This document shows, piece by piece, positions 1-34,448 of a stretch of 34,448 nt of DNA (its first letter is position 1; each line of letters opens with the position of its first letter). The notes below the pieces were generated by a model. The model made no database searches, had not been told where the DNA came from, and saw only the letters and a list, made by a program, of their open reading frames with translations. This stretch comes from Magnetococcales bacterium. GTDB taxonomy: Bacteria > Pseudomonadota > Magnetococcia > Magnetococcales > UBA8363. The position numbers were made by a program, and so were the translations under genes. The stretch lies in contig JACSDG010000071.1 of the NCBI GenBank assembly GCA_015660855.1, forward strand, positions 1 to 34,448, in the 5' to 3' direction.

Positions 1-27
1 AGACACCGCGCCTGTGCTCTACTCTAC

Positions 28-185
28 GGATCATCCCCCCCGGCGGAGGTTTGGAGGCGGAGCCTCCAAGGTTTTGGTTTTGAATTTGATTTTGACTTTT
101 ATTTTGATTTTACTGCCCCCTAAGGGGGGTCTAGGGGCGCAGCCCCAGGGTTTTGATTTTGTTTCTTTGCCCGAAGGGCCGCATG
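28..185 (+). repeat. Dispersed hairpin repeat, copy R1
   Basis: This copy starts at the GGATCATCCCCCCC core and runs through the TTGGAGGC/GCCTCCAA hairpin and a T-rich TTTTGA stretch (about 75-112). It continues with CCCCC-TAA-GGGGG and GGGGC-GCA-GCCCC hairpins and ends at TGCCCGAAGGGC. It lies beyond the 3' end of the leftward TPR gene. A further hairpin (GGATAGG at 213-219 with CCTATCC at 236-242) lies between the repeat and that stop codon. The 5' part of the repeat (AAATTATTGCGGGGG) is missing here. Confidence 0.8.
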
Positions 186-251
186 TTTGGGTGCACCGCA
201 AACTTTTGCTGGGGATAGGGAGGCTCCTTCCTGGGCCTATCCGCTACACTC

Positions 252-1937
252 TCAAACATTCATGGTGGCAAATATTTGTTCCAATTCCTCCATGATTGGA
301 TCCATCATGTCGGCCTTTTTCATGATTTCTTCCGGTTTTGGTGGTTGCGCCGGTTTTGATGGTTGCGCCGGTTTTTTGTCTACGGAATCTTTTTCTTTTC
401 CCGCATTGTTTTCACTCACCTTAGGAAATAACACATTGGCAACGTGATGCTGCCACTCTCCCATGGTTTTCTCCCATCCCAGTTCCATCTCGCTAAGCGG
501 CCACCCCGCCATTTGGTGCTCGGAAAATTTTTCTTTCAGGGAAGATGCCGCAGGACTGTCCGAAGTAAAAAGCAGTTCCAGGGTCTGTACCTCGGAAATT
601 CGCTGCTGGCGACGCAAAATTTCACCCAAATCTTCCCCTATCCGCTTGTCCGAAGGGGGTACCAACCAACCGGGAAGCAGATTCCCGTGACTTGCCGCAG
701 TATTTTTGGTCAAAAATGCCGAAACAGCCTTTTTGCCAAAATAAATGGCACTCAAGGGTGCTTTGAGACGATCATAAGCCAGCGTGGCAAGATGAAAAAA
801 ATGGTTCTCCATGGCGGATAATTCGGGAATTTGTAACAAGACCAGGGCCTGTTTGAAAAATACCGGTACCTGTTCTGCTTCCCATTCCCGGTTGGCCAGC
901 CAAAAACGCAAATAAAGATTGATCAGCATGGCCGGATGGACCATTTTGTTGGCAAGGGTCAGTATGGCCAAACTTTTCTCCAGCAGGAGCCGGGCCTCCT
1001 GGAATTCATTGGTTTGAATTTTCAAGCATGCAAACTGATTGAGAAACTCGGCAACAAAATGGTGCTCAGGACCATAATGACCGCTGACAATGGCCAAAAT
1101 GCGCTGATAAATGGCCAAAGACTTGTCGGCAAAATTTTGATGCAGATAAAACTGCCCCAGGGAATGCAATGCGGGGAGAATGCCTGGATGTTTTTGTCCA
1201 TGAATGGCTTCTTTGGTATTGATGACTTCCAAAAACAATCTTTCGGCCTCGTTGAGGTTACCGAGTTGTTTGAAGGTTTCGGCCATCAGTTCCTTGGCAA
1301 GCAACGATTCTGGATAATGGGCCAGCAAGGAATGGGAGACTATTTCCAGGGCCTTCTCCAACACAGCCCTGGCAGAGGCATAGGCACCGATTTGTATGTG
1401 AGAGCGCGCCAGATTGTTGAGGACATGAACCAGTTGTGGGGCTTGGTCTCCCAGACCGGAGGAAAAAATTTTCATGGAGCGTCGAATCATGGTCAGTGCC
1501 AGATCATGACGTCCGGTTTCCATACAGAGAAGGGCGTAATTGTTGAGAGTGAATGCGGTATCAAAAGTTGTTCGCAAACTGTTTTTACGGAAAAAAGTGA
1601 GTGATTTTTTAAAATTTTCCTCCGACTCTTTGAACAAACCGGAGCGGTAACAGCAGTAACCGAGTTCATTATGTACCTGTCCCAGAAAACTTGGCCTGGG
1701 GCTGGAGCTATCGGATTCCATAAAAGCGGATTGTTTCCATTTTTCCAGGGCCTTGGCGAAGCTGCCCTTGGATTGGAGATCCACGGCATCTTTCCACAAC
1801 GTTTCGGCCCGGTTTCTTTTCCAATCCTGGGCTTCCACAGGTTTTTTGTTCAGTTGGCGCCATGCAACGAAAATGACACCGAGAGCAATGATCATCCCGA
1901 AGACGGCAAAAAAGGCCAGTAAATTATTGGTCAACAT
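252..1937 (-). CDS. Membrane-anchored tetratricopeptide-repeat protein
   Basis: A 561-residue protein with one N-terminal membrane segment (about residues 7-26, short N-in tail, then basic RQLNKK), followed by a long helical region with at least five TPR-like units. Examples are NELGYCCYRSGLFKESEENF, NNLARSHIQIGAYASARAVL and HSLGQFYLHQNFADKSLAIY. TPR arrays are protein-binding scaffolds; no catalytic domain is visible. The C-terminus has a Pro/Lys-rich linker (KPAQPSKPAQPPKPEE) followed by a Met-rich helix. The start is the only well-placed ATG before the membrane segment, but its ribosome site is weak. The gene stands alone, with repeat R1 downstream. The partner and pathway are unknown. Confidence 0.85.
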   Translation of the reverse strand: MLTNNLLAFFAVFGMIIALGVIFVAWRQLNKKPVEAQDWKRNRAETLWKDAVDLQSKGSFAKALEKWKQSAFMESDSSSPRPSFLGQVHNELGYCCYRSGLFKESEENFKKSLTFFRKNSLRTTFDTAFTLNNYALLCMETGRHDLALTMIRRSMKIFSSGLGDQAPQLVHVLNNLARSHIQIGAYASARAVLEKALEIVSHSLLAHYPESLLAKELMAETFKQLGNLNEAERLFLEVINTKEAIHGQKHPGILPALHSLGQFYLHQNFADKSLAIYQRILAIVSGHYGPEHHFVAEFLNQFACLKIQTNEFQEARLLLEKSLAILTLANKMVHPAMLINLYLRFWLANREWEAEQVPVFFKQALVLLQIPELSAMENHFFHLATLAYDRLKAPLSAIYFGKKAVSAFLTKNTAASHGNLLPGWLVPPSDKRIGEDLGEILRRQQRISEVQTLELLFTSDSPAASSLKEKFSEHQMAGWPLSEMELGWEKTMGEWQHHVANVLFPKVSENNAGKEKDSVDKKPAQPSKPAQPPKPEEIMKKADMMDPIMEELEQIFATMNV

Positions 1938-2066
1938 CCATTACGCCTGGGTTGGAAACGCGCCTGACATGGCAAAGGGGAGGCACCAGCGTACCACAGG
2001 GGGAAATACAAGGAAATAAACGGGATTGAAAAAAGTGACTCATAAAATTTTTTTTGGAGTTATATT

Positions 2067-2582
2067 ATGCGCTATTGTCCCCAGTGTGGAAAAGCAACCA
2101 TTACCAGAACGATAGATCGGCACGACAGACAAGTCTGTCCTGATGAAATATGCGGGTTTGTGTTTTGGAATAATCCGGTACCCATCGTGGCAGTCATCGT
2201 CGAAACCCCGACAGGCGTGGTTTTGGCCCATCACGTTTCCTGGCCGAAGAAAGCCTATTCGGTTATAACCGGTTTTTTGGAGGCGGGAGAAGCCCCAGAA
2301 GAAGCGGCTCGCCGTGAAACCATCGAAGAACTGGGATTGACCCCGGAAACCCCAACCTTCGTCGGGGTTTATTCTTACCTGCGTTTAAATCAAATCATTC
2401 TTGCCTACCACGTTTGCGCCCAGGGGGAAATCGTCCTTAACGAAGAATTGGACGCCTACAAAATCATACCCAGAGACAAAATGAAAGCTTGGTCGTTTGG
2501 AACCGGCCTTGCTGTTGCTGACTGGCTGGCATCCGTCAAGAAACACCCCGATAAATCAGGCCACACGCAAGTCGAGGATTGA
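2067..2582 (+). CDS. Nudix hydrolase with N-terminal zinc ribbon
   Basis: A 171-residue protein. Residues 1-33 form a zinc ribbon with Cys4, Cys7, Cys24 and Cys29. Residues 69-91 form a complete Nudix box (G-x5-E-x7-REUxEExGU, with GFLEAGE then RRETIEELGL). The arrangement resembles the zinc-binding branch related to NADH pyrophosphatase (NudC), but the protein is shorter, so the substrate (NAD(H), a nucleoside diphosphate derivative or a sugar nucleotide) cannot be fixed. The start is supported by TTGGAG seven bases upstream of the ATG. It is a single gene divergent from the TPR gene, with a repeat and a tRNA cluster downstream. The Nudix assignment is firm and the substrate is open. Confidence 0.9.
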   Translation: MRYCPQCGKATITRTIDRHDRQVCPDEICGFVFWNNPVPIVAVIVETPTGVVLAHHVSWPKKAYSVITGFLEAGEAPEEAARRETIEELGLTPETPTFVGVYSYLRLNQIILAYHVCAQGEIVLNEELDAYKIIPRDKMKAWSFGTGLAVADWLASVKKHPDKSGHTQVED

Positions 2583-2648
2583 ACGTATCGGAAAAACAAA
2601 GTTTGGCAAAAATCGACAGGGGCTTTGATCTTCGTTTCGGCTACGGAT

Positions 2649-2704
2649 GTAACCGTTCAGTCCCCCCGCCTTTTTTTCTTTAAAAGTGTTGCGGGGGGCC
2701 GGGC
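2649..2704 (+). repeat. Half copy of the GTAACCGTTCA palindromic repeat
   Basis: The sequence begins GTAACCGTTCAGTCCCCCCG, then has a T-run, CTTTAAAAGT and TTGCGGGGGG. It matches the right arm of the full palindrome at 32222-32346 almost base for base in inverse orientation. It lies just after the Nudix gene. Confidence 0.8.
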
Positions 2705-2780
2705 AGACATCTGGATTAAAATCCGCATCTGTAGAATTATTATCTGCAACTGCGCCTAGATGGTGTTTCCCAACGAGAAA

Positions 2781-2800
2781 GGCCACCCCGAAAGGTGGCC
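2781..2800 (-). terminator. Terminator-like hairpin after the tRNA cluster
   Basis: A perfect 7-bp stem (GGCCACC/GGTGGCC) with a 6-base loop lies 18 bases after the tRNA-His CCA end on the minus strand. It is followed there by TTTCTCGTT, so the U-tract is imperfect. It fits as the 3' terminator of the Pro-Arg-His transcript. Confidence 0.55.
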
Positions 2801-2818
2801 TAAGTGCTTGATTTATTA

Positions 2819-2895
2819 TGGGGCGAACGACGGGGCTCGAACCCGCGACAACCGGAATCACAATCCGGGACTCTACCGACTGAGCTACGTTCGCC
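2819..2895 (-). tRNA. tRNA-His(GTG)
   Basis: A full cloverleaf can be folded. The anticodon loop carries GTG within the stem CCGGA/TCCGG, and the T-loop is TTCGAGC. The acceptor shows the histidine identity feature: an extra 5' G(-1) facing C73 next to a GCGAACG/CGTTCGC stem. CCA is encoded. It is the last gene of a leftward Pro-Arg-His cluster. Confidence 0.96.
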
Positions 2896-2945
2896 ACAAA
2901 AAGGCACCTGCACCCAGAGGTACCACCCTTCAACGCGAAGGATCA

Positions 2946-3055
2946 TCACGCTCTGCGGGCAAGAACCAAAATTTTGGGGCACCGCCTCAAACCCCGCCGG
3001 GGGGGATGATCTTCCCCGGACCCCCGCAATAACTTTTGCCAAATTTTTCTTCGAT
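2946..3055 (-). repeat. Dispersed hairpin repeat, copy R2, inside the tRNA cluster
   Basis: Read on the minus strand it shows TTTGGCAAAAGTTATTGCGG, then GGTCCGGGGAAGATCATCCC, GGCGGGGTTTGAGG and the closing CTTGCCCGCAGAG. This is the same order as copies R3, R5 and R6. It occupies most of the spacer between tRNA-Arg and tRNA-His. Confidence 0.8.
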
Positions 3056-3088
3056 ACCTAAAAACCGGCAAGATCTTGGCCGGGACTC

Positions 3089-3165
3089 TGGCGCGCCCGG
3101 CAGGACTCGAACCTGCAACCCACGGCTTAGAAGGCCGTTGCTCTGTCCTATTGAGCCACGGGCGC
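3089..3165 (-). tRNA. tRNA-Arg(TCT)
   Basis: The cloverleaf has acceptor GCGCCCG/CGGGCGC, discriminator G and encoded CCA. The anticodon stem ACGGC/GCCGT encloses CT-TCT-AA, giving UCU, which reads AGA and AGG. It is the middle gene of the leftward tRNA cluster, with tRNA-Pro upstream and repeat R2 then tRNA-His downstream. Confidence 0.96.
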
Positions 3166-3203
3166 AAACGGAACCTTAAAGCCCGAGTCATCGGTTAAGC
3201 GGA

Positions 3204-3280
3204 TGGTCGGGGTGAGAGGATTTGAACCTCCGGCCCTCGGCTCCCAAAGCCGATGCGCTACCAGACTGCGCTACACCCCG
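3204..3280 (-). tRNA. tRNA-Pro(TGG)
   Basis: The cloverleaf has acceptor CGGGGTG/CACCCCG, discriminator A and encoded CCA. The anticodon stem TCGGC/GCCGA encloses TT-TGG-GA, and the T-loop is TTCAAAT. It is the first gene of the Pro-Arg-His cluster. The cluster promoter should lie in 3281-3400, but I see no clear -35/-10 pair there. Confidence 0.96.
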
Positions 3281-3501
3281 GGAAACCCGCTTCGAGACCC
3301 CGGTACGACGGGCCTGGAAACCGCAGAAACGGCGTGACCCCCTTTGCCCAACACTGTAAACGGCCCCAACCCCATCCCGCCAAAACTCACCCGAAACCCA
3401 CAAATCGGTCGGAATCCTACCTCAACCAAAGTTCCAGGGCAAGCCGGTCTAAGCACCTTCCCGTTCATCAACAAGCGAAAAGGGCCGAGCCACTTGATAC
3501 A

Positions 3502-4062
3502 TCACAAAGGCTTCGGTTGCAATGCCTGCGCTTCTTTCCCTCCACCCTTTTCACCATCCCCCTCCTTCTTCTCGGCATCGGGACCGATCATCATGATGGA
3601 AAAAGTACCCAAATGATCCCATTCGCCACCATCAAGCTGGTCAAAGACCTTGAAAAACCATAATCCCGGAAAAAAAGCCCCCGACAAACCACCAGCGGCG
3701 GTATAGAGTGGCAGAGTATCGTCCTGTCGGGCTTGAACCGGAGGGAAATCCAGATCAGTCACCTTGTCTCCCTTGTGGTTGATGATATTGACCTTGAAAT
3801 GATGCGACCCCGAGCTGGTCAGGACAAGATCAAGAATAAAATATCCCGCCACCCCCCGAGAACGGGGTTTCAAAGCTTTGACCACGGAAGTGGGCTGAAC
3901 AACATCACCCTGTTCGACCATTTTATCGGAAAAATACGCATTGCTGATGTAAGCTGGCTGACGTAATGGACCTTTTTCAAGTCCGAACGCAAAATTCGCC
4001 AGACCAACGACAGAAAACATAATACTCATAAGCAACAACGAAAAAATATGTGTCAGAGACAT
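3502..4062 (-). CDS. Small secreted protein at the end of the pyr operon
   Basis: A 186-residue protein. The chosen ATG at 4062 is preceded by GGGGGAAAGGGG and opens directly into a signal peptide (basic-poor n-region, hydrophobic LLLMSIMFSVVGLANFAFG). A longer in-frame reading to 4272 only adds antisense of pyrK and is rejected. The mature part looks like a beta-sandwich: alternating strands such as GYFILDLVLTSSGSHHFKVN and GLWFFKVFDQLDGGEWDHLG. It ends in a charged tail (EKKEGDGEKGGGKE). Its first ten bases overlap the end of pyrK, implying translational coupling. I recognise no family, and the link to pyrimidine synthesis may be only positional. Confidence 0.75.
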   Translation of the reverse strand: MSLTHIFSLLLMSIMFSVVGLANFAFGLEKGPLRQPAYISNAYFSDKMVEQGDVVQPTSVVKALKPRSRGVAGYFILDLVLTSSGSHHFKVNIINHKGDKVTDLDFPPVQARQDDTLPLYTAAGGLSGAFFPGLWFFKVFDQLDGGEWDHLGTFSIMMIGPDAEKKEGDGEKGGGKEAQALQPKPL

Positions 4063-4970
4063 GACCCCTTTCCCCCTTTTGTATTGCAACCATCGGCTTT
4101 TATTCCCGGTGTTTGCCACAATACCTGGTCCAGAGGCAGTACCGGCCCTTCGGTACAACTTCTGACATAGTGCCATCCCTCTCCCTGGTAAACCGGCACC
4201 GCACAACCAGCGCAACCACCAAACCCGCACGCCATATGGCCTTCCAGTGAAACTTCTCCCTTCAGATCCCATTTTTTCGCTACATCAGCCACAGCCACCA
4301 TCATGGCCGTGGGACCACAAACATACAGATGCGGAAGAGATCCTCCGATGCCACCAAGAATCTGCTCCAAAAGTTCGCTCACCAATCCATGATAAAATCC
4401 CTGCCTTTTTTTTATCGAAGCCAAACGGGTGACGATACCATGACTTTCTTCCCAAGCCAGAGCCAGGGGATTCTCGATCTGTTCGCCCGGCTGTGGAAGG
4501 ATGGCCGAAACCGTCGCAAAAGGAACGACCTCTGCCTCCAAACCCCACAAAATCGTTACAGCGACACCCAGATTTTGTAACCTGCGGGCCAAAAATCTGA
4601 GGGGAGCCAGGCCAACACCTCCCGCCACCAACAACGCCCCATGAACCTTTCGTGTTGCCGTAAAACAAGATCCCAATGGTCCAAACACCCAGGCTTCCTG
4701 GCCGGTTTGCCATTGTTGCATAAATTTCGTTCCCACCCCAACCACCTGATACAAAATCTCCACCGTCCCTTTTTCGGCATCGGCGTCCATGATGGAAAAA
4801 GGTCGCAACAAGGTTAAGGATGAATGGCAATCTAACTGAACAAAATGACCCGGCTGCACCAATCCGGCAATAGCGGCGGCATCGAGGACAAGTCCATGCA
4901 GATTGCCACCTAAGGGACGGTTTTCAAGGATTCGTGCTCGAAACCGTTGCGGGGGAGAGGAAAGATTCAC
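4053..4970 (-). CDS. pyrK: Dihydroorotate dehydrogenase electron-transfer subunit (PyrK-type)
   Basis: A 305-residue iron-sulfur flavoprotein of the ferredoxin-reductase fold. It carries the FAD-binding RPFSI motif (56-60), a GGVG nucleotide loop (117-120), the NAD-side CGPTAMM (218-224) and a C-terminal [2Fe-2S] ligand set Cys248, Cys253, Cys256 and Cys272. This arrangement is typical of PyrK, which passes electrons from the PyrD flavin to NAD+. It begins with GTG immediately after the pyrC TAA, with GAAGAGGG inside the pyrC end as ribosome site. The length is above the usual 255-280 residues, because of an insert around 145-195. No pyrD is in the window, so the catalytic partner must lie elsewhere. 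Related reductase subunits (such as sulfhydrogenase gamma) are the main alternative, but the operon context favours PyrK. Confidence 0.9.
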   Translation of the reverse strand: MNLSSPPQRFRARILENRPLGGNLHGLVLDAAAIAGLVQPGHFVQLDCHSSLTLLRPFSIMDADAEKGTVEILYQVVGVGTKFMQQWQTGQEAWVFGPLGSCFTATRKVHGALLVAGGVGLAPLRFLARRLQNLGVAVTILWGLEAEVVPFATVSAILPQPGEQIENPLALAWEESHGIVTRLASIKKRQGFYHGLVSELLEQILGGIGGSLPHLYVCGPTAMMVAVADVAKKWDLKGEVSLEGHMACGFGGCAGCAVPVYQGEGWHYVRSCTEGPVLPLDQVLWQTPGIKADGCNTKGGKGSCL

Positions 4971-6257
4971 TTAGCCCTCTTCAAAGACAATTTTTCCAGC
5001 CACCAGGGTTTTTTTTACCCGACCGCGTACCTTGCGGCCATGGAAAGGGGTGTTACGCGCACTCCCATGCAGCCGGCCCGAATCGACCTGCCACATTTCC
5101 ATCATGTCGAACAATACCAGATCGGCGGGAAAACCCGGAGTCAATGCACCACAGTGAATACCCAGAAGCTTGGCGGGTTTGCAGGTCATGAGCGCAATAC
5201 ATTGGGGAAGGGTGATGATGCCACCAAAAACCAGCTCCAGACTCACCGGCAGCAAGGTTTCCAAACCAACGACTCCATTGGCGGCACAGCAAAATTCTAC
5301 CTTCTTACTGTCTTCGTCGTGGGGGGCGTGGTCGGTGGCGATGGCGGATACCGTGCCGCGAGCTATTCCCTCCAACAAAGCTTTTCTGTCGAACTCGCTA
5401 CGCAGGGGGGGAGCCATTTTGGCATAGGTGTCGTAGCCATTGACGGCCTCGTCGGTCAGGGAAAAATGGTGCGGGGCAACCTCACACGTTACCGACAATC
5501 CTTTGGCTTGAGCACCAGCCACCGCCTCCAGGGCACCGGCGGTGGACAAATGGGCCACATGATAACGCCCCCCGGTTAATTGTACCAAACGAATGTCACG
5601 GTCCACCATGATGGATTCGGATTCCGCCGGTATCCCCGGCAACCCCAGACGGCTGGAAGTGACCCCCTCGTTCATGCAGCCTCCGGAAACTAGGCTTGGA
5701 TCTTCGGCGTGCTGGATGATCAGGGCACCGAAAGCCCGTGCGTAGTCCAACGCCCGTCGCATGACCCCGGAATCGGCTACGGTGGTCCCATCATCGGAAA
5801 AGGCAACGCAACCCGCCTCTAACATCAGTCCGAACTCGGTCAGTTCTACTCCCAGGAGCCCTTTGGTAATGGCACCCACGGGATAGACATTGACGATCCC
5901 ACCGACCCGGGCTTTGTCGAGGACATGGCCGACCACGCTGGGATCGTCCGTCACCGGCTTGGTGTTGGGCATGGCGGCTACCGAAGTGACACCACCGGCG
6001 GCAGCGGATCGGGTACCACTGGCAATGGTACCCTTGTATTCATAGCCCGGTTCACGCAAATGGACATGCATATCTACCAATCCCGGGGCGACCACCAGAC
6101 CATCGGCGTCGATGATGCGACAATCGCTCGGAATTTCGGGACGACCCACGGCGCGGATGATGCCGCCTTCAATCAATACATCGGCGGTTTCGTCCCTTTG
6201 GTTGGCCGGATCCACCACGCGACCTCCTCTGATCAGCAAGGACTGTCCAGATCCCAT
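4971..6257 (-). CDS. pyrC: Dihydroorotase, class I
   Basis: A 428-residue amidohydrolase that cyclises N-carbamoyl-aspartate to dihydroorotate, the third step of de novo pyrimidine synthesis. Visible motifs are the metal-binding DMHVHLREPG, the PNTKPVTDD loop, QHAED, HVAHLST, EVAPHHFSLTDE and ATDHAPHDEDSK. The start at 6257 has GAGGAG eight bases upstream and begins MGSGQSLLIRGGRVVDP. A longer frame to 6380 would run into pyrB and is rejected. It starts four bases after the pyrB stop and ends directly against the pyrK GTG, so all three are co-translated. In class I enzymes of this type the gene next to pyrB can also encode an inactive partner, but here the His/Asp ligands appear intact. Confidence 0.95.
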   Translation of the reverse strand: MGSGQSLLIRGGRVVDPANQRDETADVLIEGGIIRAVGRPEIPSDCRIIDADGLVVAPGLVDMHVHLREPGYEYKGTIASGTRSAAAGGVTSVAAMPNTKPVTDDPSVVGHVLDKARVGGIVNVYPVGAITKGLLGVELTEFGLMLEAGCVAFSDDGTTVADSGVMRRALDYARAFGALIIQHAEDPSLVSGGCMNEGVTSSRLGLPGIPAESESIMVDRDIRLVQLTGGRYHVAHLSTAGALEAVAGAQAKGLSVTCEVAPHHFSLTDEAVNGYDTYAKMAPPLRSEFDRKALLEGIARGTVSAIATDHAPHDEDSKKVEFCCAANGVVGLETLLPVSLELVFGGIITLPQCIALMTCKPAKLLGIHCGALTPGFPADLVLFDMMEMWQVDSGRLHGSARNTPFHGRKVRGRVKKTLVAGKIVFEEG

Positions 6258-6261
6258 GGTT

Positions 6262-7233
6262 TCAACTCCTCGATTGGGGTGTACACAAGCGGTACAGTAC
6301 CGCCATGCGAACGGCCAAACCATTGGCCACCTGTTCCAGAATGACCGAACGTTCCAAATCATCCGCAACTTCCGAGGCAATTTCCACCCCTCGGTTCATA
6401 GGCCCAGGATGCATGACGATGGCTGTTTCCGATGCCAGAGCCAAGCGTTTCCTGGTCAAACCCCAATAGTGAAAATATTCACGAATGCTTGGAACATAAG
6501 CTTTGGCCATGCGCTCCTGCTGCAGACGCAACATCATCACCACGTTAACCCCCGCGATCCCCTCTTCCATGCGATGGAACACCTTGACGTTAAAAGCCTC
6601 CTCCACTCGGGCAGGCATCAGGGTTGGCGGTCCCACGAAACGAACCTCCGCCCCCATGGTTGTCAAACCCTGGACGTTGGATCGGGCCACCCGCGAGTGC
6701 AAAATATCTCCACATATGGCCACTTTCAATCCTTCAAAACCTTCCCGCCCCATGATGGGCAGGTGGTCATGAATGGTCAAAATGTCCAAAAGTGCTTGCG
6801 TGGGATGGGCGTGTCGGCCATCTCCGGCGTTGATGATGGCGGCGTTCAAATGTCTGGCTAGAAATTCCTGTGCTCCCGACTCGGAATGGCGCACAACCAC
6901 TACATCGGGATTCATGGCTTGAAGCGTTGCCAGGGTGTCAATTAATGTCTCTCCCTTTTTCACCGAACTGGATGCTACGCTCATGTTGATGACATCGGCG
7001 GACATGCGTTTGCCCGCCAATTCAAAGGAGGTACGGGTTCTGGTGGAATTTTCGTAGAACAAGTTGATGATGGTTTTGCCACGCAGAGTGGGAACTTTCT
7101 TGATGTCCCGATGGTTGACTTCGCGAAACGAAGCGGCTGTATCCAGTATGGAGAGGATCTCCGCGCGACCGATATCCCGCATGCTTAACAGGTGTTTTCG
7201 ATTCCAAAGATTGGATTTCATCATTTCGACCAT
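6262..7233 (-). CDS. pyrB: Aspartate carbamoyltransferase catalytic subunit
   Basis: A 323-residue enzyme that condenses carbamoyl phosphate with aspartate. It has the carbamoyl-phosphate loop STRTRTSFE (about residues 63-71), the HPTQALLD motif and the aspartate-side [10 protein letters not shown], all intact and at normal spacing. No regulatory subunit (pyrI) follows. Instead pyrC follows after four bases, matching the proteobacterial pyrB-pyrC arrangement in which the two often form a complex. The start is the first ATG after pyrR (31-base gap); an internal MM at 7224 is a possible alternative. Confidence 0.96.
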
Positions 7234-7264
7234 TCGTTTGTCTCAATGGTACCCAAAAGAAGCG

Positions 7265-7819
7265 TCAATACGATGACGCACGTTTAACTTGTTTCAAGAC
7301 GACCATCCATCCCTCGGGGTTTTTCACCAGTTTGACCGTTTCGTTTCGACCCGCCTCCATGATCAACCCGGCAAAATCAGGCTGGATGGGGAGTTGTCGG
7401 CAGCCCCGATCCACCAACACCAGGAGGTCAACCCATTCCGGTCGGCCATAATCAAATAAGGCGTTCAACCCCGCTCGAATGGTGCGCCCGGTAAAGAGGA
7501 CATCGTCTACCAAAACAATGCGTTTGTCGTCTATATCCATGTCCAGGTCGGTGGGAGCCACCACCGGATTGGGACCGACGGTATTTAAGTCATCCCGATA
7601 AAAGGAAATATCGAGGAACCCTACGGGTAACTGCACACCCAACAGATGGTTCAAGCGTTCACACAGTAGTTGCGCCACGACGGCCCCGCCACGGCGAATA
7701 CCCACAACCACTCGTTTTTCTGGCCGGGTAATGGTTCTGGCCAACCGTGTGGCCAATCGATCCAGGGTTGCCAGGGTCTGTTCCGCAGACAACACAACGG
7801 TTTCATTTTCCGTGGTCAT
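7265..7819 (-). CDS. pyrR: Bifunctional pyr regulator / uracil phosphoribosyltransferase PyrR
   Basis: A 184-residue type I phosphoribosyltransferase. The PRPP-binding signature is IVLVDDVLFTGRTIRAG, preceded by the PyrR-like DISFYRDD and VVGIRRGG segments. PyrR homologues convert uracil plus PRPP to UMP and, in many Gram-positive bacteria, bind pyr mRNA leaders to drive attenuation. Whether this proteobacterial form still regulates is unknown, although a possible attenuator lies just upstream. It is the first gene of the leftward pyrR-pyrB-pyrC-pyrK run. A GGGGGAAAG site precedes the ATG. Confidence 0.94.
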   Translation of the reverse strand: MTTENETVVLSAEQTLATLDRLATRLARTITRPEKRVVVGIRRGGAVVAQLLCERLNHLLGVQLPVGFLDISFYRDDLNTVGPNPVVAPTDLDMDIDDKRIVLVDDVLFTGRTIRAGLNALFDYGRPEWVDLLVLVDRGCRQLPIQPDFAGLIMEAGRNETVKLVKNPEGWMVVLKQVKRASSY

Positions 7820-7867
7820 GATTCCAACTTTCCCCCTTCACCTCGCCATGCAAATCGTAAAACTGTG

Positions 7868-7915
7868 AAAAAACGAACTCCGCAGTCACTTCCTGACCCT
7901 CGTTCCAAGACTGCG
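7868..7915 (-). promoter_or_regulatory. Candidate attenuator in the pyrR leader
   Basis: On the minus strand CGCAGTC (7915-7909) can pair with GACTGCG (7887-7881). This is followed by GAGTTCG and six U (7873-7868), all 49-96 bases before the pyrR start. A competing weaker pairing (AACGA with TCGTT) would abut the U-run, so the leader could switch between structures. The T-run is seven bases from the stronger stem, so this is only a candidate. Confidence 0.3.
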
Positions 7916-7968
7916 ATGTCCATCTTACGCTATTCCACCCGCAAAAGAGAATGGCAGGAAAGCAACAC

Positions 7969-8060
7969 TTTTTCGACGGTGCAGCAAAACCATGACAGGA
8001 CGTGCTTTTTGGCAACACGGGTGTGATAATTTGTTTTATGTTGTATTTCAACATGTTATG
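7969..8060 (+). promoter_or_regulatory. Conserved upstream block of porin gene 1
   Basis: The TTTTTCGACGGTGCAGCAAA segment, then CCATGACAGG, GGCAACA, TTGTTTTAT and TTTCAAC-TGTT, recur in the same order upstream of the second porin (9917-10012). The block therefore predates the duplication and probably carries the promoter. A tentative promoter is TTGTAT (8041-8046) and TAAAAT (8062-8067) with a 15-base spacer. The remaining 8068-8423 would be a long leader in which I see no other gene. Confidence 0.5.
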
Positions 8061-8423
8061 ATAAAATTCGGTTGATTATGAAAAACTGGCCCCTTGGTTG
8101 CAATATCATCGGGCAAGCTGGGTAAACGCCCTGTCGATCATCGAAAAATCAGCAGGTTCCCGGTTGTCGTGGAACCATGGCGATCCATCCGAGAATGGAT
8201 GGAAAACAAGGTTGGACCGTTTTTTTTTCTTGACGCCGTCGGGAAGATTCGTTTATAAGGCCTCTACTATTGGATTGTTGCGGATCGGCCACAGTGTGTG
8301 GTAAATAAGCACGACACGTTGGAGCCGAACCAGTCGGGTTTTTGGGAAATTGTCACATACAAGTCACATACAAAGGTTTCCGGAGCTTCCGGGAGCGGGT
8401 TTTTTAAACTAAGGAGTGAAAGA

Positions 8424-9785
8424 ATGAAAAAGTCGTTGATTCTTGGTGCGGCCGCTCTGGCTGCTGCTACCTGGGCTCCCCTGGCCGATGCCGGCGAAGT
8501 CAAACTGGGCGGCCTTTATTGGGGTCGTTGGCAGTCTTTCGATGCAAACATGGTTGACGAGACGGGTGCTGCGGATACCGGTGAGCGTTATGTGCAGCGT
8601 CTCCAATTGAAGGCGGACATGGTCGCCTCCGAAAAGAGCCACGCCCATATGATCGTTCGGGTGTTGGATGCCGCCAATATTGAAGGTGCTGACCTCGGTA
8701 CCGCTTCTGACGGTGGTGCTGCACTCAATCAGGTTTCTGTTGGTACCAATCTGGCCGATCCCTGGGAAATTCGCCAGATGTGGTTGGAAACCGAAGCTTG
8801 GGGTTTTGGTCTCAAGCTGGGTAACATGCCCATATCCCTCAATGATAAAATTCTTGTGCATGATGACACCTCTTCGTACGGTGGTTTGTTGCTTTCCAAA
8901 ACCTTCGGTAATGTCACCGCTGTGGTGGGCAACATTCGCATCAACGAAGACATGGCCAACGGTGCTTCCGTCAACGACCTGACTGCCGGTGGAGCAGTTA
9001 CGAAAGGTGCTGACAGCGACGACTCCAACCTGTGGGCCGCCAGCTTCTTTGGCAAGGCGGGCATTGCCGACTACAACGCCACCCTGGCTTATGCCAAGTT
9101 GGGCCAAGCTTCCGACTTCATGGATGTCCTTGAGACCACCTGCGGTGCGACTACCCCCTGCGTAACTTCTGATGGTAGCAACCTGTGGGCGGCTTTGACC
9201 TTGGGTAGCAAGTTCGGCAATATCAATGCCACGGGCACTCTCGTTTATGAGGACGGCTACGAGTTGAACCAGGATATTACCGGTTCCGAAGTCAGCAACA
9301 TGTGGTCCAAGTCCGGTGCCCTTGGTGCTTTGCGCCTGGATGGTGCTACCGGTTTCGGTGATTGGAACGCCTACGGGTTCGTTTCCTCCCAAGGGTTCAA
9401 CAATATCTCCAACGACAACATGACGTGGTCGTCGACCTGGGACCAAAGCGGACCGGGCGGTATAGACCTTCTTAACACCTGGGCCAGGGGTGCGGATACC
9501 AACACCTCTGCCAGTGAGAACATGACCGGTCTCGGCGTGGGTCTGAAAATCAAAACTGCTGGCTGGACCATCAATCCCATGTTGGACTACGCGGCAGTGA
9601 CCAGGAACCAAACCACTGCGGCCTCCTGGGATTCTGCTGTCGGCGGCAGCTTGCTGCTCTCCACCCAGATCCAGAAGGATACCACTCTGATGTTGGAGAC
9701 GGCGTTGATCAATCCCCAAGGGATCAGCCTGACCAACGAAGACAATGCCTACTATGCTCAAGCGGGCATCAAGATGACCTTCTGA
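8424..9785 (+). CDS. Outer-membrane porin-like protein, paralogue 1
   Basis: A 453-residue protein with signal peptide 1-23 (MKKSLILGAAALAAATWAPL, cut after ADA) and a mature chain of alternating short beta segments rich in Gly, Asn, Asp and Trp. It ends in ...YYAQAGIKMTF, and a terminal Phe is the usual signal for the BAM assembly machinery. It has no Lys/Arg-rich or catalytic motif, so a beta-barrel channel is the natural reading. The substrate is unknown. The start has AAGGAG seven bases upstream; a longer frame from 8298 adds leader sequence only. The neighbouring paralogue at 10226 is highly similar along its length, so this is a tandem duplication. Two Cys (CGATTPC, about 250) fall in a probable surface loop. 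A strong terminator follows. Confidence 0.85.
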   Translation: MKKSLILGAAALAAATWAPLADAGEVKLGGLYWGRWQSFDANMVDETGAADTGERYVQRLQLKADMVASEKSHAHMIVRVLDAANIEGADLGTASDGGAALNQVSVGTNLADPWEIRQMWLETEAWGFGLKLGNMPISLNDKILVHDDTSSYGGLLLSKTFGNVTAVVGNIRINEDMANGASVNDLTAGGAVTKGADSDDSNLWAASFFGKAGIADYNATLAYAKLGQASDFMDVLETTCGATTPCVTSDGSNLWAALTLGSKFGNINATGTLVYEDGYELNQDITGSEVSNMWSKSGALGALRLDGATGFGDWNAYGFVSSQGFNNISNDNMTWSSTWDQSGPGGIDLLNTWARGADTNTSASENMTGLGVGLKIKTAGWTINPMLDYAAVTRNQTTAASWDSAVGGSLLLSTQIQKDTTLMLETALINPQGISLTNEDNAYYAQAGIKMTF

Positions 9786-9825
9786 TCAGACTTGGTTTTC
9801 GATCTGTGAAGTGTGTTGACAAAAA

Positions 9826-9862
9826 GGGACGGTCGGAACAAAGACCGTCTCCTTTTTTTTTG
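9826..9862 (+). terminator. Rho-independent terminator after porin 1
   Basis: GACGGTC (9828-9834) pairs with GACCGTC (9843-9849), extended by GG/CC-type pairs, and is followed by ten T. It separates porin 1 from porin 2, so each has its own transcript. Confidence 0.9.
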
Positions 9863-9916
9863 TGTTACCATGTCCGTCTTCTTAACAAGCAGTGCCTTAT
9901 TTGTAACCAAAAAGCC

Positions 9917-10012
9917 TTTTTTTTCGACAGTGATGCAAAATGATGACAGGGTGTGTCATCTGGCAACAGTGAAGAGCGTTCTTGTTTTATCGTTTGTTTT
10001 TCAATGTTTTAC
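9917..10012 (+). promoter_or_regulatory. Conserved upstream block of porin gene 2
   Basis: This is the second copy of the block at 7969-8060: TTTTTTTTCGACAGTGATGC, then AAAATGATGACAGG, GGCAACAGTG, TTGTTTTATCG and TTTTTCAATGTTTTACG. It shows that the regulatory region was duplicated with the coding sequence. The remaining 10013-10225 is leader with no supported gene. Confidence 0.5.
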
Positions 10013-10225
10013 GGTTTTTCCGCTGGTTTGCAGAATTATGGACCAGGTATTGCAGTCTGCTTTGGAAGGTTGAAACATCCTTGGCAGGTGCTGTGGTTTT
10101 TACGACACATCCGGTTTTCCGGTTTCACCGAAGACAGGGGTGGAACTTTTTATCTGTTTTTATGCGGGTTACATCAAAAAAATCCGGGATTTCCGGAACA
10201 TCTCTACTTTGAATGGGAAGGACTT

Positions 10226-11584
10226 ATGAAAAAATCGTTGATTCTTGGTCTGTCTGCCATGGCTGCTGTGACTTGCGCCTCCCTGGCCAGTGCCGGCGAA
10301 GTCAAGCTTGGGGGGGGCTACATGGGCCGCTGGCAGGTGTTTGACGCCAACATGGTGGATGAGGTTGCTCCTGCGGATCATGGTGAACAGTACGTCCATG
10401 AGCTGCAACTGAACGCCGACATGGTTGCGTCCGAAAAGAGCCATGCCCACTTGCGTGTCATGGTTCTCGACACGGCAACGATCGAAGGTTCCGATCTGGG
10501 TACGGCTTCGGATGGTGGTGCCGCGCTTAACCAGGTTTCCGTTGGGACCAACTTGGTTGATCCCTGGGAAATTCGTCAAATGTGGTTGGAAACCGAAGCC
10601 TATGGTTTCGGTGTCAAGCTTGGTGCAATGCCCATCTCTTTCAACGACAGCATTCTTGTGGGTGATGACACCTCTGCCCATGGCGGTTTGCTGCTCTCCA
10701 AGACTTTTGGCGGTGTTACCGCCGTGGTTGGCAACCTTCGCGCCAACGAAGACTCGGCCAATGGTGCATCTGTCAATGATCTAAACGCTGCCGGTCGTGC
10801 CACCAAGGGTGCTGACAGTGACGACGCTAATTTGTGGGTAGCCAGCTTGTTTGGCAAAGCGGGTATTGCCGACTATAATTTCACCCTATCCTATGCCGAT
10901 ATGGGTCCGGCTTCCGACTTCATGGATTATCTGGAGACCACTTGTACGGGTCTCGCTACGTGCAACACCTCCGATGGTAACAATCTGTGGACGGCTTTGA
11001 CCCTGGGAAGCAAGTTTGGCAACATCAATGCGATTGGTACCTTGATTTATGAAAACGGCTACGACCTGTCACAAGATGGCACGGGAGCCGAAATTTCCAA
11101 CCTGTGGACCAACTCCGGCGTGCTTGGTGCGGTGCGGTTGAACGGTTCCTTGGGGTTTGGCGAATGGAACGCCTATGGTTTCAGTGCTACCAAAGGTTTC
11201 AACAATATCAGCAATGACAACATGGTATGGTCGGCTACCTGGGATCAAAGCGGGCCGAATGGTATCGATCTTCTGAGCAACTTTGCCAATGGCGCGGGTA
11301 CCAACACTTCTCCCAGTGAAAACATGACGGGTGTGGGTGTGGGGTTGAAGATCAAAGCGGGTGCTTGGATCATCAATCCCATGCTTGACTATGCTGCGGT
11401 AAGCGAAAGTCAGGCTGGCGACGTGCGTGACTCTGCGATCGGGGGTAGCTTGTTGCTTTCCACCGAGATCCAAAAGGCTACTACCCTGTTGCTGGAAACG
11501 GCCATGGTCAGTCCTGAAGGGATCAACAACGCCAGCGTAGACAATGCCTACTATGCTCAGGCGGGGGTCAAGGTAAGCTTCTGA
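10226..11584 (+). CDS. Outer-membrane porin-like protein, paralogue 2
   Basis: A 452-residue paralogue of the preceding gene. It has the same opening (MKKSLILG), signal cut after ASA at 23, shared blocks such as SEKSHAH, GTASDGGAALNQVSVGTNL and DPWEIRQMWLETEA, and the same barrel-type ending (YYAQAGVKVSF). Differences cluster in predicted loops (for example CTGLATC versus CGATTPC near residue 250), as expected if the two channels have diverged in permeability or surface antigenicity. The start has GGGAAGGA close upstream of the ATG. An in-frame reading upstream to 9953 is leader and is rejected. The gene has its own terminator. Confidence 0.85.
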   Translation: MKKSLILGLSAMAAVTCASLASAGEVKLGGGYMGRWQVFDANMVDEVAPADHGEQYVHELQLNADMVASEKSHAHLRVMVLDTATIEGSDLGTASDGGAALNQVSVGTNLVDPWEIRQMWLETEAYGFGVKLGAMPISFNDSILVGDDTSAHGGLLLSKTFGGVTAVVGNLRANEDSANGASVNDLNAAGRATKGADSDDANLWVASLFGKAGIADYNFTLSYADMGPASDFMDYLETTCTGLATCNTSDGNNLWTALTLGSKFGNINAIGTLIYENGYDLSQDGTGAEISNLWTNSGVLGAVRLNGSLGFGEWNAYGFSATKGFNNISNDNMVWSATWDQSGPNGIDLLSNFANGAGTNTSPSENMTGVGVGLKIKAGAWIINPMLDYAAVSESQAGDVRDSAIGGSLLLSTEIQKATTLLLETAMVSPEGINNASVDNAYYAQAGVKVSF

Positions 11585-11625
11585 ACGTTTTTTGGCTTAA
11601 CCCGCGACTTGATACATGAAACAAA

Positions 11626-11657
11626 GGGGATGGCCGAGGTGGGCCGTCCCTTTTTTT
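11626..11657 (+). terminator. Rho-independent terminator after porin 2
   Basis: GGGATGGCC (11627-11635) pairs with GGCCGTCCC (11642-11650) with one T-G pair, followed by seven T. Confidence 0.88.
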
Positions 11658-11798
11658 CATTCTTTCCTTCTCTCCACCTGCCCATATCCTGTTATAATCG
11701 ACAAAGTCGCGGTCGGCATTGGCGGTTTCACGACTTTCTGATACTCTGTGCGGTATTCCACGAAACCAGAACATGACAGGAACATCATGAGAGGAATC

Positions 11799-12356
11799 AT
11801 GAAAGGAAAGATCAACATTTTTTTGTTTGCTGTTCTGACACTGGGTTTGCTGGGTTGTTCCAAGGATTTTTGGAACAGCCGAAATAAACTGGATGAACAT
11901 CCGTTGGCAAAATTCGGTCAGAAAAAGGAAATCGACGAAGCCAAAGCGACTGGCAACGCCAATTCAGCCGCCGATGCTGGAAGAGAAAGTTTTTTCAGCT
12001 TGGGTGGTGAGGATGGTGGTCTGTTGGGAGGGGGATCGGGCAAGCGTAAGGAGCAGGTGCGTGCGGATAAACTTTTTGCCGGTGCTTTGGACGTGGTTCT
12101 GGGCCTTCCCATTCAAGTTGCTAGTCGCGAAGGGGGATTGGTCAGTACCGACTGGAAGGTGGACCCGGAAAACAATGCTCAACGCTATCGACTCAACATT
12201 CGTGTTTCCGGCAAGGATCCTTACGGCGAGGTTAAGGTAGCCGTCCTCAAGCAGGTCATGAAAAATGGCGTCTGGGAGGACACTGCCGCCGATCAGACCA
12301 TGGCCGACCACATCGCAAAAAATATCAGAAAACAGGCCGAAGAAGCGCGGCCTTGA
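11799..12356 (+). CDS. Lipoprotein, DUF3576-like
   Basis: A 185-residue lipoprotein. It has a lipobox LLGC with Cys20 after a short hydrophobic signal (INIFLFAVLTLGLLGC), a disordered, charged linker to about residue 90, and a C-terminal domain. That domain (FAGALDVVLGLPIQVAS..., VSTDW, RYRLNIRVSG, VKVAVLKQ) resembles the DUF3576 outer-membrane lipoprotein family by eye. Such domains are thought to sit at the inner face of the outer membrane, and a role in barrel assembly has been suggested for similar folds, but I cannot assign one here. GAGAGGA precedes the chosen ATG; an ATG twelve bases upstream (11787) is equally possible. It is transcribed alone and ends against repeat R3. Confidence 0.75.
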   Translation: MKGKINIFLFAVLTLGLLGCSKDFWNSRNKLDEHPLAKFGQKKEIDEAKATGNANSAADAGRESFFSLGGEDGGLLGGGSGKRKEQVRADKLFAGALDVVLGLPIQVASREGGLVSTDWKVDPENNAQRYRLNIRVSGKDPYGEVKVAVLKQVMKNGVWEDTAADQTMADHIAKNIRKQAEEARP

Positions 12357-12363
12357 AGTACGC

Positions 12364-12477
12364 GTATCGGAAAAATAAAGTTTGGCAAGAATTATTATGG
12401 GGGCTCGGGGGGGATCAGCCCCCCCGGCGGGGGGGTAAATACCCAAAGGTTTTTATTCTTGCCCGGAAGGCATCATG
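12364..12477 (+). repeat. Dispersed hairpin repeat, copy R3
   Basis: The sequence has AAATAAAGTTTGGCAAGAAT, then TATTATGGGGGCTCGGGGGG with GATCAGCCCCCCCGGCGG and a shortened middle, ending with CTTGCCCGGAAGGCATCATG. It sits between convergent genes, and its end supplies the last codons of the nuclease gene on the other strand. Confidence 0.85.
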
Positions 12478-13487
12478 TTTGAAAAAACTTCCTCCAGTGA
12501 TTTGGCATCAAAAATACGAAGACTCCACTCTTCCAATGAGGGTGGTTCGGCCTTGGCTATTTTTTTGTTGGCCCATGCGGGCAGATTGCCAAAGCGGCGT
12601 TGCAATAGGCGGGTCAGGATTTTAGCCTCGCCTTTCTGCTCGCCTCTCTGCTCGCCTCTCTGCTCGCCTCTCTGCTCGCCAATTTGTTCACCGATCTGGA
12701 TGCCCATCAATCTTCCTCTTTCCTCACCAATCCGCTCCACGCTTGTCATATACGGCATCTTTTGGTTCTCCTCAAAGCGGGACAGTTCTTCCCAAAACCG
12801 GTTATCGGCCTCTGCCGGTAAGCTGAGTACCCAGTCGATAAACCGATAAAGATCAATGACTTTTTGCCTATTGAATCCGCGACGATACAGGCTGCGCGTA
12901 ATGTGCTGCTTTGCCCGGTAACGTTCATCCGGCAGGTTTTTTGTCTGTTTGGCACGCAGGTGCGCCAGGGTCACGATGGCAAAAGGATTGTCGGACGTTT
13001 CCAGCTCGGAGAGATGATCCAGATAATCCAATAACTTTACTGTGTTGAATCGGTAAATCAGCTCCGATCCCCAGAGCACTTGGCGGTACTCCGAAACCCG
13101 CCAGCTCGGCTCTTCGTCCGCCAAAATTGCCAAACCAACGACCGGTTTACGGTGGAGGTCATAGGCCCGATGCTGACATGTGTACATTCGCTCCGCAAAT
13201 TCGGGATCACGGCCCCCCTGAACTTCGACATGAATCAATACCCAAAGTTCATCACCATTGATTAACCACACTTTTACCAGCAAATCCACACGGCGATTGA
13301 TAGCTTTTGCCTCTTTTGTAATCCGGTCCAATTCTTTGTCCAGGAACTCAGGGACACGCTGCCAATCAATGCCGTCACGAGCCTCTGGAAGAAAAAATGC
13401 TAAAAAATCCTCGAAATACGCCTTCAAAATCTCTTTCCACGGCGAGTCGTACTCTGTTGGTTGGCTCTGATTGTCGGGATCGGTCAT
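12453..13487 (-). CDS. Rpn-family (PD-(D/E)XK) nuclease / putative transposase
   Basis: A 344-residue protein. The N-terminal half carries a PD-(D/E)XK-like core: RRVDLLVKVW, then WVLIHVEVQ, with the Asp and Glu-x-Gln in place of the usual catalytic triad ends. A helical region and a coiled (I)GEQ repeat follow. The C-terminal ~55 residues (LTRLLQRRFGNLP... LEEWSLRIFDAKSLEEVF) resemble DUF4351. Rpn proteins are RecA-independent recombination-promoting nucleases, often annotated as transposases. The start at 13487 has GAGAACG upstream. The frame continuing to 13751 would run through tRNA-Gly in antisense and is rejected. Two oddities are a 12-bp tandem repeat inside the gene (GEQRGEQRGEQRGEQK) and a C-terminus MMPSGQE encoded by repeat R3. 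Confidence 0.82.
   Translation of the reverse strand: MTDPDNQSQPTEYDSPWKEILKAYFEDFLAFFLPEARDGIDWQRVPEFLDKELDRITKEAKAINRRVDLLVKVWLINGDELWVLIHVEVQGGRDPEFAERMYTCQHRAYDLHRKPVVGLAILADEEPSWRVSEYRQVLWGSELIYRFNTVKLLDYLDHLSELETSDNPFAIVTLAHLRAKQTKNLPDERYRAKQHITRSLYRRGFNRQKVIDLYRFIDWVLSLPAEADNRFWEELSRFEENQKMPYMTSVERIGEERGRLMGIQIGEQIGEQRGEQRGEQRGEQKGEAKILTRLLQRRFGNLPAWANKKIAKAEPPSLEEWSLRIFDAKSLEEVFSNMMPSGQE
12633..12680. repeat. 12-bp tandem repeat inside the nuclease gene
   Basis: The unit TCTCTGCTCGCC occurs about four times in a row, with degenerate flanking units. On the coding strand it encodes GEQR/GEQK. Twelve bases are in frame, so copy-number change would alter linker length without breaking the gene. 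Confidence 0.85.
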
Positions 13488-13691
13488 GTAAACGTTCTCG
13501 ATGCTCTTTCTTTGGTTTCGTAGCGATGGCGGTTTCTCCTTGGGGGAGGGAAAGTTTCTTAACGTTTTTTGTCTATGACCCATTCCTCCATTTGATGGCC
13601 AATGTATCCAGCTTATCAAAAGAAGGCAATTACCGGATTCCATCTGAGGCAGAACAGTGTTACGAGGAGTGGATAAGTGCCTGATTTCATT

Positions 13692-13765
13692 TGGAGCGGG
13701 TGAAGGGAATCGAACCCTCGTCTTAAGCTTGGGAAGCTTAGGCCCTACCATTAGACGACACCCGC
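13692..13765 (-). tRNA. tRNA-Gly(CCC)
   Basis: A 74-base cloverleaf. It has acceptor GCGGGTG/CACCCGC, discriminator T, encoded CCA, anticodon stem TAAGC/GCTTA around TT-CCC-AA, and T-loop TTCGATT. It stands alone between the nuclease gene and a divergent small membrane protein. Confidence 0.96.
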
Positions 13766-13773
13766 GTCTTGTT

Positions 13774-13801
13774 TTGCCATCTGATCGGCACCCATTATGT
13801 T
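13774..13801 (+). promoter_or_regulatory. Candidate sigma-70 promoter
   Basis: TTGCCA (13774-13779) and TATGTT (13796-13801) are separated by 16 bases. They lie upstream of a terminator at 13871-13909, so a transcript of roughly 100 bases is possible. The -10 is imperfect, so confidence is modest. Confidence 0.35.
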
Positions 13802-13870
13802 TCGCCTTATGGGTTCAGGTCAACCATCATCTTTGCATCGCAAAGCCGATTTGTTTAAAAAAGGTTTCGC

Positions 13871-13909
13871 AACACCCCTGCCATGGGTTAGAAAGGCAGG
13901 GTGTTTTTT
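13871..13909 (+). terminator. Rho-independent terminator or attenuator
   Basis: AACACCC-CTGCC (13871-13882) pairs with GGCAG-GGTGTT (13895-13905) with one bulge, running into six T. There is no plus-strand gene between 12356 and this hairpin, so it ends either a small RNA or the leader of the gene starting at 13947. Confidence 0.8.
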
Positions 13910-13946
13910 CGTTCCAACCTGATTTGTGTGCACCCAGGCAAATATC

Positions 13947-14207
13947 ATGAGCGAAACTGAGTCATCGTCGCCAGATCCATCTTTTGTTGGCAGGATACCC
14001 TGGATTGCGTTGCTGCCCATTGCCTTTTTCATGGCCATTGCCCCGGTCAGTCCGCAACCCCACCTTTGGGAAAAATTAAAAATGCTGTCTGACGGAACCT
14101 TGTCCCGTCCCCTCGATATTTTCGACCTTCTCATGCACAGCACGCCTTTGGTACTGGTCGTCATCAAGGGGTTTAAACAATTTCGGTCTGGCAAGGAGGC
14201 GTTGTGA
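13947..14207 (+). CDS. Small membrane protein upstream of shikimate kinase
   Basis: An 86-residue protein with a hydrophilic N-terminus, one clear membrane segment (IPWIALLPIAFFMAIAPVS, about residues 17-35), a loop, and a second hydrophobic stretch (LLMHSTPLVLVVIKGF) near the C-terminus. I do not recognise the family. It overlaps the shikimate-kinase start (GTGA), and the ribosome site of that gene lies within its end, so the two are translated together. An earlier in-frame ATG at 13926 adds seven residues and has no better ribosome site. Only two hydrophobic segments and no charged motif are visible, so no function is proposed. Confidence 0.7.
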   Translation: MSETESSSPDPSFVGRIPWIALLPIAFFMAIAPVSPQPHLWEKLKMLSDGTLSRPLDIFDLLMHSTPLVLVVIKGFKQFRSGKEAL

Positions 14208-14746
14208 ATTTAATTTTGATTGGCATGCGTGGCGCGGGCAAGTCCAACATTTCTCGTCGTCTTGCCGCCCTGACCAAACGTCCGGTGATGTCTACCGATG
14301 CCCTGATTTCCTACGAAAACCAGGGCTGTTCCATTCCGATCCTTCTTGAAAAAACAGGGGGTGACTGGCGAACTTTCAGAGATTTGGAAACCCAGGTGGT
14401 ACAAAAGGTTGCCGCGATGGATGATGTCATCATCGATACGGGAGGTGGAGTGGTGGTGGATTTGGATGACGAAGGTCGGGAAATCTACAGCCGTCGCAAA
14501 ATGGATGCCCTGAAAAAAAACGGTCGGGTCATATGGCTTGAAGGTGATATTGTTCGCTTGGCCGCCAAGGCCACTGCCGACTCTCGTCGTCCTTCCCTGA
14601 GTGCCACCGAGAGCGAAGAAGCCATCATGCGTCGTCGTCTTCCTTTCTACCAGCGAGCTGCCGACCATGCGGTCAACATTGAAGGGATCCGCCGTGAAAT
14701 TTTAGCGGTGAAAGTTTGCATGTTGGCTGATTTTTGGCTGACATAG
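14204..14746 (+). CDS. aroK: Shikimate kinase family protein
   Basis: A 180-residue P-loop kinase that phosphorylates shikimate in aromatic amino-acid synthesis. It has the Walker A GMRGAGKS (7-14), the shikimate-side RTFRDLE, the DTGGG motif and a lid segment SRRPSL. The GTG start lies five bases after AAGGAGG and overlaps the preceding stop. Compared with canonical AroK (where the P-loop is usually followed by TVGR), the sequence here reads SNISRRLA, and the residue after the first beta strand is STDALI rather than DTD. It may therefore be a divergent paralogue. No aroB follows, which is the usual partner. I am confident in the fold and moderately confident in shikimate as substrate. Confidence 0.8.
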   Translation: MNLILIGMRGAGKSNISRRLAALTKRPVMSTDALISYENQGCSIPILLEKTGGDWRTFRDLETQVVQKVAAMDDVIIDTGGGVVVDLDDEGREIYSRRKMDALKKNGRVIWLEGDIVRLAAKATADSRRPSLSATESEEAIMRRRLPFYQRAADHAVNIEGIRREILAVKVCMLADFWLT

Positions 14747-14767
14747 CGTTTTTTTCAATTTTCAATC

Positions 14768-14862
14768 AAATTATCGCGGGGATTAAGGGGGGATCATCCC
14801 CCCCGATGGGGTTTGGGGGCGAGAGCACCCAAGGCATTGTTTTTTGCCCGCAGGGCATCATG
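14768..14862 (+). repeat. Dispersed hairpin repeat, copy R4 (degenerate)
   Basis: The sequence has TTATCGCGGGGATTAAGGGG then GGATCATCCCCCCC, GGGGTTTGGGGGC and a final TTGCCCGCAGGGCATCATG. It lies between convergent genes, and most of it is read as the C-terminal codons of the ankyrin gene on the minus strand. Confidence 0.8.
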
Positions 14863-15609
14863 TTCCATCTTTTGCGCCACCTCGGTGTCACCCTGGAGAG
14901 TGGCTAGGTTGTGAGGATTTTGCCCTTCGCCATCTTCAAGGGTGGGATCGGCTCCCGCCTGTATGAGGTGGGATACCATCTCCAGGCTGTGCCGCCCCAC
15001 CGCCAAGTGCAGTGGGGTGCGGCCTTTGGGGGTGCGGATGTTGACATCGACCCCTTGGGAAATCAACAGCTTTACCACCCCTTCATGGCCAAAAAAGGTG
15101 GCGCAATGCAATGGTTGGTTGCCTTCCAGATTGCGCACATCTTTGCGTGCGCCATGCTGCAATAGCAACGACGCCACTTCCTGGTTGCCTTCCTGGCAGG
15201 ACTGATAAAAAGGAGTCTCACCATAACGGTCGGTCGCTTCCATATTGGCACCATGTTCCAGAAGGATCCGGGCCACCTCGACATGATTCCAGGAGGCGGC
15301 CCAATGCAGCGGTGTTTCCAGATCCAGATCGGTCATGTTCACTTCAGCCCCATGTTGCAGGAGCGTCCGGGTTAGGGCACTGTTACCCCGCACCGCTGCC
15401 CAATGCAACGGAGTCCACTGATAGTTGTCGGTGGCATTGATATCGACTCCCGCCCGCAGGAGGTGGGCGACTAGGTTTTCCATTCCTTCTTGAACCGCCC
15501 GATGCAATGCGGTCCAACCCTCACTATCCTTGGCACCGACATCTTCGCCCGCCTCCAGTCGCCGCATCACCGGCAAGGGATCCCACCCGTCCGTGTTTTG
15601 ATCGGTCAA
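14794..15609 (-). CDS. Ankyrin-repeat protein
   Basis: A 271-residue protein made almost wholly of ankyrin units with exact 33-residue spacing. Repeat starts are GWTALHRA (31), QWTPLHWA (64), LETPLHWA (97), GETPFYQS (130), GNQPLHCA (163), GRTPLHLA (196) and a weaker GQNPHNLA (229). Ankyrin arrays bind proteins; no enzyme domain or signal peptide is visible, so a cytoplasmic role is likely. The start is a TTG with GGGGAG eight bases upstream. An ATG nearer that site is out of frame and stops after three codons, and the in-frame Met15 is an alternative. The last ~22 residues (from HDALRAKNN to PKPHRGG) come from repeat R4 rather than from ankyrin sequence. Confidence 0.85.
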
Positions 15610-15756
15610 ATTTCATCTCCCCAACAAAAAACCATCCTGTCAACGAAACACCTTGTCCGTCGGCTTCGAGCCTGCCAACATCACATCCCTAGGAGAAATA
15701 CTACATCAATCTTTGTGCTTTCGACACATCCTTTTCCCGGTGATGCAAACAATCCC

Positions 15757-17043
15757 ATGTCTAAGTCAGAAAAACTTTTCCAAAGAGCCAGCGAAATCAT
15801 TCCCGGCGGTGTCAATTCCCCCGTGCGCGCCTTCAAGGCGGTAGGGGGTGTACCCCCCTTCATCCAAAGTGCCCAGGGACCCTGGCTGGTGGATGTGGAT
15901 CAACGCCGTTACATCGACTATGTTGGTTCCTGGGGGCCAATGATCGTCGGACACGCCCACCCCGAAGTGGTCGAAGCGGTCCGGGAGGCCATGGGGCGGG
16001 GGGCGTCCTATGGTGCGCCTACCGCAGCGGAAGTTCAGTTGGCGGAAAAAATCATCGATCTGGTTCCCTCCATGGATATGGTGCGTTTGGTCAACTCCGG
16101 TACCGAAGCCACCATGAGTGCTGTTCGTCTCGCTCGCGCCGTCACCGGTCGCGATAGCCTGTTGATGTTTGAAGGTTGCTACCATGGTCATGGTGACGCC
16201 TTTCTGGCCAAGGCAGGCTCTGGTCTGGCCACCTTTGGCGTCCCATCTTCTCCGGGAGTCCCCAAGGCTACGGTGGAACAAACTTTGACCCTTCCCTACA
16301 ACAATCTTGACGCCGTCATCGATCTTTTCAACCGCCACGCCCCTGGTATTGCTGCCGTCATCGTCGAACCGGTGGCTGGTAACATGGGCTGTGTCCCTCC
16401 GACCCCTGGTTTTCTTCAGGGTCTTGGCGATCTTTGTCGTCGCCATGGTGCCATCTTGATTTTTGATGAAGTCATGACCGGGTTTCGTGTCGCCCGGGGC
16501 GGTGCCCAGGAGTATTACGGCATCACCCCCGATTTGACCACCCTGGGTAAAATTATCGGCGGTGGCCTGCCGGTGGGTGCTTATGGTGGTCGCCGTGATT
16601 TAATGGGACAAATGGCCCCTTCAGGGCCGGTGTATCAGGCAGGAACTCTCTCCGGCAACCCCCTGGCAACTGCTGCCGGGCTGGCTACCCTGGACATCAT
16701 CTCTCGTCCTGGATTTTATGAAACCCTGGATTGGCGTTGTCAACGCCTGTGCGATGGTCTGAGTGCTATCCTGACCCAGGCGGGAATTCCTCATACCGGC
16801 ACTCGGGTAGGTTCCATGTTTGGTTTGTTTTTCACCGACAAAAAACCATTAAATAACATGGAAGACGCCAAAACCAGCGATCTGAATCGTTTTCGTCAAT
16901 GGTTTCATGGCATGTTGCGTGAGGGCGTCTATTTGGCACCAAGCCAGTTTGAAGCGGGATTTGTTTCTTTGGCCCATGATGATGCCATCATCGATACCAC
17001 TCTTGAAGCTGCCGGGCGCGTTGCAAAAACTCTGGTATCATAG
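15757..17043 (+). CDS. hemL: Glutamate-1-semialdehyde 2,1-aminomutase
   Basis: A 428-residue PLP enzyme that converts glutamate-1-semialdehyde to 5-aminolevulinate, the tetrapyrrole precursor made by the C5 route. Diagnostic parts are [11 protein letters not shown] at the N-terminus, [20 protein letters not shown], the cofactor-facing FDEVMTGFR and the PLP lysine in TLGKIIGGG (Lys265). The length is typical. A longer frame from 15490 is not needed: [11 protein letters not shown] is the normal family start, although its ribosome site is weak. It diverges from the ankyrin gene, with the 147-base gap presumably carrying both promoters. Repeat R5 follows the stop at once. Confidence 0.97.
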
Positions 17044-17044
17044 T

Positions 17045-17190
17045 AAAGCTAAAATTTTGCAAAAATTATTGTGGGGGTCCGGGGGGGATCATCCCCCCCG
17101 GCGGAGGTTTGGAGGCAGAGCCTCCAAGGTTTTTCTTTTGACTTTGATTTTGACTTTGATTTTGATTTTACTGCCCGCAGGGTATCATGT
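17045..17190 (+). repeat. Dispersed hairpin repeat, copy R5
   Basis: This is a near-complete copy: AAATTATTGTGGGGGTCCGG, GGGATCATCCCCCCCGGCGG, the TTTGGAGGC-AGA-GCCTCCAA hairpin, a long TTTTGA/CTTTGA tract (17133-17169) and TGCCCGCAGGGTATCATG. It starts two bases after the hemL stop. Confidence 0.88.
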
Positions 17191-17288
17191 TCCAGGCTCG
17201 ACTTTCATGCCGTAGAGGTCAGGCCCAGGCAGCTTTCCCTGTCTGGCCGACCCCCTTCCAACCCACGGTTCAAGTTCGATAATCGCTT

Positions 17289-17304
17289 TGGCATACTCCG
17301 TGCT
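17289..17304 (+). promoter_or_regulatory. Candidate sigma-54 promoter of the flagellar operon
   Basis: TGGCATACTCCGTGCT has the invariant GG-N10-GC spacing. It matches TGGCA at -24 and TGCT at -12, differing from TGGCACG-N4-TTGCW at three positions. It lies 65 bases before flgB, the first gene of the operon, and sigma-54 control of such genes is common in proteobacteria. Confidence 0.5.
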
Positions 17305-17368
17305 TCATTAACCTTTGCGCAAAGGGCTTTCCAGGCTTTTCGCCAACGTTTTGACATGGAGAAAAAAC

Positions 17369-17776
17369 ATGGCCGGATTAGGTTTGCTCGGCCCCGCTGG
17401 GGCTTTCAAGACCAATCTTCTGAACCTCAGACATGAGCGTCAGGAGTTGATTGCCGCCAATGTCGCCAATGCCGACACCCCCGGATATAAATCCATGCGT
17501 CTTGAATTTGAAGACGAGATGGCCAAAGCTTTGCCACCTCCGGGTTCCCTGCCGGTGGCGCGTACCAGCAACAAACATATGCCTATGCCCTATGATGGAC
17601 CTGTTGCGGGTGACATGCAGGCGGTGGAAATACCCATACCCAAAGGTGACTTGAACAGTGTTGATCTGGAACAGGAAATGGCCATGCAGTCGGCCAATCA
17701 ATTGCTCTACAACTACGCGGCCCAATCGTTAAGCTCTCAAATTGCCACCATGCGGTTGGTCATCGAAGGGCGATGA
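17369..17776 (+). CDS. flgB: Flagellar basal-body rod protein FlgB
   Basis: A 135-residue rod subunit that sits at the proximal end of the flagellar rod in the periplasm, exported by the flagellar type III system (hence no signal peptide). The N-terminal rod motif (IAANVANADTPGYKS, residues 28-42) and the C-terminal heptad-rich ALxxQ-type helix (MAMQSANQLLYNYAAQSLSS) are both present, as in other FlgB proteins. The start at 17369 has GGAG seven bases upstream and gives the normal length; an in-frame extension to 17315 is unlikely. It is the first gene of a seven-gene run. Confidence 0.94.
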   Translation: MAGLGLLGPAGAFKTNLLNLRHERQELIAANVANADTPGYKSMRLEFEDEMAKALPPPGSLPVARTSNKHMPMPYDGPVAGDMQAVEIPIPKGDLNSVDLEQEMAMQSANQLLYNYAAQSLSSQIATMRLVIEGR

Positions 17777-17814
17777 TTCCACGATTATTCTGATTTTTCA
17801 AGGAGCTTTTGATC

Positions 17815-18240
17815 ATGGATTTTCTCACCTCATTCAGGGTGACCTCATCGGGTTTGGCCGCCCAGCGTTTGCGAATGAATGTCATCGCCGAGAACGTGGC
17901 CAATGCCCAGACCACGCGGACCCCGGAAGGGGGGCCTTTCAAACGCAAGGATCCCATATTCGCCGCCAAACCTTTCAAAGAAATGTTGAGCATCGAAGAG
18001 ATTGCGGGATCCACCGGAGTTTCCGTGGAACGGGTCAACGTGGATGAACGACCGCCACGCATGCAGTACGATCCCAATCATCCCGATGCCAACGCCGATG
18101 GTTATGTGGCCATGCCCAACATCGACATGGTGACGGAAATGGTCAACATGATGTCGGCCAGCCGGTCCTACGAATCCAATGTGACGGTACTCAACGCCTC
18201 CAAGGCCATGGCCATGAAAGCCCTGGAAATTGGCAAATAA
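17815..18240 (+). CDS. flgC: Flagellar basal-body rod protein FlgC
   Basis: A 141-residue rod protein. It carries the shared SSGLAAQRLRMNVIAENVAN motif (11-30) and the C-terminal MVNMMSASRSYESNVTVLNA segment that packs against FlgB, FlgF and FlgG in the rod. The ATG at 17815 has AAGGAG nine bases upstream; a TTG at 17809 is too close to that site. It lies 38 bases after flgB and 16 before fliE, the usual order. Confidence 0.95.
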   Translation: MDFLTSFRVTSSGLAAQRLRMNVIAENVANAQTTRTPEGGPFKRKDPIFAAKPFKEMLSIEEIAGSTGVSVERVNVDERPPRMQYDPNHPDANADGYVAMPNIDMVTEMVNMMSASRSYESNVTVLNASKAMAMKALEIGK

Positions 18241-18256
18241 AGGATACATTTAAACC

Positions 18257-18562
18257 ATGACCATTCAATCCATCGGCAATCTGACCATGCCCAGCATGAC
18301 CACCCTGTCCGCCGCAGGGACTGAGAATGGGGATCCCTGGGAAGAGTTTTCAGTGCTCCTGAGCAAACAGATCAAAGAGACCGACCGCATGGAAAAACGG
18401 GCCAAGGATCTGGGGGAGCGCGCTCTGTTGGGCAATTCCGGGGTCAGCATTCACGAAGCCCAGATTGCCGGATCCGAGGCGGAGCTGCATTTAAAATTGT
18501 TGCTCCAGGTGCGTAACAAGGCCCTTGATGTTTACCGTGAAGTGATGAGCATGCCGGCTTGA
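18257..18562 (+). CDS. fliE: Flagellar hook-basal body protein FliE
   Basis: A 101-residue protein, the normal size for FliE, which joins the MS ring to the rod. Recognition comes from the C-terminal half: SIHEAQIAGSEAELHLKLLL followed by QVRNKALDVYREVMSM, a conserved ending of the family. The N-terminus is low in conservation, as usual. AAAGGA lies about twelve bases before the ATG, rather far. It sits between flgC and fliF. Confidence 0.93.
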   Translation: MTIQSIGNLTMPSMTTLSAAGTENGDPWEEFSVLLSKQIKETDRMEKRAKDLGERALLGNSGVSIHEAQIAGSEAELHLKLLLQVRNKALDVYREVMSMPA

Positions 18563-18649
18563 CGGGTGATCGACAATTTTATCATGACCACGACCGGCCA
18601 GAATTGATTTTGGTTCAGACTATCCAAAAGATCAACAAGAGGACAGACC

Positions 18650-20302
18650 ATGGCTGAATCCGCGATCTCCGCATCCACGAATTCTGGAAAGAACGAAAGC
18701 CCGGCGGAAGCTTTTACGCGGTTTCTTGAAAACCTTCCCTTGGGAGGGCGCAATGGCCTGATCGTGGCGGTCATCGCCACTGTCATCGCATTGACAGCGG
18801 TTATCTGGTTTTCCACTCGACCATCCTACAAAGTGCTTTTTTCCAGCCTGCCGGAGGCGGAAGCGGGGCGGGTGGTCGAACAGTTGGTCAAGATGAATGT
18901 ACCCTACCAGCTTGGTTTGGGAGGAACCTCCATCGAAGTTCCTGCCGACCGGGTCTACGATCTTCGCCTGGAGATGGCCACTTTGGGATTGCCGAAGAAG
19001 GGAACGGGTGCCGGTTTTGAAATTTTCGACCAGGGCAACTTGGTGGGAATGACCGATTTTATGCAAAGAATGAATTATCAACGGGCACTCCAGGGGGAAT
19101 TGGCTCGGACCATCGAGAGCATTGAAGCGGTTAGCAAGGCCCGCGTCCATCTGGTCATGCCCAAACAATCACTGTTTGTCACCGAGGAACGTCCGGCAAC
19201 GGCATCGGTGGTCATGGAACTGGTTCGCCCCCTCAGTGCCAAACAGGCCGAGGGGATTGTCCATCTGGTCGCCGCCGCTGTCGAGGGGTTGGATGAATCC
19301 CAGGTCACCCTTTTGGATCACAAGGGCAACCTTGTTGCCGGAGGGAGGGAAATGCCTGCGGATGGCCGTATGGGGACCGATGAAACCATGGATATGCAAA
19401 AACAGGTGGAAAAATCCCTGGAAAATCGCGCTCAGGCCATGCTTGACAAAATCATCGGTATCAATGCCAGTGGTGTCAGTCGTAGCATTGTCCGCATCAC
19501 CGCCGATCTGGATCTTTCCCGTGTGGAGCGTCAGGAAGAAATTTTCAATCCCGATGGTCAAGTTGCCCGGAGTGAACAAACTTCCACCGAAAACAGCAAG
19601 GGAGAATTTGGTGTTGGTGGTACGCCCGGTGTCCGGCCCAATGATGCCAATGATCGTCCTGGATCGGGTGCCAGCGGATCCAATCAGGCTCGAAGCGTCG
19701 AGCGTGAGACCATCAACTATGAGATCTCCAAAAAAGTTGAGAAAACTGTTTTGCCGGTGGGTACCATCAAACGCCTCTCCGTTGCCGTTCTGGTGGATGC
19801 CAAAATGGAAAAACCGGAAAAAGGCGATGGCCCGCTGCAATATGTCAAACGTACCGAGGAAGAATTAAACAGCCTGAAAAAGATCGTGGAACAGGCTGTG
19901 GGTTTCCGTACGGATCGCAATGATACCATCGAAGTTTCCGAAACTCCGTTTGCCCCACTGGTATCCTCCGAAGAAGAAGGCATTCCTTTCTGGAAGACGC
20001 CGGCTTTCTGGATGCAGGTGGCCTTGGTTCTGGTCATTCTTCTGGTGCTCTTTATTGTCCTGAGGCCCATGGTGCAAAAGCTTTTGGAGAACGAAATGAC
20101 TGCCGACACCAGTGGCGTCCCTGCTGCGGTAGCTGAACTGGAAGAGCAATTGTTGGCTGAGGGTATTGGCACGCTGCCTACAGAGCAACCCATACGCATG
20201 CGTGTCCCTGACCGCAACATCAAACTGACTTCGCAAATGATTGGCGAACATGTCGAAGATGCCAGGGAAATCATTCGCTCCTGGCTGGCTTTGGATACCT
20301 GA
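18650..20302 (+). CDS. fliF: Flagellar MS-ring protein FliF
   Basis: A 550-residue membrane protein. The first membrane segment is at about 36-54 (GLIVAVIATVIALTAVIW) and is followed by the ring-building domain (YKVLFSSLPEAEAGRVVEQL; later RVHLVMPKQSLF). A long periplasmic region ends in NYEISKKVEKTVLPVGTIKR and the SVAVLVD strand. A second membrane segment lies at about 455-473, and the cytoplasmic C-terminus (HVEDAREIIRSWL) is the FliG-binding tail. AAGAGGA precedes the ATG by six bases. Length and order are normal. Confidence 0.97.
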   Translation: MAESAISASTNSGKNESPAEAFTRFLENLPLGGRNGLIVAVIATVIALTAVIWFSTRPSYKVLFSSLPEAEAGRVVEQLVKMNVPYQLGLGGTSIEVPADRVYDLRLEMATLGLPKKGTGAGFEIFDQGNLVGMTDFMQRMNYQRALQGELARTIESIEAVSKARVHLVMPKQSLFVTEERPATASVVMELVRPLSAKQAEGIVHLVAAAVEGLDESQVTLLDHKGNLVAGGREMPADGRMGTDETMDMQKQVEKSLENRAQAMLDKIIGINASGVSRSIVRITADLDLSRVERQEEIFNPDGQVARSEQTSTENSKGEFGVGGTPGVRPNDANDRPGSGASGSNQARSVERETINYEISKKVEKTVLPVGTIKRLSVAVLVDAKMEKPEKGDGPLQYVKRTEEELNSLKKIVEQAVGFRTDRNDTIEVSETPFAPLVSSEEEGIPFWKTPAFWMQVALVLVILLVLFIVLRPMVQKLLENEMTADTSGVPAAVAELEEQLLAEGIGTLPTEQPIRMRVPDRNIKLTSQMIGEHVEDAREIIRSWLALDT

Positions 20303-20395
20303 ACGCCTGAGGGCAGGGGATGGGGTTTGGTCACCAACTTCCATCCGTGCTGAAAAAAAATTGCGGAACACTATCGAAAAAGGCAGAGATTCGTC

Positions 20396-21469
20396 ATGGG
20401 TGAGACACAGGTTTGGCCGGGAACGGCATCCGATGTTAAAAAAACCAATACGCGCCGTTTTCGCTTGAGCGGAAAGGAAAAGGCCGCCGTCTTTCTGCTG
20501 TCCCTTCCCGATCCCGATTCCAAAAAGATCATGGAGGGTTTGCAGGAAGATGAAATTCGGGAAATATCCCGTACCATTGCCCGCATGGGGGTTATGCCTC
20601 AGGAGGTGGTTCAGGCGGTGCGCCAGGAGTTTCTCGACAAGTTTGAGCTGCAACAGTTCGATGTTCGCGGTGGCATGGGCAAGGTCAAGGATTTGGTGAT
20701 GAAAGCCCTGGGCAAGGAAAAAGGGCGGCAGCTGCTCAAGGAATTGCAACAAGGGCCTAAGAACACCCCCTGGGAAATTCTCAATGGCATGGAACCCACA
20801 TTGGTGGCAACCTTTTTGGCCAACGAGCATCCGCAAAGCATTGCCTTGATTTTGTCCCAACTGCAACTTGAACAGGCTTCTTTCATCATCGATTTTCTGG
20901 CGCACGATACCCAACAGGAGGTCATCTATCGCATGGCCCGGTTGAGCAATCTGCCACCCGGTGCCCTGGTGGACATCGAAGAATCGTTGCTTACCGAGCT
21001 TAATGCTTTGGGGGCGACACGCAGCGGCTATGCCCAGGAAGGTGGTGGTGGTGTCAAGAAGGTGGCCGAATTGCTCAACATGATGAGCCGGGAAATTTCT
21101 GACAAGCTTCTGGCCTATTTGGACGAAGAAGATAATCCATTGGCTGAGGAAGTTCGCAAGGAGATGTTCCTGTTTGAAGATTTGCTGCTCATGGACGACA
21201 AGAGTTTCCAGACGTTGCTCAGGGAAATTTCCAACGACGAATTGTTGTCTGCCCTCAAAGGGGCCGACGATCGCCTCAAAGAGAAATTTTTCCTCAACAT
21301 GTCGGAGCGGGCGGCGGAAATGTTGCGCGAGGATTTGGAGATGATGGGGCCGGTCAAGGTTTCCGACGTGGAAGCGGCGCAACAGGGAATTCTCAAGATT
21401 GCCAGAAAGCTGGAATCCGAGGGTGCCATCGTCATCATGGGCAAAGGTTCCGACGACGTGGTTCTGTAA
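20396..21469 (+). CDS. fliG: Flagellar motor switch protein FliG
   Basis: A 357-residue switch-complex protein. The N-terminal FliF-binding domain begins after a ~20-residue polar extension (SGKEKAAVFLLSLPD). The middle domain contains the EHPQ signature (NEHPQSIALILSQL). The C-terminal torque domain carries the charged stretch KSFQTLLREISNDELLSALK and KFFLNMSERAAEML. FliG couples stator movement to the rotor and sets rotation direction with FliM and FliN. The start has AAGGCAGAG upstream. The protein is slightly longer than the usual ~330 residues because of the N-terminal extension. Confidence 0.97.
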   Translation: MGETQVWPGTASDVKKTNTRRFRLSGKEKAAVFLLSLPDPDSKKIMEGLQEDEIREISRTIARMGVMPQEVVQAVRQEFLDKFELQQFDVRGGMGKVKDLVMKALGKEKGRQLLKELQQGPKNTPWEILNGMEPTLVATFLANEHPQSIALILSQLQLEQASFIIDFLAHDTQQEVIYRMARLSNLPPGALVDIEESLLTELNALGATRSGYAQEGGGGVKKVAELLNMMSREISDKLLAYLDEEDNPLAEEVRKEMFLFEDLLLMDDKSFQTLLREISNDELLSALKGADDRLKEKFFLNMSERAAEMLREDLEMMGPVKVSDVEAAQQGILKIARKLESEGAIVIMGKGSDDVVL

Positions 21470-21502
21470 TTCGGTTTTGTTGGTGTGGATGGGAGGTTGA
21501 TC

Positions 21503-22438
21503 ATGGTTTCATCGGGTGGCGGCGTGATCCGGAAAGAGGAGAGCCAGGGCGATATTTTGCACCGGTTGTTGTATACCGATCTTCTGGCCCAGCAGGTAAA
21601 TCAGGCCGACGCCGGAGAAACCTTCGTGCGTTACATGCCCAACGGTCGCCTTCCCGTGACCCGACGGGAAGTGGAAATCCCTCCCGTTCCTCCAGAAGAA
21701 ATCCAGCGTCGGCGCATGGAGGAGATGGAACGCGAGCTGTATCAAAAGGTGTATGCCGAAGCGGAACAAGCGGGCCTGGAGATTGGCGAGCAAAAAATGC
21801 AGCAGGAGATCCATCGTATCTTGCCGCAGTTGGAAAATCTGCTCAGGGAACTGGATGGTTTGCCCGAACGGATTTTTGCCGCTTCCGAAAGGTTTCTTGT
21901 TGAGACCTGCCTGATTTTGACGCGCGAATTGTTGGCGCACGAACTGAGTGTGCATCCGGAAAAAATCATTCACCGGATACAACGGGTTCTCAAGCATGCG
22001 GCGGGTCGGCGTGCCATTGTGCTGCGTATAGCCCCTGAAGTTTATGAAATTGTAAAGGATTGCAGTGAGTTGCATGGTCTTACTCTTGAACCTGATCCCA
22101 AGGTTAAACCGGGTTCGGTGGTCATGGATAGCGATTTCGGCGGGTTGGAAGATTTGATCGAAGAACAATTATTGGAGGTTGAAGTTCAAATTCGCCAGTT
22201 TTTACAGGAACGACTGACGGCAGGTCCAGATCGTGCCATCGCCGACGCCGCTGCCAGTCGGGCTATCATGTCTTTGGAGCAGGAACGTCCTCCCCTTGCC
22301 ATCCAGGGGCTGCAAACCATGGCGGAAGCGGCCCGGTTTGAACAGGATCGCAGCATTGACTCGGACGCGCCGCTTCCAGAAGGGGCAGAGACCCCTGACA
22401 TGGATGCGTTTGGCGCGTTCGACGAGAAAATTCCATGA
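21503..22438 (+). CDS. fliH: Flagellar assembly protein FliH
   Basis: A 311-residue protein. The central coiled coil (EEIQRRRMEEMERELYQKVY and on) and the C-terminal FliH/HrpE-like domain (LILTRELLAHELSVHPEKII; PDPKVKPGSVVMDSDFGGLE) identify the stator that binds and restrains the export ATPase FliI. The ATG at 21503 has GGGAGG six bases upstream; an in-frame GTG at 21485 is less likely. A ~90-residue C-terminal extension beyond the conserved domain is not typical of short FliH proteins. The gene overlaps fliI by four bases (ATGA). Confidence 0.88.
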   Translation: MVSSGGGVIRKEESQGDILHRLLYTDLLAQQVNQADAGETFVRYMPNGRLPVTRREVEIPPVPPEEIQRRRMEEMERELYQKVYAEAEQAGLEIGEQKMQQEIHRILPQLENLLRELDGLPERIFAASERFLVETCLILTRELLAHELSVHPEKIIHRIQRVLKHAAGRRAIVLRIAPEVYEIVKDCSELHGLTLEPDPKVKPGSVVMDSDFGGLEDLIEEQLLEVEVQIRQFLQERLTAGPDRAIADAAASRAIMSLEQERPPLAIQGLQTMAEAARFEQDRSIDSDAPLPEGAETPDMDAFGAFDEKIP

Positions 22439-23793
22439 ACGGTTCTGTTCAACTTCCCTGGGAAGAATATCGCGACAGTGCCAAAACGGTGTTGGGGTTT
22501 CGCCGTGTCGGTCGAGTTTCCCAGGTTGTGGGACTCCTTATTGAAAGCACCGGCCCCGCTGCTTCCATTGGCGATTTGTGTGAGGTCATTCCCGAAGGGG
22601 ATACGGAGCCGGTCAAGGCGGAGGTTGTGGGATTTCGCAATAATGCTTTGTTGCTCATGCCCCTGGGTTCGCTCAAGGGGATTCATCCCGGCAGCGTGGT
22701 TGTCTCCGAAAACCGCTCGGAAATGGTTGGGGTCGGCCCGGAATTGCTGGGTCGGGTGCTTGGGCCTTTGGGCCAGCCTATCGATAATGGTCCACCCATC
22801 CATACCCATGAGCGTATGCCGTTGTATTCCGATCCCATCAACCCCATGCAACGCCGTCGCATTGAAGAACCCCTGGACATCGGCATTCGTGCCATCAACG
22901 CCCTTTTGACTTTGGGACGGGGGCAGCGCATCGGCATTTTTTCCGGTTCCGGGGTTGGGAAAAGTACATTGCTTGGCATGATGGCTCGCTATACCGAGGC
23001 CGATGTCAATGTGATCGGCTTGGTTGGCGAACGGGGACGGGAGGTGGTGGAATTTTTGGAAAAGGATTTGGGGCCGGAAGGGATGTCACGGTCGGTGGTT
23101 GTTGTTGCGACTTCGGACCAACCGCCACTGCTCCGGTTGCGGGCGGCTTTTCTGGCCACGGCCATTGCGGAATATTTTCGCGCCAAGGAAAAACATGTGT
23201 TGCTGTTGATGGATTCCGTGACCCGTTTTGCCATGGCCCAACGGGAAGTCGGTTTGGCCAGGGGGGAACCTCCCACCAGTCGTGGCTATCCCCCGTCCAC
23301 TTTCATGCTGCTGCCAAAGTTGTTGGAACGGGCTGGCCGTGATCAGGGGAGTGGCAGTATCACGGGTTTGTACACGGTGTTGATGGAAGGGGATGACCTC
23401 CAGGATCCCATTGTCGATGCCGTGCGTGGTATTCTCGACGGCCATTTTGTCCTTTCCCGCGATTTGGCTGCTGCCAATCACTATCCCGCTCTGGATATTC
23501 TCGCTTCCATTTCGCGTCTCATGGTGGATTTGGTGGATGACGAACAGGCCCGGTGGGCGGCACAATTGCGTGAAGCCCTGGCCTCCTACGTCCGTGCCGA
23601 GGACATGATTAATATCGGGGCCTACGTTGCCGGCAGCAACCCCCGTATTGACCGATCCATTCAGTTGATTGAACCGATCCGTACCTTTTTAAAACAATCG
23701 GTGCGGCAAGGGTGTTCCATGACGGAAAGTGTGGCTATGATGACGCAAATTTTCAACGTCAAACCACCTGTCGCCTCCAGACCGTTGCGGTAA
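22435..23793 (+). CDS. fliI: Flagellum-specific ATP synthase FliI
   Basis: A 452-residue ATPase of the type III export apparatus, related to F1 beta. The P-loop is GIFSGSGVGKST (167-178), the Walker B region is LLLMDSVTRFAMAQREVGLA, and EPPTSRGYPPS follows. The whole chain aligns with the family in length. It starts within the fliH stop and is the last gene of the run. No fliJ follows; instead repeat R6 begins right after the stop, so the export chaperone must lie elsewhere. Confidence 0.97.
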   Translation: MNGSVQLPWEEYRDSAKTVLGFRRVGRVSQVVGLLIESTGPAASIGDLCEVIPEGDTEPVKAEVVGFRNNALLLMPLGSLKGIHPGSVVVSENRSEMVGVGPELLGRVLGPLGQPIDNGPPIHTHERMPLYSDPINPMQRRRIEEPLDIGIRAINALLTLGRGQRIGIFSGSGVGKSTLLGMMARYTEADVNVIGLVGERGREVVEFLEKDLGPEGMSRSVVVVATSDQPPLLRLRAAFLATAIAEYFRAKEKHVLLLMDSVTRFAMAQREVGLARGEPPTSRGYPPSTFMLLPKLLERAGRDQGSGSITGLYTVLMEGDDLQDPIVDAVRGILDGHFVLSRDLAAANHYPALDILASISRLMVDLVDDEQARWAAQLREALASYVRAEDMINIGAYVAGSNPRIDRSIQLIEPIRTFLKQSVRQGCSMTESVAMMTQIFNVKPPVASRPLR

Positions 23794-23795
23794 TA

Positions 23796-23970
23796 ATAAA
23801 GTTTGCCAAAAATTATTGCGGGGGTCCGGGGGGGATCATCCCCCCCGGCGGAGGTTTGGAGGCGGAGCCTCCAAGGTTTTGTTTTTGAATTTAAACAAAA
23901 AGCTTCATTGCCTATGGGGGTTTGGGGGCTAAACCCCCAAGGTTTTGATTCATGCCCGAAGGGCATGGTG
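23796..23970 (+). repeat. Dispersed hairpin repeat, copy R6
   Basis: This is the fullest copy: AAAGTTTGCCAAAAATTATT, GCGGGGGTCCGGGGGGGATC, the ATCCCCCCC arm, TTTGGAGGC-GGA-GCCTCCAA, a second hairpin TTGGGGG-CTAAA-CCCCCAA and a final TGCCCGAAGGGCA. It lies between the convergent fliI and SDR genes. Confidence 0.9.
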
Positions 23971-23985
23971 TCCAAAGGGGGGTCG

Positions 23986-24717
23986 CTATTGCAGGTGCCA
24001 CGTCAGCCAATCTCGGGCGTTGAGGTGTTGGCCGCGCACATCGGTGGAAAAATGGGAAGCGAGATATAAAAAGACACGAGCTACTTGTTGGGGAGCAGGC
24101 AAGGTTGCCGGGTCTTCCCCTGGATAGGCCTGGGCGCGCATGGCGGTAGCGGTGGCCCCGGGGTTGACGGTGTTGAAACGGACACCGCGCTTGGAAAACT
24201 CTCCTGCCCAGGTTTCGGTCATGTTGACCAGTGCCGCTTTTGTCGCTGCATAAGCCCCCCAAAAAGCCCGGCCTTTGAAAGCCACACTCGAAGAGCAGTT
24301 GATGACGGAAGCCTCCGGGCTTTTTTTCAACAGGGGCATCAATTCCCGGGTTAAAAAAAACGGTGCCGTCACGTTGATGCGAAACACCTGTTCCCAAAGG
24401 ATGCTTTCATAATTTTCCAAGGGTGTCAGGGTTCCCAGAATGCCCGCATTATTGACCAATACGTCCAGGTGCCCGAAACGTTCGTGGAGTGCCCGTGCCA
24501 ATTCCGGGATTCGATCCAGACCGTTTTCCAAATCCAAAGGGGCAATCACCGCCCGACCTCCCGCAGCGTTGATCTGGTCTGAGGTTTCCTCCAGTTTGGC
24601 CTGGGTTCGTCCCAGGAGAATCACCCAAGCCCCTTCGCTGGCAAAAAGGTTTGCTACGGCACGACCGATGCCCGATCCGGCCCCTGTCACCAGGGTAATT
24701 TTATCCTTCAGCAACAT
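23986..24717 (-). CDS. SDR-family oxidoreductase (YciK-like)
   Basis: A 243-residue short-chain dehydrogenase. It has the nucleotide loop TGAGSGIG (11-18), NNAG (89-92), catalytic Ser near 143 (INCSSSVAF), Tyr156 and Lys160 in YAATK, and PGATATAMR after the active site. The sequence after the loop (LLGRTQAKLEET) has Arg where NADP(H) enzymes often do, so NADPH use is plausible. The overall look is that of the YciK branch, whose physiological substrate is not established. It is transcribed divergently from miaA with a 138-base gap and converges on the flagellar operon. Confidence 0.88.
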   Translation of the reverse strand: MLLKDKITLVTGAGSGIGRAVANLFASEGAWVILLGRTQAKLEETSDQINAAGGRAVIAPLDLENGLDRIPELARALHERFGHLDVLVNNAGILGTLTPLENYESILWEQVFRINVTAPFFLTRELMPLLKKSPEASVINCSSSVAFKGRAFWGAYAATKAALVNMTETWAGEFSKRGVRFNTVNPGATATAMRAQAYPGEDPATLPAPQQVARVFLYLASHFSTDVRGQHLNARDWLTWHLQ

Positions 24718-24855
24718 GATGGCAGCCTATTTATTCGTGGGTTATCGTGTGGTTTGTCCGGCAGACACCAACCTTTATTCCCGGCGCAACCCATCGTATA
24801 CCCCCATCCCCAAGGTTGGCAAAGGGGGTTGTTGGCCCATCATCGGGGTTTCGCC

Positions 24856-25794
24856 ATGACGGTTGTGCCACCTTGTGGTCCCGTTATTTTTCTCATGGGT
24901 CCTACGGCATCGGGAAAGAGTGCCCTGGGAATGACGCTTGCGAAAAAGCATGCCTTGGAGATCGTCAACGCCGATTCTGTTCAGGTGTATCGTCATTTCA
25001 ATGTTGGTGCTGCCAAACCGACTCAGGAAGAACAAAACCAGGTTCGGCACCATTTGTTGGATCGGGTCGGTCTCCCTGAAATTTATTCCGCTGACCGTTA
25101 CCGTGAAGAGGCCTGGGCGGTCGTGAATGATTGCCATTCCCGCCGCGTGGTGCCGTTGTTTGTTGGTGGCAGTGGTTTGTATTTTCGCGCCGTGGAACAG
25201 GGCCTTGCCTGCATGCCGCCTGTTGATCGTGTCATTCGGGATGCCATTCGTCGGGAAGGTCAGCGGTTGGGATGGCCGGTGCTCCACGAACGTCTCCAGG
25301 GTTACGATCCCGACCTGGCTGGACGCATCCCGGCCAACGATTCCCAACGTATCAGCCAAGGGTTGTCTGTTGCCATCGCCACCGGCATTCCCCTGAGTCT
25401 TTGGCAGCAACGACAGCCGCCGCCCCCTCCCTTGACGATACTCAAACTGGCCTGCCAATGGCCTCGGGATTTGCTCTATCAACGGATCGACAGTCGTTTT
25501 GATCACATGCTTGCCCAAGGATTATTGGACGAGGTTCAAAATGTGTGGCAGGCGGGGCATGACCGTGATCATCCGGCCATGAAAGCGGTGGGTTATCGGC
25601 AATTGTTTGCTTTTTTCGACGGGCATTGCTCCCTGGAGCAGGCGGTCGAATGGGCTAAACGTGAAAGCCGACGTTATGCCAAACGTCAAATCACCTGGCT
25701 TAAACGTGAGTCGGGGTTGATTTCAATTCCCTGGAACGTCCCATCCCAGGCTTTTGCTGCGGTGACCGAATTTCTGGGACAACATCCTCTGTAA
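24856..25794 (+). CDS. miaA: tRNA dimethylallyltransferase
   Basis: A 312-residue enzyme that adds a dimethylallyl group to A37 of tRNAs reading UNN codons. The P-loop is GPTASGKS (15-22), followed by NADSVQVYRHFNVGAAKP, which carries the family's Asp-Ser-x-Gln substrate motif (normally DSMQ or DSAQ, here DSVQ). The C-terminal RRYAKRQITWLKRE is also typical. The ATG at 24856 gives the usual length; an in-frame extension to 24754 is not supported. It is a monocistronic unit, and an AT-rich intergenic stretch follows. Confidence 0.95.
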   Translation: MTVVPPCGPVIFLMGPTASGKSALGMTLAKKHALEIVNADSVQVYRHFNVGAAKPTQEEQNQVRHHLLDRVGLPEIYSADRYREEAWAVVNDCHSRRVVPLFVGGSGLYFRAVEQGLACMPPVDRVIRDAIRREGQRLGWPVLHERLQGYDPDLAGRIPANDSQRISQGLSVAIATGIPLSLWQQRQPPPPPLTILKLACQWPRDLLYQRIDSRFDHMLAQGLLDEVQNVWQAGHDRDHPAMKAVGYRQLFAFFDGHCSLEQAVEWAKRESRRYAKRQITWLKRESGLISIPWNVPSQAFAAVTEFLGQHPL

Positions 25795-26338
25795 CAGATA
25801 TTTATGTAACCGTTCTCAAAGTGTACGGGGAAGGAAAGTGGAAGGTGCGGCAGTGTCAGGTTACATTTAAATTCGCCGGTCTCGGAAAGTTTTCTAAAAG
25901 TGTATGGTGCCATGTCAGAATATATACTAGAATCAACAATTTTAAATTCATTAGCATCTAAACCTGAATTGTAACGTGAACGCTTTTTGCCTTATTAGTA
26001 CAATTCATCAACATAACAAGGCCAGAATACTTACAATACCCGTAATTTCTTTCCAGAAACCTTATTTTTAATTGATCTACAAAAACACCAGCAGACTCGC
26101 ACTTGTGTCAAAAGAATGCGATACATCTGCTGTAAAGGCGAAAAAATAGGCATTAAAATAAAAGTTAATTGTCGAAACACGAACCACCCCATTTATCCCA
26201 AACTTTTAGCCGACCCAGATTCTGGCAATCTAGCAGGTAGCGTGCTATCTGTCAAAAGGTCAAAATGCCGCTTAAGTTTTTAAATTATCTAGTATAATAT
26301 TTATTATCACAATGCGCCGTTTTTAAAGAATTCCGCAA
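25795..26338. other. AT-rich gene-free stretch left of the accessory region
   Basis: I see no supported gene in these ~540 bases. Composition drops sharply to AT-rich compared with miaA, marking the edge of the accessory region. A TATAAT (26293-26298) occurs with a poor -35 (TTAAGT, 26272-26277, 15-base spacer). GTAACCGTTC at 25805 echoes the start of the palindromic repeat but is not followed by the rest of it. Confidence 0.6.
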
Positions 26339-26380
26339 TTTCGGGGACACCCGACTAAATTTTTCGGAATTCCCGAAATT
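26339..26380 (+). repeat. Copy of the mobile-element end sequence (third copy)
   Basis: The sequence has TTTCGGGGACACCCGACTAA, then ATTTTTCGGAATTCCCGAAATT. It matches the end sequence at 33684-33735 (CCGGAGACACCCGACTAAAT... GGGAATCCCGGGAAATT). It is joined directly to the left copy of the DUF1640-like unit. Confidence 0.65.
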
Positions 26381-26913
26381 CCAAAGTCGCTTTGAGCACA
26401 CGCTTGATCGTTTCGAGGGTTGTCGGTTGCCCTTAACATGGGCAGCATTTTGTCTGTCGTTCGCTGGATGCTCGTGGTACGCTGTGATTGAATGTACTCT
26501 TGGAAGGAGATCTCCCCGTGAACACAGCCATGACGTTTGACACGTTGGCGTATGCCAAAAGATTGAAAGCTGTCGGATTCACCGAAGCCCAGGCAGAAGT
26601 TCAGGCTGAGACCATCGTTGAGTTGATGGAAGAGCGGCTGGCAACCAAGTTGGACATTGAAGTCGTAAGGCGCGACATGAAAGAAATGGAAACCGGACTC
26701 AAGCGCGACATGAAGGAACTTGATGCCGGCTTACAAGCCAAGATGAAGGAAATGGAAACCGGACTCAAGCGCGACATGAAGGAACTTGATGCCAGCTTAC
26801 AGGCCAAGATGAGGGAAATGGAGTTGCGTCTTACGCACAATCTGACCCTGCGCCTTGGCGGCATGATGGCCGCATCGGTGGTGATCGTGGCGGCACTGGT
26901 GAAGCTGCTTTGA
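26376..26913 (+). repeat. Long direct repeat, left copy
   Basis: From 26376 on, the sequence matches 34084 onward with only scattered substitutions, through the promoter/leader stretch and into the coiled-coil gene. The right copy runs off the window end. The repeats are about 7.7 kb apart and flank the seven-gene cassette. A stem GTTGCCC-TTAACAT-GGGCAGC in the leader is kept in both copies. Confidence 0.9.
26518..26913 (+). CDS. DUF1640-like coiled-coil membrane protein, left copy
   Basis: A 131-residue protein. The N-terminal domain (TFDTLAYAKRLKAVGFTEAQ, then VELMEERLATKLDIEVVRRD) resembles the bacterial DUF1640 family. This is followed by a pure coiled coil built from two 25-codon tandem units (MKEMETGLKRDMKELDAGLQ and its near copy) and a C-terminal membrane anchor (GGMMAASVVIVAALVKLL). 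The GTG at 26518 lies eight bases after AAGGAG; an in-frame ATG is four codons later. Family members are small membrane proteins often found in several copies near mobile DNA, and their role is unknown. A second copy begins at 34226. Confidence 0.8.
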   Translation: MNTAMTFDTLAYAKRLKAVGFTEAQAEVQAETIVELMEERLATKLDIEVVRRDMKEMETGLKRDMKELDAGLQAKMKEMETGLKRDMKELDASLQAKMREMELRLTHNLTLRLGGMMAASVVIVAALVKLL

Positions 26914-26948
26914 TTTCTGGGAGTGTAAACGGCATCCCGAGACAGAAA

Positions 26949-27074
26949 TACGTATCTACTTCGCTCAAGTGAAATGTTGATATTGCTGTAAATTTTTGCC
27001 TCTTGCTGCAAGCAAGCATCCTTGTTTTATTTCAAACAGTTAACTTTATTCAGCTTGAGCGAAATGGATACGTA
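26949..27074 (+). mobile_element. MITE-like inverted-repeat element, left
   Basis: A 126-base element with 21-base terminal inverted repeats at 26949-26969 (TACGTATCTACTTCGCTCAA..) and 27054-27074, two mismatches, and no coding capacity. It belongs to the same family as the element at 33736-33866. An outer, less perfect inverted sequence (ATCCCGAGAC / GTTTCCGGAATT) extends the ends. On its right side it continues to 27123 in the GGAATTCCGGAGACAC end sequence (read on the minus strand). Confidence 0.75.
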
Positions 27075-27131
27075 GTTTCCGGAATTCCCCCGCAATAATT
27101 TGGTGTTGTGTCTCCGGAATTCCATGGATTT

Positions 27132-27881
27132 TTATTCAAGCACCATGAATGAGGTTCTTGGGGCAAAGGGGAGGCGCTGCAAACGACTCTCCCGTATATT
27201 CATGATTTCCTTCACAGCGATGCTTTCTCCCGGAAAATTGGGATCATTCAACTCGTCAAACCCAATCACAGCTCCTTTGGGCATCAAAGGTAGGATTCGT
27301 TTCAAGCAGTGGCGTGTTGGTTCATAAATATCCAGGTCAAAGTAGGCAAGTGCTACTAAAGTTTCCGGGTGTTTGTCAAGAAAGACATCAAGAGTTTGTG
27401 TAACATCTCCTTTGACCAATTCAAATTTTTGCAAATGAGCGATCGGACTTTGGGCCTCCTGTAGCATAAGAATGTCGGCAAGTTCGTTTTCATAGCCCTC
27501 CGTAACCCCATAGGCACCATTGCTTATCACATTGTTTGATCCATCTTTTTCATGAACGCTGGGAAAACCAGAAAACGTATCAAACCCAATAATTTTACGT
27601 GTATAGTTAAACGGTTCAAACACACCTCGAAATGCAGAAAATGCCGCCATATTCCGCCCCCAACGCACTCCAAATTCCATGATATTTCCATGAACTGGCA
27701 ACATTTCCTTGTAGATATGTAACAGAAACAGGTAATGACTCCAGGTTTGTCGGTCCATAAATAAACCAAGATTTTTAATCTGTTCGTCCTTAGGAATAGG
27801 AGTTAGATCCAATTTGGATTGAAGGTGGTCCCTCGTTTCTCTCTCGGAACTTCTGGATAGAGTATTCAATACTTTAAACAT
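27132..27881 (-). CDS. TylF/MycF-type SAM-dependent O-methyltransferase
   Basis: A 249-residue protein. The SAM-binding segments are MEFGVRWG (68-75) and GFDTFSGFP (99-107), followed by LVKGDV and the metal-site FDLDIYEPT (181-189) with IGFDE (206-210). This pattern belongs to the TylF/MycF family, which methylates sugar hydroxyls on macrolides and polysaccharides, usually with Mg2+. The ATG at 27881 has GGGAAG five bases upstream; an in-frame extension to 27950 is rejected. It is the last gene of the leftward cassette, separated by 367 bases from the acyltransferase gene. By context it would methylate the acyl group or the sugar made by the cassette. Confidence 0.85.
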   Translation of the reverse strand: MFKVLNTLSRSSERETRDHLQSKLDLTPIPKDEQIKNLGLFMDRQTWSHYLFLLHIYKEMLPVHGNIMEFGVRWGRNMAAFSAFRGVFEPFNYTRKIIGFDTFSGFPSVHEKDGSNNVISNGAYGVTEGYENELADILMLQEAQSPIAHLQKFELVKGDVTQTLDVFLDKHPETLVALAYFDLDIYEPTRHCLKRILPLMPKGAVIGFDELNDPNFPGESIAVKEIMNIRESRLQRLPFAPRTSFMVLE

Positions 27882-28248
27882 AGCACTTCCCGTTGATATT
27901 GGGTATGAGTGAACACATAAGGATAACCATCCAGCAAATTTAACCACCAAGCCACAGATGAGGATACTTACTCTTTTGGAACAGCGTCAATTGAGGATGA
28001 TAAACTCATTGGTAGAGAAAAATGTAGAGCACAGGCAATTTGTCTCTGGCAATTCCAGAAACAAGCAAATGTGCCGCAATTTTTTTCTGCACAGCAAGGG
28101 ACAGAGAGGAACGTGGACGGAACGAAAACAAAACCTACATGGTGTCCCACGAAGCCAGATTTGGAGGCTCCAGAATTTTCCGGACGACCAAACCAACGCA
28201 CCATTTTTGGATGGCGCACCTGTCCTGATAAAGCATTAGATTAATATT
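27882..28248. other. Gene-free gap inside the cassette
   Basis: A 367-base gap between the methyltransferase and acyltransferase genes. Open frames exist on both strands (for example 27968-28219, minus) but their composition is Cys/Phe/Ser-rich noise with no ribosome site, and I see no repeat or RNA here. It may be a decayed gene or a promoter region for the methyltransferase. Confidence 0.5.
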
Positions 28249-29082
28249 TTATGACCAATCTCCAGAAACAACACAATAGGCCGGGTTTTTTATCGTCTCC
28301 CTTGTAAAGACATCAATACAATCAGAAACAGAAGTCATCCTGGACTCGTAGAAACCAAAAGGTTTTTGGATAAGTTTGTTTTGCCTCTTCAATTCCAAAC
28401 CAAAAGGATTAAAAACCTCTTTCACCGGGAATCCCATCGCAGTTGTCGGTGGCGTTCCATTGATCATTTCATACTCCTGAGGATCAAGGAAACGAACAAG
28501 TTGTGTTACTACCCGACCGGACCCTTCTGGATCCCTGAATATTTTTTCATATCTATGGGGTACCATCATTTTTTGCTGCACATAATGAATCAATGTGCAA
28601 CGAAACAGGCAATCCTTAAATGCGCCGCCAAGCAACAACAAGAAAGCCCGGTTTTCTTCTCCGTAATGCGCAATGCGTCCAAAGACAGATTGTTCGCCAA
28701 AGCATGAATCGTCATTGTCCAACATGGCGTCAACCAAATCGGCGTTATGGGAAGTACGCAAAGCGGCAACAGAAAAATTTGGATTATTGCTGCGCACAAA
28801 CTCCTTCTCTCGCCACACACTATCAGCATAAATTCCCATATCTGGGCAAGAAGTCCTCTGGTGATCCCAGGGTTGTTGATTGCACCAGCTGTATGAAAAC
28901 GTGGGAACAAAAAGAACACCCTTTGGAATGGCAGCTCTAAAGGCGTTAGTAATATCCTGCAAACCATTTTCAAGTCGTCCAAGTCCCCAAATTCCAGAAA
29001 ACAGAAAAACCAGGTCGCTATCTCTAAGCTCCAGATCTTCAATCAAGTGACGGGCAAGTGAGTGAGAATTTGTCGTAATCAC
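28249..29082 (-). CDS. AAC(3)-family N-acyltransferase
   Basis: A 277-residue protein of the aminoglycoside N(3)-acetyltransferase family. Recognisable parts are FVPTFSYSW (58-66), MGIYADSVWREKEFVRS (82-98), a LLLLGGAF segment (148-155) followed by TLIHYVQ with His166 at the place of the family's active-site His, and VPHRYE. In antibiotic-resistance members the stretch after VRS usually reads xHPTHS; here it is NNPNFS. Members outside resistance acylate amino sugars, and the neighbours here (ACP, acyl ligase, methyltransferase) suggest transfer of an acyl group from ACP or CoA. GTG start with AAAGGA five bases upstream. Drug resistance is unlikely from context. Confidence 0.8.
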   Translation of the reverse strand: MITTNSHSLARHLIEDLELRDSDLVFLFSGIWGLGRLENGLQDITNAFRAAIPKGVLFVPTFSYSWCNQQPWDHQRTSCPDMGIYADSVWREKEFVRSNNPNFSVAALRTSHNADLVDAMLDNDDSCFGEQSVFGRIAHYGEENRAFLLLLGGAFKDCLFRCTLIHYVQQKMMVPHRYEKIFRDPEGSGRVVTQLVRFLDPQEYEMINGTPPTTAMGFPVKEVFNPFGLELKRQNKLIQKPFGFYESRMTSVSDCIDVFTRETIKNPAYCVVSGDWS

Positions 29083-29229
29083 GACTATCCTTTAACTAAT
29101 ATGACCAAATAAAACTTACATCTGACAAAAGTTTAACAACGCGCAATCCCACATTTTTGGAACTTCCCAGCCAAATCCAAAATCTTGCAGGGACTTTACA
29201 CTTTTTTTATATATTTATAGCGTCATTTT

Positions 29230-29616
29230 TCACGCAAGTATATTAAACTCAACCATGCCAATATTTCGAATTTGGTAAAACGTTATCATGCCACACTCCA
29301 GAGATCCAGAGGATTCTGGAAAAGTTAAGCGGAATCCCAAGTGTTTTTTTGTTAGAAAATCGTGGATCTGATTCATATGCTCCATGGAATCCACTTGGTA
29401 GCACACATGGTGGAAACCAAGTGGATATTTCACCGCCCGTCCCTCTCTAAGGATATATTCTTGGTAAAGGCCAAGCAACTGGTCCTTTACAAAAAGGACA
29501 CGAACCCCTTGGAGTTCATCGAAGATAAAAGATCTTCCCGCCATCTTTTCCAGTATCGGGATCTTATCCTCCTCAATGACAACCCCAAGATGATGTTTTT
29601 TTAGTCTATCCAGCAT
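29230..29616 (-). CDS. VOC-superfamily protein (glyoxalase/epimerase-like)
   Basis: A 128-residue protein with two beta-alpha-beta-beta modules. Candidate metal ligands are His8 or His9 (KKHHLGVVI), Gln52 or Glu53, His69 or His70 (GFHHVCYQVDS) and Glu123 (MVEFNIL). This order (H, Q/E, H, E) is that of methylmalonyl-CoA epimerase and glyoxalase I, so an isomerase acting on an acyl thioester or hydroxy acid is possible. The ribosome site is weak. It sits 27 bases after the phosphatase gene and 147 before the acyltransferase gene, within the cassette. The substrate cannot be named. Confidence 0.75.
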   Translation of the reverse strand: MLDRLKKHHLGVVIEEDKIPILEKMAGRSFIFDELQGVRVLFVKDQLLGLYQEYILREGRAVKYPLGFHHVCYQVDSMEHMNQIHDFLTKKHLGFRLTFPESSGSLECGMITFYQIRNIGMVEFNILA

Positions 29617-29643
29617 ATATTCAGGCCGAAGGCATTTGGGCTG

Positions 29644-30492
29644 TTAATTTTTCTCGCTAAACACGGAATCATGATTCAACACATCTGCAAGTTCTCTGGA
29701 TATATCATGATTGCAGCTAATGACAACCTGACCACCGTCTAAACTTTGGATATCGTTGCCTTGGAAATCACTAACGACCCCACCAGATCCCCGGATTATG
29801 GGAATGGCAGCTGCGATATCATACGGTTCCACTTTATTCCAGATTCTCGCATCAAAATTACCGAGGGCCACCATGACAGTATCAAATGCTGCCGATCCTG
29901 TAATTCTTGTCGTGAATGTTTTTCGTGTTAAACGCTCGAAACGTTCAATCGCATCAGGGCCGAATTTATAGAACTGATTGTCGTAGGCAACCAGAGCTTC
30001 GCCGAGGGTAATCCGTGAAGATGTAGACGTGTCTACGGTACAAACAGGACTGACCATGCGGGTCGAAATTCCATTCCCTAGACAAAAAACCATAAAATCC
30101 AGTACGGGAAGGTAAATAAAACTAGATAAGGGAACGCACTCAGGACTCACATGGGTTACAGAAATACCCCATTCAGGAATACCGAAATAATAATTATGGG
30201 TACCGTCAAGTGGGTCAATAATAAATTTAGCCCTTGGATCATCTCTGAACCGATAAAAGTCAGGCATCTCTTCTGAGTATATGCCAAAATCAGGAAAAAG
30301 CCCACTCAATTCTTCCACAAGAATCTTTTCCACCATAAGATCCTCTTCAAGGACAAGCTCATGGGGGGATTTAACATTAAAACCTTTCATTCGATGGCCC
30401 AATGGAACCAAATACCGTTCCTCAAACCTTGACTTCAAGATCGAGCCAGAATGCCGCATGGCGGTGATAACATCATTTTGCCATTTTAGCAC
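29644..30492 (-). CDS. Inositol-monophosphatase-family phosphatase
   Basis: A 282-residue Mg2+-dependent sugar/polyol phosphatase. The metal site is complete: Asp51 (VLEEDL), SEE at 73-75, IIDPLDGTHN (91-100) and EPYDIAAA (222-229). GSAAFDTVMVALGNFDARIW precedes the last motif as in the family. Members dephosphorylate inositol phosphate, nucleotide 3'-phosphates (CysQ), fructose bisphosphate or histidinol phosphate, so the substrate is open. GTG start with GAAAGG seven bases upstream; the gene overlaps the acyl-ligase end by 20 bases, so the two are coupled. In the cassette it could remove the phosphate from a short polyol acid before it is activated by the ligase. Confidence 0.88.
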   Translation of the reverse strand: MLKWQNDVITAMRHSGSILKSRFEERYLVPLGHRMKGFNVKSPHELVLEEDLMVEKILVEELSGLFPDFGIYSEEMPDFYRFRDDPRAKFIIDPLDGTHNYYFGIPEWGISVTHVSPECVPLSSFIYLPVLDFMVFCLGNGISTRMVSPVCTVDTSTSSRITLGEALVAYDNQFYKFGPDAIERFERLTRKTFTTRITGSAAFDTVMVALGNFDARIWNKVEPYDIAAAIPIIRGSGGVVSDFQGNDIQSLDGGQVVISCNHDISRELADVLNHDSVFSEKN

Positions 30493-31906
30493 GGATTACC
30501 TTTCGAAGAAGTTTGCCACTGTGAGTTTTCGGAATCTCGTCAACAACCTGAAATTGCGATGGGATTTTGTAACTGGAAAGATTCTCGGTACAGACACGAT
30601 GTACACGTTGCTCAAGACCGTGTACAAGTTCGGGAGACTTTGCGACAAGAGCTGCAACAACAACCTCTCCATGAATGGGATCTGGACGACCAACAACAGC
30701 GCATTCAAGAACATCTGTACACCGATAGATGATTTCTTCGATTTCAGCGGGAACAATATTGATACCGGACTTGATAATAAGATCTTTTTTTCGATCAGTA
30801 AAATAAAAGCGTCCTGCTCGCACCTCTCCAAGGTCGCCAGTTTGAAACCAACCATTCTGAACCACCTCATTATACAAAGCCTGGTTTTTGTAATATCCCA
30901 CAAAAACGTTGCGGCCTTTGAGGAGAATTTCACCATCTTCGGCGATACGGCATTGATTAACATCGAGCGGTTTACCAATAGATCCCGGCTCCCAATTTGA
31001 TTCTCTGGGATCATCAATGTGAGACGGACCGGTTTCTGATAAACCATAAAGGTTAGCGGTCTTAATCCCATATTGTTGGATAAACCGGACCTGAGAGTCC
31101 AAATCGAGTGTAGATGAACCACATCCAATAAATTCCATTGACGCCAGATCCAAATTTTTAACGTTGTGCTGAAGACGAATCAGCATACGCAACACCGATG
31201 GAACCAGTTCCGTGTAGTTGATCGCATATCGCTCTAAAACATTAAAAAAGTTGTTCCTGAGTTGATCAAATCCACGGGAAATTATCAATGGCCCACCACT
31301 AAAAAGAGCCGGAAGGATATTATAATTTATGGAAGCGGTATGGCCAAATGGCAGAAAGGCAAATTGCCGAGTTTCCCCGGTAAAACCAAATCCCCTGTTG
31401 ATGGATGAAATTAGATGGAGATTATTGTCATGAGAATAGAGAACCCCCTTGGGATTTCCTGTGGTGCCAGAAGAATAATAAAGTGCGGCAATATCATCAT
31501 CCGTAGTTCTAAGTTTCGGTTCCTGTCCCATTTCGGTAAGTTGACTAGGTGTGATAACCCGGTATTGATTAGCAAACCTCTGCTGCAGATCTTGTCGGTC
31601 GGTTACTACCAACGTAGGTTGCACATACTCTAGTATACGTGCCAGTTCCCCGGCTTCGACAAAATATGGAACGGGATTAAAAATATTCCGACATTTCACC
31701 ACCCCAATGTAACAGGCCAAATACTCAATACTGTTAGGGAGTATAACCGTAACCACATGTTGTTCTACGTTTTGTAAAAGGGGATAATAGCGTCTGGCCT
31801 CTTTAACCAAGTCTTGATAACGCAAAATTCGTCCACTCTCCACTTCTGTGACCTGGGAAGAAGACGACGACAACTTCTCATTCAAAGACTCAATCCATGC
31901 GGACAT
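30473..31906 (-). CDS. AMP-forming acyl/amino-acid ligase (ANL family)
   Basis: A 477-residue adenylating enzyme. Motifs in order are YSSGTTGNPKG (144-154, phosphate loop), YGLSETG (287-293), TGDLG (356-360), the hinge DRKKDLIIKSGINIVP and the C-terminal catalytic Lys465 in THSGKLLRK. It activates a carboxylic acid as acyl-AMP and passes it to a thiol. The ACP gene ends only seven bases before its ATG, so the acceptor is most likely that free-standing ACP rather than CoA. The length is slightly shorter than typical CoA ligases (500-550). The acid it selects cannot be read from sequence by eye. Confidence 0.9.
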   Translation of the reverse strand: MSAWIESLNEKLSSSSSQVTEVESGRILRYQDLVKEARRYYPLLQNVEQHVVTVILPNSIEYLACYIGVVKCRNIFNPVPYFVEAGELARILEYVQPTLVVTDRQDLQQRFANQYRVITPSQLTEMGQEPKLRTTDDDIAALYYSSGTTGNPKGVLYSHDNNLHLISSINRGFGFTGETRQFAFLPFGHTASINYNILPALFSGGPLIISRGFDQLRNNFFNVLERYAINYTELVPSVLRMLIRLQHNVKNLDLASMEFIGCGSSTLDLDSQVRFIQQYGIKTANLYGLSETGPSHIDDPRESNWEPGSIGKPLDVNQCRIAEDGEILLKGRNVFVGYYKNQALYNEVVQNGWFQTGDLGEVRAGRFYFTDRKKDLIIKSGINIVPAEIEEIIYRCTDVLECAVVGRPDPIHGEVVVAALVAKSPELVHGLEQRVHRVCTENLSSYKIPSQFQVVDEIPKTHSGKLLRKVIRAKMAK

Positions 31907-31913
31907 AACAAAC

Positions 31914-32162
31914 CTACGATTCTTTGCAAGATAGCTGACGTTTTATTTCCCCGAAAATCTTCTCAATGGAATCAAACAATACCACATTGTCAGCAGTTAC
32001 CAAAATACCAAAAGTATCTTCGAGTTTGGCTACAATTGACATAAACGCCATGGAATCCCACTGAGGGACATTATCTTGTGAAGCACTATCAGAAATGTGT
32101 TCCAAAGATAGTTCCTCTTTAATAACCAATTTTATCTTTTCAATAATTATAGAATCATTCAT
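31914..32162 (-). CDS. Acyl carrier protein
   Basis: An 82-residue free-standing carrier protein. The 4'-phosphopantetheine attachment site is Ser37 in QWDSMAFMS, followed by the acidic helix II/III region (KLEDTFGILVTADNV, FDSIEKIFGEI). It differs from FabD/FabF-type ACP (normally GADSLDTVE), so it is a dedicated carrier and not housekeeping AcpP. The ATG at 32162 has no good ribosome site; an in-frame extension to 32306 would read through the palindromic repeat and is rejected. The adjacent ligase is the probable loading enzyme. Confidence 0.88.
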   Translation of the reverse strand: MNDSIIIEKIKLVIKEELSLEHISDSASQDNVPQWDSMAFMSIVAKLEDTFGILVTADNVVLFDSIEKIFGEIKRQLSCKES

Positions 32163-32221
32163 AGAGTGACCAGGATTAAATTTCCAAGGAGCGTTATCAG
32201 CCGAGACGAGACTCTTCCATC

Positions 32222-32346
32222 GTAACCGTTCACCCCCCCCCCTTTTTTTTAGGTTGAAACTATTGCGGGGGTTCGGGGGGGAGAACCTCCCCCCGGACCC
32301 CCGCAATACTTTTAAAGAAAAAAAGGCGGGGGGACTGAACGGTTAC
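32222..32346. repeat. Large palindromic repeat (full copy)
   Basis: A 125-base near-palindrome. GTAACCGTTCA at the left faces TGAACGGTTAC at the right. Between them, C-run/T-run and A-run/G-run arms and ATTGCGGGGGTTCGG / CCGGACCCCCGCAAT pair around a CGGGGGGGAGAACCTCCCCC centre. A half copy lies at 2649-2704, and its inner GGGGGTCCGGGGGGGA core is shared with the R1-R6 family. It separates the GAPDH-like gene from the ACP gene. Confidence 0.88.
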
Positions 32347-32417
32347 CTTCCATCATTAGGCAAAATCCTGCAATGTGGATGTAAAGTACAGGTTTTAAGA
32401 ATCACACCAATCGTGGA

Positions 32418-33425
32418 TCAGGCAAATAATCGCGACTTCGCCATAAAATTTACTAAATCAAAATATCTATTGACCGAGTTTTCGTTATCAAAATAGCCTT
32501 GTAGATATAAATTGCCATCTAACAAACGTACACCGCTACGAACAATTACCGCAGAAAATGATGTCAATTTATGAACTTCCGGCCCCCGATCCACTGCATC
32601 TATGCCATAAAGATGCTGCAAAGGACCATCAACGACTGCCCGGTCCAAAGTACTTAGAATTTCATCCACATTGCATGGAACTCTTTCAAGAGCAAAGCGA
32701 AAATCAATCATAGAAACGCCTGTATAAGGGACTACCGTATAGTTGACGATAAAATTTTTTCCTGGAGTCAAAAATCCCAACAGGGCAGCACCCGACCTTT
32801 CTAACGTACAAAACTTACGTAGCAAAGTATGGTTTGACGGATCTTCAAGGCGGTATTCCTGAATATTGTGAATTACATTAACATCGCTGTTTCTTATCCC
32901 AAACCGTTGGTGAATAAAGTCCGCCAAAGGAACATATCCATTCACAGTACACGATCCGTAGGAGATCACTTCACCTGGCTGAAAAGAAACCTTTTCGTGA
33001 TTAAACCCGTAGACCACCGTCTGATCAGCATCCCACGACGTAGCGGAGATGACAACCTGCTTGGTCATCCCCTTAAAATAAACTTGGCAATCCCTCTTCA
33101 GAGTGTTTTTCCCGCTGCATTCCAACACAATGTCCGTTTGCCCAATCCAAGGACAATCCTTGTATGGTGACATTGAAAAAATAACCGTATTTTTTTCTCC
33201 ATTCGGATTCGTGAACGTTACTTCGTTATTACATTTGCTTATTTTATAAGTCTTCGCTATTTGAACGTAGCGATCTGTATATATAATTTCTAGGATACGA
33301 TCCAGGGTCAAGAAGTCATCATTGATTCGCACAATTCTGAAATTGGTATGACTACTCCGATCCAACCAATATTTAAGCAAGTGCAAACCAAACCGACCAA
33401 AACCGTTCATTCCCGCATAGACCAT
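32418..33425 (-). CDS. Glyceraldehyde-3-phosphate dehydrogenase-like protein
   Basis: A 335-residue protein with the GAPDH fold. It has NAD loop NGFGRFG (7-13), RINDD (33-37), catalytic Cys159 in SYGSCTVN and His186 at the canonical +27 distance, and a C-terminal FDNENSVNRYFDLV matching the usual DNEWGYSNRVVDL. It departs from glycolytic enzymes in the S-loop, which is about ten residues shorter. The usual RVPT, whose Arg binds substrate phosphate, reads VVPY (231-234), and the TGAAKAV segment reads SGAALLG. The thiol chemistry is kept but phosphate recognition is probably lost. The ATG at 33425 has GGGGA seven bases upstream (an in-frame TTG at 33437 is rejected). It is the first gene of the leftward cassette. 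It is not expected to be the glycolytic copy. Confidence 0.85.
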   Translation of the reverse strand: MVYAGMNGFGRFGLHLLKYWLDRSSHTNFRIVRINDDFLTLDRILEIIYTDRYVQIAKTYKISKCNNEVTFTNPNGEKNTVIFSMSPYKDCPWIGQTDIVLECSGKNTLKRDCQVYFKGMTKQVVISATSWDADQTVVYGFNHEKVSFQPGEVISYGSCTVNGYVPLADFIHQRFGIRNSDVNVIHNIQEYRLEDPSNHTLLRKFCTLERSGAALLGFLTPGKNFIVNYTVVPYTGVSMIDFRFALERVPCNVDEILSTLDRAVVDGPLQHLYGIDAVDRGPEVHKLTSFSAVIVRSGVRLLDGNLYLQGYFDNENSVNRYFDLVNFMAKSRLFA

Positions 33426-33530
33426 CACTGTCCCCAAAGTGACTTATATTTCATACAAATCAAGCATTTACTACCGCACACTCTTGAACACGACATACAT
33501 TTTTCCCAATCTCCCACCATTATGAGAGCC

Positions 33531-33565
33531 TGATGCCCTTCGGGCAAAAAGTCAAAGGAAAAAAC
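33531..33565 (-). repeat. Fragment of the dispersed hairpin repeat
   Basis: On the minus strand, CTTTGACTTTTTGCCCGAAG with GGCATCA matches the 3' end of copies R5 and R6 (T-rich tract then TGCCCGAAGGGCA). The GC-rich core is missing. Confidence 0.6.
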
Positions 33566-33618
33566 AAGAACATCAAAAAAACTTCAAAACTTCCCAATAC
33601 CGGCTATAATTTCTGGCC

Positions 33619-33777
33619 ATGGAAACCACTTCCCCACAAGGTCCGTTTACTCTAAAAACAATCCTCTGGGAAGACTGGATTAAGGAATTCCGGAGACACC
33701 CGACTAAATTATTTGTATGGGAATCCCGGGAAATTAGGTATCCACTTAGCTCAACTGAAATTCATTCAATATTATGA
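33619..33777 (+). pseudogene. Possible broken transposase start
   Basis: A 52-codon frame beginning METTSPQGPFTLKTILWEDW and continuing IKEF. After that, the reading enters the mobile-element end sequence (RRHPTKL...) and stops. The first ~25 residues have a natural look, faintly like the start of IS91-type transposases, and appear to be cut by the inserted element at 33684. The similarity is from memory and weak. Confidence 0.25.
33684..33735 (+). repeat. Mobile-element end sequence, right copy
   Basis: The sequence has GGAATTCCGGAGACACCCGA then CTAAATTATTTGTATGGGAA and TCCCGGGAAATT. The inverse complement of 27075-27123 gives the same order (GGAATTCCGGAGACAC.. AAATTATT.. GGGAATTCCGGAAAC). 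It joins the MITE-like element on its right. Confidence 0.7.
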
Positions 33778-33866
33778 TCTTGCAATAAATTTTAGCGTTC
33801 CGCTCTACATTTGTTGAATCTATATGTTTTTAAAAAGGTTGAGCCATATGAACTAAGTGGATACCT
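33736..33866 (+). mobile_element. MITE-like inverted-repeat element, right
   Basis: A 131-base non-coding element with perfect 14-base ends, AGGTATCCACTTAG (33736-33749) and CTAAGTGGATACCT (33853-33866), plus inner CTCAAC/GTTGAG. It is related to the left element (shared ACTT-GCTCAA-TGAAAT). The outer sequence GGTTTCCGGAATTC follows both elements on the side away from the end sequence or cassette, respectively. Confidence 0.78.
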
Positions 33867-33975
33867 GGTTTCCGGAATTCGGGTGATGAAATGGACCCAT
33901 CCCCCTTCAAAACGGCCTCGAAATGGGCCAGAATGGAGTTATCACCGACCATTCGCACATGAAGGAGGATGGATC

Positions 33976-34080
33976 ATGGGCAACATTACCGTACTTGGAG
34001 TCGACTTGGCAAAGAGTGTCTTCCACCTTCATGGGGTGGATCAACATGCCGCCCTGTCTGATCGGGTTAGAAGCGTGTCT
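33976..34080 (+). pseudogene. IS110-family transposase remnant
   Basis: After GAAGGAGGATGGATC the frame reads MGNITVLGVDLAKSVFHLHG then VDQH, the N-terminus of IS110-type transposases with the first catalytic Asp of the DEDD domain (GVDLAKS). The sequence then jumps, in another frame, to MPPCLIGLEAC, a motif normally some 40-50 residues further on. It ends at the direct-repeat junction (34084). So the gene has an internal out-of-frame deletion and no 3' part. It cannot be active. Confidence 0.8.
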
Positions 34081-34083
34081 CCT

Positions 34084-34448
34084 AAATTCCAAAGCCGCCT
34101 TGAGCATACGCTTGATCGTTCCGAGGGTTGTCGGCTGCCCTTAACACGGGCGGCATTTTGTTTGTCGTTCGCTGGATGCTCGTGGTACGCTGTGATTGAA
34201 TGTACTTTTGGAAGGAGATCTCCCCGTGAACACAGCTATGACGTTTGACACGCTGGCGTATGCCAAAAAGTTGAAAGCTGTCGGGTTCACCGAAGCTCAG
34301 GCGGAAGTCCAGGCTGAGACCATCGTTGAGTTGATGGAAGAGCGGCTGGCAACCAAGTTGGACATCGAGGTTGTAAGGCGCGACATGAAGGAAATGGAAA
34401 CCGGACTCAAGCGCGACATGAAGGAAATGGAAACCGGACTCAAGCGCG
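34084..34448 (+). repeat. Long direct repeat, right copy (truncated by window end)
   Basis: It matches 26376 onward. The leader hairpin here reads GCTGCCC-TTAACAC-GGGCGGC: substitutions against the left copy fall on both arms and keep pairing through G-C or G-U. It begins directly after the IS110 remnant. Confidence 0.9.
34226..34448 (+). CDS. DUF1640-like coiled-coil protein, right copy (partial)
   Basis: This is the second copy of the gene at 26518, incomplete at the window edge. It has the same GTG start after GGAAGGAGATCTCCCC and the same N-terminal domain (TFDTLAYAKKLKAVGFTEAQ). The coiled-coil region differs: here the 11-codon unit MKEMETGLKRD is repeated head to tail, whereas the left copy alternates it with MKELDAGLQAK. 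Coil length therefore varies between copies. The C-terminal membrane anchor is outside the window. Confidence 0.82.
   Translation, partial: MNTAMTFDTLAYAKKLKAVGFTEAQAEVQAETIVELMEERLATKLDIEVVRRDMKEMETGLKRDMKEMETGLKR

Follow-up and report, generated by a model that had tools for sequence, protein, structure and literature searches.

A dispersed hairpin-rich repeat supplies the C-termini of a nuclease and an ankyrin protein in a Magnetococcales genome

Genes and repeat copies of the window

The window, which is the whole 34,448-nt stretch of Magnetococcales DNA that was analysed, contains copies of a dispersed repeat lying beside genes that include those for an Rpn-like nuclease, an ankyrin-repeat protein, HemL and FliI (Table 1). 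Rfam matches in the window consisted of tRNAs only. Two genes from other parts of the same genome are listed in the table with their own coordinates.

Table 1. Coordinates of repeat copies, genes and repeat-coded gene ends
Feature	Position	Strand	Remarks
Repeat R1	28..187	+	Left end missing; beside 3' end of TPR gene 252-1937 (-); terminator-like hairpin 50-70; module BLAST
Repeat left arm	2584..2700	+	1 nt past Nudix stop (2582); adjoins part of a GTAACC MITE; module BLAST
Inverted repeat copy	2968..3047	-	Between tRNA genes; module BLAST
Repeat R3, short form	12363..12480 (borders approximate)	+	Left arm GTATCGGAAAAATAAAGTTTGGCAAGAATT, G/C hairpin, right arm GCCCGGAAGGCATCATGTT; module BLAST, border profiles
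NMMPSGQE codons and stop TAA of Rpn-like nuclease, read from R3	12453..12479	-	Sequence and ORFs
Rpn-like nuclease gene	12453..13487	-	DUF4351 C-terminal domain; Pfam PF14261; many homologues
Repeat R4	14768..14865	+	Shortened or divergent left arm, G/C hairpin, right arm GCCCGCAGGGCATCATGTTC; module BLAST, border profiles
Last 23 codons and stop TGA of ankyrin protein, read from R4	14794..14865	-	Sequence and ORFs; orthologues stop earlier
Ankyrin-repeat protein gene	14794..15609	-	Pfam Ank families; convergent with shikimate kinase (14204-14746, +)
Repeat R5	17051..17192	+	7 nt past hemL stop (17043); terminator-like hairpin 17108-17128; module BLAST
Repeat R6	23792..23969	+	Directly past fliI stop (23793), convergent with SDR gene; terminator-like hairpins 23855-23875, 23915-23941
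Palindromic MITE	32222..32346		GTAACCGTTCA inverted ends; 8-nt target duplication CTTCCATC on both sides; G/C core in common with main repeat
Cytochrome c1 gene	L106:15896-16705	-	C-terminal membrane anchor replaced by repeat-coded residues
MCP-hemerythrin fusion gene	L107:9117-11909	-	Last conserved 24 residues replaced by repeat-coded CGGPGGIIPPGGGLEAEPPRFFF

Structure of the repeat

Alignment of many copies gave a consensus of ~198 nt for the full repeat, with modules in the order GTATCGGAAAAACAAAGTTTGGCAAAAATTATTG, G/C hairpin GGGGGGGATCATCCCCCCC, second hairpin with a T-rich tail TTTGGAGGCGGAGCCTCCAAGGTTTTTCTTTTGA, (TTTGAT)n, third hairpin and right arm. The modules are variable and full copies range from 92 to 303 nt. 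Border profiles placed the left end at GTATCGG and revealed a sharp right border at GCATCATGTTC, where conservation was 0.88-0.95 at the last bases versus 0.37 at the next base; in the many-copy alignment the right end reads TTTTTGCCCGAAGGGCATCATGTTC, with random sequence beyond. Terminal inverted repeats were not detected in the main repeat, the ends of which (GTATCGGAAAAAC... and ...GCATCATGTTC) are dissimilar, and there was no target-site duplication among 30 full copies (best flank match 0.34 versus a null median of 0.333). On the opposite strand the right arm reads GAACATGATGCCC..GGGCAAAA, and its three frames encode EHDALRAK.., NMMPxGQ.. and T followed by a stop. Another repeat unit, CCCCATATGCGCTAACGTTGTTATTGG, recurrently takes the place of the left arm of the main element (L110:16960-16995, L025 and the complement of L101).

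C-termini of the nuclease and the ankyrin protein

The Rpn-like protein ends in ...DAKSLEEVFS-NMMPSGQE followed by TAA. The eight residues after VFS are encoded by positions 12479-12456 and the stop by positions 12455-12453, all inside R3, in the second frame of the opposite-strand right arm. The ankyrin protein ends with 23 residues (14865-14797) and a TGA stop (14796-14794) from GGATGATC, all inside R4, and its tail uses the first frame of this arm (EHDALRAK..). A first-pass annotation had already assigned both C-termini and their stops to the repeat copies, that of the nuclease to the closing arm of R3; both assignments were confirmed with small corrections, as it had counted seven residues for the nuclease, and ~22 residues with a border at 14862, instead of 14865, for the ankyrin protein.

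NMMPSGQE was absent from the ends of all 13 sibling Rpn genes of the same genome whose C-terminus aligned. Most of these siblings end in VFS plus three or four unrelated residues, with a few ending otherwise, and the closest Rpn orthologues end in VFSDHR and IFSDKQ. A syntenic empty site for R3, sought through the lipoprotein neighbour in the other fetched Rpn loci, was not found. The Rpn-like family is large: the present genome has ~35 matches and relatives have as many as ~60, several of them in tandem (e.g. G006:C88).

Ankyrin orthologues from four congeneric species have no tail and end in ..AQRLQK, ..VSKMT, ..AQRLKNI and ..AKRLESA, with stops at the tail start or no more than three codons from it. 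In one of these species (L066) the ankyrin gene is still convergent with aroK and the spacer is free of the repeat. In G007 (L065), a further species whose contig ends in repeat, the orthologue carries a repeat-coded tail of its own (EHDALRAKK..) that begins almost where the tail does in the genome studied here (G000). This common start might go back to a single old tail instead of two separate insertions. However, two insertions are favoured by a third species (G002), which has no tail though it is nearer to G000 by FliI identity (90 versus 88 %). The alignment with orthologues proposed in the first-pass annotation as a way of locating the ancestral stop has an answer for both genes, in that ankyrin and Rpn relatives end at or near the start of the tail; repeat-free genes sharing the same last residues, which that annotation regarded as evidence against its reading, were looked for among the ankyrin orthologues and Rpn siblings and none was seen.

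Repeat-coded C-termini elsewhere in the genome

A survey of 773 kb of the genome, taken as 20 kb stretches in which 625 genes were called with a home-made caller, extended the scan for such C-termini beyond the window. About 11-12 of the 625 genes (about 1.8 %) carried a repeat-derived tail of at least eight residues. Besides the window pair, the tailed proteins included BamD-like, TgpA-like transglutaminase, cytochrome c1, SerA, LapA-domain, cyclase-like and MCP-hemerythrin proteins; most match Pfam families, and the cyclase-like label was read from the sequence. The tails in these other genes come either from the arm used by the window pair or from the opposite one, and all six element frames are used. 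Only in this genome did queries that included a tail match hundreds of sites (361 versus 47-92 first-look candidates, and 129 versus 2-9). Overlap with genes was almost confined to C-termini, with one spanning case in 121 elements.

TgpA orthologues end at the point where the repeat tail of TgpA starts. For the Rpn, ankyrin and TgpA proteins, the comparison of sequences indicates that no more than a few codons were lost along with the stop, and that the repeat left a net longer protein. The repeat thus appears to replace the ancestral stop and to supply the last residues and a new stop, which is the type of event described for RU-1 and QMITE elements.

Two proteins were shortened. Cytochrome c1 ends like ..KSLGFWVLGYLFILTVLLYAVKRRIWAKVH in six congeneric species and continues as ..KS-CLAKIFAGVRGGSSPPAEVW.. 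here; the C-terminal membrane helix present in the six species (e.g. ..GFWVLGYLFILTVLLYAVKRRIWAKVH before the stop) is replaced by ..CLAKIFAGVRGGSSPPAEVWRQQPTKVFLLTLILV, and the missing anchor helix was not found anywhere else in the assembly. The MCP-hemerythrin protein lacks ~24 residues common to five congeneric orthologues (e.g. ..AWLTQHIMEVDHAYAPFLKEKGVG before the stop). The lost end includes an HxxxxD stretch, which we take to carry iron ligands in hemerythrins. The downstream neighbour of this gene is conserved.

According to these observations, a dispersed repeat contributes measurably to C-terminal change in this Magnetococcales genome, affecting about 1.8 % of surveyed genes in all frames, with effects ranging from harmless extensions to the predicted loss of the cytochrome c1 membrane anchor. 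They also call for caution in annotation, as EHDALRAK...PNPRRGG would be a false shared C-terminal motif, reflecting repeat DNA rather than homology.

Copy number and placement of the repeat

A first look gave 659-808 repeat candidates across the 4.5 Mb genome. Of 41 genomes of the order that were searched, 30 had related copies. Module BLAST of the surveyed stretches yielded 145 repeat clusters. Of these, 121 were at least 45 nt long and were counted as elements, at a density of ~1 per 6 kb; the repeat takes up about 2.2 % of the DNA. By this copy number and the size of its full copies, the repeat resembles a short, non-autonomous, high-copy MITE; this label was ruled out for the main repeat by the lack of inverted ends and target duplications.

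The elements were unevenly distributed between gene arrangements, occurring in 39 % of convergent gene pairs (30 of 77), in 52 of 429 tandem pairs and in 10 % of divergent pairs (8 of 78). Elements in tandem pairs mostly had the orientation of the genes (40 of 47; P=1e-6), and positions within spacers were skewed toward the upstream stop (KS P=1.5e-8). Only one of 121 elements was wholly within a gene call, despite 83 % of the DNA being coding. Repeats of the same kind, differently arranged, were also seen by eye 3' of fliI in four species and 3' of the ankyrin gene in three. Selection against insertion within genes, a target preference or a useful role at 3' ends could each produce this pattern; we infer that most of the bias is due to the first of these.

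Origin of the repeat-coded tails

The tails are most probably accidental and mostly tolerated new C-termini, produced by a mobile hairpin-rich repeat at gene 3' ends. Mobility is suggested by the copy number, the dispersal and the absence of copies in orthologues. A high-copy, modular, hairpin-rich interspersed repeat of about 90-300 nt would spread through the genome, with copies at or just past gene 3' ends as the main survivors. A copy landing a few codons before a stop would remove it, and the ribosome would read into the arm until it met a stop within the element; overlap of the last codons by either the right or the left arm would then create a new protein end, mostly tolerated. The tails themselves are presumably without function. 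The sense-strand hairpin and T run of R1, R5 and R6 might plausibly terminate transcription.

The first-pass annotation had offered two readings, namely that the repeat truncated and capped the genes on insertion or that it was co-opted as coding sequence. The first reading fits, though with a qualification: the window genes lost only ~1-3 codons and the stop and gained a net longer tail; true truncation was seen at other loci of the genome, in the cytochrome c1 anchor and the MCP-hemerythrin end. The second reading was not borne out. Tails occur in all six frames and are missing from repeat-free orthologues, and open frames in full copies numbered 44 in total versus 37.5 +/- 5.2 in dinucleotide shuffles. 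A frame held open by selection was rejected on this count, and taken together with the tail-free siblings these comparisons give no sign of co-option.

It is possible, though on balance unlikely, that the repeat is instead a domesticated 3'-end module, supplying a terminator and a stop codon under selection, with tails as by-products. The strong 3'-end location and co-orientation are in keeping with such a role, as is the recurrence of these repeats after fliI and the ankyrin gene across species. R1, R5 and R6 also contain the terminator-like hairpin TTTGGAGGCnGAGCCTCCAAGGTTTT on the sense strand, a GC stem that precedes a T-rich tract. However, R3 and R4 have no listed terminator-like match, selection against damage would leave the same placement, and the cytochrome c1 and MCP truncations resemble damage rather than service.

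The accidental origin of the tails also has to be weighed against short-read assembly, in which unrelated flanks might have been joined at collapsed repeats. The genome is a draft of 238 contigs, many ending in repeat, and an assembly join could be the cause of the cytochrome c1 truncation, which is the less secure case because draft contigs end at repeats. As a general explanation artefact is very improbable, since breakpoints in the Rpn, ankyrin and TgpA genes coincide with the ancestral stop or fall just a few codons from it, unlike random joins. It is unlikely for the ankyrin gene, whose R4 flanks, ankyrin and aroK, are adjacent without the repeat in another species, and is excluded for the MCP gene by the synteny of its downstream neighbour. 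A reading of the tails as co-opted peptides serving some common function, such as the recurring C-terminal ..PNPRRGG, is hardly credible: the ankyrin, TgpA and BamD-like tails share a frame and end in RGG, and the tail of the G007 ankyrin protein begins in the same way, but the recurring ..RRGG end is the G/C hairpin of the repeat itself read in one frame, tails occur in all six frames, openness does not exceed chance, and most orthologues and sibling genes have no tail.

Relation to known elements

A literature search for this repeat in Magnetococc* found no description of it; the repeat-coded C-terminus is an already published type of event, known from RU-1/ERIC and QMITE1/2. QMITE1 and QMITE2 of Coxiella burnetii are similar high-copy short hairpin elements that overlap gene 3' ends and alter C-termini: all affected functional genes have the insertion at the 3' end, pntAA and nagZ are overlapped by 42 and 50 bp, and QMITE2 supplies 33 EnhC residues in one strain (PMC5896051). 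They differ in host and, for QMITE2, in having terminal inverted repeats and direct repeats (PMC5896051), neither of which was found for the main element; two clear damaging truncations were found here. The same kind of event is known for the enterobacterial RU-1/ERIC, RU-2/YPAL and RU-3, with amidase ECA3499 losing its normal stop and gaining 35 residues through an RU-1 fusion at its 3' end, and RU-2 extending ECA4072 by ERMG, although these are palindromic MITEs of other hosts, several with target duplications (PMC2759123, PMC2229807). Rickettsia palindromic elements are likewise translated within host proteins (reviewed in PMC2229807), but are described as in-frame insertions inside genes, whereas overlap here is almost only C-terminal. 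SPRITE, the rho-independent-terminator-like repeat of another host, pneumococcus, is also interspersed, carries terminator-like sequence and clusters with other repeats (PMC10969869).

REP/BIME elements share the hundreds of copies, the hairpins and the location 3' of genes, mostly in convergent or unidirectional spacers (PMC3733652), a location that the present repeat has also. In contrast to REP/BIME with RAYT, no GTAG/CGTC-tagged unit of 20-40 nt was recognised in the present repeat, whose left end reads GTATCGG, and there is no intact Y1 transposase: a PF01797 search of the genome gave two fragments, both with stop codons. A RAYT/Y1 mobiliser was rejected because these broken pieces are the only ones and because, in relatives, the main element was not seen next to intact Y1 genes. 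It is improbable that the repeat represents a distinct class of mobile repeats, defined by asymmetric ends, no target duplication, a TTTnAC-like left flank and a preference for sense-oriented insertion at the 3' ends of transcription units, which would supply a terminator and, on overshoot, a stop and tail.

The GTAACC element and other features of the window

Terminal inverted repeats with target duplication are found in a separate element, the GTAACC MITE. The window copy is a near-perfect palindrome of 125 nt. Exact 8-nt duplications flank three copies with GTAACCGTTCAG inverted ends, the others being L102:3607-3720 and L110:12561-12756. The ends of this MITE may be IS66-like.

The window also contains two 300-nt direct repeats that are 93 % identical (26373-26672 and 34081-34380). 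Each leads into an ORF of coiled-coil type that contains 33-nt tandem repeats, and between the two lie transferase, ligase, phosphatase-like and GAPDH-like genes in one block. Two porin-like genes (8298-9785 and 9953-11584) are tandem duplicates with about 71-78 % DNA identity.
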